Shown here in pieces: positions 1 through 58,917 of a stretch of DNA of 58,917 nucleotides; the first letter of the stretch is position 1; every line of letters begins with the position of its first letter. The translations under genes were made by a program, and so were the position numbers. The notes under the pieces are model-generated. The model saw nothing but the letters and a program-made list of their open reading frames with translations, searched no databases and was not told where the DNA came from. The stretch spans positions 1-58,917 of the forward strand of contig JADLHM010000102.1 in the NCBI GenBank assembly GCA_020848745.1, given 5' to 3'. The stretch is from Deltaproteobacteria bacterium. Its GTDB lineage: Bacteria > Desulfobacterota > Binatia > UTPRO1.

Positions 1-204
1 TCCGGAGGTGGTGATCCGGCGCCAAGACCACGGCGCCGGACGGAACTGGTTCTCGGGATCGGCGCGCTCCGCGTAACATTTGTCAGCGCGTTCCGTCAAT
101 CATTTTTTGGATCGGTAGTCCCCGGAGGGGGCCGCGGCCACCGCCCGCCGGTCCCGGGCGCGCCAGCACTGGCGAGACACGGGCACTCCGCGGCGGCGCC
201 GCCG
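1..204. other. Window-edge stretch with no assigned gene; one 9-bp hairpin
   Basis: I see no convincing gene here. A perfect inverted repeat lies at 15-23 and 32-40 (9-bp stem TCCGGCGCC, 8-nt loop). A T6 run at about 112-117 is too far away to make it a classical intrinsic terminator. A plus-strand frame open from base 2 ends with TAA at 74-76 and could be the last 24 codons of a gene cut by the window edge, but nothing in it is recognisable. Confidence 0.3.
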
Positions 205-342
205 CTACTCGGCGGTGCCGAAGAGCGTGTCGGGGATCGGCGTCAGGAAGGCGAAGTTGCCCGAGCGCATCGAGCGGTGGTGCTTGTCGTGCTGGACCGC
301 GAGTCGCCCGAAGGTGCGGAGCGGGAAGCGCTGGAAGTTCAT
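205..342 (-). pseudogene. 5'-truncated remnant of a fatty-acid hydroxylase (sterol desaturase superfamily) gene
   Basis: The minus strand encodes only 45 residues, starting MNFQRFPLRTFG and ending in TPIPDTLFGTAE before a TAG at 207-205. The middle reads VQHDKHHRSMRSGNFAFL. The HxxHH box, the following N-F, and the P-x-x-D-x-L-F-G-T ending are the typical C-terminal signature of di-iron fatty-acid hydroxylase/sterol desaturase family membrane enzymes, which normally exceed 200 residues. An in-frame TGA at 375-373 blocks extension, and the cupin gene ends at 405, so there is no room for the missing transmembrane and first histidine-box portions. I read it as a remnant left after deletion. The alternative, a genuine 45-residue peptide, is less likely. 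Assignment to the superfamily is from motif recognition only. Confidence 0.55.
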
Positions 343-404
343 GCCACCGGCTCCTCGAGACCGGCACCCGGCTCATCTCGCCCCGGTCCCCCCGGCGGCC
401 GGGG

Positions 405-845
405 TCACCGTCCGCCGCGCTCGCGGCGGCGCTGCTCCTCGGTCTCGTGCGGGCGGGTGTAGTCGTCCTCGAGCCGCCACGTCGTACCGATCTCCGGGGT
501 CGACGCCTCGATGACGTCGCAGTCGGTGATGCCGATGAGACGGTGCACCTGACCGAGGCCGCACGTATAGCCCATGCCGGGGGCGAGCTCCGTCTCGACG
601 AGCTCGCCGCTCGGGTCCTGCCAGACGACCTTGGCGCGACCGCGCAAGAGGAGCCAGCTTTCGCGCTTCCGATCGTGCAACTGGAGCGAGAGCCGCGCGC
701 CGGCGTCGATGTGCAGGAGCTTCCCGGCGTAAGGCAGGTCGTCGGGCGTCCAGTGCAGCTCGTAGCCCCACGGCTTCTCGACACGCCGCACGAAGGGCGC
801 GTTCGTGAAACCCGACGGATCGAAGCGCGGCGGGGCCTCGCTCAT
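405..845 (-). CDS. Cupin-domain protein, mannose-6-phosphate isomerase type II-like
   Basis: A 146-residue protein with a single beta-barrel cupin fold. The N-terminal VEKPWGYELHW segment resembles the start of the cupin domain of type II phosphomannose isomerase/mannose-1-phosphate guanylyltransferase. The first cupin motif reads LSLQLHDRKRESWLLLRG and the second contains GQVHRLIG followed by DVIEASTPE. The family usually binds a divalent metal through histidines and a glutamate in these motifs, but the full canonical set is not obvious here. No nucleotidyltransferase domain is attached, so it is probably a sugar-binding or isomerase-like stand-alone cupin. ATG at 845 follows a divergent gap of 93 bp to valS. 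The tail is rich in Glu and Arg. Specific substrate unknown. Confidence 0.75.
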   Translation of the reverse strand: MSEAPPRFDPSGFTNAPFVRRVEKPWGYELHWTPDDLPYAGKLLHIDAGARLSLQLHDRKRESWLLLRGRAKVVWQDPSGELVETELAPGMGYTCGLGQVHRLIGITDCDVIEASTPEIGTTWRLEDDYTRPHETEEQRRRERGGR

Positions 846-938
846 GGCGCGCCACTCTAACCGAACTCGCGCGGCGGCGCGCCCCCCGAATCGTGGCCCG
901 GGTCGCGATTTCCGGGGTCCTCTGCTATCTGCTGCCGA

Positions 939-3575
939 ATGTCCGCGTCGGTTCCGGTCATCGATCCCGAGCAGCTCCCCAAGCATTTCGAGGCGACGGA
1001 GGTGGAAACGCGGCTGCACGAGCGCTGGGACCGGCTCGGCGTCTACGCGCACGATCCGGCGCGACCCCGCGAGGAGACCTTCGTCGTCGACACCCCGCCG
1101 CCGACCGTCTCCGGCTCGCTGCACGTCGGGCACGTGTTCAGCTACACCCACACGGACGTCATCGCGCGCCACCAGCGGATGCGGGGACGGAACGTCTTCT
1201 ATCCCATGGGGTGGGACGACAACGGCCTCCCGACCGAGCGGCGCGTCCAGAACCACTTCCACGTGCGGTGCGATCCGCGCGCCGCGCACGTCCCGAACCT
1301 GCGTCTCGCGCCGGCGACCGCGGCCGAGCTGAAGCAGCCGCCGCGCCTCGTGTCGCGGCCGAACTTCATCGACCTCTGCCTCGAGCTGACGCGCCAGGAC
1401 GAGGAGGCCTTCAAGGCGCTCTGGCGGCGGATCGGGCTCTCGGTCGACTGGAGCCTCGAGTACTCGACGATCGACGCCCGGTGTCGCCATCTCGCGCAGC
1501 TGAGCTTCCGCGACCTCTTCGAGAAGGGGCACGTCTATAGCGTCGAGGCGCCGACGATGTGGGACGTCGACTTCCAGACCGCGGTCGCGCAGGCCGAGGT
1601 CGAGGATCGGCCGACGCGCGGCGCCTTCCACGACGTCGCGTTCGGGGTCGAGGGCGGCGGCGAGTTCACGATCGCGACCACGCGTCCGGAGCTCCTGCCG
1701 GCATGCGTCGCGGTGACCGCGCATCCGGGCGACGCGCGCTGGCGCCATCTCTTCGGCAAACGCGCCTTCACCCCGATCTTCCAGGTGCCGGTGCCGATCT
1801 TCCCGAGCGAGCTCGTGGATCCCGCAAAGGGCACGGGCATCCTCATGGTCTGCACCTTCGGCGACGCGACCGACGTCGTCTGGTGGCGTGAGCAGAGGCT
1901 GCCGCTCCGCCAGATCATCGGCCGCGACGGCCGCCTGGTCCCGGTGACCTTCGGCTCGGACGCCTTCCCGAGCCGTGACCCCGGCGCCGCCAACGCCCGC
2001 TACGCCGCGATCGCCCGCAAGGGCACGGGCGGCGCCCGCCAGGCGATCGTCGAGATGCTGCGCGACGCGACCAACGATGCCACGAACACCGGACGCCCCC
2101 CGCTGCGCGCCGAGCCGAAGCCGATCGAGCATTCCGTCAAGTTCTTCGAGAAGGGCGACCGGCCGCTCGAGTTCATCTCGACGCGCCAGTGGTTCGTGCG
2201 CCTGCTCGACAAGAAGGAGGATCTGCTCGCGATCGGCGACCGCATCCGCTGGCATCCCGACTTCATGCGGCTGCGCTACCGCAACTGGACCGAGAACCTG
2301 AACGTCGACTGGTGCGTGAGCCGCCAGCGCTACTTCGGCGTGCCGTTCCCCGTCTGGTACCCGCTCGATGCCGGCGGCCGGCCCGCGTACGACCGCCCGA
2401 TCGTGGCGCCCGCGGCGAGCCTGCCGGTCGATCCGACCGTCGACGTGGCGCCCGGCTACACGAGCGAGCAGCGCGACCAGCCCGGCGGCTTCACCGCCGA
2501 GGCCGACGTCTACGACACCTGGTTCACGAGCTCGCTCACGCCGCAGATCGGCTCCGGCTGGCTCCTCGACCCGGCCCGGCACGCGGCGCGCTTCCCCGCC
2601 GACATCCGTCCGCAGAGCCACGAGATCATCCGCACCTGGGCGTTCTACACGATCGCCAAGGCGATGCTGCACGAGGCGAGCGTGCCGTGGCACCACGTCG
2701 TGATCTCCGGCTGGATCCTCGACCCCGACCGCAAGAAGATGTCGAAGAGCAAGGGCAACGTCGTGACGCCCATGCACCTGCTCGACCAGTACACCGCCGA
2801 CGGCGTGCGCTACTGGGCCGCGAGCGCGCGGCTCGGCACCGACACGGCCTTCGACGAAAAGGTCCTGAAGATCGGGAAGCGCCTCGTCACCAAGCTCTAC
2901 AACGCCGGCAAGTTCGTCCTCGCGCAGTCGGGGCCACGGGCGCCGATCGACGTCGAGCTCGACCGCGCCTTCGTCGCGCGCCTGCGTGATCTCGTCGCGC
3001 GCGTCTCGGCCTCCTTCGATGCGTTCGACTACGCGCACGCGCTCCAGGACACCGAGTCGTTCTTCTGGCGCGATTTCACCGATACCTACCTCGAGCTCGT
3101 GAAGCACCGCGCCCGCGACGACGCGGGCGGCTCCGCCATCGCGGGGCTCCGCCTCGGGCTTGGCGTGCTCCTGCGGCTCTTCGCACCGGTCCTGCCATAC
3201 GTCACCGACGAGGTCTGGTCCTGGGTCTTCGCGGACGAGACCGGCCACCCGAGCATCCACCGCGCCCCGTGGCCGACGGTCGCCGAGCTCGACGCGATCG
3301 TGCCGCCCCGCGACGCGGGATGCTTCGACGTCGCGGTCGCCTGCCTCGCGGCGATCAACAAGTCGAAATCCGAGGCGGGGGTCTCGCCGGGGCGCGGCGT
3401 CGCGCGCGTGGACCTCGCGGCCCACCCCGACACGCTCGCCATGCTCGCGACGGTGCAGGACGACGTGCTGCGCTCGGCGCGGGTGGAGCGTCACGCGCTC
3501 GTGCCGAACGACACCCTCCCGACCGCCGCCTTCGAAGTCCGCGATCCCGAGTGGGCCGCCCCGGTGGAGGCGTGA
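939..3575 (+). CDS. valS: Valine--tRNA ligase, alternative (actinobacterial/rickettsial-like) form
   Basis: An 878-residue class I aminoacyl-tRNA synthetase that charges tRNA-Val in the cytoplasm. The Rossmann catalytic domain holds the HIGH-type motif as HVGH within PPTVSGSLHVGHVFSYTHTD (about residues 60-80), followed by PMGWDDNGLPTERRVQNHF, a signature of valyl enzymes. The inserted CP1 editing domain includes ATTRPELLPACVAVTAHP. The KMSKS loop is intact as KKMSKSKGN near residue 600. The C-terminal part is an anticodon-binding helical domain, and the long coiled-coil tail of E. coli-type ValS seems absent. That shorter build matches the alternative ValS form known from Actinobacteria and Rickettsiales. 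Its stop overlaps the nadC start (GTGA). Confidence 0.95.
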   Translation: MSASVPVIDPEQLPKHFEATEVETRLHERWDRLGVYAHDPARPREETFVVDTPPPTVSGSLHVGHVFSYTHTDVIARHQRMRGRNVFYPMGWDDNGLPTERRVQNHFHVRCDPRAAHVPNLRLAPATAAELKQPPRLVSRPNFIDLCLELTRQDEEAFKALWRRIGLSVDWSLEYSTIDARCRHLAQLSFRDLFEKGHVYSVEAPTMWDVDFQTAVAQAEVEDRPTRGAFHDVAFGVEGGGEFTIATTRPELLPACVAVTAHPGDARWRHLFGKRAFTPIFQVPVPIFPSELVDPAKGTGILMVCTFGDATDVVWWREQRLPLRQIIGRDGRLVPVTFGSDAFPSRDPGAANARYAAIARKGTGGARQAIVEMLRDATNDATNTGRPPLRAEPKPIEHSVKFFEKGDRPLEFISTRQWFVRLLDKKEDLLAIGDRIRWHPDFMRLRYRNWTENLNVDWCVSRQRYFGVPFPVWYPLDAGGRPAYDRPIVAPAASLPVDPTVDVAPGYTSEQRDQPGGFTAEADVYDTWFTSSLTPQIGSGWLLDPARHAARFPADIRPQSHEIIRTWAFYTIAKAMLHEASVPWHHVVISGWILDPDRKKMSKSKGNVVTPMHLLDQYTADGVRYWAASARLGTDTAFDEKVLKIGKRLVTKLYNAGKFVLAQSGPRAPIDVELDRAFVARLRDLVARVSASFDAFDYAHALQDTESFFWRDFTDTYLELVKHRARDDAGGSAIAGLRLGLGVLLRLFAPVLPYVTDEVWSWVFADETGHPSIHRAPWPTVAELDAIVPPRDAGCFDVAVACLAAINKSKSEAGVSPGRGVARVDLAAHPDTLAMLATVQDDVLRSARVERHALVPNDTLPTAAFEVRDPEWAAPVEA

Positions 3576-4456
3576 CGAGGGACCCCGAGATCGCCGCCCG
3601 CGTCGCGGCGCTCGCGCGCCATCCGTCGACGCACCGCCTCGTCGCGGCGGCGCTCGCGGAGGACATCGGCCGCGGCGACGTGACGACCGCGGCCGCGCTG
3701 CCGCCCGGGCTCCGCGCGACCGCCACCATCACGACCGAAGAGCCGTGCGTCGTGGCCGGACTCTTCCTGGCGCCGATCGCCTACGCGCGCGTCGATCCGA
3801 CGTTGCAGGTCGAGGTGCTGGTCGACGACGGCGCCGCCGCCGGCGACGTCGAGACGCCGGTCGTGCGCATCGCGGGCGCCGCGGCCGGCATCCTCGCCGG
3901 CGAGCGCGTAGTGCTGAACCTGCTGCAGCACCTCTCGGGCGTCGCATCGCTCACGCGGCGCTTCGTGGACGCGGTCCACGGGACGAACGCGGCGATCGTC
4001 GACACGCGCAAGACGCTCCCGGGCCTTCGCCTCCTCGAGAAGCACGCCGTCCACATGGGCGGCGGCGTGAACCATCGCTTCGGCCTCGACGACGGCCTCC
4101 TCATCAAGAACACGCACATCGCCCTCGGCGGCGGCACGGGCGCGGTCGTGGCGCGCGTGCGCGGGCGTGCGCCCGCCGCGCTGCGCGTCCAGGTCGAGTG
4201 CCGGAGCGCCCCCGAGCTCGACGCGGCCCTCGCTGCCGGCGCCGACTCGGTCCTTCTCGACAACCAGACGCCCGAGCAGGCGGCGCAACTCATCCGGCTC
4301 GTGAAGGGGCGCGTGCCCGTCGAGGTCTCGGGCGGCATCACGCTCGCGAACGTCGCCGCGTACGCCGCCGCCGGCGCCGACCGGATCTCGGTCGGCGCGC
4401 TCACCCACTCGGCGCCGGCCGTTCCCCTGCACCTGCGGATCACCGCGGCCGCCTGA
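3572..4456 (+). CDS. nadC: Nicotinate-nucleotide pyrophosphorylase (quinolinate phosphoribosyltransferase)
   Basis: A 294-residue enzyme of de novo NAD synthesis that converts quinolinate and PRPP to nicotinate mononucleotide with loss of CO2. Family motifs run in order: AEDIGRGDVTT near the N terminus, ERVVLNLLQHLSGVAS, DTRKTLPGLRLLEKHAV and GGGVNHRFGLDDGLLIKNTH (substrate and PRPP binding), VLLDNQTPEQ, VEVSGGI, and DRISVGALTHSAPA at the C-terminal end of the alpha/beta barrel. The GTG start at 3572 overlaps the valS stop as GTGA, which suggests translational coupling. Length is normal for the family. birA follows after 8 bp, giving a cofactor-themed run nadC-birA-coaX. Confidence 0.96.
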   Translation: MTRDPEIAARVAALARHPSTHRLVAAALAEDIGRGDVTTAAALPPGLRATATITTEEPCVVAGLFLAPIAYARVDPTLQVEVLVDDGAAAGDVETPVVRIAGAAAGILAGERVVLNLLQHLSGVASLTRRFVDAVHGTNAAIVDTRKTLPGLRLLEKHAVHMGGGVNHRFGLDDGLLIKNTHIALGGGTGAVVARVRGRAPAALRVQVECRSAPELDAALAAGADSVLLDNQTPEQAAQLIRLVKGRVPVEVSGGITLANVAAYAAAGADRISVGALTHSAPAVPLHLRITAAA

Positions 4457-4464
4457 TCCCCGCC

Positions 4465-5484
4465 ATGGACACGGCCGAGCGCATCCTTCACCTGTTGCGG
4501 CGCGCGCCGATGGTGTCGGGCGAGGCGCTCTCCGACACCCTCGGCATCTCGCGCGCCGCGGTCTGGAAGCACGTCGAGGCGCTGCGCGCGGCGGGGTACC
4601 GCATCGACTCGCGACGGGCGCGCGGCTACACGCTCACGGCCGCGCCGGATCGCCTGCTGCCCGCCGAGATCGAGCGGCACCTCGCCACCGAGCGCTTCGG
4701 CAGACGCCTCGAGTGCTTCGAGACCATCGATTCGACGAACCTGCGCGCGGCGGCGCTCGCGCGTGAGGACGCCCCCGAAGGAACGCTGGTGCTCGCCGAA
4801 CGTCAGACGGCCGGCCGCGGCCGCCTCGGCCGCGGCTGGGTCTCGCCGGCGCACGTGAACCTCTACGCGAGCTTCGTGTTGCGGCCGCGGCTCGCGCCCG
4901 CCGACGCCCCGCAACTGGCGCTCGCCGCGGCCGTCGCGGTCACGCGCGCGCTCCGCGCGTTGCCGGGCCTTGCGCCCGAGCGGGTCGCGATCAAGTGGCC
5001 GAACGACTGCCTCCTCGACGGCAAGAAGATCGCGGGCATCCTCACCGAGATGGACGCGGAGGTCGATCGCATCCGCAGCGTCGTCCTCGGCATCGGCGTC
5101 AACTTGAACGCCTCGGCGCGGGCGTTTCCCCCCGAGCTCCGCGGCACCGCGACGTCGGCGCTGCTCGCGACCGGCGTCCGCGTCGACCGTCCGCGGTTCG
5201 CCGCCGACCTGTGCGCGACGCTCGAGGCCGTCTACGATCGCGTCGTTGGCGAGGGCTTCGCCGCGCTCGCGCCGGAGTGGGAGTCGTACTCCTGCCTCAC
5301 CGGGCGCACGGTGACGGTCGCGTGCGCGGGCCGGCGCAGCACCGGCACGGTCCGCGGCATCGACGCCGGCGGCCGGCTCGTCCTCGACGGAGCCGAGGGG
5401 GAAGAGCGGGTCATGGCGGGCGACGTCTCGATCGTGGACGGGTATCGGATGGTCGCCCGAACCGGCAAGGAGGAGGGGAGATGA
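4465..5484 (+). CDS. birA: Bifunctional biotin--[acetyl-CoA-carboxylase] ligase / biotin operon repressor
   Basis: A 339-residue cytoplasmic protein that makes biotinyl-AMP and attaches biotin to carrier proteins such as AccB. Residues 1-65 form a winged helix-turn-helix ([20 protein letters not shown], then a [12 protein letters not shown] wing), so it probably also acts as a DNA-binding repressor. The catalytic domain follows with ETIDSTN, the biotin/AMP loop GRGRLGRGW, and [21 protein letters not shown]-terminal SH3-like domain ends the protein ([19 protein letters not shown]). ATG at 4465 gives the full HTH. The TGA overlaps the coaX start in ATGA form. No candidate biotin operator is obvious nearby. 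Confidence 0.95.
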
Positions 5485-6254
5485 GCGGCGTGCTGCTCGC
5501 GATCGACGTCGGCAACACCCACACCGTCGTCGGCGTCTACGAAGGCGACCGCCTCGTGCGGCATTGGCGGGTGCTGAGCGATCCCGGACGCACGTCCGAT
5601 GAGTACGGCGTGCTGCTGTGGAACCTCTACCGCGCCTCCGAGCTGCCCATCCCGAAGAAGAGCGCCATCATCGTCTGCTCGGTCGTGCCCCCGATGACCA
5701 CCGTCGTCGAGGACCTCTGCCGCGACTACTTCCACGCCGAGCCGCTGGTGGTGGGCCCGGGAGTCAAGACCGGCATGCCGATCCTCTACGACAACCCGAA
5801 GGAGGTCGGCGCCGACCGCATCGTCAACGCCGTCGCCGCCTTCGAGCGCTTTCGCAAGGGGTGCATCGTGGTCGACTTCGGCACCGCCACCACGTTCGAC
5901 TGCGTGTCGGCGAAAGGCGAGTACCTGGGCGGCGTCATCACGCCCGGCCTCGGCATCTCGCTCGACGCGCTCGTCACGCGCACGGCCAAGCTGCCGCGCG
6001 TCGAGCTGGTGCGGCCGCCGAAGGTCGTCGGCAAGAACACCGTCCACGCCATCCAGGCCGGCATCGTCTACGGCTACGTGTCGCTCGTGGACGGGCTCGT
6101 GGCGCGCATCCGCGACGAGATCGGCGCCGAGGCGCGCGTCATCGCCACCGGCGGCTTCGCCGCCATGCTCGCCCCCGAGTCGACGACCATCGAAGCCTTC
6201 GACGAGTTCTTGACCCTGGAAGGGCTCCGGCTCATTCATCGTCGTAACCAGTAG
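5481..6254 (+). CDS. coaX: Type III pantothenate kinase
   Basis: A 257-residue ASKHA-fold kinase that phosphorylates pantothenate, the first step of coenzyme A synthesis. It starts with the phosphate-1 motif [19 protein letters not shown]. It has the [13 protein letters not shown] region and [20 protein letters not shown], the phosphate-2 motif with the catalytic Asp, followed by [11 protein letters not shown]. The adenosine motif is near VIATGGFAA. Type III enzymes are not feedback-inhibited by CoA and need a monovalent cation (family knowledge). ATG at 5481 follows AGGAGGGGAG and overlaps the birA stop (ATGA). Confidence 0.96.
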
Positions 6255-6281
6255 CACCGCCAACGCCGCACGGAGGATCGC

Positions 6282-8378
6282 ATGGCCGCCGAAGAGGTCG
6301 CACGGATCCGCAACATCGGCATCGTCGGGCAGGGCGGGGTCGGCAAGACCCTGCTCGCGGACGCGATGGTCTTGGCCGCCGGGGGCACGACCCGCCTCGG
6401 CCGTACCGACGACGGCACCTCGCTCTTCGACGTGGAGCCCGAGGAGGTCCGCCGCAAGACCTCGATCACGACCGGAATCCACCACGTCCCCTGGCGCAAG
6501 CACGAGATCACGATCGTCGACACGCCCGGCTACGCCGCGTTCCTCGCCGAGACGCGGGCGGCGCTCGCGGCGGTGACGGGCGCGGTGTTCGTGCTGTCCC
6601 CGCACGGCGAGGTGAAGGTCGAGCTCGAGCGCGTGTGGCGCTGGTGTCGCGAACTCGGCGTGCCCGGCCTCGGCTACATGAGCCGCCTCGACCGCGAGGA
6701 GACCGACCTCGCCGAGGCCCTCGCGCCGGTGGCGCGCGTGATCGACGCGAAGGTGGTGCCGATCGCCATCCCGATCGGCGCGACGACGAGCCTCGCGGGC
6801 TACGTGGATCTCGTCACCATGAAGGCCATGACGGCGCCGAGCGAGTTCGCCGCGCCGCAGGCCGGCGCCATCCCGGGCGACCTGCAGGCGGCGGCCGCCG
6901 AGCACCGCGACCGCCTCCTCGAAGCCGTCGCCGAGACCGACGATGCGCTGCTCGAGCACTATCTCGAGAGCGGCGAGCTCGGCGAAGAGGAGATCCGCCG
7001 CGGCCTCCGCCTCGGCGTCCTCGCCGGGACGCTCCTGCCGGTGCTGGTCGGCACGGCCGCCCACGGTATCGGCGTCCACGCCGTGCTCGATGCCGCCGTC
7101 GACCTGCTCGGGTCGCCCGCCGACCTGCCGCCGATCGAGACGATCGACGCCAAGACGGGACACCCGGCCGAGCGGGCGCCCGACCCGAGCGCGCCGTTCG
7201 CGGCCTTCGTCTTCAAGACCGTGAACGATCCCTTCGCCGGCAAGCTCTCCGTGTTCCGCGTCGTCTCCGGCCGCGCGACGAGCGACTCGACCGTCCTCAA
7301 CACCAGCCACGGCTCGAAGGAGCGCTTCGGTCAGCTCCTGTGCCTCGAGGGCAAGAAGCAGGCACCGATCCCGAGCGCCGTCGCGGGCGCCATCTGCGCC
7401 GTCGCCAAGCTGAAGGACACCGCGACCGGCGACACGCTCGCCGACGAAAAGGCGCCCGTGCTCCTGCCGAAGCTCCCGACCTTCGAGGCCGTCATGTCCT
7501 TCGCCGCCCAACCGAAGAGCAAAGCCGACGAGGAGAAGGCGACCCAGTCCCTCCACAAGATGATGGAGGAGGATCTGGCGCTCCACATCGAGCGCGACGC
7601 CGAGAGCCGGGAGATCATCGTCTCGGGCTCGGGGCAGCTCCACATCGAGGTCGTCGTCGAGCGCTTGAAGCGCAAGTACGGCGTCGAGGTCGAGCTGAAG
7701 GCGCCGAAGGTGCCCTACCGCGAGACCATCAAGGCGCGCGCCGAGGCGCAGGGCAAGCTCAAGAAGCAGTCGGGCGGCCGCGGCCAGTTCGCCGACACCT
7801 GGATCAAGATCGAGCCGCTGGCGCGCGGCGGCGGCTTCGAGTTCGTGGACGAGATCGTCGGCGGAGCGATCCCGCGACAGTACATCCCGGCGGTCGAGAA
7901 GGGCATCCGCGAAGCCATGCCGCGCGGCATCCTCACCGCCTCGCCGGTGGTCGACTTCCGGGTGACGCTCTTCGACGGCTCGTACCACGACGTCGACTCG
8001 TCGGAGATGGCATTCAAGATCGCGGCGTCGCTCGGCTTCAAGGACGCGCTCGCGAAGGCGCGCCCGGTGCTGCTCGAGCCGATCATGCTGCTCGAGGTGA
8101 CGGTGCCGGACGAATGCATGGGCGACGTCATCGGCGACTTGAACTCGCGGCGCGGGCGGGTCCTCGGGGTCGATCCGAAGCCGCCGCACCAGGTGATCCG
8201 GGCCGAGGTGCCCATGGCCGAGGTGCTGAAGTACGCCCCCGACCTGCGCTCGATGACGAGCGGCCGCGGCGACTTCCACATGGGCTTCGCGCACTACGAG
8301 GAGGTGCCGCCGCATCTCTCCGAGAAGGTCATCAAAGAGGTGCGCGAGCAGCGCGGCGTGGCGCACGCGAGCGAGTAG
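6282..8378 (+). CDS. Elongation factor G-like translational GTPase (second EF-G)
   Basis: A 698-residue protein with full EF-G architecture: GTP-binding domain, beta-barrel domain II and domains III-V. The P-loop is GQGGVGKT instead of the canonical AHIDAGKT. The switch II Walker B is DTPGY, lacking the usual His after Gly. The NKxD base-specificity motif is replaced by SRLD (in YMSRLDREETD). Domain IV contains GGRGQFADTWIKIEPL and the C terminus carries the EF-G_C fold (VPDECMGDVIGDLNSRRGRV). These departures match the EF-G-like paralogue family (EF-G-2 of Thermus type) rather than the housekeeping FusA. Its cellular role is not settled. The gene starts at ATG 6282 after GGAGG, and a conserved small gene follows 9 bp downstream. 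Confidence 0.88.
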   Translation: MAAEEVARIRNIGIVGQGGVGKTLLADAMVLAAGGTTRLGRTDDGTSLFDVEPEEVRRKTSITTGIHHVPWRKHEITIVDTPGYAAFLAETRAALAAVTGAVFVLSPHGEVKVELERVWRWCRELGVPGLGYMSRLDREETDLAEALAPVARVIDAKVVPIAIPIGATTSLAGYVDLVTMKAMTAPSEFAAPQAGAIPGDLQAAAAEHRDRLLEAVAETDDALLEHYLESGELGEEEIRRGLRLGVLAGTLLPVLVGTAAHGIGVHAVLDAAVDLLGSPADLPPIETIDAKTGHPAERAPDPSAPFAAFVFKTVNDPFAGKLSVFRVVSGRATSDSTVLNTSHGSKERFGQLLCLEGKKQAPIPSAVAGAICAVAKLKDTATGDTLADEKAPVLLPKLPTFEAVMSFAAQPKSKADEEKATQSLHKMMEEDLALHIERDAESREIIVSGSGQLHIEVVVERLKRKYGVEVELKAPKVPYRETIKARAEAQGKLKKQSGGRGQFADTWIKIEPLARGGGFEFVDEIVGGAIPRQYIPAVEKGIREAMPRGILTASPVVDFRVTLFDGSYHDVDSSEMAFKIAASLGFKDALAKARPVLLEPIMLLEVTVPDECMGDVIGDLNSRRGRVLGVDPKPPHQVIRAEVPMAEVLKYAPDLRSMTSGRGDFHMGFAHYEEVPPHLSEKVIKEVREQRGVAHASE

Positions 8379-8387
8379 GCGACCCGC

Positions 8388-8909
8388 ATGCAGGACGAAG
8401 CCGGCATCGCGGCCGCCGTCGCGGCGGGAACCGACGGGATCGTGGTCCCGGAAGCGCTGGTGGAGGACCCGGCGCCCGGGAAGGCGGTCGAGTCGAGCCT
8501 CCTCCTGCAGCTCCAGACCATGACGGTCTCCGAGAAGATCAAGCTCGCGCTGCGCGGCAACCGCGACGCGCGCATGCTCCTGATCCGCGACGCCAACAAG
8601 ATGATCCGCCGCTTCGTGCTGCAGAACCCCCGCATCGGCGACGAGGAGATCATCGCGATCGCCAAGAACCGGAGCGCGGACGACGAGCTCCTGCGCACGA
8701 TCGGCGAGAGCCGGGAATGGACCAAGAACTACCAGGTCCGGGTCGGCCTCGTGACCAATCCCAAGACGCCCCTCGTCCTGTCCCTGCGGTTCCTGAGCGG
8801 ATTGAACGAGCGCGACGTGCGCATGCTCGCCAAGAGCAAGAACGTCTCCGCCACGGTCTCGACCGCCGCCAAGCGCATCGTCAACCAGAAGACGGGCGGG
8901 CAGGGCTGA
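8388..8909 (+). CDS. Conserved hypothetical protein linked to EF-G-like gene
   Basis: A 173-residue soluble protein with no signal peptide or membrane segment. An N-terminal low-complexity stretch of about 40 residues precedes a helical region: MTVSEKIKLALRGNRDARML, then LIRDANKMIRRFVLQNPRI, IIAIAKNRSADDELLRTIG, and VGLVTNPKTPLVLSLRFL. The repeated L-x-x-N-P pattern (QNPRI, TNPKT), spaced about 35-40 residues apart, suggests a short stack of HEAT/LRV-like helical repeats. I recall similar proteins in deltaproteobacterial genomes but know no function. The 9-bp gap from the EF-G-like gene suggests co-transcription and possibly a joint role. Confidence 0.75.
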   Translation: MQDEAGIAAAVAAGTDGIVVPEALVEDPAPGKAVESSLLLQLQTMTVSEKIKLALRGNRDARMLLIRDANKMIRRFVLQNPRIGDEEIIAIAKNRSADDELLRTIGESREWTKNYQVRVGLVTNPKTPLVLSLRFLSGLNERDVRMLAKSKNVSATVSTAAKRIVNQKTGGQG

Positions 8910-8929
8910 TCGGCGCCGGAGGGACATCC

Positions 8930-10534
8930 ATGTCCGCGCCGATCGCCCTCTCGCTGGTCGTGCCGGCGTACGAGGAAGCGGAGCGCCTCCCCGCGACGCT
9001 GCACCACGCCGCCGCGGCGCTGCCCCGGCTCGCGGCGACCAGCGAGATCATCGTCGTCGACGACGGCTCGCGCGACGCCACCAGCGCGGTCGCCGAGCGC
9101 TTCGCGAGCCCGGTGCCGCTCCGGGTGATCCGCTTCTCCGCCAACCGCGGCAAGGGCGCGGCCGTCGCGGCCGGCGTCGCGGCGGCCCGCCACCTCTACG
9201 TCGCGTTCACCGACGCCGATTGCCCGTACGACCTCGAGCAGCTGCGCGCCATGCTCGCCGCGCTCGATGCCGGCGAGGCCGACCTCGCCATCGGCGCGCG
9301 CGAGCTCGCGGAGTCCGAGATCAACCGCGGCTACGGCGCGCTGCGGCTGCTCTCGGGGCGGACGCTGTCGTGGCTCACCGGCCTGGCCCTCGGGCTCCCG
9401 TTCCGCGACTCGCAGTGCGGGCTCAAGCTCTTCCGCACCGAGATCGCGCGCCGGCTCTTCGCGGTCCGCACGATCGACGGCTTCGGCTTCGACTTCGAGA
9501 TCCTGACGGCCGCCCTGCAGCAGGGCTACACGGTGCGGCGCTTCCCGGTGCGCCTCACCCACAACGACGACTCGCGCATCCGCCTCGTGCGCGACAGCCT
9601 GCGCATGGCGCGCGACCTCTGGCGCGTGCGGCGCAAGATGCGCGCCGGGCTCTACGCGGAGGTGGTCGCCGACGGCGCGCCGCACGCCTGCCCGCTCTGC
9701 GGCTCGGATGCGTACACTCCCGAAGTCGCCGCGCACGGCTACCGCATGGTGCGCTGTCGCGCCTGCGGGCTCTGGTACTTGAACCCCGCGCCGAGCCCCG
9801 CGACGCTCGCGCGCCTCTACGACGCGAGCTACTTCGCGAGCGCGGCAGCGCACGCGACCGGCTACGGCGACTATGCCGGCGCCGCCGACGACGCGCGCGA
9901 CACGTTCCGCCGCCGGCTCGCGCTCGTCGATCGCCACGTCGGAAGCGGACGCCTGCTCGACGTCGGGGCCGGCTACGGCTACCTCGCCGAGGTCGCCGCC
10001 GCGCGCTTCCCCGAGCGGTGGATCGTGGAGCGCTCCGCCGAGGCGGCGGCGCGCGCCCCGCTCGGCGCGCGCGTGGTCGTCGGGACCTGGGAGCAGGCGG
10101 AGGTCCCCGAGCGCTACTTCGACGTCGTCAGCATGCAGGACTGCCTCGAGCACTTCCCCGACCCGGTGGCGGCGCTCGCCAAGACGCGCGCGGCGCTCCG
10201 GCCGGGCGGGGCGCTGCTCGCCGTGACGCCGAACGCCGGGAGCTGGCTCGCCTGCCTGCAGGGACGGCGGTGGGTCTCGCTCAAGTTCCCCGAGCACGTC
10301 GTGCTCTTCTCGGAAACGACGCTGCGGCGCGCGCTCGAAAGCGCGGGGTTTCGTCTCGAGGCCGTCGTGCCGGCCGGACAGTACGCGCGGCTCGACTTCC
10401 TCGCCGCCCGCGCGGCCTCGGGCTTTCCCCGGCTCGGCGCGTCGCTCGCGCGCGTCGTGCGCGCGCTCGGCGGCGGCGCGCGCCGCCTCTACGTGCCGTC
10501 GGGATCGATCGCGGTCGTCGCCGTGTCTTCGTGA
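8930..10534 (+). CDS. Fusion: GT2 glycosyltransferase + zinc-ribbon SAM methyltransferase
   Basis: A 534-residue protein joining two enzymes in one frame. Residues 5-240 are a dolichyl-phosphate glucosyltransferase-like GT2 domain: VVPAYEEAERLP, the VVDDGS nucleotide-binding acidic pair (44-45), TDAD (residues 94-97) for metal binding, and DSQCGLKLFR. Residues 254-279 hold a CxxC-x18-CxxC zinc ribbon (C254, C257, C276, C279). Then comes a class I SAM-dependent methyltransferase with motif I LLDVGAGYGYL (342-352), DVVSMQDCLEHFPDP and the post-motif PNAGSW. The domains are normally separate proteins. The methyltransferase half resembles the stand-alone gene at 17198. ATG at 8930 is preceded by GGAGGGACATCC. 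The carrier lipid or sugar acted on is unknown. Confidence 0.88.
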   Translation: MSAPIALSLVVPAYEEAERLPATLHHAAAALPRLAATSEIIVVDDGSRDATSAVAERFASPVPLRVIRFSANRGKGAAVAAGVAAARHLYVAFTDADCPYDLEQLRAMLAALDAGEADLAIGARELAESEINRGYGALRLLSGRTLSWLTGLALGLPFRDSQCGLKLFRTEIARRLFAVRTIDGFGFDFEILTAALQQGYTVRRFPVRLTHNDDSRIRLVRDSLRMARDLWRVRRKMRAGLYAEVVADGAPHACPLCGSDAYTPEVAAHGYRMVRCRACGLWYLNPAPSPATLARLYDASYFASAAAHATGYGDYAGAADDARDTFRRRLALVDRHVGSGRLLDVGAGYGYLAEVAAARFPERWIVERSAEAAARAPLGARVVVGTWEQAEVPERYFDVVSMQDCLEHFPDPVAALAKTRAALRPGGALLAVTPNAGSWLACLQGRRWVSLKFPEHVVLFSETTLRRALESAGFRLEAVVPAGQYARLDFLAARAASGFPRLGASLARVVRALGGGARRLYVPSGSIAVVAVSS

Positions 10535-10537
10535 GAG

Positions 10538-10552
10538 GGGCGACCGTCGCCC
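10538..10552. terminator. Short GC stem-loop between convergent genes
   Basis: GGGCGA-CCG-TCGCCC forms a 6-bp stem with a 3-nt loop in the 30-bp gap between the converging GT2-methyltransferase and lipoprotein genes. There is no T-tract on either side, so function as a bidirectional terminator is only inferred from position. Confidence 0.35.
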
Positions 10553-10564
10553 GAGTCGATCGCG

Positions 10565-10771
10565 TCAGGTCCCGAACGGACCGGTCGGCGTGATCGACGG
10601 CGCCGGCGTCGTGGGGGTCGCCTCGCTCTCGGTCTGCGTGGGCGTCGCCGTCAGCGTCGGCGTCGGCGTCGGCGTCCCGCAGCCGTCGCAGAACTCCAGG
10701 TTGTCGCCGCCGCATCCGACGAGCGTCGCCGTCGCGACGACGAGCACCACCACCCGCACGTGCATCCGCAT
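10565..10771 (-). CDS. Small lipoprotein with Thr/Pro-rich tail
   Basis: A 68-residue protein with a lipoprotein signal peptide: MRMHVRVVVLVVATATLVGC, where LVGC is the lipobox and Cys20 the predicted lipidated residue. The mature part is short and begins GGDNLEFCDGCGTP. It continues as a low-complexity tail of TP and ATPT units, likely an unstructured spacer. The CDGC pair could bind metal or form a disulfide. No domain is recognisable and the function is unknown. It stands alone between convergent and divergent neighbours. Confidence 0.7.
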   Translation of the reverse strand: MRMHVRVVVLVVATATLVGCGGDNLEFCDGCGTPTPTPTLTATPTQTESEATPTTPAPSITPTGPFGT

Positions 10772-10909
10772 GGCGGCGGGTTATAGGAACGCCTCCGCGG
10801 AGGGTCAAGGCGACCCCGGCAGCGATGGCGCCCGCACCGCGCCGGCGACGCGACCTCGTCCCGTGTCGCGCGACGCCGGCGCGCGCGGCGCCCGTCATGC
10901 CGCTGCGCG

Positions 10910-10938
10910 TTGACACCATGGGGTCGACTCGTTAGTGT
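10910..10938 (+). promoter_or_regulatory. Sigma70-like promoter of the icd-mdh-sucCD-ndk block
   Basis: TTGACA at 10910-10915 and TAGTGT at 10933-10938 are separated by exactly 17 bp. The -35 box is a perfect consensus. A transcript would begin near 10945, leaving about 50 nt before the GTG at 10995. This places the in-frame upstream GTG at 10935 inside the -10 box and argues against using it as a start. Confidence 0.6.
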
Positions 10939-10994
10939 CCGCCCCCGTTTCCCCGCGGTCTTTCCGCACTCTACGTCACACTGCGAGGTCTTTG

Positions 10995-13189
<2,195 letters not shown>

Positions 13190-13195
13190 ACCCCC

Positions 13196-14365
13196 GTGAA
13201 CATCCACGAGTTCCAGGCGAAGGAGATCCTCGAGCGCTACGGCGTGCCCGTGCTGAAGCGCGGCGTCGCCCGCACGCCCGAGGAGGCGGCCGAGGTCGCG
13301 AAGAAGCTCGGCGGTACGGTCGTCGTGAAGGCGCAGATCCACGCCGGCGGCCGCGGCAAGGCGGGCGGGGTGAAGGTCGTGCCGAACCCGGAGAAAGCGG
13401 CCGAGTTCGCGAAGGGCCTCCTCGGGAAGCCGCTGGTCACGCACCAGACCGGGCCCGACGGCCGGATCGTCCGCCAGGTCCTCCTCGAGAGCGGCTGTGA
13501 GATCGCGCGCGAGCTCTACCTCGGCGTCGTGGTCGATCGGGCGACCGGCAAGGTCGGAATCATCGCGTCGCCCGAGGGCGGCGTCGAGATCGAGGAAGTC
13601 GCGGCACGGACGCCCGAAAAAATCTTCCACGAGACGATCGACCCGACCGTCGGCTTCGCACCGTACCAGGGCCGCCGCCTGGCGTTCCGCCTCGGGCTGC
13701 CGAAGGAGCTCGTGAACAAGGCGGTCGCCTTCTTCACGGCCGTGACGCGCGCCTTCCACGAGTGCGACGCCTCGATGGTCGAGATCAACCCGCTCGTCGT
13801 CACCAAGGGCGGAGAGCTCGTCGCGCTCGACGCCAAGGTGAGCCTCGACGACAACGCGCTCTTCCGCCACGCCGACCTCCGCGAGTACCGGGACGTCCAC
13901 GAGGAGGACCCGCGCGAGACCGAGGCCGCGAAGTACGACCTCAGCTACATCGCGCTCTCCGGCAACATCGGCTGCATGGTGAACGGCGCCGGGCTCGCGA
14001 TGGCCACCATGGACATCGTGAAGCACGCGGGCGGCGAGCCGGCGAACTTCCTCGACGTCGGCGGCGGCGCCGACCAGAAGAAGGTTGCGGAGGCCTTCCG
14101 CATCCTGCTCTCCGACGCCAGCGTGAAGGCCATCTTCATCAACGTCTTCGGCGGCATCCTGCGCTGCGACGTGTTCGCCGAGGGCGTCGTCGCCGCGGCG
14201 AAGGAGGTCGGCCTCTCGGTGCCGCTCGTCGTCCGGATGGAGGGCACCAACGTCGACCGCGGCAAGGAAATCCTCCAATCGTCGGGCCTCGCGATCGAAG
14301 CGGCGGCCGACATGGCCGAGGGCGCCAAGCTCGCCGTCGCCGCCGCCAAGCGAGGCGCTCAATGA
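13196..14365 (+). CDS. sucC: Succinyl-CoA synthetase (ADP-forming) beta subunit
   Basis: A 389-residue subunit with an N-terminal ATP-grasp domain ([37 protein letters not shown]) that binds ADP/ATP, and a C-terminal ligase-CoA domain ([32 protein letters not shown]). With SucD it converts succinyl-CoA, ADP and phosphate to succinate, ATP and CoA. GTG start at 13196; the TGA overlaps the sucD ATG (ATGA), a typical way to give balanced alpha and beta subunits. Confidence 0.97.
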
Positions 14366-15234
14366 GCATTCTCGTCGATCGCAACACGCGCGTCGTCGTC
14401 CAGGGACTCACCGGCGCGACGGGACAGTTCCACGCCAAGGCGTGCCGCGAGTACGGCACCCAGGTCGTCGGCGGCGTCACGCCGGGGAAGGGCGGCACCA
14501 ACTTCGAAGGCTTCCCCATCTTCGACACCGTCGAGCAGGCCGTGAAGGAGACCGGGGCGGATTGCTCGCTGATCTTCGTACCGCCGCCGTTCGCCGCCGA
14601 CGCCATCATGGAGGCCGCCGACGCCGGCATGCCGCTCGCGATCTGCATCACCGAGGGCGTCCCGACGCTCGACATGGTGCGCTGCATGCAGTTCCTGCGG
14701 GACCGGAAGACCCGCCTCGTCGGCCCCAACTGCCCCGGCCTCATCACGCCCGGTCAGGCGAAGATCGGCATCATGCCGGGGTACATCCACAAGCCCGGCA
14801 CCGTCGGCGTCGTGTCGCGCAGCGGCACGCTCACCTACGAGGCCGTCCACCAGCTCACCCAGCTCGGCATCGGCCAGTCCACGTGCGTCGGCATCGGCGG
14901 CGACCCGATCATCGGCACCGGCTTCATCGACGTGCTCCGGCTCTACCAGGACGATCCCGGCACCGAGGGCATCATCCTGATCGGCGAGATCGGCGGCAGC
15001 GCCGAGGAGGAGGCCGCGGCCTTCATCGAGCGGCACGTGACCAAGCCCGTCACCGTCTTCATCGCCGGCCAGACCGCGCCCAAGGGCAAGCGCATGGGCC
15101 ACGCCGGCGCCATCATCGCCGGCGGTGCCGGCACGGCCGCCGACAAGATGAAGGCGTTCGAGGCCGCGGGCGCACGCGTCGTGAAGAGCGCCGCCGAGCT
15201 CGGCAAGACCATGGCGGCGGCGCTCGGCCGCTGA
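14362..15234 (+). CDS. sucD: Succinyl-CoA synthetase alpha subunit
   Basis: A 290-residue subunit that binds CoA through its N-terminal Rossmann domain ([20 protein letters not shown]) and carries the phosphorylated catalytic histidine in [38 protein letters not shown] and [13 protein letters not shown] are standard family motifs. The ATG at 14362 overlaps the sucC stop. Together these two genes close the succinyl-CoA step next to icd and mdh. Confidence 0.97.
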
Positions 15235-15268
15235 CCCGGCATCCATTTCGTTTCGAGGAGACGTCGCA

Positions 15269-15697
15269 ATGGCGAGACAGAGAACGTTGGCGATCGTGAA
15301 GCCCGATGCCGTCGAGCGGAACCTGATCGGTGAGGTGATCCGCCGCATCGAGCAGAGCGGTCTGCAGGTGGCGGCGGCGCGCTTCCTCCAGCTCAGCAAG
15401 GCGGACGCCGAGGGCTTCTACGCCGTCCACAAGGAGCGGCCGTTCTTCGGCAGCCTCGTCGCATACATGTGCTCGGGCCCCGTCATGGTGATGGCGCTCG
15501 AGGGCGACGAGGCGATCAAGCGCTGGCGCGACCTCATGGGCGCCACCGATCCCGCCAAGGCGGCGCCGGGCACCATCCGCAAGGACCTCGGGCAGAGCGT
15601 CGAGGCGAACGCCACGCACGGCTCGGACGCCCCGGAGACGGCCGCGGTCGAGATCGCGTACTTCTTCCGCACGCTCGAGGTCGTCGCGCGCGGGTGA
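15269..15697 (+). CDS. ndk: Nucleoside diphosphate kinase
   Basis: A 142-residue enzyme that equilibrates nucleoside di- and triphosphates through a phosphohistidine. It starts [19 protein letters not shown], with [20 protein letters not shown] in the middle and the catalytic His in [14 protein letters not shown] good Shine-Dalgarno (GAGGAGA) lies upstream of ATG 15269. Position after sucCD is a common linkage, since succinyl-CoA synthetase and Ndk exchange nucleotides. The TGA overlaps a GTG that starts the next membrane protein. Confidence 0.97.
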
Positions 15698-17181
15698 CCT
15701 TCCCGGCGCCGACGCCCGCGGCGCCGGCCGCGGCGTTTCCGATGACGGCGTTCGGCGGCGTCGCGCGCCCGACGACGCCTGAAGCCCACGGAGCGCGCGA
15801 CGCGCTCTGGCTCTTCCTCGCGGTGGTCCTCGTCTACTGGCTCACCTGTCCGGGCCCGACCGCCTACGACCAGTACAGCCGCTTCGCCGATGCGCTGCTG
15901 CACGGGAGCCTATCGCTCCCGGAACGGCCGCCGCACCTCGAGATGGCCGAGTACAACGGCCGCGCCTACTTCACGAACCCGCCGACGCCGGCGATCCTGA
16001 TCGCGCCCTTTCTCTGGATCGCCGAGCGCGAGCCCCTGCGAAGTTGGCTCGTCGCCCGCAACGGCGGCTGGGAGCTGCCGTTCGGCTGGTTCCAGACCGG
16101 CCTCTCGATCGCCTGCGGCGCGCTCGCGACGGTCTTCGCGCGCCTCGCGCTCGGGCGCGTCCCGGTCTCGCGCGCGGCCGCCAATCTCGGCGCGATCCTC
16201 TTCGCCTTCGGCAGCATCCACTGGTACCACGCGACGATCGGCTCGGTCTGGTACCTCGCCCAGATCGTGCACGGGATGTTCCTGTGGATCATCGTCTGGG
16301 AGTGGTTCGGCAAGGCCCGCCCGCTGCTGATCGGCACCTGCCTCGCGTTCGCCTTCTGGTGCCGCATGGAGACGCTGGTCGCCATGCCGTTCGCGCTCGT
16401 GCCGCTCGCGAGCCGCTGGCTCCACCCGCGCGCCGACGAAATCGTGCCGCGGCCGCGTCTCGGCTGGCTCGTGGCGTTCGCCCTGCCGATCGTCGCGGTA
16501 CTGGCGCTCAACTCCGCGTACAACTACGCGCGCTTCGGCGTCTTCGGGAACGCCGCCTACGAGGTCCTGATCCACAAGGGCAAGGGCGATCCGCTGTTCC
16601 CGAAGGGGCTCATGCACTGGTCGTACTGGCCGGGCCACATCTACGTGCTGTTCAACGCCAAGCCGCTCTTCTACGACGAATATCCGTGGATCCTCTCGGG
16701 CGTCGGCGGCCTCTCGTGGTGGTACACGACCCCGGCCTTCCTCTACGCGCTCAAGGCGCCCTGGGATCGCTGGACCCTCGGATGCTGGGTCGGCATCCTG
16801 CTCTTCCTCGGCATCCTCTTCCAGTTCGGCGGCACCGGCATGACCCAGCTCGGCTACCGCTTCGCGCTCGATTTCTACGCGCCGCTCACCGTCCTCACGA
16901 TCCGCGGCATGGATCAGCGCTTGCGCGACGCGGCGCACCCGATCCGCGGCCGGCTCGCGTGGATCCTGTCGTCGCTGGTCGCGGGCGTCGCCGTGTGGTT
17001 CGCGCCCTGGGCGCAGGCGCGCCCGTGGTCGTGGCTGGCGCTGCTTCTCGTCGTCGCGTTCGTTTTCGACACCGCACGGCCGATCCGCCCCTGGCACGTC
17101 GCCCTCATCCTGGCCTGTGTCGTCATCAACGCGTGGTGGACGGTCTCGCTGAACCTCCTGAACCTCGGACGTCTCTTCTGA
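15694..17181 (+). CDS. Polytopic membrane protein, GT-C glycosyltransferase-like
   Basis: About 495 residues with roughly ten hydrophobic segments, starting with [18 protein letters not shown]. The first periplasmic loop has acidic and aromatic residues ([18 protein letters not shown]) where GT-C enzymes of the ArnT/PMT group carry their catalytic acid. The rest is runs such as FARLALGRV and [18 protein letters not shown]. No sugar specificity can be read. The GTG at 15694 overlaps the ndk stop (GTGA); ATG 15742 is an alternative that would remove a Pro/Ala-rich leader of 16 residues. A methyltransferase follows 16 bp downstream, suggesting a surface-glycan role. Confidence 0.7.
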
Positions 17182-17197
17182 GGCGGGCGGGCACGTC

Positions 17198-18085
17198 GTG
17201 AGCGCACCGGCCGAGCTCGAGCGCGTCGCCTGTCCGCTCTGCGGCAGCCGCGACGACGCGCCGTTCGTCAGCAAGGACGGCTTCGCGATCGTCCGGTGCG
17301 GCGGCTGCGGTCTCGTCTACGTGAACCCGCGCCTGCCGGTCGGTGACCTCGAACGGCTCTACGGCGATCAGGTCATCTCGCCGGCCGCGTACTACGTGCG
17401 CACCGAGGCGCAGGACGAGCGCTCCTTCGGCGCGCGGATCGCTCTGATCGAGCGCTGGCGGAAGCCGGGCAGGCTGCTCGATCTCGGCTGCGGTCCGGGG
17501 ACCTTCTCGGTGGCCGCTCGGGCGCGCGGGTGGATGACGGTCGGCCTCGAGATCAACGCGACATCGGTCGCCCATTGCCGCGCCCGCGGCCTCGAAGTCA
17601 TCGACGGCGCGTTCCCACACCCGGCGCTACGGGGCCAGACCTTCGACGTCGTCGCCATGAACGACTTCCTCGAGCACCTCATCGATCCGGTCGGCGCCCT
17701 GCGCATCGTGCGCTCGCTACTCGCCCCCGGCGGCGTCCTCTTCATCTCGACGCCGGACATCGGCTCCGCCATGGCGCGGCTCACGCGGGCGTCGTGGCTG
17801 CACCTCAAGCCGAACGAGCACGTCGTCTACTTCGATCGCCGGACGATGCGCCGCGCCCTCGAGGCCGCGGGGCTCCGCGTCGAGCACGTCCAGTCGATCG
17901 GTCGCTTCCGCAATCTGGGAGTGGCGATCGAGAAGGCCGCCGCCTACGGCGAGCTTCCGAGCCGCATCGCTCGCATGCTCGTGCCGCGCGCGCTCGCCGA
18001 CCGCGTGAACTTTCCCCTCAATCCCGGCGACGAGATGGCGGTGATCGCGGTCGCGGCCGGTGAGCGCGGGAACGACCGTCGGTGA
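17198..18085 (+). CDS. Zinc-ribbon SAM-dependent methyltransferase
   Basis: A 295-residue protein. The N terminus has a CPLC...CGGC zinc ribbon (C12, C15, C34, C37) followed by GLVYVNPRL, as in sugar C-methyltransferase-like proteins. The class I methyltransferase core has motif I LLDLGCGPGTFSVAARARG, an acidic loop at VGLEIN, and DVVAMNDFLEHLIDP. The C-terminal part, KPNEHVVYFDRRTMRRALE, closely parallels the C-terminal half of the fusion protein at 8930-10534, so the two are paralogues. The target is probably a sugar, lipid or small metabolite of the envelope, but it is not determined by sequence. Confidence 0.85.
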   Translation: MSAPAELERVACPLCGSRDDAPFVSKDGFAIVRCGGCGLVYVNPRLPVGDLERLYGDQVISPAAYYVRTEAQDERSFGARIALIERWRKPGRLLDLGCGPGTFSVAARARGWMTVGLEINATSVAHCRARGLEVIDGAFPHPALRGQTFDVVAMNDFLEHLIDPVGALRIVRSLLAPGGVLFISTPDIGSAMARLTRASWLHLKPNEHVVYFDRRTMRRALEAAGLRVEHVQSIGRFRNLGVAIEKAAAYGELPSRIARMLVPRALADRVNFPLNPGDEMAVIAVAAGERGNDRR

Positions 18086-18146
18086 TTCTCGTCGACATCG
18101 CGAGCGAAATGTGTGACGCCACGGGGCCGTGAGGATCCCTGGCGGC

Positions 18147-20291
18147 ATGCGATCCCTCCCGGACGCGTTCGTTGTCCTCCTCCTGATCGGCACCGGGCTG
18201 GCGCTGCTCGACGGCGGGCCGGCCGAGCACATCTTCCGGCAGCACTTCTGGCCCGAGTTCTGGGAGGTCCTGCCGCGCACCCTCCTCGCCACCCTCAAGG
18301 TGTGGTCCTTCTGGCTCCTCGCCGGCGGGCTCCTCGCGGCGTTGCTCCTGCGGCTCGAGCCTCGCCTCGGACGCCTCGATGCGGCCGTGGGGGGCGCCTT
18401 CGGGATCTGGATGCTCGCGTACTTCGTCGCGAACCTCCTCGGACCGGTCGGCCTCTTCCGCGGCTGGACCGTCTGGCTCGGCCTCGCCGCCGTCGCCGCC
18501 GCGCTCTGGCGCCTCGGCCCGCCCGCGGTAGCGCGGCGCGCACCGGCGCCCGGTACGCGGCTCGCACTGCTCGCCTTCCTCTTGATCCTCCCGACGATGC
18601 TGCTCCTCCAGCTCGGCGCGCCCGTGCCGCCGTTCATGGACGTGCTCGCGACGCCGTCGTCGGCGCAGCGCATCGTCACCTTCGGACGCTACCTCCCGTT
18701 CGACAACGATCCCTACGGATACTGGGACGCGGCCTCGCAGTGCCCGGGAACCGAGCTCCTCTACGCCCTCGTCGCGCTCGCCACCTTCACCGATCCGGCC
18801 GTGCTCGCACAGTCGGCGTCGATGGTGCCGATGGTCGGGCTGCTCGTGCTCGGAACCTACCGCCTCGGGAAGTCGATCGGCGGCGACGTCGCCGGCGGTA
18901 TGGCGGCGCTCTTCCTCTTCGCGACCGTGCTCCCGCGCGTGGTCGCGTACATGCACGGACGTTCGGTCACGTTCGCGCTCGTCGGCGCCGGCCTCGGCCT
19001 GCTGCTCGATCGGCGCCGCGTCCCGGCGCGTCAGGCGCTCGCCGCGCTGCTCCTCGGGACCGCGGTCGCGTCGCACGCGATCATCGGCTTCTTCGGGATG
19101 TTCGTCGCCGCCGGCTCGGTCGTGTTCTGGCTGCTCGCGGGCCAGGCGGGAGCGTTCGCGGCGGGCGTCGGGCTGCTCGCCGCCGCCTCCCTGTTCGCGC
19201 TGCCCGAGATCGCGATCGGGCTCCGCGCCGCGTTGCCCTATCCCGCGCTGCCCCTGGCGCAGATCGCCGCGATCGGACTGGCCGTGGCCTCGGCGCGCGC
19301 GCTCGCGCAGCGGCCCGACCGCGACTTCTGGCTCGGGCGCTGGCTGCGCTGGGGTCTCGCGCTCGCCGGCGTCGCGCTCCTCGTGCGGCACGCGCCGCCG
19401 TTCGAGGTGCTCGTCGTCCAGTGGGAGCGTCTGCCGACCCTCTACTTCGGCGCCTGCGCCGGCCTGCTCGCGATGCTCTGGCTCGACCGGACCCGGGGCC
19501 GCGTGCAGCTCGCGCCGGTCGTCGTCGCCCTCCTGTTCGGCATCGGCCTCGACTACGTCTCGCGCCAGTGGTGGACGTATTTCAGCGACGGCAAGGTGCA
19601 AACGGCGGTCGAGGACTTCTACCACAAGATCGACTACTGGCTGCCGTACGTCCTGATCTTCCCGACCGCCTGCCTCGCGGCGTGGAGCGCCGAGCGCGTC
19701 TCACTGCGCCTCGCGACCTACGCGGTGCTCGCCATCCTCCTGATCCCCTGGAAGGACAGCCACGAGCACCCCGACCCGAACTATCACCAGCACGCGATCG
19801 TGGAGGCGTGGGGATATCAGCTCGAGCTGGCGAAGTGCGGCTACTGGGGCGCGACCGGGCATCGCCGCTGGGCGCAGAGTCCGGCCGAGCTCGCCCTCGC
19901 CGACGTGCTGCGCGCCGAGGTCGCGGCGGGCCGCATCACGCTCGACACGCACGTCGTGCAGCTCGGCCCGTACATCCTCCTCTATCAGGACAACGTCGTC
20001 TTCGCGCTCTACACCGGCATCAACTCCGACGGCTACGTCGCCGGATACCTCTTCGACCGCAGCATCGCGGGCGGCCGCCTGCGCCCGGCCGAGCAGTTCC
20101 TCGCGCGCCTCGCCGAGCGTCCTCCGTACGTGGTCGTGCACGAGCACACCAAGAACGCGACACGGCTCTTCGACCGCATGGCGCCCCTCCCGAGCGACGC
20201 CTTCCGTGAGTACGACGAGATCTACGCCGCCGACGGCGTCCGGCTCTACCGCTCGAAGAGCCTCGCGCCCGCGCCGGCGGCGGCCTCCTGA
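18147..20291 (+). CDS. Large polytopic membrane protein, GT-C-like, paralogue A
   Basis: About 714 residues with more than ten transmembrane segments and a C-terminal soluble portion (from about residue 540) rich in aromatic and charged residues. The block LLLQLGAPVPPFMDVL and then QRIVTFGRYLPFDND is closely matched in the minus-strand gene ending at 20301, so the two are paralogues. The family is unknown to me, but the size, loop composition and neighbourhood suggest a glycosyltransferase-type membrane enzyme. I prefer ATG 18147, 11 nt after GAGGA, over the GTG at 18129, which lacks a ribosome-binding site. Confidence 0.65.
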   Translation: MRSLPDAFVVLLLIGTGLALLDGGPAEHIFRQHFWPEFWEVLPRTLLATLKVWSFWLLAGGLLAALLLRLEPRLGRLDAAVGGAFGIWMLAYFVANLLGPVGLFRGWTVWLGLAAVAAALWRLGPPAVARRAPAPGTRLALLAFLLILPTMLLLQLGAPVPPFMDVLATPSSAQRIVTFGRYLPFDNDPYGYWDAASQCPGTELLYALVALATFTDPAVLAQSASMVPMVGLLVLGTYRLGKSIGGDVAGGMAALFLFATVLPRVVAYMHGRSVTFALVGAGLGLLLDRRRVPARQALAALLLGTAVASHAIIGFFGMFVAAGSVVFWLLAGQAGAFAAGVGLLAAASLFALPEIAIGLRAALPYPALPLAQIAAIGLAVASARALAQRPDRDFWLGRWLRWGLALAGVALLVRHAPPFEVLVVQWERLPTLYFGACAGLLAMLWLDRTRGRVQLAPVVVALLFGIGLDYVSRQWWTYFSDGKVQTAVEDFYHKIDYWLPYVLIFPTACLAAWSAERVSLRLATYAVLAILLIPWKDSHEHPDPNYHQHAIVEAWGYQLELAKCGYWGATGHRRWAQSPAELALADVLRAEVAAGRITLDTHVVQLGPYILLYQDNVVFALYTGINSDGYVAGYLFDRSIAGGRLRPAEQFLARLAERPPYVVVHEHTKNATRLFDRMAPLPSDAFREYDEIYAADGVRLYRSKSLAPAPAAAS

Positions 20292-20300
20292 CAGCGGTGC

Positions 20301-22412
20301 TCAGTCGCCGCGGAGGCGCAGCAGCGTGAGGCGCGGCGCGCTCGCGAGCACGTCGTAGGCGAGCAATCCGCCGAAGCGTTCGCGCGGATAGTCTTCGAGC
20401 AGCACGTACTTCGGGCGCGCGGCGAGAAGCCCGGCGACCGCATCGAGCCCGCGGCTGCGGCCGCCGACGGTCCAGATGCTGTTCGGATCCCAGCGCGGCG
20501 TCACCAGGTCGACGGACACGCCGGTCGCGAGTGCGGCCTCGATGCCCGTCGACTGCGTCACGTGCAGTACATGGCCGTAGTAATCGAGGCGTCCCGCCGC
20601 GATCTCCCCGAAGAGCGCCCCGTTCACCACGTCCCAGTGCCGGTCGGCGACCCAGCGCCGATCCGGGTAGCCCGAGAAGTAGCCGCGGGCCGCGTTCCCC
20701 AGGTTGAACCCGATGCTCTCGGCGATCGAGAGGCCGGACGCGTCGTAGTCGAGGTGCTCCTTCACCTGGCGCAGCGGGTACACCGTGAGCACGAGCACCA
20801 TCGCGAGCGCCGCCGTCCGGCCGAGGCGACGCGCCAGGACCGCGAAGAGAATGCCGGCCGCGAGCGCCAGCCAGTACGGCGCCCAGTAATAGACCATCTT
20901 GGTCGTCACCTCGGAGGCGATCGATCGCATCTCGAGCGTACCCTGGAAGCGCGCCGGATCGGCGAGCGCGTGCGCCGCGACGCCGACCCAGAGCGCGAGC
21001 GCCGGGACCGTCGCCGGCGCGCGGCGACGGTCGCGCCAGGCGAGCGCGGCCCCCGCCAGGAGCCCGAGGCCGCCGAGCATCGTGAGGAGCGCGTACTCGT
21101 GCCAGTCGTCGGTGAAGAAGTCCGATTGCCGCCGGGCGTGCAGCCAGAGCGCGACCGCCGGCAGCGGTACCACCGCGAGGAGGCTCGCCCAAGCGCTCGC
21201 GCGCGGCCACGGCCGGTCGCCGATCGGGCGCCGCGCCACCGCCGCGAGCACGGCGGCGCCGACCGTCGCGATCACCGCACGGGCCCAGAGCGGCGTCGCG
21301 TACGCGAGCCCGATCGCCACCTGCGGGAGCGCGAGCGCGACCGCACCCGCGAACACCGCCGTAAAGAGCACGAAGCCGTGGCGGCGATCGATCATCTCGA
21401 CCACCGCCGCGCAGCCGGCAACGAGAAGCCCGAGCGCGCCGATCAGCGGATTCACCGTCACGGCGATCCCGAGGCCCGCCCCGCCGACGGCGGCCTTGCC
21501 GGGTCGCCGCTCGCGGTGTCCTTGCAGCAAGAGCGCCAAGCCGGCGGCGACGAGCGGAAAGGCAAGGGCGGTGCCGCGCGCGTCCGCCGTCCGACGCCAG
21601 ACGAACGTCTGCAGGAGGAAGAGGGCCGCGAAGCCCCCCGTCAGGCTGCCGCCGACCGTGCGGCCGAGGAGGTAGATCGCGAGGATCTGGAAGCCTCCGA
21701 GCGCGACCATCGTCGACGTGATGCCGAGCGAGGCGGGAACGCCGCCGACCAGGCTCACCCAGGAGAAAAACGCGTCGCTGCCACCCACCTGACGCGTCGG
21801 CGCCCACAGCCCGGCGGCGTCGTTCGCGAAGGCGTCGTAGAAACGAAAGGTCACGACCTTTTGGACCGACGCCACGTAGGGGAGCACGTCCATGAAGGGC
21901 GAGACCGGGGAGGCGAGTTGCAGGAGGAGGAGGCTCGGGGCCACGAGCGCGAAGGCGAGGAGCGCGACCGGCCGTCCCGGCCGCGCGCCCCACGGCGGCG
22001 CCGTGCCTGAGCCCGTCGCGACCGCCGCGACGACGATCGCGGCGAGCCCGAGGCGTGCGACGAGAGGACGGTACAGCCCGAGCGGTCCGAGGCTCAGCAT
22101 GGCCAGGTAGCTGCCGGTCCAGAGCAGGATCAGCGCGCCCGCAAGCGACTCCGACGGCCCCCAGCCGCCGCCGCGACGGCGAAGCCGGCGCGCGAGCGCG
22201 AGCACCGCCGCGCCGAGCGCGAGCCACGTGACGAGCGCGGCGGGGCCGGTACGGGCAAAGACCGTTGTGACGCCGGCGCGCGCGGCCGCCCAATCCAAAG
22301 CGAACGGCGACGTCCGCAGCCGCTGACCGGCGGCGACCACCAGGCCGACCGCCATCAGAATCGCCGTCAGCGCTCCGGCCACCGACGTGTTCCTGGATCC
22401 CGTGCGCACCAT
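20301..22412 (-). CDS. Large polytopic membrane protein, GT-C-like, paralogue B
   Basis: About 703 residues with more than ten hydrophobic helices. It shares LLLQLASPVSPFMDVL and QKVVTFRFYDAFAND with the plus-strand gene at 18147. The order is conserved (LGP.GL.R, the PFMDVL block, then LG..GG...G..AALFL), so this is an inverted duplicate that has diverged strongly. The C-terminal soluble part (VDLVTPRWDPNSIWTVGG onward) ends in LRLRGD. The two stops are only 9 bp apart. Start chosen at ATG 22412; an in-frame GTG at 22466 would add 18 residues. Function not recognised. Confidence 0.65.
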   Translation of the reverse strand: MVRTGSRNTSVAGALTAILMAVGLVVAAGQRLRTSPFALDWAAARAGVTTVFARTGPAALVTWLALGAAVLALARRLRRRGGGWGPSESLAGALILLWTGSYLAMLSLGPLGLYRPLVARLGLAAIVVAAVATGSGTAPPWGARPGRPVALLAFALVAPSLLLLQLASPVSPFMDVLPYVASVQKVVTFRFYDAFANDAAGLWAPTRQVGGSDAFFSWVSLVGGVPASLGITSTMVALGGFQILAIYLLGRTVGGSLTGGFAALFLLQTFVWRRTADARGTALAFPLVAAGLALLLQGHRERRPGKAAVGGAGLGIAVTVNPLIGALGLLVAGCAAVVEMIDRRHGFVLFTAVFAGAVALALPQVAIGLAYATPLWARAVIATVGAAVLAAVARRPIGDRPWPRASAWASLLAVVPLPAVALWLHARRQSDFFTDDWHEYALLTMLGGLGLLAGAALAWRDRRRAPATVPALALWVGVAAHALADPARFQGTLEMRSIASEVTTKMVYYWAPYWLALAAGILFAVLARRLGRTAALAMVLVLTVYPLRQVKEHLDYDASGLSIAESIGFNLGNAARGYFSGYPDRRWVADRHWDVVNGALFGEIAAGRLDYYGHVLHVTQSTGIEAALATGVSVDLVTPRWDPNSIWTVGGRSRGLDAVAGLLAARPKYVLLEDYPRERFGGLLAYDVLASAPRLTLLRLRGD

Positions 22413-22512
22413 CGCCGTCGCAATCGGGCGGCAGCGATATCCAATAAATGCCGCCGCTTCCACCACCGGCGGACTGTCCGGCCCCGGACCGTTTCGCTAT
22501 GCTGCCCCGGCC

Positions 22513-23766
22513 ATGAAACTCGCGACCATGCGGCGGGTCGACTACTGGGTCGGCGTTCCGCTCTGTTTCCTCCTGACGGTCGCCGTGCGTCTCCTCGAGC
22601 GCCTGCGTGGGGAGCGCGCCGCGGGCGCGCCGAAGAAGATCCTCTTCATCGAGCTCTCCGAGATGGGCAGCACCATCATCGCCTCGGCGATGATCCGCCG
22701 GGTCCAGGACCGCTACCGGGACGCCGAGCACTGCTTCTGCATCTTCAAGAAGAACGCCGCCAGCCTGCGCCTGCTCGGCCTCTTCCGCGAGGAGAACATC
22801 TTCACGATCCGCGACGACTCGCTGGCCCACATGGCGACCGACGTCTGGCGCTTCATGAGGTTCTGCGGCCGCGAGCGCATCGACACGGTGATCGACCTCG
22901 AGCTGTTCTCGCGAATCTCCTCGCTGCTGAGCCTGCTCTCCGGGGCCACCACCAGGGTCGGCTTCCACAACTATCGGGGTGAGGGGCTCTACCGGGGCGA
23001 GCACCTGACCTACCGCGTGAACTACAACTCGTACCACCACATGTCGCAGAACTTCCTGGCGCTCGTGGAGGCGCTCGACGCCCCCGACGAGATTCCGGCG
23101 CCGAAGCGGGTGATCCCGCCGCAACCGCCGCCGGTCCGCGTGCCGCTGGATCCGGAAGCGTTCGCCTACGTGCAGGCGGAGCTGCAACGTTGCTACCCGC
23201 TCACGGCGCAGCACAGCGTCATCGTCGTGAACCACGACGCCGGGAGCCTGCTCGCGATCCGGTCGTGGCCGGTCGAGCGCTACATCGCCTTGATCCAGCG
23301 CCTGCTCGCGAACGACCCGCGGCGGGTCGTGGTGCTCATGGGCATCGCGGAGGCCGCCGAGTCGGCACGCGCGATCACCCGCCGGGTCGCCGACCCGCGC
23401 TGCGTCGACTTCGTCGGCCGGACCCGCACGCTCACCGACGTGCTCCAGCTCTTCCACCAGAGCGATCTCCTGATCACGAACGACAGCGGCCCGGCGCACT
23501 TCGCGACGCTCACTCCCATCAAGAGCATCACGCTCTACGGCCCCGAAACGCCCGTGCTGTACGGCACGCTCGGCGAGCACAACGTCGATCTCTTCGCGAA
23601 ACTCGCATGCAGCCCGTGCTTGAGCGCGCTCAATCACCGGCACAGCCCGTGCACCGACAACAAATGCCTGCAAGCGATCGGCGTGGAGCACGTGCTGCAG
23701 GAGGCGGAGCGCCTGCTCGCGATCCCGTCGACGCGGGTGACCTTGCCGGCGGCGGTCGAGGCGTGA
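22513..23766 (+). CDS. Glycosyltransferase family 9 (heptosyltransferase-like) protein
   Basis: A 417-residue GT-B-fold protein. After a basic, hydrophobic N-terminal segment (membrane-associated helix, residues 12-30) come KKILFIELSEMGSTIIAS, equivalent to the heptosyltransferase ILxVRLSxLGDVI start, and then FSRISSLLSLLSGATTRVGF. The C-terminal donor-binding half contains LLITNDSGPAHFATL and ITLYGPETPVLYG, classic GT9 motifs. Members usually add heptose or related sugars to lipopolysaccharide core. A Cys-rich CSPCLSALNHRHSPC near the end resembles the family's C-terminal motif. ATG at 22513; the last base triplet overlaps the rlmN start. Confidence 0.85.
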   Translation: MKLATMRRVDYWVGVPLCFLLTVAVRLLERLRGERAAGAPKKILFIELSEMGSTIIASAMIRRVQDRYRDAEHCFCIFKKNAASLRLLGLFREENIFTIRDDSLAHMATDVWRFMRFCGRERIDTVIDLELFSRISSLLSLLSGATTRVGFHNYRGEGLYRGEHLTYRVNYNSYHHMSQNFLALVEALDAPDEIPAPKRVIPPQPPPVRVPLDPEAFAYVQAELQRCYPLTAQHSVIVVNHDAGSLLAIRSWPVERYIALIQRLLANDPRRVVVLMGIAEAAESARAITRRVADPRCVDFVGRTRTLTDVLQLFHQSDLLITNDSGPAHFATLTPIKSITLYGPETPVLYGTLGEHNVDLFAKLACSPCLSALNHRHSPCTDNKCLQAIGVEHVLQEAERLLAIPSTRVTLPAAVEA

Positions 23767-24926
23767 CCCGCTCCCCCGGGCCACCGAGCATTCTCGACTG
23801 CTCGCGCGCCGAGCTCGAGGCATGGTGCGACGCCGCCGGCGTCCCGCGCTATCGCGCCGCCCAGATCGCGACCTGGCTCTATCGCCACGGGGCGCGCGAC
23901 TTCGCGGCGATGACGAACCTCCCGGCCACCCTCCGCGACGCCCTCGCCGCCGCGTTCCGCGTCGGCCTTCCCGAGCTGCTCCACGTCTCGCGCTCATTCG
24001 ACGGCACCCGGAAGCTGCTGCTCCGTCTCGCCGACGGCGCGACCGTCGAGAGCGTGCTCATTCCCGACCAGGAGCGGCTCACCCTGTGCGTCTCGACCCA
24101 GGTGGGCTGCGCCATGGGCTGCGGCTTCTGCGCCACCGCGACCCTCGGGCTCGGCCGCCATCTCGGCCGCGGCGAGATCGCCGGGCAGTTTCTCGTCGCG
24201 CGCGCCCTCGTCGTCGCCGACCTCGCCGCGTCCTCGGAGAGGGCCGCGTCGGCGGAGGGCGCACCCATCGGCCCCGAGCGCATCACCAACATGGTCTTCA
24301 TGGGCATGGGCGAGCCGCTCCACAACTACGCCGGCACCGTCGGCGCGATCGACACGCTCACGTCGGACTGGGGCGTCGACTTCTCGCACCGCCGCATCAC
24401 CGTCTCCACGGTCGGCTTGCTGCCGGAGATGCAGCGCCTCCTCGCCGACACGCAGGTGAACCTCGCGGTCTCGCTCACCGCGATCGATCAAGAGGTGCGG
24501 CGGAAGATCATGCCGGTCTCCAAGAAGTACCCGGTGGAGAACCTGCTGGCGACGTGCCGCACGCTGCCGTTGCCGCGGCGCAAGCGCATCACGTTCGAGT
24601 ACGTGATGCTGGCGGGCGTGAACGACGCGCCGACGCAGGCGAAGGCGCTCGCCCGCGCGCTCGCCGGCATCCGCTGCAAGGTGAACCTGATCCCGTTCAA
24701 TCCGTTCCCGGGGGCCGCCTTCGGCCGCAGTGACGACGTGGCCGTCGCACGCTTCCAGGACGCGCTCCGCAACGCCGGCGTGCACGCGACGATCCGCGAA
24801 AGCCGGGGTCCCGACATCGCAGCGGCCTGCGGACAGCTGGTGGCCGAAGGCACGGCGCGGCGGCCGACGGCCGCGACGGCCGCCGCCGCGGACGGCACGG
24901 GCCTCCACGAGGGAGACGCACGCTGA
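23763..24926 (+). CDS. rlmN: Dual-specificity 23S rRNA/tRNA adenine-C2 methyltransferase
   Basis: A 387-residue radical-SAM enzyme that methylates A2503 of 23S rRNA and A37 of certain tRNAs. The N-terminal RNA-binding domain precedes the iron-sulfur CxxxCxxC motif (C116, C120, C123, in VGCAMGCGFCATA). MVFMGMGEPLHNY is the SAM-binding motif. The second essential Cys lies in IAAACGQL (near residue 356), typical of RlmN and absent from ordinary radical-SAM proteins. A 30-residue Ala-rich tail follows. The GTG at 23763 overlaps the previous stop (GTGA), and its own stop overlaps a CTG that seems to start the next gene. Confidence 0.95.
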   Translation: MTRSPGPPSILDCSRAELEAWCDAAGVPRYRAAQIATWLYRHGARDFAAMTNLPATLRDALAAAFRVGLPELLHVSRSFDGTRKLLLRLADGATVESVLIPDQERLTLCVSTQVGCAMGCGFCATATLGLGRHLGRGEIAGQFLVARALVVADLAASSERAASAEGAPIGPERITNMVFMGMGEPLHNYAGTVGAIDTLTSDWGVDFSHRRITVSTVGLLPEMQRLLADTQVNLAVSLTAIDQEVRRKIMPVSKKYPVENLLATCRTLPLPRRKRITFEYVMLAGVNDAPTQAKALARALAGIRCKVNLIPFNPFPGAAFGRSDDVAVARFQDALRNAGVHATIRESRGPDIAAACGQLVAEGTARRPTAATAAAADGTGLHEGDAR

Positions 24927-25858
24927 GCGGGATCGGCGTCGTCATCAATCCGAACGCGGGAAGCAACCGGCGGAAGTCCGACCGCGCGCGCCGCTTCGAG
25001 GACATCGTCGGCGACACGGGCGTGGTGCGCGTCACGCCGGACCTCGCGGCGATGGACGAGGTGGCCGCCGAGCTCACGGCACGCCGCGTCGACATCGTCG
25101 CTTGCTGCGGCGGCGACGGAAGCCAGTTCCGGACCCTGTCGGCGCTCCGCAAGGCGTGGCCGGACGACGCCTTGCCGCTCTTCCTCCCGCTGCGCGCCGG
25201 CACCATGAACTACATCGCGCGCTCGATCGGCTGCATGCGCGGCGGACCGGAGCACGTGCTCGCGCACGTCGTCCGTGACTACCGCCACGGCCGGACGCAC
25301 GACATCGTCCATCGCCACCTGCTGCTCGTGAACGACGCGCACGCGGGCTTCGTGGTCGGCTGCGGCGTCGTGGTGAACTACCTCCGCCTCTACTACAGCG
25401 AGCCGCGCCCGGGCCCGGTGACGGCGACGCGCTTGCTCGCGCGCCTCGTCGCCTCGGCGATCGCGGGCACGTCGCTCGTGCGCGGCGTCTTCCGTCGCGT
25501 CGAGGCCGACGTCGACTGCGACGACGAGCGCGTCCCGTTCCGCACCTTCACCGTCGTGCTCGCGGGAACCATCACCCACGTTGCGCTGGGGTTCAAACCG
25601 ATGTATCTGGCGGCCCGCAAACGCCGCCATTTCCACCTGTTGGCGGGCCCGATCGGACCGCTCCGCCTGGCGCGCAAGATCGTGCGCTTCCACCGCGGCT
25701 TTCCGCTCGAGGAGCCGGACTTCTACGACAACCTGGCACGCACGGTGACGATACGCTTCGCGACCCCGACGGGCTTCATGATGGACGGCGACGTCCTCGA
25801 TCCCGTCGACACCCTGACCATCACGACCGGACCCCTGCTCGCGATGATCCGCGGGTGA
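24923..25858 (+). CDS. Lipid kinase-like protein (diacylglycerol kinase catalytic domain), apparent CTG start
   Basis: About 311 residues of the DAGK/YegS family, which phosphorylates lipids or sphingoid-like substrates with ATP. The N-terminal strand GIGVVINPNAGSNRRK is the first conserved element, and CCGGDGSQFRTLSAL and LPLRAGTMNYIARSIG correspond to GGDGT and P-GTxN-A. The C terminus ends in TPTGFMMDGDVLD, matching the family DGE-type motif. The conserved beginning lies upstream of the first ATG/GTG (25022). In that frame, the only codon at the expected place is CTG at 24923, overlapping the rlmN stop as CTGA. A start at 25022 would remove the nucleotide-binding strand. Confidence 0.75.
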   Translation: MSGIGVVINPNAGSNRRKSDRARRFEDIVGDTGVVRVTPDLAAMDEVAAELTARRVDIVACCGGDGSQFRTLSALRKAWPDDALPLFLPLRAGTMNYIARSIGCMRGGPEHVLAHVVRDYRHGRTHDIVHRHLLLVNDAHAGFVVGCGVVVNYLRLYYSEPRPGPVTATRLLARLVASAIAGTSLVRGVFRRVEADVDCDDERVPFRTFTVVLAGTITHVALGFKPMYLAARKRRHFHLLAGPIGPLRLARKIVRFHRGFPLEEPDFYDNLARTVTIRFATPTGFMMDGDVLDPVDTLTITTGPLLAMIRG

Positions 25859-25874
25859 GGGGCGGGAGGACCGC

Positions 25875-26750
25875 GTGGGACTGAAGATCGGCATCATCGG
25901 GGGCAGCGGGCTCTACGAGATGGACGGGTTGACCGACGTTCGCGAGGCGGTCGTCGCGACGCCCTTCGGACCGCCCTCCGACGCGATCGTCCACGGCCGG
26001 CTCGGCGCGACCGAGCTCTTCTTCCTCCCGCGCCACGGACGCGGCCACCGCCTGCTGCCGTCGGAGCTGCCGTTCCGCGCCAACCTCTGGGCGCTCAAGC
26101 ACCTCGGCGTCGAGCGCGTGATCGCGGTCGGCGCGGTGGGAAGCCTGCGCGAGGAGATCGCGCCCGGGCACCTGGTGATCCCCGACCAGTTCATCGACCG
26201 CACCTTCGGCCGCGCCGGCACGTTCTTCGGGAACGGCATCGTGGCGCACGTCGGCTTCGGCGACCCGGTGTGTCCGCTGCTGTCGCAGAGCCTCGTCGAA
26301 AGCGCGCGCCGCCTCGGCGCGACCGTGCACGCGGGCGGCACCTACGTCTGTATGGAGGGTCCGCAGTTCTCGACCCGCGCGGAGTCCGAACTGTACCGCA
26401 GCTGGGGCGCCGCGGTCATCGGGATGACGAACCTGCAGGAGGCGAAGCTCGCGCGCGAGGCGGAGCTTTGCTTCGCGACGCTGGCGCTCGCGACCGACTA
26501 CGACTGCTGGCGGCAGGGCCACGACGAGGTCCGGATCGAGGACGTGCTCGCCGTCATCCACGCGAACGTCGCCATGGCGAAGCAGGTGGTGCACGACGTC
26601 GTGCCGACGCTGCCGGCGTCGCCGGAGTGCGCCTGCGGCCGCGCCCTCGCGCACGCGATCATCACCGACCGCACCAGGATCCCGGCGCGGGTGAAGCGCG
26701 ACCTGGCGCCGATCATCGGTCGCTACGTCCCGGAGGAGGGAGAAGCGTGA
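25875..26750 (+). CDS. mtnP: S-methyl-5'-thioadenosine phosphorylase
   Basis: A 291-residue enzyme that splits methylthioadenosine with phosphate into adenine and methylthioribose-1-phosphate. IGIIGGSGLYEM, RHGRGHRLLPSELPFRANLW, IAVGAVGSLREEIAPG, TYVCMEGPQFSTRAES, GMTNLQEAKLAREAELCFA and ATDYDCW are the full set of family motifs. The Asp pair in TDYDCW favours a 6-amino purine (adenine) over hypoxanthine. GTG start at 25875 preceded by GGGAGG. A PfkB kinase gene overlaps its stop. Confidence 0.93.
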   Translation: MGLKIGIIGGSGLYEMDGLTDVREAVVATPFGPPSDAIVHGRLGATELFFLPRHGRGHRLLPSELPFRANLWALKHLGVERVIAVGAVGSLREEIAPGHLVIPDQFIDRTFGRAGTFFGNGIVAHVGFGDPVCPLLSQSLVESARRLGATVHAGGTYVCMEGPQFSTRAESELYRSWGAAVIGMTNLQEAKLAREAELCFATLALATDYDCWRQGHDEVRIEDVLAVIHANVAMAKQVVHDVVPTLPASPECACGRALAHAIITDRTRIPARVKRDLAPIIGRYVPEEGEA

Positions 26751-27691
26751 CCGAGACCGTCCACGAGCACGGGGCAGGGGCGGGGCCGCTGGTCGTCGTC
26801 GGCTCGATCGCCATCGACACCATCGAGACGCGAGCCGACCGCGCCCCCGAGGTGCTCGGCGGCGCCGCCACGTACTTCGCGGTCGCGGCGAGCTTCTTCA
26901 CGCCGGTGCGGATGGTGGGGGTCGTCGGCGACGACTTCCCGCGAGCCGATCTCGACTGGTTCCGGCGCCGCGGCATCGACCTCGCGGGCGTCGAGGTTCG
27001 TCCGGGACGGACGATGCGCTGGACCGGGCGCTACCACGAGGACATGAACGTCCGCGACACGCTGCGCTTCGAGGCGAACGTCTTCGACGGCTACCTGCCG
27101 ACGCTGCCGCCCGCGTACTGCGACGCGCCGTTCGTCTTCCTCGCGAACATCGCGCCGTCACTGCAGACGCGCGTGCTCGACCAGATGCGGGCGCCGCGCC
27201 TCGTCGGCGCGGACACGATGAACCTCTGGATCGAGACCACCCGCGAGGAGCTCGGCACGCTGCTCCGCCGCGTCCCGCTCCTCGTGATCAACGACGAGGA
27301 GGCGCGCCTCCTCTCGGGCGAGCGCAACGTGGTGCGCGCCGCCCGGAGGATCCTCGGCCTCGGCCCGACGAGCCTGATGATCAAGCGCGGCGAGTACGGC
27401 GTCCTCTTCTTCTCGGGCGACAGCGTCTTCTCGGCGCCGGCGTATCCCCTGGAGGAGGTCTTCGACCCGACCGGGGCCGGCGACACCTTCGCCGGGGGCG
27501 TCATGGGCTACCTCGCGGCGACCGGCGACACCTCGCCCGCCGGGATCCGCAAGGCCATCGTCTACGGCAGCGTCGTCGCGTCGTTCACGGTCGAGGCGTT
27601 CAGCCTGGAGCGCCTCCGCACGCTCAGCCGCGACGACATCGAGCGTCGCTACCGGCAGTTCGTGAGCCTCACGAGCTTCGACGTCGCGTGA
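26747..27691 (+). CDS. PfkB/ribokinase-family sugar or nucleoside kinase
   Basis: A 314-residue kinase with the PfkB fold: VVVGSIAIDTIETR, GGAATYFAVAASFF, VGVVGDDF, and the catalytic motif FDPTGAGDTFAGGVMGYL with Asp as general base. LVINDEEARLLSG and SLMIKRGEYGVLFF are family strands. The substrate is not evident. The GTG at 26747 overlaps the mtnP stop (GTGA), so it probably acts with it, on methylthioribose-derived sugar or on a nucleoside. Neither idea can be settled from sequence. Confidence 0.85.
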   Translation: MTETVHEHGAGAGPLVVVGSIAIDTIETRADRAPEVLGGAATYFAVAASFFTPVRMVGVVGDDFPRADLDWFRRRGIDLAGVEVRPGRTMRWTGRYHEDMNVRDTLRFEANVFDGYLPTLPPAYCDAPFVFLANIAPSLQTRVLDQMRAPRLVGADTMNLWIETTREELGTLLRRVPLLVINDEEARLLSGERNVVRAARRILGLGPTSLMIKRGEYGVLFFSGDSVFSAPAYPLEEVFDPTGAGDTFAGGVMGYLAATGDTSPAGIRKAIVYGSVVASFTVEAFSLERLRTLSRDDIERRYRQFVSLTSFDVA

Positions 27692-28656
27692 GCGGTCCGC
27701 GATCGATGCCGCAACTCTCGATCGTCGTCCCGGTCTACAACGAAGCGCCGAACGCCGAGGCCCTGGTGCGCGAGCTCCAGGAGACCGCCGACCGTCTGCC
27801 ACAGACGACCGAGATCGTGCTCGTCGACGACGGCAGCACCGATGACACCTACGCCCGGCTGATCGACGCCGCGGGCGACGACGATCGGGTGCACCTCGTC
27901 CGCCTCATGCGGAACTTCGGCCAGACCGCGGCGCTCGCCGCCGGCATCGACCACGCAAGCGGGGCGGTCATCGTCACCATGGACGGCGACCTGCAGAACG
28001 ACCCCGCGGACATCCCGCGCCTGCTGGCGACCCTCGACGCCGGCTACGACGTGGTGACCGGCTGGCGGCGCGACCGCAAGGACCCGTTCGTATCCCGGAA
28101 GCTGCCCTCGATGATCGCCAACGCCATCATCGGAGCCACCACCAACGTGTCGATCCACGACCACGGCTGCGGCCTAAAGGCGTTCCGTGCCGACGTCGCG
28201 AAGCAGCTCCGCCTCTACGGCGAGATGCACCGCTTCATCACGGCCATCGCCGGGGACCTCGGCGCCGCCGTCACGGAGATCCCGGTGAACCACCGGCCGC
28301 GCCTCCGCGGACAGTCGAAGTACGGCATCTCGCGCACCGTGCGGGTCGTCCTCGACCTCCTCACCATCAAGTTCTTGTCCGGCTTCTCGACCCGACCGAT
28401 CCACGTCTTCGGCACCTTCGGGCTGCTCACCATGCTGACGGGCCTGGTGATCGTCGGCGTTCTCGGCGTCGAGAAGATCGTCTTCGGGATGGAGCTCGCC
28501 GGCCGGCCGATCCTCTTGCTCGGCGTCCTGCTCGTGCTCGGCGGCGTGCAGCTCGTGACGCTGGGCCTGCTCGGCGAGATGCTGGCGCGCACGTACCACG
28601 AGTCGCAGGGCAAGCCGATCTATAGACTCCGGGAAGTCCGCAGGCCCTCGGCGTGA
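27688..28656 (+). CDS. Polyprenyl-phosphate glycosyltransferase (GT2, ArnC/GtrB-like)
   Basis: A 322-residue GT2 enzyme. The catalytic part has LSIVVPVYNEAPNAE, VLVDDGSTDDTY, TMDGDLQNDPADIPRLL (metal-binding DGD and LQ-DP motif of lipid-carrier enzymes), GCGLKAFR and the NHRPRLRGQSKYGISRT loop. Two C-terminal transmembrane helices follow, THVFGTF-like near residue 235 and ILLLGVLLVLGGVQLVTLGL. Such proteins load a sugar from a nucleotide donor onto polyprenyl phosphate. GTG 27688 overlaps the PfkB stop; ATG 27706 is a possible shorter start. The UDP-sugar genes directly downstream make a UDP-pentose donor plausible. Confidence 0.88.
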   Translation: MSGPRSMPQLSIVVPVYNEAPNAEALVRELQETADRLPQTTEIVLVDDGSTDDTYARLIDAAGDDDRVHLVRLMRNFGQTAALAAGIDHASGAVIVTMDGDLQNDPADIPRLLATLDAGYDVVTGWRRDRKDPFVSRKLPSMIANAIIGATTNVSIHDHGCGLKAFRADVAKQLRLYGEMHRFITAIAGDLGAAVTEIPVNHRPRLRGQSKYGISRTVRVVLDLLTIKFLSGFSTRPIHVFGTFGLLTMLTGLVIVGVLGVEKIVFGMELAGRPILLLGVLLVLGGVQLVTLGLLGEMLARTYHESQGKPIYRLREVRRPSA

Positions 28657-28666
28657 AGAATCCCAT

Positions 28667-28695
28667 TTGACGGTGTGGGGGTCGGTCGGTACCTT
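28667..28695 (+). promoter_or_regulatory. Sigma70-like promoter of the ugd-uxs-epimerase operon
   Basis: TTGACG at 28667-28672 and TACCTT at 28690-28695 are separated by 17 bp in the 102-bp gap before ugd. Predicted transcription would start near 28702, giving a leader of about 57 nt with CGGAGG before the GTG at 28759. Confidence 0.5.
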
Positions 28696-28758
28696 CGAGG
28701 CACCCCCAGGCGGTGGGCGTTTCAGGCGCCCGGCCCGCACGGTCCCAACGGAGGCATC

Positions 28759-30078
28759 GTGAAAGTCTGTGTCATCGGAACAGGCTACGTCGGCCTGGTC
28801 GCCGGAACGTGCTTTGCGGACAGCGGCAACGACGTCATCTGCGTCGACATCGACGAAGGGAAGATCGAGGCCCTGAAGAAGGGCGAGGTGCCGATCTACG
28901 AGCCCGGCCTCGAGGAGCTGATTCGCCGCAATCTCGCCGAGCGCCGGTTGTGGTTCACCAGCGACCTGGTCGCCGCCGTGCGCGCGTCGGACATCTGCTT
29001 CATCGCGGTCGGGACGCCGGAAGCCGCCGACGGCTCCGCGGACCTGCGCGCCGTGCTCGCGGTCGCGAGCGCGATCGGCGAGGCGATGAACGGGTATCGC
29101 GTCATCGTGTGCAAGAGCACGGTGCCGGTCGGCACCGCCGACAAGGTGCACGCCGCCGTCAAGACGAAGACCGCGCACGACTTCGACGTGATCTCCAACC
29201 CCGAATTTCTGAAGGAAGGCGCGGCCATCGACGACTTCATGAAGCCCGATCGAGTCGTGATCGGCGGCGCGCGGCAGCGCGCGATCGACGTCATGAAGGA
29301 GCTCTACGCGCCGTTCGTCCGCACCGAGAACCCGATCCTGGTGATGGACAACCGCAGCGCCGAGATGACGAAGTACGCCGCCAACGCGTTTTTGGCGACG
29401 AAGATCTCCTTCGTGAACGAGATCGCCAATCTCTGCGAACGGGTCGGCGCCGACGTGCACGACGTCCGCCGCGGCATGGGATCCGATCGACGCATCGGCC
29501 ATCACTTCCTCTTCCCGGGCACCGGCTACGGCGGCTCGTGTTTCCCGAAGGACGTCCAGGCGATCATCCGGACCGCGAAGGACTCCGGCATGGAGTTCCC
29601 GCTGCTGAACGCGGTCGAGATCGTCAACGAGCGCCAGAAGCGGCTGCTCGTCGAGAAGGTGGTGAAGACGTTCGGATCCTCGCTCACCGAGCGGCGCTTC
29701 GGTGTCTGGGGGCTGGCGTTCAAGCCGCGCACCGACGACATGCGCGAGGCTCCGTCGATCGTCATCATCGAGGAGCTCCTGAAGCGCGGCGCCCGCATCG
29801 AGGCGCACGATCCCGAGGCCCTCGACGAGGCGCGCAAGGTCTTCGGCGACCGCATCAACTACCATCGTCTCAACTACGACGCGCTCAGCGGCACCGACGC
29901 GCTGCTCGTCGTAACCGACTGGGGCGAGTTCCGCCGCCCCGATTTTCCCCGCATGAAGTCGCTGATGAAGACGCCGGTCATCTTCGACGGGCGCAACCTC
30001 TACGAGCCCGAGGTGATGCGCGCACAGGGCTTCACCTACTACCCGATCGGCCGCACGGCCGTGGAAGGGACGCGATAG
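28759..30078 (+). CDS. ugd: UDP-glucose 6-dehydrogenase
   Basis: A 439-residue enzyme that oxidises UDP-glucose twice to UDP-glucuronate with NAD. The N-terminal Rossmann is VCVIGTGYVGLVAGTCFADSG. SNPEFLKEGAAIDDFMKPDR, NRSAEMTKYAANAFLATKIS and the active-site GTGYGGSCFPKDV (catalytic Cys) follow. The C-terminal domain, FGVWGLAFKPRTDDMREAPS, binds UDP. GTG start at 28759 after CGGAGGCATC. The next gene begins immediately after its stop codon. Confidence 0.96.
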   Translation: MKVCVIGTGYVGLVAGTCFADSGNDVICVDIDEGKIEALKKGEVPIYEPGLEELIRRNLAERRLWFTSDLVAAVRASDICFIAVGTPEAADGSADLRAVLAVASAIGEAMNGYRVIVCKSTVPVGTADKVHAAVKTKTAHDFDVISNPEFLKEGAAIDDFMKPDRVVIGGARQRAIDVMKELYAPFVRTENPILVMDNRSAEMTKYAANAFLATKISFVNEIANLCERVGADVHDVRRGMGSDRRIGHHFLFPGTGYGGSCFPKDVQAIIRTAKDSGMEFPLLNAVEIVNERQKRLLVEKVVKTFGSSLTERRFGVWGLAFKPRTDDMREAPSIVIIEELLKRGARIEAHDPEALDEARKVFGDRINYHRLNYDALSGTDALLVVTDWGEFRRPDFPRMKSLMKTPVIFDGRNLYEPEVMRAQGFTYYPIGRTAVEGTR

Positions 30079-31022
<944 letters not shown>

Positions 31023-31026
<4 letters not shown>

Positions 31027-31952
31027 AGATCCTGGTGACCGGCGGCGCGGGGTTCATCGCCTCGCACATCTCGGATGCGTACATCGCGGCCGGTCACGAG
31101 GTCGTCATCGTCGACGACCTCTCGTCCGGCACGCGCGCCAACCTCCCGGCGGCGGCCAAGTTCTACCACGCCGACATCCGGAGCCCGGAAGCCCGCGAGA
31201 TCATCCGCAACGAGCGACCGCAGGTCCTGTCGCTGCACGCGGCGCAGATGGACGTCCGGAAGTCGGTCGCGGATCCCGCCTTCGACGCCGCCGTGAACGT
31301 GCTCGGCATGATCAACATGCTCGAGGGCGGCCGCGAGGTCGGCGTCCGCAAGGTGCTCTTCGCGTCGTCGGGCGGCGCCACCTACGGCGAGCAGGAGACG
31401 TTCCCGGCTGCCGAGAGCCACCCGCACAACCCGCTCTCGCCCTACGGCATCACCAAGGCGACCGGCGAGCACTATCTTTTCTTCTACCACGCGGTCTACG
31501 GAGTGCCGTACGTCGCGCTCCGCTACGCCAACGTCTACGGGCCGCGCCAGGACCCGCACGGCGAGGCGGGGGTCGTCGCCATCTTCACCGAGAAGCTGCT
31601 CGCGAACCAGGCGCCGACGATCAACGGCGACGGCAAACAGACCCGCGACTACGTCTTCGTCGGCGACGTCGTGCGCGCCAATCTCGCCGCGCTCGATCGC
31701 CCCTTCGTCGGCCCGGTCAACGTCGGCACCGGCATCGAGACCGACGTCACGACCCTCTACGCGCACCTCCGCGTGCTGACCGGTAGTCCGCATCCGGCGC
31801 GGCACGGCCCGGCGAAGGCCGGCGAGCAGCGGCGGAGCGTGATCGCGATCGGGCGCGCGGCCGACGTCCTCGCCTGGAAGCCGGAGATCCCGCTCGAGGA
31901 GGGGCTGCGGCGTACCGTCGAGTTCTTCCGCGCCCGCCTCGCGGAGCGGTGA
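31023..31952 (+). CDS. NAD-dependent sugar epimerase, GalE-like (possible UDP-xylose 4-epimerase)
   Basis: A 309-residue extended [22 protein letters not shown] binds NAD, with Asp in [14 protein letters not shown] for the adenine ribose. SSGGATYGE supplies the catalytic Ser region and [13 protein letters not shown] the Tyr-x-x-x-Lys. It has the [16 protein letters not shown] stretch of GalE-type C4 epimerases. UDP-glucose 4-epimerase is the usual name. Because the GTG at 31023 overlaps the uxs stop, UDP-xylose to UDP-L-arabinose is an attractive alternative reaction. That is inference from gene order. Confidence 0.82.
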
Positions 31953-32503
31953 GCAGTGCCTGGGATGCGCGGGCGATAGGCGCAACGGACTGCCGCGCGG
32001 GGCGAGGCGGGGTCGTCTCGGCGCCCGCGGTTCCCGCTGGGCGTCCACGTGGTGGCCTGCGTTTCAGCCAAGCGTTTCGGGCCGGCCGACGAGGCGTGAA
32101 CCGGACGGGCGCTGCCGGCGACCCCGCATCGCCCCGCCCGAACCGTCGGTCCATCGGCCCGCTCGCGCTCCGCGCGTCGCTCGCAAGCTCGGCCCGCCCC
32201 TTCGTCCTGGGTTCGATCGCTACGTTCGAGCCTCAGCTCAGCGACCGATGCGCTGGCATGCGCGGACCGCTCTCGATACTGCGATGAGGTTCGCCGAGTG
32301 ACGCGCAGGCGTTTCCCCGATCTGTCGAACGGCGTGACGGCCGGGGGAGTGCGGGGCGCCGGCAGGGCCCGTCCGTGTTCGAGCTGCTTCGGCTCGCTCG
32401 CGGCGTATGCCTGAAACGCAGGACATCACGCGGACGCCCCGCGAGAACCGCGGGCCCAGAGGCGTTCCGCGCTCCCCCGGCGGCAGCGGCGGTGGTGTAA
32501 TCG
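31953..32503. other. Non-coding gap between convergent genes
   Basis: About 550 bp without a convincing gene. Open frames in it have the biased composition of chance ORFs in GC-rich DNA. The dominant structure is the long inverted repeat annotated at 32023-32455. No tRNA cloverleaf was recognised. Confidence 0.5.
32023..32455. repeat. 433-bp element with 106-bp imperfect inverted arms
   Basis: The left arm 32023-32128 is matched by the reverse complement of 32350-32455, both 106 bp long. The outermost 45 bp pair with 5 mismatches (GCCCGCGGTTC, GGCGTCC, CCTGCGTTTCAG and others). A middle stretch of 30 bp is weakly matched, about half. The inner part, 32098-32128 with 32350-32380, is nearly identical, including CGGACGGG and CTGCCGGCG, apart from one mismatch and two compensating 1-bp indels. 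The roughly 221-bp centre is GC-rich without a clear ORF. It could be a transposon relic or MITE-like element, or a very long hairpin. No target-site duplication was obvious. Confidence 0.7.
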
Positions 32504-34819
32504 TCAGGCTCGGAGCGCTTCAGGAACGGCGGATGTCGCCGGCTGCCAGGTCACGGTGAACGTCGATCCCTCGTCGACCGTGCTCTCGACCGTGATGTCG
32601 CCGGCGAGGAGGTCGACCAGGCGGCGGACGATGTGGAGACCGAGGCCGACGCCCCCGAAGGTGCGGGTCGAGGAGCCGTCGACCTGGCGGAACATCTCGA
32701 AGATCACCGGCAGGCTCGCGGGCGGAATGCCGACGCCGGTGTCGCGAACGGCGAAACGTACCCGCTCGCCGTCCCATGCGGCGCGCACGTCCACGCTGCC
32801 CTGGTGCGTGAACTTCAGGGCGTTCCCGACCAGGTTCTTCAGGATCGTCTTGATCTTCTGCTTGTCGCCCACCAGCGGGACGGCGCCGAGGTCGTTGCGC
32901 CACACGAGCGCGACGCCGGGGCCGACGAGCGGGCCAAGCTCGATGTCGAGCTGGTGCATGACGGCGTCGACGTCGACGGGATCCGCGGCCACGGCGTCGC
33001 GTCCAGCCTCGAGCCGCCCCATGTCGAGGGTGGCGTTGACGAGGTCGAGGAGCTCGATGCCCGCCCGCTGCACGCGCGCGACCGTATCCCGCTGCTCCTC
33101 GCTGAGGAGGCCGACGACGCCCTCGGCCAGCATATCGCTGTAGCCGACGATGATGTTGAGCGGCGTACGGAGCTCGTGGGACATCGTCGCCACGAACTCG
33201 GACTTGAGCCGGCTCGAGGCCTGGAGGTCGTCGATGAGGCGGGCGTTGGCGACGGCGATCGCAGTCGCGTCCGCCACCCCGGCCGCGAGCCGGCGCTGCC
33301 GGGTCGAGAACGGCCCCGTGCGCGCGCGGTAGCCATGAACCTGGACACCCATCACGGAGCCCCCGAGGCGCATCGGGACGTAGAGCGCCGCGGTCGCATC
33401 GAGCCGCCGGAGCAGGCCCGGCACGCGCGGCGCGGCGGCGACATCGGGGATCTCGACGAGGGTGCGCGCACTCGCGTCGCCGTCGAGGTCGAAGCCCTCC
33501 GCGGAGAGCGGCCCGGCGGCGAGCCCGGCTCGGACGTCGGGCCGCGTGCCCGCGGCCGCCACCAGCGTCAGCAAGTGCGTGGCGTCGTCCCACGCGAACG
33601 TCGCGCTCCAATCGCACCCGAGCGCGCCCGCCGCCACGGCCGTCACCCGCTCGAACATGTCCGGCTGACCGAGATGGGTGCTGAGCGTCCGCCCGACCTC
33701 CACCAGCGCCTCGGCGGTCTGAGCCGCCTCCTCGGCGAGACGCTCGGCGCGTTTGCGCTGGACGACGGCGCCGAGCTGGACGGCCGCTCCGGCGAGGGTG
33801 TGCATGAGCCGCGTGTCCTCCGTATGGCTCTCGCGCACGAAGAACTCGAGCACCGCGATCACCTCGCCGCCCGCGATCACCGGAATGCCAACGCCGACGG
33901 AGAGTCGGCAGCGTCGCACCGAGTCGGCGCGCGGAAAATCCTGCGGGTCGCGGAGCTCGCGCACCCACGCGGGCGCGCCGCTCGCCCACACCCGACCGGG
34001 GAGGCCCTCGCCGCGCGCGAAGCGACGGCACCGGCTGTCGGTGTGGAATGCGGCGCCGTCGGGATCGTCGGACCACCAGGCCGAGCACTCGAGCGCCGCG
34101 CCGTCCGCGCGCGGGGTCCACGCCTGCCCGATGACCCACCCCGACGCCTCGCACGTCCGCCGCAGCACCACCACGAGGGCGGAATCCGGATCCGGCGCCG
34201 CTCCGACCTCCAGGCTCACGCTCTGCAGCAGCCGGAGCTCGTGCTCGATGCGAGCGCGCTCGCGACGCGCGCGCTCGAAGGCGGCGGCCACGCTGACGGA
34301 CGCGACCATCAGGATCGAACAGGGGCCGGCCGCGTAGCCGAGCGTCTCGAGCGATCCCGTACAGAGCCAGACGGAGAGCGCGCTCGGCACGGCGGTGACG
34401 AGGACGGTCGCGAGCTGGAACCACATACCCCAGGGCATGAAGGTCGCCGAGACGAGGCACGTGACGAGCGCCGAGAGGCCGGTCCCGAACGGGTTCTGCG
34501 TGGCGACGTCCGAGAGCACCCCGGATCCGAAGATGCCGGCCAGGACCAGGATCGGAGTCGTCGCCGCCGCCCGCCGGCTCCGCGCGCGTCCGAGCGCCAG
34601 CATGCCCGCCGCGACGCACGCGGCTTGGAAGAAGGTGACCTGGACGAGCGTCCCGAGTACCGCGCGATCGAGCGAGACGTCGGTCGCCAGCAGCACGCCG
34701 AGCGCCGCCCACATCATCCAGAACGACACGCGCGCCCGCTCGGCGAGCAGCCGGGTGACGGCGGCATCCTCCGCGTGGGGCGCCGTCGGGGAAGCGCTAT
34801 TTTGCTGACGCCCTGCCAT
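32504..34819 (-). CDS. Membrane-anchored sensor histidine kinase with GAF domains (orphan)
   Basis: A 771-residue kinase. The N terminus has about five or six transmembrane helices (from [16 protein letters not shown] to residue about 165). One GAF domain covers roughly 190-340 (SWWSDDPDG-like, [20 protein letters not shown]) and a second about 360-510 ([20 protein letters not shown]). A HisKA domain follows with phospho-acceptor His548 in [16 protein letters not shown]. The HATPase_c domain has N-box NLVGNALKF near 662-670, G1 DTGVGIP near 693, and G2 [14 protein letters not shown]. No receiver domain or neighbouring response regulator is seen. ATG at 34819. Confidence 0.92.
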
Positions 34820-34939
34820 CCGCTTGGCGCTGCGGGTGCCGGGAATCCTTCGACTCCCGCACGCGAACCCGGGTCGCGAACGAATGAGCAACCGGCATGC
34901 CGCTCGCGCAGCGCGTCGATCCGTGCAAAATTCCGCCCG

Positions 34940-36742
34940 GTGCAGGATCCCCGTCTCATCCGCAACTTCTCGATCATCGCCCACATCGACCACGGCAAGT
35001 CGACGCTGGCCGACCGGCTCCTGGAGCACACCCACACCGTCTCCAAGCGCGAGATGGAGGCCCAGCTGCTCGACGACATGGACCTGGAGCGCGAGCGCGG
35101 CATCACGATCAAGGCCCGCGCCGTCCGGCTCATGTACGAGGCGAAGGACGGGCTCACCTACCAGCTGAACCTGATCGACACCCCCGGACACGTCGATTTC
35201 TCCTACGAGGTGTCGCGGAGTCTCGCGGCGTGCGAAGGCGCGATCCTGGTGGTCGACGCCGCCCAGGGCGTCGAGGCGCAGACCGTGGCCAACGTGTACC
35301 TGGCTCTCGACAACGATCTCGCGATCGTGCCGGTCCTCAACAAGATCGACCTGCCGGCCGCCGAGCCGGATCGCGTGCGGCGCGAGATCGAGGACGTGAT
35401 CGGACTCGACGCCTCGGACGCGGTGCTGGCGAGCGCGAAATCGGGGCAGGGAACCCAGGAGGTGCTCGAAGCGGTCGTGCGCGTCATCCCGCCGCCCAAG
35501 GGCGACCCGGCGGCGCCGCTCGAGGCGCTCCTGTTCGACAGCTGGTTCGATCCGTACCACGGGGCGGTGATGCTGGTGCGCGTGTTCGCGGGCACGGTCC
35601 GCCCGGGAACGCGCATCCGCCTCATGGCAACCGGCAAGGAAGCCGAGGTGAACCGCGTCGGCATCCTGAAGCCCGCCCTCGCAGACGTCGACGCGCTCGG
35701 GCCGGGCGAGGTCGGCGTCGTGATGGCGGGGATCAAGGAGGTCGCCGACACGCAGGTGGGCGACACGCTGACCGAGGCCGATCGCCCGGCCGCGGCGCCC
35801 CGACCGGGCTTCAAGGCGGTCCAGCCGATGGTCTTCGCCGGGCTCTATCCGGCCGAGTCGCACCAGTACGGCGCGCTCCGCGACGCGATCGAGAAGCTCA
35901 AGCTCAACGACTCCTCGCTCAGCTACGAGGCCGAGAACTCGATCGCGCTCGGCTTCGGCTTCCGCTGCGGCTTCCTCGGGCTCCTCCACATGGAGATCGT
36001 CCAGGAGCGCCTGGAGCGCGAGTTCGGCCTGACGCTCATCACGACCGCGCCGACCGTGGCCTACCACGTCCACACGACCGACGGCCGGACCCTGATCGTC
36101 GACAGCCCCGCGAAGCTGCCGCCCGAGGGCGAGATCGCGAGCATGGACGAGCCGTTCATCCTCGCCCACATCCACGTCCCGACCGAGCACCTCGGGAACG
36201 TGATCGCGCTCTGCGAGGAGAAGCGCGGCCGTCAGCGCGAGCTCCGCTTCGCCGGCGAGAAGCGCGCGCTCCTGGTCTACGAGCTGCCGCTGAACGAGAT
36301 CGTCCTCGACTTCTACGACCGCTTGAAGTCGGCGAGTCGGGGCTACGCCTCGCTCGACTACGAGCCCCTCGATTTCCGCGCGTCGAGCCTCGTGAAGCTC
36401 GACGTCCGCATCAACGGCGAGCTCGTGGACGCCCTGTCCGTGATCCTGCACAGCGAGCGCGCCTACTACCGCGGGCGCGAGCTCACCCAGAAGATGCGCG
36501 AGCTCGTGCCGCGGCAGATGTTCGAGGTGATCATCCAGGCCGCCATCGGCAGCAAGGTGATCGCCCGCGAGACCGTGAAGGCGCTCCGCAAGAACGTGAC
36601 CGCCAAGTGCTACGGCGGCGACATCACCCGCAAACGGAAGCTCCTCGAGCGCCAGAAGGAGGGCAAGCGCCGCATGAAGCAGGTCGGCCGGGTCGAAATC
36701 CCGCAGGAAGCCTTCCTCGCCGTCTTGAAGGTCGGAGAGTAG
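34940..36742 (+). CDS. lepA: Elongation factor 4 (back-translocating ribosomal GTPase)
   Basis: A 600-residue GTPase, the standard length for LepA, that acts on the ribosome. It opens [20 protein letters not shown] (P-loop), with [10 protein letters not shown] switch [13 protein letters not shown] switch [13 protein letters not shown] (NKxD), and SAKSGQG. The unique LepA C-terminal domain contains [22 protein letters not shown], the diagnostic end. GTG at 34940 was chosen because the family begins a few residues before [15 protein letters not shown]. No in-frame ATG precedes it. lepB lies 41 bp downstream. Confidence 0.97.
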
Positions 36743-36783
36743 GTGCCGCTCCCGGCTGGCGGCCTCCGCGTCGTTCCCCTATC

Positions 36784-37473
36784 ATGCCGCGCGTGACGAA
36801 GAGCCGTACCGGTGTCACCGGCGAGGCCGAGGGCGAGAACGCGCGGCCGGTGCCCCGAGCGGCGGCGAAGCCGAAGTCGACGGTCCGCGAGTACGCCGAA
36901 GCGCTCGCGGTCGCGTTCCTGCTGGCGCTCTTCATCCGTACGTTCCTGGTCCAGGCGTTCAAGATTCCCTCGGGATCGATGCTCGAAACGCTGCAGATCG
37001 GCGATCACATCCTCGTCAACAAGCTGCGCTACGGAATCCGCCTGCCGATCCTCGGGAAGCGGGTCGTGAAGTTCCAGGATCCGCGCCGCGGCGACGTGAT
37101 CGTGTTCGTCTACCCGGTCGATCCGAGCAAGGACTTCATCAAACGGGTGATCGGCCAGCCGGGCGACACGGTCGAGGTGCGCCACAAGCAGGTCTACATC
37201 AACGGCGAGAAGATCCCGGATCCCTGGGGCCAGTTCGTCGAGGGTCCGGGAGAGGGCAGCCGCCTCACGCCGCGCGACAACTTCGGCCCCGTCACGGTGC
37301 CGGACGATCAGGTCTTCGTGATGGGCGACAACCGCGACCGCAGCTACGACAGCCGCTTCTGGGGCTTCGTCCCGCTCGACGACGTCCGCGGCAAGGCGTT
37401 CGTCATCTACTGGTCGTGGGACGGCCAGGACCGGTGGGTCCGCTGGGAACGCCTGGGCGACATCATCCACTGA
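36784..37473 (+). CDS. lepB: Signal peptidase I
   Basis: A 229-residue inner-membrane serine protease that removes signal peptides from secreted proteins. A basic N-terminal tail precedes one transmembrane helix (ALAVAFLLALFIRTFLV). The catalytic Ser65 lies in KIPSGSMLETL and Lys120 in SKDFIKRVIGQPGD, the Ser-Lys dyad. GDVIVFVYPVD and MGDNRDRSYDSRFWGF are boxes C and E. The window also holds a large T2SS and many exported proteins that would be substrates. Confidence 0.97.
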   Translation: MPRVTKSRTGVTGEAEGENARPVPRAAAKPKSTVREYAEALAVAFLLALFIRTFLVQAFKIPSGSMLETLQIGDHILVNKLRYGIRLPILGKRVVKFQDPRRGDVIVFVYPVDPSKDFIKRVIGQPGDTVEVRHKQVYINGEKIPDPWGQFVEGPGEGSRLTPRDNFGPVTVPDDQVFVMGDNRDRSYDSRFWGFVPLDDVRGKAFVIYWSWDGQDRWVRWERLGDIIH

Positions 37474-37495
37474 TTCGCCGATCCGCGGCCCGCGC

Positions 37496-38992
37496 ATGTC
37501 GACGACCGAGCGAAGCGCCATGCCATGGAGGGCGTTGGCGGGGGCGCTCGTGGTGCTGGTCGGCCTGCAGCTTGCGACCCCGAACCTCGTCGGCAACGAC
37601 TCGTACTTCCACGTCAAGTACGCCGAGGTGATGCGTCACGCGGGCGTCCGCGGCTTCCCGCCGGACTTCCCGTGGCTGCCCCTCACGATCCTGGCGCCCG
37701 ATCGCTACGCCGACCACCACCTCCTGTACCACGTGCTGCTCACGCCCTTCACGCTCGGCGACCTCCGCATCGGCGGCAAGATCGCCGCGGTCGCGGGCGC
37801 GTTCGCGATGGTCGTCGCGTTCGCGTGGGCGCTGCGCCGCGCCGGCGCGCGAGCGCTCGGGCTCGCGGTGCTGGCACTCGGCGCCTCGTCGGCCGATCTC
37901 CTGTTCCGCCTCAGCATGACGCGCGTGCAGGCTCTCTCGCTCGTCTGCCTCTTCCTCGGGTTCCATTGCGCGACCACCCACCGCCACGCGGCGCTCGCCG
38001 CGCTCGCCTGCGTCTACGCGTGGCTCTACGACGGCTTCCCGCTTCTCATGGTCCCGGTCGCGGCCGTGGTCGTCGCCGAGCTCGCGACCGAGCGCCGCCT
38101 CCGGCCGGGCATCGTGGCGGCGGCCGCCGTCGGCTTCGCCGTCGGGCTCGTCGTGAACCCGTACTTCCCCGAGTATCTGACCTTCATGTGGCATCACATG
38201 GGGGACAAGCTGGTGGCGAAGGATGCGCTGCGGGTGGGCAAGGAGTGGGCCCCCTACGACCCCGCCGGCCTCTTCGCCAACGCCGGCGCCGCGATCACCT
38301 TCACGGCGTTCGGCGTCGCGGCCCTCGGCGAAGGCCGCTGGCGCGGCGAGCCCCGCGCCGTCGCCGCGGGCCTCGTCGCCGTGGCCTTCTTCGCGCTCAC
38401 GATGCGGTCGCAGCGCTTCGTCGAATACTTCGCGCCGACCGCGACCTTCTTCGCGGCGCTCGCCGGCAGCGGCGTGGTGGCCGCGTGGACACCGCCGCGT
38501 CGCCGCCTGCTGACGGCGCTGCTCGTCGCCGTCATGGCCGCGAACGTCGTCGGCATCGGCTCCATGCTCGCGCGGCGTGCGCGCAAGACGCCCTACGACC
38601 GCTTCGCGCCCGCGGCCGAGCACGTCGCCCGCGCGGCACCGCCGGGCGCCATGCTGTGTACGACCGACTGGGACGACTTCCCGTGGCTCTATTTCTACAA
38701 CGTCGAGAGCACCTACCTGATCGGCCTCGACCCGACCTACCTGCACGGCCGCTTCCGCGATGCGTACTGGGCATGGGTCGATGCCTCGCTCGGGCGGGTC
38801 GCGCGGCCGTCGGAGGTCTTCGCCGACCAGCTGCCCTGCGCCTACGTGCTGAGCGACCGGGATCACGGAGCGTTCCTCGATCTCGCGGCCACGGATCCGA
38901 AGCTCGAAGAGATCCTCGCGGACTCCGCGATGGTGCTCTATCGCGTCCGGCGCGACGGTCCGCCGCCGACGTACCCGACGACGCCGAACTGA
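37496..38992 (+). CDS. Polytopic membrane protein (GT-C-like), unknown
   Basis: A 498-residue protein with about ten transmembrane helices. After one N-terminal helix comes an acidic loop GNDSYFHVKYAEVMRH and DRYADHHLLYHVLL. An acidic D-x-Y/F-H loop after the first helix, like the STT3/AglB and ArnT catalytic loop, suggests a lipid-linked glycosyltransferase or oligosaccharyltransferase-like enzyme. A soluble C-terminal portion follows TTDWDDFPWLYFYNV. ATG at 37496, 22 bp downstream of lepB. Identity beyond GT-C-like is not supported. Confidence 0.6.
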   Translation: MSTTERSAMPWRALAGALVVLVGLQLATPNLVGNDSYFHVKYAEVMRHAGVRGFPPDFPWLPLTILAPDRYADHHLLYHVLLTPFTLGDLRIGGKIAAVAGAFAMVVAFAWALRRAGARALGLAVLALGASSADLLFRLSMTRVQALSLVCLFLGFHCATTHRHAALAALACVYAWLYDGFPLLMVPVAAVVVAELATERRLRPGIVAAAAVGFAVGLVVNPYFPEYLTFMWHHMGDKLVAKDALRVGKEWAPYDPAGLFANAGAAITFTAFGVAALGEGRWRGEPRAVAAGLVAVAFFALTMRSQRFVEYFAPTATFFAALAGSGVVAAWTPPRRRLLTALLVAVMAANVVGIGSMLARRARKTPYDRFAPAAEHVARAAPPGAMLCTTDWDDFPWLYFYNVESTYLIGLDPTYLHGRFRDAYWAWVDASLGRVARPSEVFADQLPCAYVLSDRDHGAFLDLAATDPKLEEILADSAMVLYRVRRDGPPPTYPTTPN

Positions 38993-39053
38993 ACCGTCCC
39001 TACGACGAGCTGCGTCACGCATGCCAAATACTACGCGCGGCGCCCACGGTCGA

Positions 39054-39082
39054 TTGCGTCCGGATCGGCCGTGGGCTATCGA
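39054..39082 (+). promoter_or_regulatory. Possible sigma70-like promoter of the DUF1329 gene
   Basis: TTGCGT at 39054-39059 and TATCGA at 39077-39082 are separated by 17 bp. Predicted transcription start is near 39089, with GGGGAGGA just before ATG 39118. Both boxes deviate from consensus. Confidence 0.35.
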
Positions 39083-39117
39083 CGGTCGGTCAACGAACCA
39101 CCCAAGGGGAGGATTCC

Positions 39118-40383
39118 ATGCAGCGAAACGCGACACGCATCGTCGGAGCGGCATTCTGCGCCCTGCTCGCGACGAGCGGGATTGCCGACGCCCAGGTCCA
39201 GGTCGGCGACAAGATCACCATCGCCAACGCCGACAAGGCCAAGGACATGGTCTCGCCGGCGATGTACTGGCTGTTGAAGCACGGCTGGCCCATGACGATC
39301 GCGGAGACCCAGAAGATCACGCTCCGCAAGGCCTTCGTCGAAGCCACCGAGAAGTACTCGCCCCAGGTGAAGCTCAGCGCCGACGGGCTCAAGCTCGAGG
39401 GCTGGGTCGCGGGCCGGCCGTTCCCGCGCATCGACACCAAGGATCCCCAGGTGGCGATGAAGATCATGCAGAACTTCCGCTACGCGATCGCCTTCGACGA
39501 CCTCGATCTGCGGAACTTCGACGCCGACACCGGTCCGATCTCGCTCGAGCGTCCCTTGCAGGTCGAGCGCCACTTCCTGGTCGACCATTTCCGCCGCCTC
39601 TTCTATGTCGGCCGCTTGTACGTCGACCCGAAGCCCGAGATCCCGAACACCGAGGGCTACGAGTACAAGGAGACCCTCCACCCGTTGATCGAGCCGTTCG
39701 ATCTGAAGGGCGTCGGGTTCACCTATTACCGCTACACCGCCCCGGAAAAGCAGGACGACAGCTGGCTCTATCTGCCGTCGCTCCGCCGCGTGCGCCGTCT
39801 TTCCACCGCGCAGCGCTCCGACGCGCTCTTCGGGCAGGACACCGACCAGGACAGCTACGGCGGCTACGCCGGCGCGCTCGCCTGGATGGACTGGAAGTTC
39901 CTCGGCGAGAAGGAGGTGCTCGCGGCCTTCCACAGCGAGCACTTCCCCGTGAAGTGGGCCGACGGCGCCGCGGACTTCGCGTTCGACGACAAATGGGAGA
40001 AGCGCAACGTCTACATCGTCGAGGGCGTCTCCAAGCTGCCCCAGTACGCCTTCTCGAAGCGCGTCCTCTACATCGACCAGGACGTCTACGCGGTGCCGTA
40101 CAGCGACATGTACGACCGCGCCGGCGAGCTCTGGAAGATCTGGGTCAACAACTTCTCGTGGCGGAAAGAAGCCTTCCCGGGCTGCCCCGTGAAGTACGAC
40201 GAGGACACGCCGTTCCCCTCGGCGGCCGTCATGGTCGACATCCAGCTCGAGCACGCCACCAAGGCCGCGCTCCCGAGCCATCGCTTCCCGGGTGAGCCTG
40301 GTTGGTACTGGCACCACGGCGACAAGGCGGGCACCACCGAGGACCAGTTCACCATCGCCGAGCTCATCGGCAGCGGCCACTGA
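39118..40383 (+). CDS. DUF1329 family exported protein
   Basis: A 421-residue protein with an N-terminal signal peptide (MQRNATRIVGAAFCALLATS, predicted cleavage after about A25, GIADA). The mature part has the DUF1329 features: GWPMTIAETQKI, a block around VGFTYYRYTAPEKQDDSWLY and LPSLRRVRRLSTAQRSDALF, and GYAGALAWMDWKF. Homologues are outer-membrane or periplasmic proteins often near lipid and hydrocarbon metabolism, with a LolA/LolB-like fold proposed. No catalytic residue is defined. RBS GGGGAGGA and a possible promoter precede it; a strong stem-loop follows. Confidence 0.9.
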   Translation: MQRNATRIVGAAFCALLATSGIADAQVQVGDKITIANADKAKDMVSPAMYWLLKHGWPMTIAETQKITLRKAFVEATEKYSPQVKLSADGLKLEGWVAGRPFPRIDTKDPQVAMKIMQNFRYAIAFDDLDLRNFDADTGPISLERPLQVERHFLVDHFRRLFYVGRLYVDPKPEIPNTEGYEYKETLHPLIEPFDLKGVGFTYYRYTAPEKQDDSWLYLPSLRRVRRLSTAQRSDALFGQDTDQDSYGGYAGALAWMDWKFLGEKEVLAAFHSEHFPVKWADGAADFAFDDKWEKRNVYIVEGVSKLPQYAFSKRVLYIDQDVYAVPYSDMYDRAGELWKIWVNNFSWRKEAFPGCPVKYDEDTPFPSAAVMVDIQLEHATKAALPSHRFPGEPGWYWHHGDKAGTTEDQFTIAELIGSGH

Positions 40384-40409
40384 TCGCGCGCGTTCCGGCC
40401 GATCGACGA

Positions 40410-40436
40410 GGGGCCCGACGCGCGCCGTCGGGCCCC
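40410..40436. terminator. 11-bp GC stem-loop, likely bidirectional terminator
   Basis: GGGGCCCGACG at 40410-40420 and CGTCGGGCCCC at 40426-40436 pair perfectly around a 5-nt loop. It sits between the converging DUF1329 gene and gspN, and the last T2SS gene ends 9 bp away. There is no T-run, so factor-independent efficiency is uncertain. Confidence 0.6.
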
Positions 40437-40444
40437 CCGCTTCA

Positions 40445-41398
40445 CTAGCGCGGCGAGGGCCGGCCGACCGTCCCGACCAGCGTGATGCGGCGGGCGCCGC
40501 CCTCGGCTTTCGCGCCCGGCAGCATGTTGATCGCGAGCTTCAGTCCGTCCGGCGCGGCGGCCGTCGGCGTGATGGTGAGGTCGAGGCTCATCGGGCTCGT
40601 CCCGAGGGGCTCGCGGAGAAGCACGCCGCCCTCGCCCTGGAGCGTGATCTCCTGCCCGTCGGCCGCGATGTCCCCGAGCTCCAGGCGTCCGTTCTTGACG
40701 GTCCCCTTCACGTGCACGTCGCTGAAGTGCAGATCCGGGACGGTGATGCCGCGCACCTTCGCGCCTTCGAGCGTGAGCCCGGCGATCCGGAGCTCCACGC
40801 TCCCCGCGGCGGCGGCGAGCCCGCGACCGCCGCCGTCGAGCGCGACCGCGCCCTCGAGGCGGCCGCGCACTCCGCCCTCGAGCCAGGGCCCGAGCCCCGC
40901 GTAGCGCCCGAGGTCGACGCCGGAGAGATTCGCGTCCACGCGTAGACGCTCGGGGCGCGGATCGATCGTCCCCTGCAGCCGCCCGCCGTAGAGGGTCGCG
41001 TCGATGCCGATCGGGTAGGGCGTGCCGCGCAGGAGACCGAGACGCGAGGGCGAGACGCGGAGCGCCTCGGCGGCCAGAAAGGGCTCGCCCTCGGCCTCGC
41101 CCCTGGCCCGAATCCGGAGCCCGTCGATCGCGTAGGTGAGATTCCACCCGAGGCTCCCGCGCCCCGCCTCGACGCGCACGGGCGTCCCGGCCGTCGCCTC
41201 CGAGAGGACGCGCCGCAGGAGCAGGTCGTGCGGAAAGGTCGCGAGGAAGCAGACGAGGAAGAGCGCCAGCGTGTAGAGGCCGTAGCCGAGCCACGCCCGC
41301 CGCCGCGACGGCGTGCTCCCGCCCACGGCGGCGAGCAGGGCCCGGAGGCGGTCCCTCGGATCCGCGGAGCGGCCCGTCGCGGTCGCGCCGGTCGTCAC
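40445..41398 (-). CDS. gspN: Type II secretion system protein N
   Basis: A 317-residue inner-membrane protein with one N-terminal transmembrane segment (YGLYTLALFLVCFLATFP) and a periplasmic beta-rich part resembling the AsmA-like GspN family of deltaproteobacteria: VRVEAGRGSLGWNL, DGLRIRARGEAEG, then repeated strands such as GVDLGRYAGLGPWLEGGV. The GTG at 41398 overlaps the gspM stop (GTGA). As the last gene of the T2SS operon, its exact role in assembly is the least known of the set. Confidence 0.8.
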   Translation of the reverse strand: MTTGATATGRSADPRDRLRALLAAVGGSTPSRRRAWLGYGLYTLALFLVCFLATFPHDLLLRRVLSEATAGTPVRVEAGRGSLGWNLTYAIDGLRIRARGEAEGEPFLAAEALRVSPSRLGLLRGTPYPIGIDATLYGGRLQGTIDPRPERLRVDANLSGVDLGRYAGLGPWLEGGVRGRLEGAVALDGGGRGLAAAAGSVELRIAGLTLEGAKVRGITVPDLHFSDVHVKGTVKNGRLELGDIAADGQEITLQGEGGVLLREPLGTSPMSLDLTITPTAAAPDGLKLAINMLPGAKAEGGARRITLVGTVGRPSPR

Positions 41399-41976
41399 GG
41401 GGCTGCCGTCCTCGTGATCGGCCGCAGGCGTCCGACCACGAGGACGGCGTCGTAGACGAACGGTTGGTCGAAGCGCTTCTTCATCTGGAGCCGGCTCACG
41501 AGCAGCGGCAGGTCGCTCTTCTCCACGTCGTAGAGCAGGTCGACGAGCTCCCGTAGCGACACGCCGGAGAGCCGCATCTCGACGTCCTCTTCCTGGAGAT
41601 CCTCGGCCAGGGTCCGCGTCGACGGATTCATGGCGGCGACGCGGTCCCGGCTCAGGGTGTCGCGCGTCACCGCTTCGAGGTGCGAGAAGAGCGAGAAGTC
41701 GGCGCCGCCGTGCTCCAGCTTTCGCCGCACGACGTCGCGCTCGGTGCGCAGATGGAGGTAGCGGTCGCGGAGTCGCGCCATCTCGACCACGTCGCGCTCG
41801 CTCGCGGCGATCTGCGCCTGGAGCGTGGCGCGGCGCTCCGCGAGGAAGCCGGCGAGCGCCCACACCCCGACCACGAGCCCGGCCGCGACGCCCACCCCGA
41901 GCAGCACGCGCTCGCGCGGGGAGAGCCGCTCGATCAGCGCGGCGAGGCGCTGCAGGAAATCTCCGAGCACGTTCAC
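41395..41976 (-). CDS. gspM: Type II secretion system protein M
   Basis: A 193-residue bitopic inner-membrane protein. LSPRERVLLGVGVAAGLVVG leads into a single transmembrane helix, then a coiled-coil (AERRATLQAQIAASERDVVE) and a ferredoxin-like periplasmic domain ending around YDAVLVVGRL. GspM binds GspL at the inner membrane platform. Both junctions are overlapping NTGA forms. Identification rests on topology and its place between L and N. Confidence 0.8.
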   Translation of the reverse strand: MNVLGDFLQRLAALIERLSPRERVLLGVGVAAGLVVGVWALAGFLAERRATLQAQIAASERDVVEMARLRDRYLHLRTERDVVRRKLEHGGADFSLFSHLEAVTRDTLSRDRVAAMNPSTRTLAEDLQEEDVEMRLSGVSLRELVDLLYDVEKSDLPLLVSRLQMKKRFDQPFVYDAVLVVGRLRPITRTAAP

Positions 41977-43415
41977 GTCGCCGGCTCCCCCCCGACGTCG
42001 AGGCTCAGGCGGAAGTCCACTTGCTGACCGTCGACCGACGCGCGGACGTCCTTGGCTTCCACGTTGCGAAACTCCGGACGGGACGCGAGACCGCGCTTCA
42101 CGGCCTCGACGCCCTCGTAGGTCCTCGTCGAGCCGCGCAGCCGGAGCGTCCCGCCGTCGAGCGAGAGCTCCTCGATGTCGAGCGGCACGTCGTCGGGTAC
42201 GGCCTCGGTGAGCGCCCGCAGGCAATCGATCGCTCGCGGCGCGGACGGCGCGAGGCCCCCGAAGAGCCGGCGCTCCTTCTCGAGCGCCGCGATCTCGGTC
42301 TGGAGCTGCGCCTTCTCGTTGACGATCGTGCGGGCGCCGGGAATGGCCGCCGTGAAGATGGCGCGGATCTCGCCCCGGACGGCGTCGCGCCGCGCCGCCA
42401 GCTGCCGGGCGTCGAGCGCGAAGCTCGCGATCATCAACGCGACCGCCACGACCGCCAGCACCCCCGCGCGCGCAAGCCCGCGCCAGAGCGCCTCGCGTTC
42501 CCGATGGTAGGCGAACTCGCCGCGCCGGAGGTCGATGCCGAAGAGCGACGCGTCGCCGGTCTGACGCAGGGCCAGTCCGAGCGGCGTAGCGAAGGCGGCC
42601 TGCTTGCCCCGCAGGCCGGCCGGAACCGCGGCAAGCGCGACGGCGTCGAGCGCCTGGGGCGTCGTCCCGAGCGCGCGCCCGAGGGCGGCGACGGCCCCCG
42701 GGGTCTCGACCGCATCGCCGCCGACCCAGAGCGCCGCCAGCGGCTCGTCGTCGGCGAGCGCCAGGAGCGTCCAGCGCACCTCCCGCAGGCAGGCGTCGAG
42801 TCCGGCGGGGTCGGCCACTGCGCGGCTCACGACCCGAAACCCGAGCAGCCGACCGTCGGCGAGGAGCGCGACCGTCGTCCGCCCGGCGTCCATCCCGACG
42901 TACGCGAGGCGGCCGCCGCGCGCCGCGGCCGCCGCGCGCACCACGTTCAACGCGGCGAGGCTCGCGAGATCCACGAGTCGCGGATCGACGCCGGCACCCG
43001 CCAGCATCGCGAGGTGCTCCCGGACCGCGGCCTTCGGCGCCGAGACGGCGAGCACGCGGCTCGTCCCATCGGTCTCCGTCCCGAGGACCTGGAAATCGAC
43101 GACGGTCTCTTCGAGCTCGAAGGGCAGGTGCGATTCGAGCTCGAAGGGCACGGTCTGTTCGAGGCGCTTGCGGTCGTGGAACGGCAGCTCCAGGATGCGA
43201 TGGGTGACGAGCTCGCCCGGCAACGCCGACACCACCTCGTCCCACGCGATGCCGTGCTGCGCCGCGAGCGCCCGCAGGTCGGCCGCGAGATCTCCGCCGG
43301 CGGCGCGCGGCTGCGCGTAGAGGCCGAGCACCCGCTGCGACCGCAGCGTCCGCTCCACCAGGGCCGCGCGCAACGTGTGCGAGCCGACGTCGAGAGCGAG
43401 CGTGTGATTGGGCAT
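41973..43415 (-). CDS. gspL: Type II secretion system protein L (PilM/PilN-like)
   Basis: A 480-residue protein with a cytoplasmic actin-like domain (residues about 1-310, TLALDVGSHTLRAALVE; YVGMDAGRTTVALL) of the PilM/GspL type. One transmembrane helix follows (AGVLAVVAVALMIASFAL, near 325-342), then a coiled-coil and a ferredoxin-like domain (RALTEAVPDDVPLDIEELSL) of the PilN type. It recruits the GspE ATPase to the membrane. ATG at 43415, 3 bp after gspK. Confidence 0.88.
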   Translation of the reverse strand: MPNHTLALDVGSHTLRAALVERTLRSQRVLGLYAQPRAAGGDLAADLRALAAQHGIAWDEVVSALPGELVTHRILELPFHDRKRLEQTVPFELESHLPFELEETVVDFQVLGTETDGTSRVLAVSAPKAAVREHLAMLAGAGVDPRLVDLASLAALNVVRAAAAARGGRLAYVGMDAGRTTVALLADGRLLGFRVVSRAVADPAGLDACLREVRWTLLALADDEPLAALWVGGDAVETPGAVAALGRALGTTPQALDAVALAAVPAGLRGKQAAFATPLGLALRQTGDASLFGIDLRRGEFAYHREREALWRGLARAGVLAVVAVALMIASFALDARQLAARRDAVRGEIRAIFTAAIPGARTIVNEKAQLQTEIAALEKERRLFGGLAPSAPRAIDCLRALTEAVPDDVPLDIEELSLDGGTLRLRGSTRTYEGVEAVKRGLASRPEFRNVEAKDVRASVDGQQVDFRLSLDVGGEPAT

Positions 43416-43418
43416 CGA

Positions 43419-44447
43419 TCAGCGGTCGCCGAAGACCGGCAACGTCGCGAGGAAATCGGATGGGGGTAGGGATGTCAAGGCGAGGTTGGCGTTGCTCGGT
43501 GTCCAGGTGACGCGCGTCACGCGCTTCCCCTCGCGCTTCACGACCTCGGTGATCCCACGGCGGACCTGACCGACCTCGCCGACGCCCACGATGCGGAAAT
43601 AGGAGCCGTTGGTGGTGATCAGGTCGCCCTGCTTGCAGCGCGGGATCGCCAGCTCGAGCCCGGTCACGTTGGCGCACGCCTCCGACACGGTGGAGAACGG
43701 CTCGATCCCGCGGCTCGCGATCAACCGCTCGACGACGCCCCGGTCGGCGAGGAGATCCTGCGAGAGCGTGTAGAGCACCTCGGGCGGCGCGGTATTGAGG
43801 TTCACCTTCGTGCTGCCGGCCGGGAGCGCGGTCACGAAACCCTCGAGGCGGGCGAACACCGTCGGCGTGACGTCCTTGACCATGAGGAGCTCGCGCAGGG
43901 TGGCGACCGGACCGTTCCGCACGATCACGGGCGGCCGGAGGCCAAGGTAGTACGGTTGCTCGGCCCCCGGGGGCGACGGATACGGCTCATGGTCGCCGTC
44001 CAGCCAATCACGGATCGCCGCCAGCACCCGGAGGTCGATGCCGAGGACGGTGAACAGACGCCGGAAGCGGCCGAAGCGTTCCTCGGGATTCGCCCCGACG
44101 AGGTCGTTGATGTTGAGGAAGCGCGTCTCGTCGTACACGCGGAAGGTCGCGGTGCCATCGCCGATCGGCAGGGGCGGATAGGGCCGCGCCCAGAAGTCGT
44201 CGAGGGCATCGCGGCCCGGCGTGATCATGGCGTCGACGCTCACCAGCGCCTCGCCGACGTTCACGCCGGAGCGGGCGAGATACGTCGCCTGGAGCGCGTT
44301 CCGCGCGCCGAGCGCCAGGTGGGTTTCGACCTGCGCCTTGTCGGTCAGCTCGATCACCACGATCGTGAGCAGCGTGATCGTGAGCAGCACCACGAGCAGC
44401 GCGATCCCGGAGTCGCCGCCGCCGCTGCGTCGCCCCGGCCGCTTCAT
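43419..44447 (-). CDS. gspK: Type II secretion minor pseudopilin K
   Basis: A 342-residue pseudopilin that caps the pseudopilus tip. The prepilin leader ends in GGGDSG and is followed by IALLVVLLTITLLTIVVIEL, without the Glu5 of other pseudopilins, as is normal for GspK. TRFLNINDLVGANPEERF and VNLNTAPPEVLYTLS are hallmark motifs of the alpha-helical GspK insertion. The ATG at 44447 overlaps the gspJ stop (ATGA). Confidence 0.92.
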   Translation of the reverse strand: MKRPGRRSGGGDSGIALLVVLLTITLLTIVVIELTDKAQVETHLALGARNALQATYLARSGVNVGEALVSVDAMITPGRDALDDFWARPYPPLPIGDGTATFRVYDETRFLNINDLVGANPEERFGRFRRLFTVLGIDLRVLAAIRDWLDGDHEPYPSPPGAEQPYYLGLRPPVIVRNGPVATLRELLMVKDVTPTVFARLEGFVTALPAGSTKVNLNTAPPEVLYTLSQDLLADRGVVERLIASRGIEPFSTVSEACANVTGLELAIPRCKQGDLITTNGSYFRIVGVGEVGQVRRGITEVVKREGKRVTRVTWTPSNANLALTSLPPSDFLATLPVFGDR

Positions 44448-45328
44448 CGACCGCCCTCCACCCGCGCTCCCGGCTTCCCGGTTCCACCGCTCGGCGGCTT
44501 CCCGGACCGGCCTGCCGCCGCGGCCCCACCCGACACGATGCGATCGGCGAGCGGCAGATCGACGGCGGTCGTGAAGTGGTGGATCGCGCCGGCCGCGTCG
44601 TAGAGGGCGAGGTCCACGCGCACCGCCCGCGGCAGGCGCGCGTTCGCCTCCTCGGAGTCCCAGACGTCGAACCAGTCGTGGCCGTCGTAGAACTGGAAGG
44701 CGAGGCTCGCGACGTTCTCCACGAACACGGTCGCGCGCGCCGCGTCGAGCGCGCGGCGATCGAGCATGGTCGCCTCGCGCCGGAGCAGGCGACGCGGCAT
44801 GGCGCCGAGCGGCGGCACGGGCGTCGGGCCGAACGCCGCGAAGAAGTCGTCGGCATCGTCCGCGAGAAGATCGACGCCGCCGCTCCGCCCGCCGCCGCCG
44901 TCGGTCGTCACCTTCTCGCCCGACACCGAGGCTCCCGTCCGCCGCTCGCGGCGGAGCCCGCTCCGATCCCGCGCGAAGAAGTAGGCGAGCATCCGCTGGT
45001 CGGTGGCGCGCCCGTCGAGCCCGGCCGGACGCGCCGAGAGCGCCGTGAACACCAGGGAGTCGAGCGGCGCCTCGTCGCTCCCGCCCGGCAGCACCCGGAA
45101 GATCGCGGTTCCCGGGAGGTTCCGCGGGTAGTAGGCCGACGCGATCTCGTCCGCCATGCGCCCGACAGCCGCCCGCCCGACCCGCGTCACCCCGGCGCGC
45201 TCCTCGGCCAGCGCCTTCGAGCGCAGCGTCCGCGAGAACGTCCCGTAGAGCGTCACGGCCACGAGCCCGAAGATCCCGAGCGCGAGCATGATCTCGATCA
45301 GCGTGAAGCCGCCGCGTCCGCGCCTCAT
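44444..45328 (-). CDS. gspJ: Type II secretion minor pseudopilin J
   Basis: A 294-residue pseudopilin. A short leader MRRGRGG precedes FTLIEIMLALGIFGLVAVTL with Glu5, the N-methylation class. The globular part includes FYDGHDWFDVWDSEEAN, a GspJ-like pattern. It forms the tip complex with I and K. The ATG at 45328 overlaps the gspI stop (ATGA). It is longer than typical GspJ (about 200 residues), with a Gly/Pro-rich C-terminal tail. Confidence 0.87.
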   Translation of the reverse strand: MRRGRGGFTLIEIMLALGIFGLVAVTLYGTFSRTLRSKALAEERAGVTRVGRAAVGRMADEIASAYYPRNLPGTAIFRVLPGGSDEAPLDSLVFTALSARPAGLDGRATDQRMLAYFFARDRSGLRRERRTGASVSGEKVTTDGGGGRSGGVDLLADDADDFFAAFGPTPVPPLGAMPRRLLRREATMLDRRALDAARATVFVENVASLAFQFYDGHDWFDVWDSEEANARLPRAVRVDLALYDAAGAIHHFTTAVDLPLADRIVSGGAAAAGRSGKPPSGGTGKPGARVEGGR

Positions 45329-45729
45329 CGCCGCCGCACCCAGTAGGTCAGGCTGACGTCGTCCCCGGACTCCTCCTCGCCCCGGAAGACGCGGACGCGC
45401 ACCTCGCGGACGTCGGGAATCGGCGTCGTCACCACCTCGCGCTCCCACCGTAGATCCGGATAGCGCTCCGGATAGGCGTCCTCGAAGTCGCCCTCGGTGA
45501 GGCCGAGGTCGGGGAACGGACCCGCGTCCACCTCCGCCATGAGCCCGCGCGCCAGGAGCGTCGCTTCGGTGACGCGAGCGTCGCGCGCGATGAGATCGAT
45601 GTTGCGGACGTGGAGGCCGAGGAGGCTCACGAGCGCGAGGCCGAGCACCGCGACCGCGACCAACACCTCGAGCAGCGTGAAGCCTCGCGCCGCCCTCCGC
45701 CGGGCGCGCGCGCCTTCAGCGCGCCGCAT
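45325..45729 (-). CDS. gspI: Type II secretion minor pseudopilin I
   Basis: About 134 residues. The leader MRRAEGARARRRAARG precedes FTLLEVLVAVAVLGLALVSL, with Glu5. Then LLGLHVRNIDLIARDARVTE and short beta strands follow. The start was set at ATG 45729 because it gives a normal length and only a 14-bp overlap with gspH; ATG 45771 would overlap by 56 bp and add 14 residues. Confidence 0.85.
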   Translation of the reverse strand: MRRAEGARARRRAARGFTLLEVLVAVAVLGLALVSLLGLHVRNIDLIARDARVTEATLLARGLMAEVDAGPFPDLGLTEGDFEDAYPERYPDLRWEREVVTTPIPDVREVRVRVFRGEEESGDDVSLTYWVRRR

Positions 45730-46381
45730 CACCGTGCCGCCGCGAGGAGGCCATGCCGCCGCCCCGGCCATTCGCGCCGCCGCGGCGGTCGTCGGAGTCG
45801 CGGCGATCTCCCGCGCCGCGGGCGGCGTCGAGCACGACGTAGCGGTCGGCCACCCGGGTCCGTCCCGTGAGTGGCTCGATCGCCATGGTCGCCTCTCCTC
45901 CCGAGCGGCCGCGCAGGTGCACGACCAGCGGATCGGCCCAGCCTTCGGGCGAGAATTGCGCGAAGACGACGCCCTCGGTCACGAGCCCGACCGCGGGCAG
46001 CACCACGTCCCGGAACGCCACGCTGTCGGGAAGCACCACCGGGCGGGCGAGCGGGGAGTCGATGGGCACGAACTCGGGCGCGTCGGGCTCGCCCCCGAGC
46101 ACCGTCACGAAGTAGCTCTGGTGGTCGAGGTCGAGGTTCAGACGCATCGGCAGCCGCTGATACGCCGCCTCGTCGTACAGGTAGCGGGCGGTCGTGGCGA
46201 GGCGCTCGGCGCTCGCCGCGAGGGCGGCGCCCTCGGGGTCGCGCAGGCGCGGCGCCAGGAAGCTCGCGGCGATCCCGAGGATCAGGAGAACGACGGCGAG
46301 CTCGAGCAGGGTGAAGCCGGAAGACGCGTGCCGTTCGAAGCGCCGCCGCTCAGAGCTGAGTGCGGCTGTCGATGTCGGCAT
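45716..46381 (-). CDS. gspH: Type II secretion pseudopilin H
   Basis: A 221-residue pseudopilin with leader ending in ERHASSG and FTLLELAVVLLILGIAASFL carrying Glu5. The globular domain has RLATTARYLYDEAAYQRLPM and VLGGEPDAPEFVPID. A C-terminal Arg/Gly-rich tail (GAGDRRDSDDRRGG) is unusual and may be unstructured. The ATG at 46381 overlaps gspG by 32 bp. Confidence 0.85.
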   Translation of the reverse strand: MPTSTAALSSERRRFERHASSGFTLLELAVVLLILGIAASFLAPRLRDPEGAALAASAERLATTARYLYDEAAYQRLPMRLNLDLDHQSYFVTVLGGEPDAPEFVPIDSPLARPVVLPDSVAFRDVVLPAVGLVTEGVVFAQFSPEGWADPLVVHLRGRSGGEATMAIEPLTGRTRVADRYVVLDAARGAGDRRDSDDRRGGANGRGGGMASSRRHGDAAR

Positions 46382-46784
46382 ACTTCCCTTCACCGCCTTC
46401 CGAGCCGTCCGCTCCGTAGGACTTGATGGTGTAGGTGTCGCCGTCGCTGAGGAACGCGTAGGGACTGCCCCAGGGATCCACGGGGACCGCTTCCAGGTAG
46501 CCGTCCGGGTTCCAGCGGCGCGGAACGTTGCCCGTCTCCGGCCGCGTGACCAGGGCCTGGAGTCCCTGATCCGTCGTCGGGTAGTTGCCGTTGTCGAGCT
46601 TGTAGAGGTGGAGCGCTTCCTCGATCTTCTTCACGTCGGCGACGGCCTTCACCCTGCGGGCCTCGTCCGTCCGTCCGACGATGCGCGGCGCCACCAGGGT
46701 CACGAGCAGGCCGAGGATGAACACCACGACCATGATCTCGATCAGCGTGAACCCGGCGTGTCCCGCGCGTCGCATCGCCCGCAT
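46350..46784 (-). CDS. gspG: Type II secretion major pseudopilin
   Basis: A 144-residue pseudopilin. The leader MRAMRRAGHAG is cut before FTLIEIMVVVFILGLLVTLV. The globular domain has the GspG signature KKIEEALHLYKLDNGNYPTT and DQGLQALVTRPE, then PVDPWGSPYAF and the calcium-site-type ending GSEGGEGKYADID. The start at ATG 46784 is preferred, with ATG 46775 possible. It is separated from the upstream small basic gene by a 606-bp structured gap, unlike its close downstream partners. Confidence 0.94.
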   Translation of the reverse strand: MRAMRRAGHAGFTLIEIMVVVFILGLLVTLVAPRIVGRTDEARRVKAVADVKKIEEALHLYKLDNGNYPTTDQGLQALVTRPETGNVPRRWNPDGYLEAVPVDPWGSPYAFLSDGDTYTIKSYGADGSEGGEGKYADIDSRTQL

Positions 46785-46901
46785 CGTGCGCGGACGATAC
46801 CAAGGAGACAACGGCGCCTCAACGTAGGTAGGCGCCGGATAGTCTCTCAGTCCGATCGTGCACCGGAGTCCCGGTCTGTCGCGATCGGTCTTCGTGCGGT
46901 G

Positions 46902-47043
46902 TCGCCGGCGAGCGGGTCCGGGCGTGCTTCTACGGTCGCCGGGATCCTGCCACCGGGCGCGTACGGCCCGCCGGTGCCCCCCTGGCTTGCGCACGACGCG
47001 AGGTGCGGCTCCCCGAAGCACGCCCGGACCCACCCGCCGGCGA
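46902..47043. repeat. Long hairpin 1 (29-nt arms)
   Basis: Arms at 46902-46930 and 47015-47043 are reverse complements at 27 of 29 positions (TCGCCGGCG, then GGGTCCGGGCGTGCTTC), enclosing 84 nt. Inside, CACCGG and CCGGTG can form a nested stem. No coding sequence overlaps it. Confidence 0.7.
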
Positions 47044-47188
47044 TGCATTGCAGCGCGGACGATCGACGGCGCGCCGGCGACTCGACTCACACGAGGCTCG
47101 GCGGACGCGGCGCGCGGACTCGTCGCGCATCGCAGGGCGCACGTCGCGACGGATCGACGGGGTCCTGAGGATTGAAAAGATGCAGCAG

Positions 47189-47317
47189 GCGGGCGGGTCG
47201 GGGACGGGCCCGGGGAGCGGCAGCTCGCTTGACCGCAGAGCGGAGAAGCGCCGGCGGGCCTTACGCGCTGGGTGTCAGCGACTCCGCGACCGTAGGGCCC
47301 GTCCCCGACCCGCCCGC
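47189..47317. repeat. Long hairpin 2 (23-nt perfect arms)
   Basis: Arms at 47189-47211 and 47295-47317 pair perfectly over 23 nt (GCGGGCGGGTCGGGGACGGG plus CCC), enclosing 83 nt. An outer GCAGCA/TGCTGC pairing extends the stem across a small bulge. An inner nested stem is possible between GCGGAG and CTCCGC and between AGCGC and GCGCT. Confidence 0.7.
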
Positions 47318-47390
47318 AGGCTGCTGCCACCGATCGCTCCGCCGCGCGAGAATCGCCCTGAGAACCTACCCGGCGCCGCGCCGGCGCCCC

Positions 47391-47603
47391 CTAGATGAAC
47401 TGCTTCCACCACGGCGCGCCGCTCTGACGATACTTCGCGGCGGCGGTCTTCGCGGACGCGGCCGCTTTCGCCGGCCGCGCTGCGGTCGCCTTCTTGGGCG
47501 TCGTCTTCGGGGCCGTCTTCTTGCCGGCGCTCGCGCGGGCGGTCTTGGACGTCGGACGGGCGGGCTTCTTCTTCGCGGAACGCGACGAGGTCTTGGTCTT
47601 CAT
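47391..47603 (-). CDS. Small Lys/Ala-rich basic protein
   Basis: A 70-residue protein composed mainly of Lys, Ala, Thr and Pro (MKTKTSSRSAKKKPARPTSK, then further K/A/T repeats), like bacterial histone H1-type or AlgP-like tails. The last residues, SGAPWWKQFI, contrast with the basic body: two Trp and an aromatic end suggest a docking or membrane-contact tail. It lies between gspF and gspG on the same strand, 73 bp after gspF. Whether it binds DNA, RNA or secretion components is unknown. Confidence 0.6.
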   Translation of the reverse strand: MKTKTSSRSAKKKPARPTSKTARASAGKKTAPKTTPKKATAARPAKAAASAKTAAAKYRQSGAPWWKQFI

Positions 47604-47676
47604 GCGGCGGACTCCTTAAACGAACGTCCGCCGGCCCGCAACTCGCGCCCGCCCGTCGCGGGCCGCGCGCGCTCCG

Positions 47677-48891
47677 TCACTTCACGATGCGGTTCAGCTC
47701 GAAAATGGGCAGCAGGATCGCGAGCACGATGAACAGCACGACGCCGCCCATGAAGACGATGATGATCGGCTCGAGGATCGTCGTGAGCGCTCCGACCGCG
47801 TTCTCGACCTCCCCGTCGTAGGTGTCGGCGGCCTTCGCGAGCATTCCCTCGAGCTCGCCGCTCCGCTCGCCGACCGCCGCCATGTGGACGACGAGCGGCG
47901 GGAAGAGCCCGCTCTCGCGGAGCGGCGGCGCGATGCTCTGGCCCTCCCGGATGGCGTCGCGCGCGCGCTCGATGGCGCGGGTCAGCACCGTGTTGTCGAC
48001 GATGCTCTTCACGATCTCGAGGGCGGGAAGGAGCGGGATGCCGCTCGCGAGCAGGGTCGCGAGCGTGCGCGCGAAGCGCGCCACGGCGAGCTTCTGGGTG
48101 AGGCGCCCGAAGTACGGGACGGCGAGCATCAGCCGGTCCACACGGTCGCGACCCGCAGGCGTGCGCGCCCAGCGCGACACGCCGAGCACCGCCGCCGCCG
48201 CGAGCGCGAGGAGCAGCCACCACCACTGGGCCACGAAGTCCGACACGCCGAGAAGGAAGCGGGTCGGGAGCGGCAGTTGCTGGTGGGTCTCCTGGAAGAT
48301 GCGCGTCACCTTGGGCACGACGTACGCCAGGAGGAAGAAGAGGATGGTCGCGCTCAACGCCAGCATGATGGCCGGATAGGTGAGGGCGCTCCGCACCTTG
48401 CCGAGCAGGCGCGCCTGGTTCTCCGTGTAGTCCGCGAGCCGCTCCAGTACGACGTGGAGAGCGCCGCTCGCCTCGCCGGCCCGCACCATGTTGACGTACA
48501 GCGACGCGAAGAGCCGGGGGTGCTGCGCGAGCGCGTCGGCGAGCGAGCGGCCTTCCGTCACCTCCTGCCGGACCTGCGCGAGGGTGCGCGCCAGGACGGG
48601 CCGCTCGGCCTGCTCGCCGAGCGCCCCGAGCGCCTCGACGAGGGGCAGACCGGCGGCGACGAGGGTGCTGAACTGGCGCGTGATCGCCGCGAGCTCCGCC
48701 GCCGGCACGCGCTCGGGCCGGCGCGTCACGAAGCGCATCGTCGCGCCCGCGCGCCGCTCCTCGCGCAGGTCGGTCGGGAAGACCCCCGTCCGGCGCAGCT
48801 TCAGGCGGGCGCCGCGCGGACTGTCCGCGTCGACGACGCCGCCGACGGCGCGGCCGCCGGCGTCGAGCCCGCGATAGGCGTAGAGCGGCAT
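47677..48891 (-). CDS. gspF: Type II secretion inner-membrane platform protein F
   Basis: A 404-residue polytopic protein with the duplicated GspF domain. It begins MPLYAYRGLDAGGRAVGGVV. The first cytoplasmic helical domain contains FSTLVAAGLPLVEALGALGE, and the second is around LARTL-type LLASGIPLLPALEIVKSI. Three transmembrane helices are seen, including FFLLAYVVPKVTRIF and the C-terminal FMGGVVLFIVLAILLPIFEL. Length and features are standard. Confidence 0.95.
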   Translation of the reverse strand: MPLYAYRGLDAGGRAVGGVVDADSPRGARLKLRRTGVFPTDLREERRAGATMRFVTRRPERVPAAELAAITRQFSTLVAAGLPLVEALGALGEQAERPVLARTLAQVRQEVTEGRSLADALAQHPRLFASLYVNMVRAGEASGALHVVLERLADYTENQARLLGKVRSALTYPAIMLALSATILFFLLAYVVPKVTRIFQETHQQLPLPTRFLLGVSDFVAQWWWLLLALAAAAVLGVSRWARTPAGRDRVDRLMLAVPYFGRLTQKLAVARFARTLATLLASGIPLLPALEIVKSIVDNTVLTRAIERARDAIREGQSIAPPLRESGLFPPLVVHMAAVGERSGELEGMLAKAADTYDGEVENAVGALTTILEPIIIVFMGGVVLFIVLAILLPIFELNRIVK

Positions 48892-48913
48892 CAGTCGAGC
48901 GCCGGACGCGGCC

Positions 48914-50548
48914 TCACAGCAAGTCGTCTTGCGTGACCCGCAGCACTTCCTCGATCGTGGTCTCGCCGGCGAGGATCTTGGACGCCCCGTCCTCGCGCAG
49001 CGTGACCATGCCGGCCGCGACCGCCGTCCGGCGGATCGCGCTCGCGTCGGCGTTCTTCATGATGAGGCCGCGGATCTCGTCGTCGACCACCAGGAGCTCG
49101 TGGATGCCGGTCCGGCCGCGATACCCGGTCTGCTTGCACGCCTCGCAGCCGGCGCCGCCGGCGTAGAGGGTTCGGCCGCTCGCCTGCTCGGACGTGATGC
49201 CCACCTCGGCGAGGAGCTCGGCGCTCGGCCGCAGCACGCGGCGGCACTGGTCGCACACGCGCCGGAGCAGGCGCTGCGCCATCACCGCCAGCACCGACGA
49301 CGACACCAGGAACGGCTCCGTCCCCATCTCCACGAGGCGCGTCACCGCGCTCGCCGAGTCGTTGGTGTGGAGCGTCGAGAAGACGAGGTGGCCGGTGAGC
49401 GCCGCCTGGATGGCGATCTCGGCGGTCTCGCCGTCCCGGATCTCGCCGACCATGATGACGTCCGGGTCCTGCCGCAGGATCGACCGGAGGCCGTTCGCGA
49501 AGGTGAGATCGATCTTCGGGTTCACCTGCATCTGGCCGACGCCCTGGAGCTGGTACTCGATCGGATCCTCGATGGTGATGATGTTGCGCTCGGTCGAGTT
49601 GATGGTGGAGAGCGCGGCGTAGAGCGTGGTCGTCTTGCCGCTGCCGGTCGGACCCGTGACGAGCACGATGCCGTGGCTCTGCCGGATCAGCCGCTCCACG
49701 AGCGCCAGGTTCCGCCCGGTGAGCCCGAGCTCCTCCAGTCCGAGAAGCGTCGCGGCCCGATCGAGGAGGCGGAGCACCACGCGCTCGCCGTAGGCGGTCG
49801 GGATGACCGAGACCCGGACGTCGATGTCCTTGCCCGCGACCTTGGTCCGGATCCGGCCGTCCTGCGGCAGGCGCTTCTCGGCGATGTCGAGTCCCGCCAT
49901 GACCTTCACACGCGAGATGATGACCGGCTGGAAGCGCTTCGGCGGCGAGATGACGTCGTAGAGGATGCCGTCGATCCGGAAGCGGACCGTGAGCGCGCGC
50001 TCGAACGGCTCGATGTGGATGTCGCTGGCGCGGTCCTTGACGGCCTGGAAGAGGAGCGAGTTCACGAGACGGATGATGGGCGCCTCGTCGCTCGCCTCGA
50101 GCAGATCGCGCGGCTCCTCGAGTTCGGTCGCGATCAGATCGAGGCGCTCCTCCTCGAGATTGCCCATGAGATCGGCGGCCGAACCCGACGCGAGATCGTA
50201 GGCCCGGTTGAGCGCGTCGGTGAGCGCGTCGGCCGGCACCACCACCGGCCGGATCGCCGCCCCGTAGAGGACGCGCAGGTCGTCGAGCGGGCCGAGCGCG
50301 CGCGGGTCGCCGACGGCGACGACGACCCCGTCGGACTCGCGCTTGAGCGGCAGGACGAGGTGCTTGCGCGCGAACTGCATCGGCAACGACGTCAGCAGCT
50401 CGGGATCGACCTCGCCCGCTGCGACCCGGGCCGCGAACGGCAGGTCGAACGCGGCGGCCCGCGCGCGCGCCCCGGCCTCGGGGCCGTCGGACGCCGCGAC
50501 ACCCTCCGGGGTGCGAGCCGCCGACGACGTGCGTGCGGAAGTGGCCAT
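48914..50548 (-). CDS. gspE: Type II secretion ATPase
   Basis: A 544-residue hexameric cytoplasmic ATPase that drives pseudopilus assembly. After a GspE N1-type domain (LPMQFARKHLVLPLKRES) and the N2 region RASDIHIEPFERALTVRFRI, the motor has Walker A GPTGSGKTTT, Asp box TIEDPIEYQL, Walker B LRQDPDVIMVGEIRD and His box TGHLVFSTLHTNDS. The CDQC...CEAC zinc-binding tetracysteine motif follows. ATG at 50548, 5 bp after gspD. Confidence 0.96.
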   Translation of the reverse strand: MATSARTSSAARTPEGVAASDGPEAGARARAAAFDLPFAARVAAGEVDPELLTSLPMQFARKHLVLPLKRESDGVVVAVGDPRALGPLDDLRVLYGAAIRPVVVPADALTDALNRAYDLASGSAADLMGNLEEERLDLIATELEEPRDLLEASDEAPIIRLVNSLLFQAVKDRASDIHIEPFERALTVRFRIDGILYDVISPPKRFQPVIISRVKVMAGLDIAEKRLPQDGRIRTKVAGKDIDVRVSVIPTAYGERVVLRLLDRAATLLGLEELGLTGRNLALVERLIRQSHGIVLVTGPTGSGKTTTLYAALSTINSTERNIITIEDPIEYQLQGVGQMQVNPKIDLTFANGLRSILRQDPDVIMVGEIRDGETAEIAIQAALTGHLVFSTLHTNDSASAVTRLVEMGTEPFLVSSSVLAVMAQRLLRRVCDQCRRVLRPSAELLAEVGITSEQASGRTLYAGGAGCEACKQTGYRGRTGIHELLVVDDEIRGLIMKNADASAIRRTAVAAGMVTLREDGASKILAGETTIEEVLRVTQDDLL

Positions 50549-50553
50549 GCCGA

Positions 50554-53157
50554 TCAGCGCTCCTCGTGGTCGGTCGCCGTCGCCTCCGGGCGGGCGGCGC
50601 CGAGCGAGAGCGTCAACGTACCACCCTGATCCGTGAGGTCATAGGCCGGCGGCACGTCGGTCGTGAGATCGATCACGAGCCGCATCCGGCCGTCGTGGTG
50701 GGCGACCCGCAGGCGCCGCACCAGCGGATCCATCACCTTCATGAACTCGACCTTGGCGCGCTTGCGGCTGTCGCCGTACACGTCGATCACGATCCGCCCC
50801 GGCTCCGAGAGCGTGTAGTGCGTGATCTTCGTCGGCGGCCCGCCGACGTCGATGACGATCGCGGCGCCGTCGGCGCGGCGATCGACCGTGATCGACGACG
50901 TCTCGAGCGGCCCCGGAGCCGCCGTGGCGCCGGTCGTCGCCACCGAAGCGCCGGGGTCTCCCGCCGGCACCTCGCGCTCCTCGGGAAGGTTGAACGACGG
51001 CATGTCGAGCGGATCGGGACGCCGGCGCGGCGCGCCCGCGGAGTCCATCAGGTTCCGGAAACGGTCGCGCTCGGCGACCGAGACGTCGGCCGCGTCCTGC
51101 TCGTTCTTGATGATGTGCGGGGTGAGGAAGATGAGCAGGTTGATCTTGCTCTTGTTCCGCTCCGTGTTCTTGAAGAGGTTGCCGAGGACGGGAATCTCCG
51201 CGAGGTAGGGCACCTTGCTCTCACGCTCGTTGATCGCGTCGGAGATGAGGCCGCCGATCACGATCGTCTGGCCGTCGCGCACGTTGATCGTCGTGCTGGC
51301 GCTCCGCACCGTCGTCGTCGGGCCGACCTCGTTGGCGTCGAGGATGGGGTTCGGCACGATCGCCGACACCTCCTCGAAGAGCGCGAGCCGCACCATCGCG
51401 CCTTCGGAGATCTGCGGCGTGAGCCGGAGCGTGATGCCGACGTCCTCCCGCTCGATCGTGGCGAACGTGTTGTCGAGGTTCGTCTCGCTCGTCGCGCGGC
51501 TCGCCACGAAGGGGACGTTCTGGCCGACGACGATCTCGGCCTCCTCGTTGTCCGTGGTGAGGATGTTCGGAGCCGAGAGGATGTTGACGTCGTTCGCGTT
51601 GTCGAGCGCGCGCAGGAGTGCCGCCTGCGCCGGCACCTTGGTGCCGTCGGGCAGGGTGACGGTCTGCTCGGAGACCGCCGCGAGGATGAGCCCCGGGAGG
51701 CTCCCCGGGTTGCTGAGCACGTTGTTGATGTTGCCGAGGTTGGTGCGCCCGACGCCGATGCCGTTCGGCAGGCCGACGCCGCCCTGGAGCTCGATGCCGA
51801 GCTGGCGGATGCGGTCGAGCGTCACCTCGAGGATGATCGCCTCGACGTAGACCTGGCGGCGACGGATGTCGAGCTTTTCGATCACGCCGCGCAGGATTTC
51901 GAAATCCTCGGGTACGGCGGCGACGATCAACGAATTGGTCGCCGGATCGGCGGTGATGCGGACGTCGCCGGCGAAGTCGATCGCCGATGGCGGTTGTTGC
52001 CCCCCCGGCTGCCCGGCCTGCTGGCGCAGCTGTTGCTGACGGTTCTGCGACGAGCGCCGGAGGCTGCTGCCGTTCGTCCGCCGGTTGCGCGCGCTGCCGG
52101 CCTGCCCGGGCTGGTTCGGCTGGCGGGTGCGGGCGGCGGTCGCGCCGCCGGCGGCGCCGGTCACGTCGAGGAGCACCGGCAGGAGGTCCTCGGAGTTGGC
52201 GTACTTCAGATAGTACACGTGCACCTTGCCGCTGCCGGGCGGAAGCGGCACGTCGAGACGCTCGACCATCGCCCGGATCGCCTGCATCTGCTCGGGCGGG
52301 GCGTTCACGATGAGCGTGTTCGTCCGATCGTCGGGCGTGATCTTGAACGCCCGCAGATGCGCGCCGCCGGCCGGCGCCGGCTTCCCGGGCTGCGCGGGCG
52401 CGCCCGGCGTCGAGCGATCCTCGAGCGCCGCCTGGATCGTCTCGGCGAGCTCGGCCGCCGCGGCGTGGCGCAGGTTCAGGATCGCGGTTTGCCGGCGCGA
52501 GCTCGCCACGTCGAGCTCCGCCACCAGCTTCGAGAGCCGCTCCACGTTGGCGGCGGAGTCGACGATGATGAGTGCGTTCGTCTGCGGGTAGCCGGTGACG
52601 AGCCCGTCGGGCGACACCATCGGCTGGATCACGCCGATCAGGTCGCCGACGTCGACCTGCCTGAGCGGAACGAGGCGCGTCACGTACTCTTCGGCGGGCG
52701 AGGGCGCGCCGCCGTCGACGGTGCGAAGGCTCGTCGCCTTGGCTTCCTTGGTCGGGATGATGCGAACGGCGGCGCCGCTCGGCACCGTCGTGAACCCCTT
52801 CACCTGCAGGACGGCCTGGAAGACCTGGTACGCCTCCTCGGGCGTGATGCGGGTCGGCGACACCACGGTCACCTTGCCCTGGACGCGCTCGTCCATGACG
52901 AAGTTCTTGCCGGTGATCTCGCCGATGAACTTGACGAGGACGGCAATGTCGACGTCCTGGAAGTCCATCGTGATGTAGCGCTCGCCGTCGCTCTCGACGA
53001 CCGCGGGACCCGCCGCCGGAGACGCCTCCACGGCGCCCGGCGTCCGCCCCGCCGCGGGCGCCTCGCCCTCGGCGCGCGCGCCCCCCGCGCCGAGCGCCAC
53101 GACGACCACCGCCGTGATGCATCGGCTCACGAATCTCGGTGCTCCCCGTACTGCCAC
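50554..53157 (-). CDS. gspD: Type II secretion secretin with C-terminal AMIN-like domain
   Basis: About 867 residues forming the outer-membrane secretin channel. A signal peptide ends near GAGGARA. N0 (YITMDFQDVDIAVLVKFIGE), N1, N2 and N3 follow, with a Gln/Arg/Asn-rich insertion in N3. The secretin core includes VGQNVPFVASR, RLTPQISEG, and VRDGQTIVIGGLISD. The last 110 residues or so are unusual: ADGAAIVIDVGGPPTKI, PGRIVIDVYG and GRMRLVIDLTTDVPPAYDL resemble an AMIN domain, normally N-terminal in PilQ secretins. Start at GTG 53157 has GAGAGG 8 nt upstream; GTG 53166 and 53163 are alternatives. Confidence 0.93.
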   Translation of the reverse strand: MAVRGAPRFVSRCITAVVVVALGAGGARAEGEAPAAGRTPGAVEASPAAGPAVVESDGERYITMDFQDVDIAVLVKFIGEITGKNFVMDERVQGKVTVVSPTRITPEEAYQVFQAVLQVKGFTTVPSGAAVRIIPTKEAKATSLRTVDGGAPSPAEEYVTRLVPLRQVDVGDLIGVIQPMVSPDGLVTGYPQTNALIIVDSAANVERLSKLVAELDVASSRRQTAILNLRHAAAAELAETIQAALEDRSTPGAPAQPGKPAPAGGAHLRAFKITPDDRTNTLIVNAPPEQMQAIRAMVERLDVPLPPGSGKVHVYYLKYANSEDLLPVLLDVTGAAGGATAARTRQPNQPGQAGSARNRRTNGSSLRRSSQNRQQQLRQQAGQPGGQQPPSAIDFAGDVRITADPATNSLIVAAVPEDFEILRGVIEKLDIRRRQVYVEAIILEVTLDRIRQLGIELQGGVGLPNGIGVGRTNLGNINNVLSNPGSLPGLILAAVSEQTVTLPDGTKVPAQAALLRALDNANDVNILSAPNILTTDNEEAEIVVGQNVPFVASRATSETNLDNTFATIEREDVGITLRLTPQISEGAMVRLALFEEVSAIVPNPILDANEVGPTTTVRSASTTINVRDGQTIVIGGLISDAINERESKVPYLAEIPVLGNLFKNTERNKSKINLLIFLTPHIIKNEQDAADVSVAERDRFRNLMDSAGAPRRRPDPLDMPSFNLPEEREVPAGDPGASVATTGATAAPGPLETSSITVDRRADGAAIVIDVGGPPTKITHYTLSEPGRIVIDVYGDSRKRAKVEFMKVMDPLVRRLRVAHHDGRMRLVIDLTTDVPPAYDLTDQGGTLTLSLGAARPEATATDHEER

Positions 53158-53187
53158 TGTCACCACCTCTCGCCCCGCCGGGACGGG

Positions 53188-54072
53188 TCAGCGAATTTCG
53201 TAGGAGAAGTTCTTCGCCTGCTTGTTGCGTTGCAGGTCGACCGCGATGTGCCCTTCGTTCTGCAGCTCGGTGAAGAGGGTGATCGCCTTGGTCGGATCGG
53301 TGAGCTCGACGCCGTTCACGCGGTTGATGATGTCGCCGTTCTGCAGCCCGATCTTCTCGAACACCGACCCGGGCTTGATCGCGAAGACCCGGAAGCCCAC
53401 GGTCTTGCCGTTCTCGAAGAAGGGAACCGCGCGCGCCTGGGTGAACACCTCGTTGATGTTGGCGACGGTCGATTCGAGCTCGCGGCGGTCGATCAGGAAC
53501 TTGTTGTCCGCGGTCTTGCGGATCCGCTCGCCGGCCGCGGCGGGGGCCCCGCCGGCGGGGGATGCATCCTTACCGCTCGCGCGCGCCGACGAGATCTCCA
53601 GCACCTCCTCCGCGCCGTCGCGGCCGAGGATCACGCGGTCCCACTCGACGCGAACGAGGGTCGCCACCTCGAGGACGGTGTCGCCGACCCGGTAGAGCGC
53701 CTGGCGGCGTGCGGCCTGATCCTCGATGATCGCGTAGGAGCGCGCCGGATCGTGGGCGAGCGCGGTGCCCCAGAGCTTCAGGTTCAAGTCCGTGCGCTTG
53801 AACGCTTCCGACGCCGCTCCCGGCGCCGCCGGACCGCCGGGGTGCTTCACCGCGTTGAACACGTCGCGCTCGGCGATCACCGCGTAGGCCGACTCCGGCT
53901 CGACGGCCGCCGACGGCGCGAGCGGCGGCGGCGCGGCGGCGGCGCGCGGCGGTGGAGCGGCGAGCCGCGCGGCGATCATCGCGCTCACCACGCGCGCCGC
54001 GAAGAACGCGATCGTCGCCAGCAGGAGCAGATTGAGCGCGATCAGCGCCGGGCGCCACGACGCGGTCAGCAT
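53188..54072 (-). CDS. gspC: Type II secretion system protein C
   Basis: A 294-residue inner-membrane protein connecting the platform with the secretin. One transmembrane helix near the start (LIALNLLLLATIAFFAARVV) is followed by a Pro/Ala linker. The HR domain is AFKRTDLNLKLWGTALAHDP and then RVGDTVLEVATLVRVEWDRV. The C-terminal PDZ domain contains GFRVFAIKPGSVFEKIGLQN and GDIINRVNG. ATG at 54072 after GAGGTCCGAGGC. It heads the T2SS operon. Confidence 0.92.
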   Translation of the reverse strand: MLTASWRPALIALNLLLLATIAFFAARVVSAMIAARLAAPPPRAAAAPPPLAPSAAVEPESAYAVIAERDVFNAVKHPGGPAAPGAASEAFKRTDLNLKLWGTALAHDPARSYAIIEDQAARRQALYRVGDTVLEVATLVRVEWDRVILGRDGAEEVLEISSARASGKDASPAGGAPAAAGERIRKTADNKFLIDRRELESTVANINEVFTQARAVPFFENGKTVGFRVFAIKPGSVFEKIGLQNGDIINRVNGVELTDPTKAITLFTELQNEGHIAVDLQRNKQAKNFSYEIR

Positions 54073-54081
54073 GCCTCGGAC

Positions 54082-54110
54082 CTCATAGGGTAAAGGGGAT
54101 GGCCCTTCAA
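54082..54110 (-). promoter_or_regulatory. Candidate promoter of the T2SS operon
   Basis: On the minus strand TTGAAG (54110-54105) and TATGAG (54087-54082) are separated by 17 bp. Transcription would start near 54075, only a few bases before the gspC ATG at 54072, so the mRNA would be almost leaderless. The GAGG in the -10 box also resembles a ribosome-binding site, so the assignment is ambiguous. Confidence 0.35.
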
Positions 54111-54187
54111 GCGAGGCATCGCCAACTGTATGAGGGCGATCGCGCGCCGCCTCGCTTGTCTTTCCGGGCGATTCCCCGCATACGAGC

Positions 54188-55675
54188 GTGGTGGAAGCGG
54201 AGCACGAGCAAGTCCTCGTCCGACGCAGGAAGCTCGCCGAGCTCGTGCGCCTCGGCTGCGCGCCGTACCCGAACGATTTCGCGCCGCGCGACCAGGCCGG
54301 CGACCTCCTGGCGCGCTGGAACGCGACGCCCGCCGCGACGCTCGAAGCGTCGCCGGTGCCGGTCGCGCTCGCCGGCCGCCTCATGGCGATCCGCGACTTC
54401 GGAAAGGCCGCCTTCGCGCACCTCCAGGACGCCAGCGGGCGCCTGCAGATCCACGCACAGCGCGCGATCGTCGGCGACGAGCAATGGGCGCGCTTCCAGC
54501 AGCTCGACCTCGGCGACATCGTCGGCGTCGAGGGACGCCTCTTCCGCACCAGGACGAACGAGCTGACGGTCGCCGCCGAGCGCGTACGCTACCTCGCGAA
54601 GGCGCTGCAGCCGCTGCCAGAGAAGTGGCACGGCCTCCAGGACGTCGAGCGCCGCTACCGCCAACGCTACCTCGACCTCCTCGCCAACCCGGAGAGCCGT
54701 GAGGTCTTCCGCAAACGCGCGCACCTGCTCCAGGCGCTGCGCCGCTTCTTCGGCGCACGCGGCTTCCTCGAGGTCGAGACGCCGATGATGCAGGCCATCG
54801 CGGGGGGCGCGCTCGCCCGTCCGTTCGTGACCCATCACAACACGCTGGACATCGACCTCTACCTGCGGATCGCGCCCGAGCTGTATCTCAAGCGGCTGGT
54901 CGTGGGCGGCATCGACCGCGTCTTCGAGCTGAACCGCAACTTCCGGAACGAAGGGATGTCGACGGAGCACAACCCGGAGTTCACGATGCTCGAGTTCTAC
55001 CAGGCCTACGCGACGTACACCGACCTCATGGATCTCACCGAGGAGCTCTTCGCCGAGCTCGCGCGCGAGGTCGCCGGTGGGCTCGTCGTCCCCTGGGGCG
55101 AGCACATGATCGACCTGACGCCGCCGTGGACGCGCCTCACGGTGAAGGAGGCCGTCGCCCGGCATACCGGCCTCCCAGCCGCCGACGTCGACGATCCGGC
55201 GAGGCTCCGCGCCTACGCGGCGCAGCACGGGATCCCGCTTCCCGACGGCGCGCCCTACGGCAAGGTCCTGATCGAGATCTTCGAGAAGACCGCCGAGCAC
55301 CGCCTGATCCAGCCGACGTTCGTCACGGCGTATCCGGTCGAGGTTTCGCCGCTCGCGCGCTCCAACGACGCCGACCCGACGCTCGTGGACCGCTTCGAGC
55401 TCATCGTGGCCGGGCGCGAGCTCGCCAACGGCTTCTCGGAGCTGAACGACCCCGCGGAACAGCGGGCCCGCTTCGAGATGCAGCTCACGGCCAAGAGCGG
55501 CGGCGACGACGAGGCGCACGCAATGGACGAGGACTACGTGCGGGCGCTCGAGCACGGCATGCCGCCGACCGCGGGCGAGGGCATCGGCATCGACCGGCTC
55601 GCGATGCTGCTCACCAACTCGGCGTCGATCCGCGACGTGATCCTCTTCCCGCAGATGCGCCCGGAGCGGCGCTGA
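54188..55675 (+). CDS. lysS: Lysine--tRNA ligase (class II)
   Basis: A 495-residue enzyme that charges tRNA-Lys. The OB-fold anticodon-binding domain includes GRLMAIRDFGKAAFAHLQDA. The class II catalytic domain has motif 1 around ETPMMQAIAGGALARPF, motif 2 RNFRNEGMSTEHNPEFTMLE, and motif 3 GEGIGIDRLAMLLTN. VSPLARSNDADPTLVDRFEL and ELANGFSELNDP are LysS-specific. Start set at GTG 54188 (GTG 54191 possible). It lies divergent from gspC, and lolC begins 19 bp downstream. Confidence 0.96.
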   Translation: MVEAEHEQVLVRRRKLAELVRLGCAPYPNDFAPRDQAGDLLARWNATPAATLEASPVPVALAGRLMAIRDFGKAAFAHLQDASGRLQIHAQRAIVGDEQWARFQQLDLGDIVGVEGRLFRTRTNELTVAAERVRYLAKALQPLPEKWHGLQDVERRYRQRYLDLLANPESREVFRKRAHLLQALRRFFGARGFLEVETPMMQAIAGGALARPFVTHHNTLDIDLYLRIAPELYLKRLVVGGIDRVFELNRNFRNEGMSTEHNPEFTMLEFYQAYATYTDLMDLTEELFAELAREVAGGLVVPWGEHMIDLTPPWTRLTVKEAVARHTGLPAADVDDPARLRAYAAQHGIPLPDGAPYGKVLIEIFEKTAEHRLIQPTFVTAYPVEVSPLARSNDADPTLVDRFELIVAGRELANGFSELNDPAEQRARFEMQLTAKSGGDDEAHAMDEDYVRALEHGMPPTAGEGIGIDRLAMLLTNSASIRDVILFPQMRPERR

Positions 55676-55694
55676 GCCGCCCCCAGGGCCCCCC

Positions 55695-56975
55695 GTGCGC
55701 TACGAGCTGATGGTCGGGCTGCGCTACCTGCGCGCCAAACGCTCCGAGGCGTTCATCTCGCTCATCACGGTGATCTCGATCGTCGGCGTCATGATCGGCG
55801 TGATGACGCTCAACATCGTCCTCGCCGTGATGACCGGCTTCGAGGAGGATCTGCGCGACCGCATCCTCGGCTTCAACCCGCACATCGTGCTGGTGTCGTA
55901 CGCCGGAACCATCGCGCACCCCGACGAGATCGTCCGCAAGGTGAAGGAGACCCCCGGCGTCGCCGCGGCCGCGCCCCTCGTCTACAGCCAGGTGATGCTG
56001 AGCAGCGGCCAGAGCGTCTCGGGCGTCGTCGTGCGCGGCGTCCCGCCCGACATGGAGGAGGCGGTCGTCGACCTGAAGGCGCATCTCACCAGCGGCTCGC
56101 TCGCCGGGCTCGGCGCCCCCTTCGAAGTGCCGGTCGAGGGCGAGAAAGACGCCGACAAGGACGGCCGCGTCGACACGACGACCCTCACCGGCGTGATCCT
56201 CGGCGGCGAGCTCGCGAAGCAGCTCGGGCTCGCGGTCGGCGACCCCGTGAGCGTCGTGTCGCCGCTCGGCACGCCGTCGCCGGTCGGGCCGATCCCGAAG
56301 GTGAAGCGCTTCGTCCTCGCGGGCACCTTCGACTCCGGCATGTACGACTACGACTCCGGCCTCCTCTACATGGACATCGCCGACGCCCAGAAGTTCTTCG
56401 GCCTCGGCGACGCGATCACCGGTGTCGAGATCCGGGTGACGGACCTCTACGGCGCCGAGCAGGTGGCGCGCCGGCTGGAGCAGACCCTCGGTACGCCGTT
56501 CCGCGCCCGCGACTGGATGGAGGTGAACCGCAACCTCTTCCTCGCCTTCCGGCTCGAGAAGGTCGTCTACTTCATCGTGCTGACGCTGATCGTCCTGGTC
56601 GCGGCCTTCAACATCGTCGCCACCCTCATCATGGTGGTCATGGAGAAGCGGAAGGACATCGCGATCCTCAAGTCGATGGGCGCCACCGACCGCTCGATCG
56701 CCCGCATCTTCATGTTGAAGGGACTCATCATCGGCGTCGTGGGCACGCTTCTCGGCGTGGTCGGCGGATACGCGGGCTGCTGGCTGCTGCGGCACTACCA
56801 GTTCGTCGAGCTGCCGAAGGATGTCTTCTACGTTTCGACGCTGCCGGTCCGAGTCTACGGCGAGAACTTCGCGACGGTCGCCCTGGTCTCCGTCGTCATC
56901 TGCCTGCTGGCCACGATCTACCCCGCGCGACAGGCGGCGGGACTGGCGCCCGTGGAGGTGATCCGCTACGAGTAG
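55695..56975 (+). CDS. lolC: Lipoprotein-releasing ABC transporter permease LolC/E type
   Basis: A 426-residue inner-membrane permease with four transmembrane helices and a large periplasmic domain between the first and second (about residues 45-275). MVGLRYLRAKRSEAFISLIT starts the MacB-PCD type domain. The FtsX-like C terminus has VVYFIVLTLIVLVAAFNIVA and EKRKDIAILKSMGATDRSIA, the coupling region. It extracts lipoproteins for LolA. One permease with LolD suggests a homodimer or single LolC/E (LolF-like). GTG start 55695. Confidence 0.92.
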   Translation: MRYELMVGLRYLRAKRSEAFISLITVISIVGVMIGVMTLNIVLAVMTGFEEDLRDRILGFNPHIVLVSYAGTIAHPDEIVRKVKETPGVAAAAPLVYSQVMLSSGQSVSGVVVRGVPPDMEEAVVDLKAHLTSGSLAGLGAPFEVPVEGEKDADKDGRVDTTTLTGVILGGELAKQLGLAVGDPVSVVSPLGTPSPVGPIPKVKRFVLAGTFDSGMYDYDSGLLYMDIADAQKFFGLGDAITGVEIRVTDLYGAEQVARRLEQTLGTPFRARDWMEVNRNLFLAFRLEKVVYFIVLTLIVLVAAFNIVATLIMVVMEKRKDIAILKSMGATDRSIARIFMLKGLIIGVVGTLLGVVGGYAGCWLLRHYQFVELPKDVFYVSTLPVRVYGENFATVALVSVVICLLATIYPARQAAGLAPVEVIRYE

Positions 56976-56981
56976 GCGCCA

Positions 56982-57671
56982 TTGATCGCCCTCCGCAATC
57001 TTTCGAAGGAGTACGTCGACGGACCGCGGGTGGTGCGGGTGCTTTCCGGTCTCGATCTGGAGATCGGGCAGGGAGAACGAGTCGCGATCGTGGGAGAGTC
57101 GGGGGTGGGGAAGAGTACGCTGCTGCACATCGTGGGCACGCTCGATCGACCGACGGGAGGCGAGGTGTGGTTCGACGGTGAAAACCTCACGAGCAAGAGC
57201 GATCGCGAACTCGCCCATTTCCGCAACCGCGAGATCGGCTTCATCTTCCAGTTCCATCACCTGCTGCCCGACTTCACGGCCCTCGAGAACGTCATGATGC
57301 CCGCGCTGATCGCCGGCACCGCCACGGAGCCCGCCCGCAAGCGCGCGACCGAGCTCCTCGAGCGGGTCGGGCTCGCCGAGCGCCTCGACCACAAGCCGGG
57401 CGAGCTCTCCGGGGGCGAGCAACAGCGCGTGGCGGTCGCCCGCGCCCTCGTGCAGGAGCCCCGCGCCGTCCTGGCGGACGAGCCGACGGGCAACCTCGAT
57501 CCGGTCACCGGCGAAGGCGTGCAGAACCTCCTGCTGGAGCTGAACCGCGAGCACGCCATCACGCTCGTCGTCGTCACCCACAGCGCGAGCCTCGCGGGCG
57601 CGATGGACCGGACGCTCAGGCTGCGCGCCGGCCGGATCGCGGGCGACACGCCGCGCGCGGCGGCCGTCTGA
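56982..57671 (+). CDS. lolD: Lipoprotein-releasing ABC transporter ATPase
   Basis: A 229-residue ATPase with Walker [11 protein letters not shown]-loop [12 protein letters not shown], signature [15 protein letters not shown], Walker [13 protein letters not shown] and the switch His in VVVTHS. It energises LolC. The start is TTG at 56982, the first plausible codon 6 bp after lolC, giving [14 protein letters not shown], the correct beginning. bamA follows closely, an arrangement known in deltaproteobacteria. Confidence 0.95.
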
Positions 57672-57697
57672 CGATGCGCAACGCTTCGGAGGTGGGG

Positions 57698-58917
57698 ATG
57701 GGGAGCCCGACGATGATCCCGAGGCTGGTGGCCCTCGTCTGCGCCGGCGTCCTCGCCGGCGCGGCGCCGGCGAGCGCGCGGCCGGCGACGGCCGCGGCCG
57801 CGACCCGCCCGGCCCACGACCGCGTGGCGGCGGTGCGCATCGAGGGCAACGCCCGGGTCGACGAGGAGGCCATCCGCATCCACATCCAGACCCGAGCCGG
57901 CCAGGCGCTCGAGCGCGGCACGATCGACACCGACGTGCGCGCCATCTACGCGATGGGCTTCTTCGAGACCGTCGACGTCGAGCGCCTCGACGAGGCCGAG
58001 GGCATCGTCGTCGTCTACCGCGTCCGCGAGCGGCCGCAGATCACGAGCGTCGCGATCGAGGGCACCAAGAAGCTCCGCAGCGAAGACGTCGAAGCGGCGC
58101 TCAAGATCCGTCCCCACACCATCCTCGACACCGAGAAGATGCGCCGAGGCATCGCCGACGCCAAGAAGCTCTACGAAGAGAAGGGCTACCTCGACGCCGC
58201 GATCACGCCGAAGACCGAGCCCGTCGCCGGAGCCGCGAACGAGGTCGCGCTCACCTACGTGGTCGACGAGGGGAAGATCGTCCGCATCCAGGAGATCGAG
58301 ATCGAGGGCAACACCGCCTTCAGCGACCGCAAGCTGAAGCGCGTGATGACGACGAGCGAGGAGAACCTCCTGTCGCGCTTCACCGGCGCCGGCGTGCTCA
58401 ACGCCGAGGCTCTCAAGACCGACACCGAGCGGCTCACCGCCTTCTACTACGACGACGGCTACATCACGGTGCGCGTCGACGAGCCCAAGGTCGAGCGCCG
58501 TGAGGACGGCCTCTACGTCACGATCAAGGTCGCGGAGGGCGACCAGTTCAAGGTCGGCGCGATCGGCTTCAAGGGCGACGTCCGCGAGGATCTCAGCCTG
58601 AGCAAGGACCTCGACCTGGCGACCGGCGACGTCTTCCGCTCCAGCAAGCTCCGTCAGGACATCCTGAAGATCACCGACAAGTACGGCGACGTCGGCTACG
58701 CCTTCGTCAACATCGAGCCCGAAACCGAGATCGATCAGGACAAGAAGGTCGTCGACGTCACCTACAAGATCGACCAGGGTCCCGAGGTCACGATCGACAA
58801 GATCCTCATCACGGGCAACACCAAGACGCGCGACAAGGTGCTGCGGCGCGAGCTCAAGGTCGAGGAGCAGGAGCGCTTCTCCGGCACCAAGCTCAAGAAG
58901 AGCCGCGACGCGCTGAA
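57698..58917 (+). CDS. bamA: Outer membrane protein assembly factor BamA (5' part, cut by window end)
   Basis: At least 406 residues, open to the window end. A signal peptide (MIPRLVALVCAGVLAGAAPA, in the longer form preceded by MGSPT) is followed by consecutive POTRA domains: VAAVRIEGNARVDEEAIRIH, ITSVAIEGTKKLRSEDVEAA, IVRIQEIEIEGNTAFSDRKL, FKVGAIGFKGDV and VTIDKILITGNTKTRDKVLR. The beta-barrel lies beyond the window. BamA folds outer-membrane proteins. ATG 57698 has GGAGG 5 nt upstream; ATG 57674 and ATG 57713 are alternatives. Confidence 0.95.
   Translation, partial: MGSPTMIPRLVALVCAGVLAGAAPASARPATAAAATRPAHDRVAAVRIEGNARVDEEAIRIHIQTRAGQALERGTIDTDVRAIYAMGFFETVDVERLDEAEGIVVVYRVRERPQITSVAIEGTKKLRSEDVEAALKIRPHTILDTEKMRRGIADAKKLYEEKGYLDAAITPKTEPVAGAANEVALTYVVDEGKIVRIQEIEIEGNTAFSDRKLKRVMTTSEENLLSRFTGAGVLNAEALKTDTERLTAFYYDDGYITVRVDEPKVERREDGLYVTIKVAEGDQFKVGAIGFKGDVREDLSLSKDLDLATGDVFRSSKLRQDILKITDKYGDVGYAFVNIEPETEIDQDKKVVDVTYKIDQGPEVTIDKILITGNTKTRDKVLRRELKVEEQERFSGTKLKKSRDAL

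What the first reader, a model, noticed from the sequence alone, without database searches (positions are those of the whole stretch)
50554..50885. AMIN-like domain at the C terminus of the GspD secretin
AMIN domains bind peptidoglycan or septal structures and sit at the N terminus of PilQ. Here a similar fold follows the secretin channel, where GspD normally has a short S-domain that binds the pilotin. This could replace pilotin-dependent targeting.
Basis: partly seen in the sequence, partly recalled or inferred. Interest (0 to 1): 0.55.

Follow-up and report, generated by a model that had tools for sequence, protein, structure and literature searches.

The report
Secretin with a wall-binding tail
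In one group of uncultured bacteria the outer-membrane channel of the protein-exporting type II secretion machine carries an extra domain at its tail end of a type that elsewhere grips the cell wall, probably tethering or positioning the channel; this is a new arrangement of known parts.

Summary
The last ~110 residues of GspD (window 50554-53166, minus strand) contain a real AMIN domain: Pfam AMIN 33.4 bits against a cut-off of 20.5, and an AlphaFold model whose best fold matches are AmiC and PilQ. The protein is GspD, not PilQ, in a gspC-M operon. The tail occurs in 6 of 6 genomes of its family, but in none of the other 136 GspD tails scored from a phylum sample.

The AMIN domain follows an S-domain-like segment that AMIN-less relatives share, so it is an addition, not a replacement. 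One known pilotin family matches in 0 of 198 phylum genomes, so its absence here says nothing. The genome also encodes a probable GspA/GspB pair, the pilotin-independent assembly route.

Most likely the tail binds peptidoglycan and captures or anchors the secretin. Support by analogy: another family of the class ends a GspD in SPOR, an unrelated wall-binding domain, and a distant GspD carries AMIN at its N terminus. No binding was tested.

The parts
50554..53166 (-). gspD, type II secretion secretin, 870 aa
   Evidence: ORF; TIGR02517 GspD 555.9 bits, cut-off 351.35; PilQ model TIGR02515 253.3, below its cut-off 284.35; N0, Secretin_N x3, Secretin domains
50608..50892 (-). C-terminal AMIN domain, residues 759-853 of GspD
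   Evidence: Pfam PF11741 33.4-37.3 bits against 20.5; AlphaFold model and fold matches to AmiC and PilQ; profile hits to PilQ and AmiC in PDB
50896..50985 (-). variable linker between S-like segment and AMIN (about residues 728-757)
   Evidence: length and sequence differ between genera; low pLDDT over most of it
50962..51099 (-). S-domain-like segment (residues 690-735, overlapping the start of the linker): helix 697-709 and conserved LDMPSF stretch
   Evidence: class alignment; helix in model, pLDDT only about 57-65; equivalence to the S-domain is by position only
51106..51609 (-). Secretin channel domain, Pfam PF00263, residues 520-687
   Evidence: 171.4 bits
53188..54072 (-). gspC (start at the internal ATG inferred)
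   Evidence: T2SSC 70.3 bits and PDZ
48914..50548 (-). gspE, ATPase, starting 5 bases after the gspD stop codon
   Evidence: T2SSE 488.6 bits, MshEN
47677..48891 (-). gspF
   Evidence: T2SSF 211 bits
41395..46796 (-). gspG, H, I, J, K, L, M in this order towards lower coordinates (starts approximate)
   Evidence: T2SSG, T2SSI, T2SSJ, T2SSK, T2SSL and PilM_2 over cut-off; H by N_methyl and position only; T2SSM 25.2 bits, below its cut-off 27.8
40445..41400 (-). probable gspN
   Evidence: position and look only; no Pfam match

Best explanation
GspD of this lineage (family of the MAG UTPRO1) has an AMIN domain fused after its S-domain-like segment by a flexible linker. The AMIN domain hangs in the periplasm outside the channel and binds peptidoglycan, probably as PilQ's AMIN domains do. 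It captures GspD monomers on the wall, perhaps preferentially septal or polar wall, and then holds the assembled channel to it. It works in addition to the usual assembly factors (here probably GspA/GspB), not instead of an S-domain. Shown: domain identity, predicted fold, position, presence throughout the family and absence from the other tails scored, retained S-like segment. Inferred from relatives: periplasmic place, peptidoglycan binding, capture, anchoring. Not shown: septal preference.
For: AMIN profile and fold. Present in 6 of 6 family genomes over 3 genera; the 5 sequences long enough to use are one clade in the GspD tree, 100/100. Purifying selection in the two close pairs: dN/dS of AMIN 0.22 and 0.27. 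S-like segment kept. Other wall-binding domains on GspD: SPOR at the C terminus in G033 and G046 (64.3 and 48.9 bits, cut-off 21), AMIN at the N terminus of a GspD in G180 (32.9 bits; TIGR02517 545.7 bits). [quoted passage not shown] GspA and OutB (GspB) bind peptidoglycan and help secretin assembly (PMC9239104, passages; PMC6532946, passages).
Against: I found no binding or localisation data for any of these proteins. Reach is uncertain: PMC9239104 gives 12-25 nm from outer membrane to wall and says the wall was seen around the N-terminal part of two other secretins, while this domain hangs from the C terminus on a linker of about 30 residues. The SPOR-bearing GspDs look, by eye, like the other GspD type of the class (tail alike that of the second GspD), so the parallel is across paralogues. 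Against the more distant L006, dN/dS of AMIN came out at 1.12 (dN 0.40, dS 0.36), which does not show constraint; I distrust it because of the strong GC bias. The two same-genus relatives G001 and G002 (89% complete) show no full-length GspA match, so GspAB may not be general in the family. The own GspB match is under its cut-off.
Confidence: 0.68

Rival explanations
1. The AMIN tail replaces a pilotin: it brings monomers to the wall below the outer membrane and so makes a lipoprotein chaperone unnecessary.
For: No AspS match at E <= 1 and no PulS/OutS match over the cut-off in 6 family genomes. PMC6532946 argues that pilotin and EpsAB may both act by concentrating monomers near the membrane (passages), which an AMIN tail could also do.
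Against: AspS-type pilotin matches in 0 of 198 phylum genomes at E <= 0.01, AMIN tail or not. S-like segment kept. Probable GspA/GspB pair in the own genome; full-length GspA match in 4 of 6 family genomes and in 21 of 52 class genomes outside the family.
Confidence: 0.12
2. The AMIN tail is a protein-protein module: it packs on the outside of the channel or binds another envelope protein and does not touch peptidoglycan.
For: The beta-sandwich fold alone also resembles non-wall proteins such as small heat-shock domains, at lower Z; an AMIN domain on FliO of Campylobacter is needed to stabilise FlhB (PMC12403147, abstract and passages).
Against: The best sequence and fold matches are AmiC and PilQ, whose AMIN domains are reported to bind wall; SPOR, an unrelated wall binder, sits at the same end in another family.
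Confidence: 0.15
3. A neutral or decaying fusion without function.
For: AMIN changes faster than the secretin domain (dN/dS 0.22-0.27 against 0.03-0.09 in the close pairs); 1.12 against the distant L006.
Against: Kept in 6 of 6 genomes and 3 genera with many invariant positions; dN/dS well under 1 in the two close pairs.
Confidence: 0.05

Closest known systems
PilQ, type IVa pilus secretin with N-terminal AMIN domains (Myxococcus xanthus, Pseudomonas aeruginosa)
   Same: A secretin subunit carrying a wall-binding AMIN domain. In the AMIN tree the GspD tails fall with the six PilQ AMINs sampled from the same class and the own AmiC, apart from PilQ AMINs of the rest of the phylum, on a 100/99 branch.
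   Different: AMIN sits at the C terminus, after the channel; the protein is GspD by model score and operon. A 2025 paper still calls AMIN 'T4P-secretin-specific' (PMC12114550, one passage).
LspD, Legionella T2SS secretin with N-terminal SPOR domain
   Same: T2SS secretin with its own wall-binding domain; PMC9239104 (2022) calls it the only one known (passage).
   Different: Other domain family (SPOR), other terminus; Legionella lacks GspA and GspB, this genome probably has them.
ExeD/ExeAB of Aeromonas hydrophila, pilotin-independent GspD
   Same: S-domain present without known pilotin; in this genome too a GspA with PG_binding_1 beside a probable GspB (passages).
   Different: ExeD's C-terminal tail is flexible and probably not a stable domain.
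AmiC, E. coli amidase with N-terminal AMIN (4bin)
   Same: Same fold: Foldseek rank 1; Z 9.8, rmsd 3.0 over 103 residues.
   Different: Enzyme, not a channel; 16-20% identity.

Membership tests
AMIN domain (PF11741) | profile score over the curated cut-off | tested here: met
   33.4 bits (whole), 37.3 bits (tail) against 20.5; 4 of 4 relatives scanned 32.9-43.2
AMIN domain (PF11741) | beta-sandwich fold as in AmiC and PilQ | tested here: met
   Foldseek ranks 1-4 and VIA-align ranks 1-3 and 5 are AmiC or PilQ; that the matched PilQ parts (B2 domain in 4aqz) are AMIN is recalled
AMIN domain (PF11741) | peptidoglycan binding | not testable with these tools
   needs a binding assay
GspD (T2SS secretin) | GspD equivalog model and GspD-type N0 domain | tested here: met
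   TIGR02517 555.9 bits against 351.35; PF21305 N0 91.2 bits
GspD (T2SS secretin) | encoded in a gsp operon | tested here: met
   gspC upstream, gspE-M downstream
PilQ (type IV pilus secretin) | PilQ model over cut-off | tested here: not met
   TIGR02515 253.3 bits against 284.35; another secretin with STN and AMIN domains, taken as PilQ, is on contig C9
Pilotin-dependent secretin | S-domain with the Ala-Phe motif in helix alpha-12 | tested here: inconclusive
   no Ala-Phe in residues 690-735 as read; the place of alpha-12 is not established; crude string test: 4 of 30 class and 9 of 129 phylum tails hold AF somewhere
Pilotin-dependent secretin | a known T2SS pilotin in the genome | tested here: not met
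   PF16549 0 of 6, PF09691 0 of 6 over cut-off, E. coli rings in both controls; but PF16549 is 0 of 198 in the phylum too
GspAB-assisted (ExeD-like) secretin | GspA with AAA and PG_binding_1 domains in the genome | tested here: met
   L202 (G000:C46): AAA_22 96.8 and PG_binding_1 57.7 bits, both over cut-off
GspAB-assisted (ExeD-like) secretin | GspB beside GspA, acting on this GspD | tested here: inconclusive
   neighbour has T2SSB at its C-terminal end, 21.6 bits or 25.0, cut-off 28.4; which of the two gsp clusters of the genome it serves is not known

The most novel reading that the evidence does not exclude
The C terminus of GspD, just after the S-domain, is a slot that lineages fill with their own wall-binding module (AMIN here, SPOR in another family, an unknown ~100-residue domain in several others). 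It turns the secretin into a self-anchoring channel: monomers are captured by septal or polar peptidoglycan and assembled there, which would give polar type II secretion and make secretin assembly largely independent of pilotins.
Probability: 0.22. Interest if true: 0.68.

Novelty: new variant of a known kind. Interest (0 to 1): 0.45.

Why it matters
How T2SS secretins find and cross the cell wall differs between bacteria. A 2022 paper knew of one T2SS secretin with its own wall-binding domain, Legionella LspD (PMC9239104), and a 2025 paper calls AMIN specific to type IV pilus secretins (PMC12114550). This family adds an AMIN-bearing GspD, at the opposite end of the protein, and the survey adds SPOR at the C terminus and AMIN at the N terminus of other GspDs. 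The modules are separable, so one can ask directly whether wall capture of secretin monomers is enough to guide assembly and place the machine in the cell.

Tried and rejected
PilQ mis-assigned as GspD: rejected by model scores and operon. Misassembly or frameshift fusion: rejected, same frame in separate assemblies, and gspE follows after 5 bases. Pilotin absence as evidence for replacement: rejected by the background count for the AspS type; no background count was made for PulS/OutS.

The unknown C-terminal domain of 8 class GspDs was tested as a divergent SPOR or AMIN: no Pfam match in the 2 of 8 sequences scanned, hhalign probability 2.0 against SPOR and 0.2 against AMIN, no PDB profile match better than E 0.36.

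Donor of the domain: the AMIN tree fits a copy of the lineage's own PilQ AMIN, but the class is sampled by six PilQs only, AmiC falls in the same half on a very long branch, and the GspD tails do not nest inside PilQ, so the donor is not shown. dN/dS against L006 is set aside but told above.

The phylum search with the tail profile (395 genomes, at most 8 candidates scored in each, 61 genomes with a match) gave two hits spanning S-like segment and AMIN, both in this family. The other hits start at model position 36 or later, except one of G011 that covers positions 1-80 only. For L048-L057 the AMIN lies in the N-terminal part of the frame; for the remaining hits I judged from frame length alone that they are pilQ or amidases.

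Limits of the survey: five of 52 class genomes outside the family were not read (G019, G028, G042, G048, G053); the tail of G049 runs into a contig edge; for some of the 47 read the nearest secretin may not be GspD (for example G018, no GspD match). GspDs outside the phylum could not be surveyed. De Souza 2008 on AMIN domains is not held. A search for Binatota with type II secretion and one for GspD with TPR and C-terminal extension found no papers.

Full report
WHAT IS THERE. The window's minus strand carries a type II secretion operon. gspC is at 53188-54072, gspD at 50554-53166, gspE at 48914-50548 and gspF at 47677-48891, followed by gspG to gspM. H rests on the N_methyl match and position, M is below its cut-off, and a last gene, probably gspN, has no Pfam match. 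GspD scores 555.9 bits with the GspD model and only 253.3 with the PilQ model, under that model's cut-off. Its last part is an AMIN domain: residues 759-853, 33.4 bits (cut-off 20.5), 37.3 bits when the tail is scanned alone.

FOLD. AlphaFold2 on residues 690-870 with three relatives gave mean pLDDT 68.6. The AMIN part is the confident part (blocks of 75-89) and has nine strands. Foldseek's first four PDB matches are AmiC and PilQ structures. VIA-align ranks PilQ 3jc8 and AmiC 4bin first with Z 9.8, aligned over 100 and 103 residues at 3.5 and 3.0 A; small heat-shock and other folds start at Z 7.6. A profile of six family members finds PilQ (E 6e-6) and AmiC (E 9e-4) among solved structures.

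WHOSE IT IS. That this is the class Binatia is my recollection of GTDB, not a tool result. The tail is present in 6 of 6 genomes held of the family, in 3 genera; the order search returned the same 6.

HOW RARE. A GspD search of 198 phylum genomes found GspD at E <= 1e-100 in 115. Of the 139 listed matches (counted by hand) I have 138 tails; one match lies at a contig edge. All 138 were located. 137 were longer than 15 residues and were scored; all of these have their stop codon in view. Only the window's own has AMIN, 1 of 137. In the class, tails from 47 of 52 genomes outside the family were read. None matches the AMIN HMM, two have SPOR (G033, G046), eight have an unknown ~100-residue domain (G007, G011, G023, G030, G036, G043, G050, G057), and in the other 37 I recognised no domain. 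The in-box AMIN HMM was trained with this family and PilQ AMINs, so very divergent AMIN domains could be missed.

NOT A REPLACEMENT OF THE S-DOMAIN. Between channel and AMIN lies a segment with a predicted helix and a conserved L[D/E]xPS[F/W] stretch. It is shared with class relatives, several of which end soon after it. P[SGT][F/W] occurs in 19 of 30 class sequences (6 of 6 with AMIN, 13 of 24 without) and 1 of 129 other tails of the phylum sample. The AMIN domain is therefore an addition behind an existing C-terminal segment. In the GspD tree the five AMIN-bearing sequences long enough to use form one branch (100/100), and the eight with the unknown domain are separated from them, which fits separate gains.

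ASSEMBLY FACTORS. Neither known T2SS pilotin family is found over its cut-off in the six family genomes. One of them, the AspS type, matches in 0 of 198 phylum genomes as well. The own genome has, on contig C46, a 604-residue protein with AAA and C-terminal PG_binding_1 domains beside a 308-residue protein with a sub-threshold T2SSB match. That is the GspA/GspB layout. A relative, G004, has the same pair, its GspB at 29.6 bits in the genome search (over the cut-off) and 26.3 in the protein scan (under it). Full-length GspA matches occur in 4 of 6 family genomes and in 21 of 52 class genomes outside the family. The 10 class genomes with SPOR or the unknown domain on GspD have none: 0 of 8 and 0 of 2, against 21 of 42 others (from; relatedness not corrected). 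So those tails may stand in for GspA, but the AMIN tail does not follow this pattern. The genome has a second gsp cluster with its own GspD, so the GspAB pair may serve either. [quoted passage not shown]

CONVERGENCE. GspD-type secretins of G033 and G046 (family f2) end in SPOR, 64.3 and 48.9 bits against 21. In G033 the frame of 1018 residues carries it, and its upstream part scores best with GspD (249.9 bits over half the model, so under the whole-protein cut-off). GspD of G180 has an AMIN domain before N0 (32.9 bits; GspD model 545.7 bits); it is 1 of the 30 GspD loci that came with upstream flanks. A 2022 paper states that only Legionella LspD is known as a T2SS secretin with a wall-binding domain, an N-terminal SPOR (PMC9239104, passages), and a 2025 paper calls AMIN T4P-secretin-specific (PMC12114550, one passage).

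PRINT SEARCHES. AMIN domain with GspD and T2SS: 6 papers, 6 shown. AMIN with secretin: 25 of 310 shown. AMIN with GspD as whole words: 20 of 27 shown. C-terminal AMIN with secretin: 1. SPOR with secretin and T2SS: 5. No title or start of abstract among those shown describes a C-terminal AMIN or SPOR on GspD. I read passages of eight of the listed papers, none in full; in one of them 'Amin' was an author's name. Papers outside this open library were not searched.

MECHANISM. In Myxococcus, PilQ without its AMIN domains formed no polar clusters and no detectable heat-resistant multimers, and the authors propose that AMIN captures monomers on septal and polar wall (PMC10653833, passages). The pilotin and GspAB are suggested to act by concentrating monomers (PMC6532946). 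The simplest reading is that a C-terminal AMIN does the same for GspD and then ties the assembled channel to the wall. Weak point: the distance. The same literature gives 12-25 nm between outer membrane and wall, and a C-terminal tail on about 30 flexible residues may only just reach it, or may act only before insertion.

VERDICT. The role as a pilotin substitute is not supported. It is a new architecture made of known parts, family-wide, under purifying selection in the close pairs (the distant pair does not show it), with parallels elsewhere that make wall binding the best guess.

Noticed in passing
L217 (G033), L220 (G046): GspD-type secretins of another family of the class end in a SPOR domain (64.3 and 48.9 bits), a second wall-binding module at the same end of the protein.
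   Followed up: partly
L083, frame 475-3426, residues 169-245: A GspD (G180, family f41) with an AMIN domain before N0, as in PilQ.
   Followed up: partly
L013, L014, L015, L016, L023, L025, L026, L028 (C-terminal ~105 residues): An unknown conserved domain (RYVLLA...YPEG...LHW...W) at the C terminus of GspD in eight class genomes; no Pfam match in the two sequences scanned, no SPOR or AMIN likeness by hhalign.
   Followed up: partly
class genomes: A full-length GspA match is missing from all 10 class genomes whose GspD ends in the unknown domain (0 of 8) or SPOR (0 of 2), against 21 of 42 others outside the family. These tails may take over GspA's wall contact; relatedness was not corrected for.
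   Followed up: partly
L107, L119, L126, L127, L131, L132: GspDs of two other families (f29, f47) whose tails look like TPR repeats; three of the six were scanned and match TPR models. The T4P pilotin PilF and TadD are TPR proteins, so a built-in pilotin is conceivable.
   Followed up: partly
L202:4615-7402, G000:C46: Probable gspA/gspB pair away from the gsp operon in the window's genome.
   Followed up: yes
L198, G000:C155: A second gsp cluster with its own GspD; no AMIN match there.
   Followed up: partly
window 54188-57671: A lysS-like gene and genes that look like lolC/E and lolD (lipoprotein sorting) lie divergently next to the gsp operon; names recalled, not searched.
   Followed up: no
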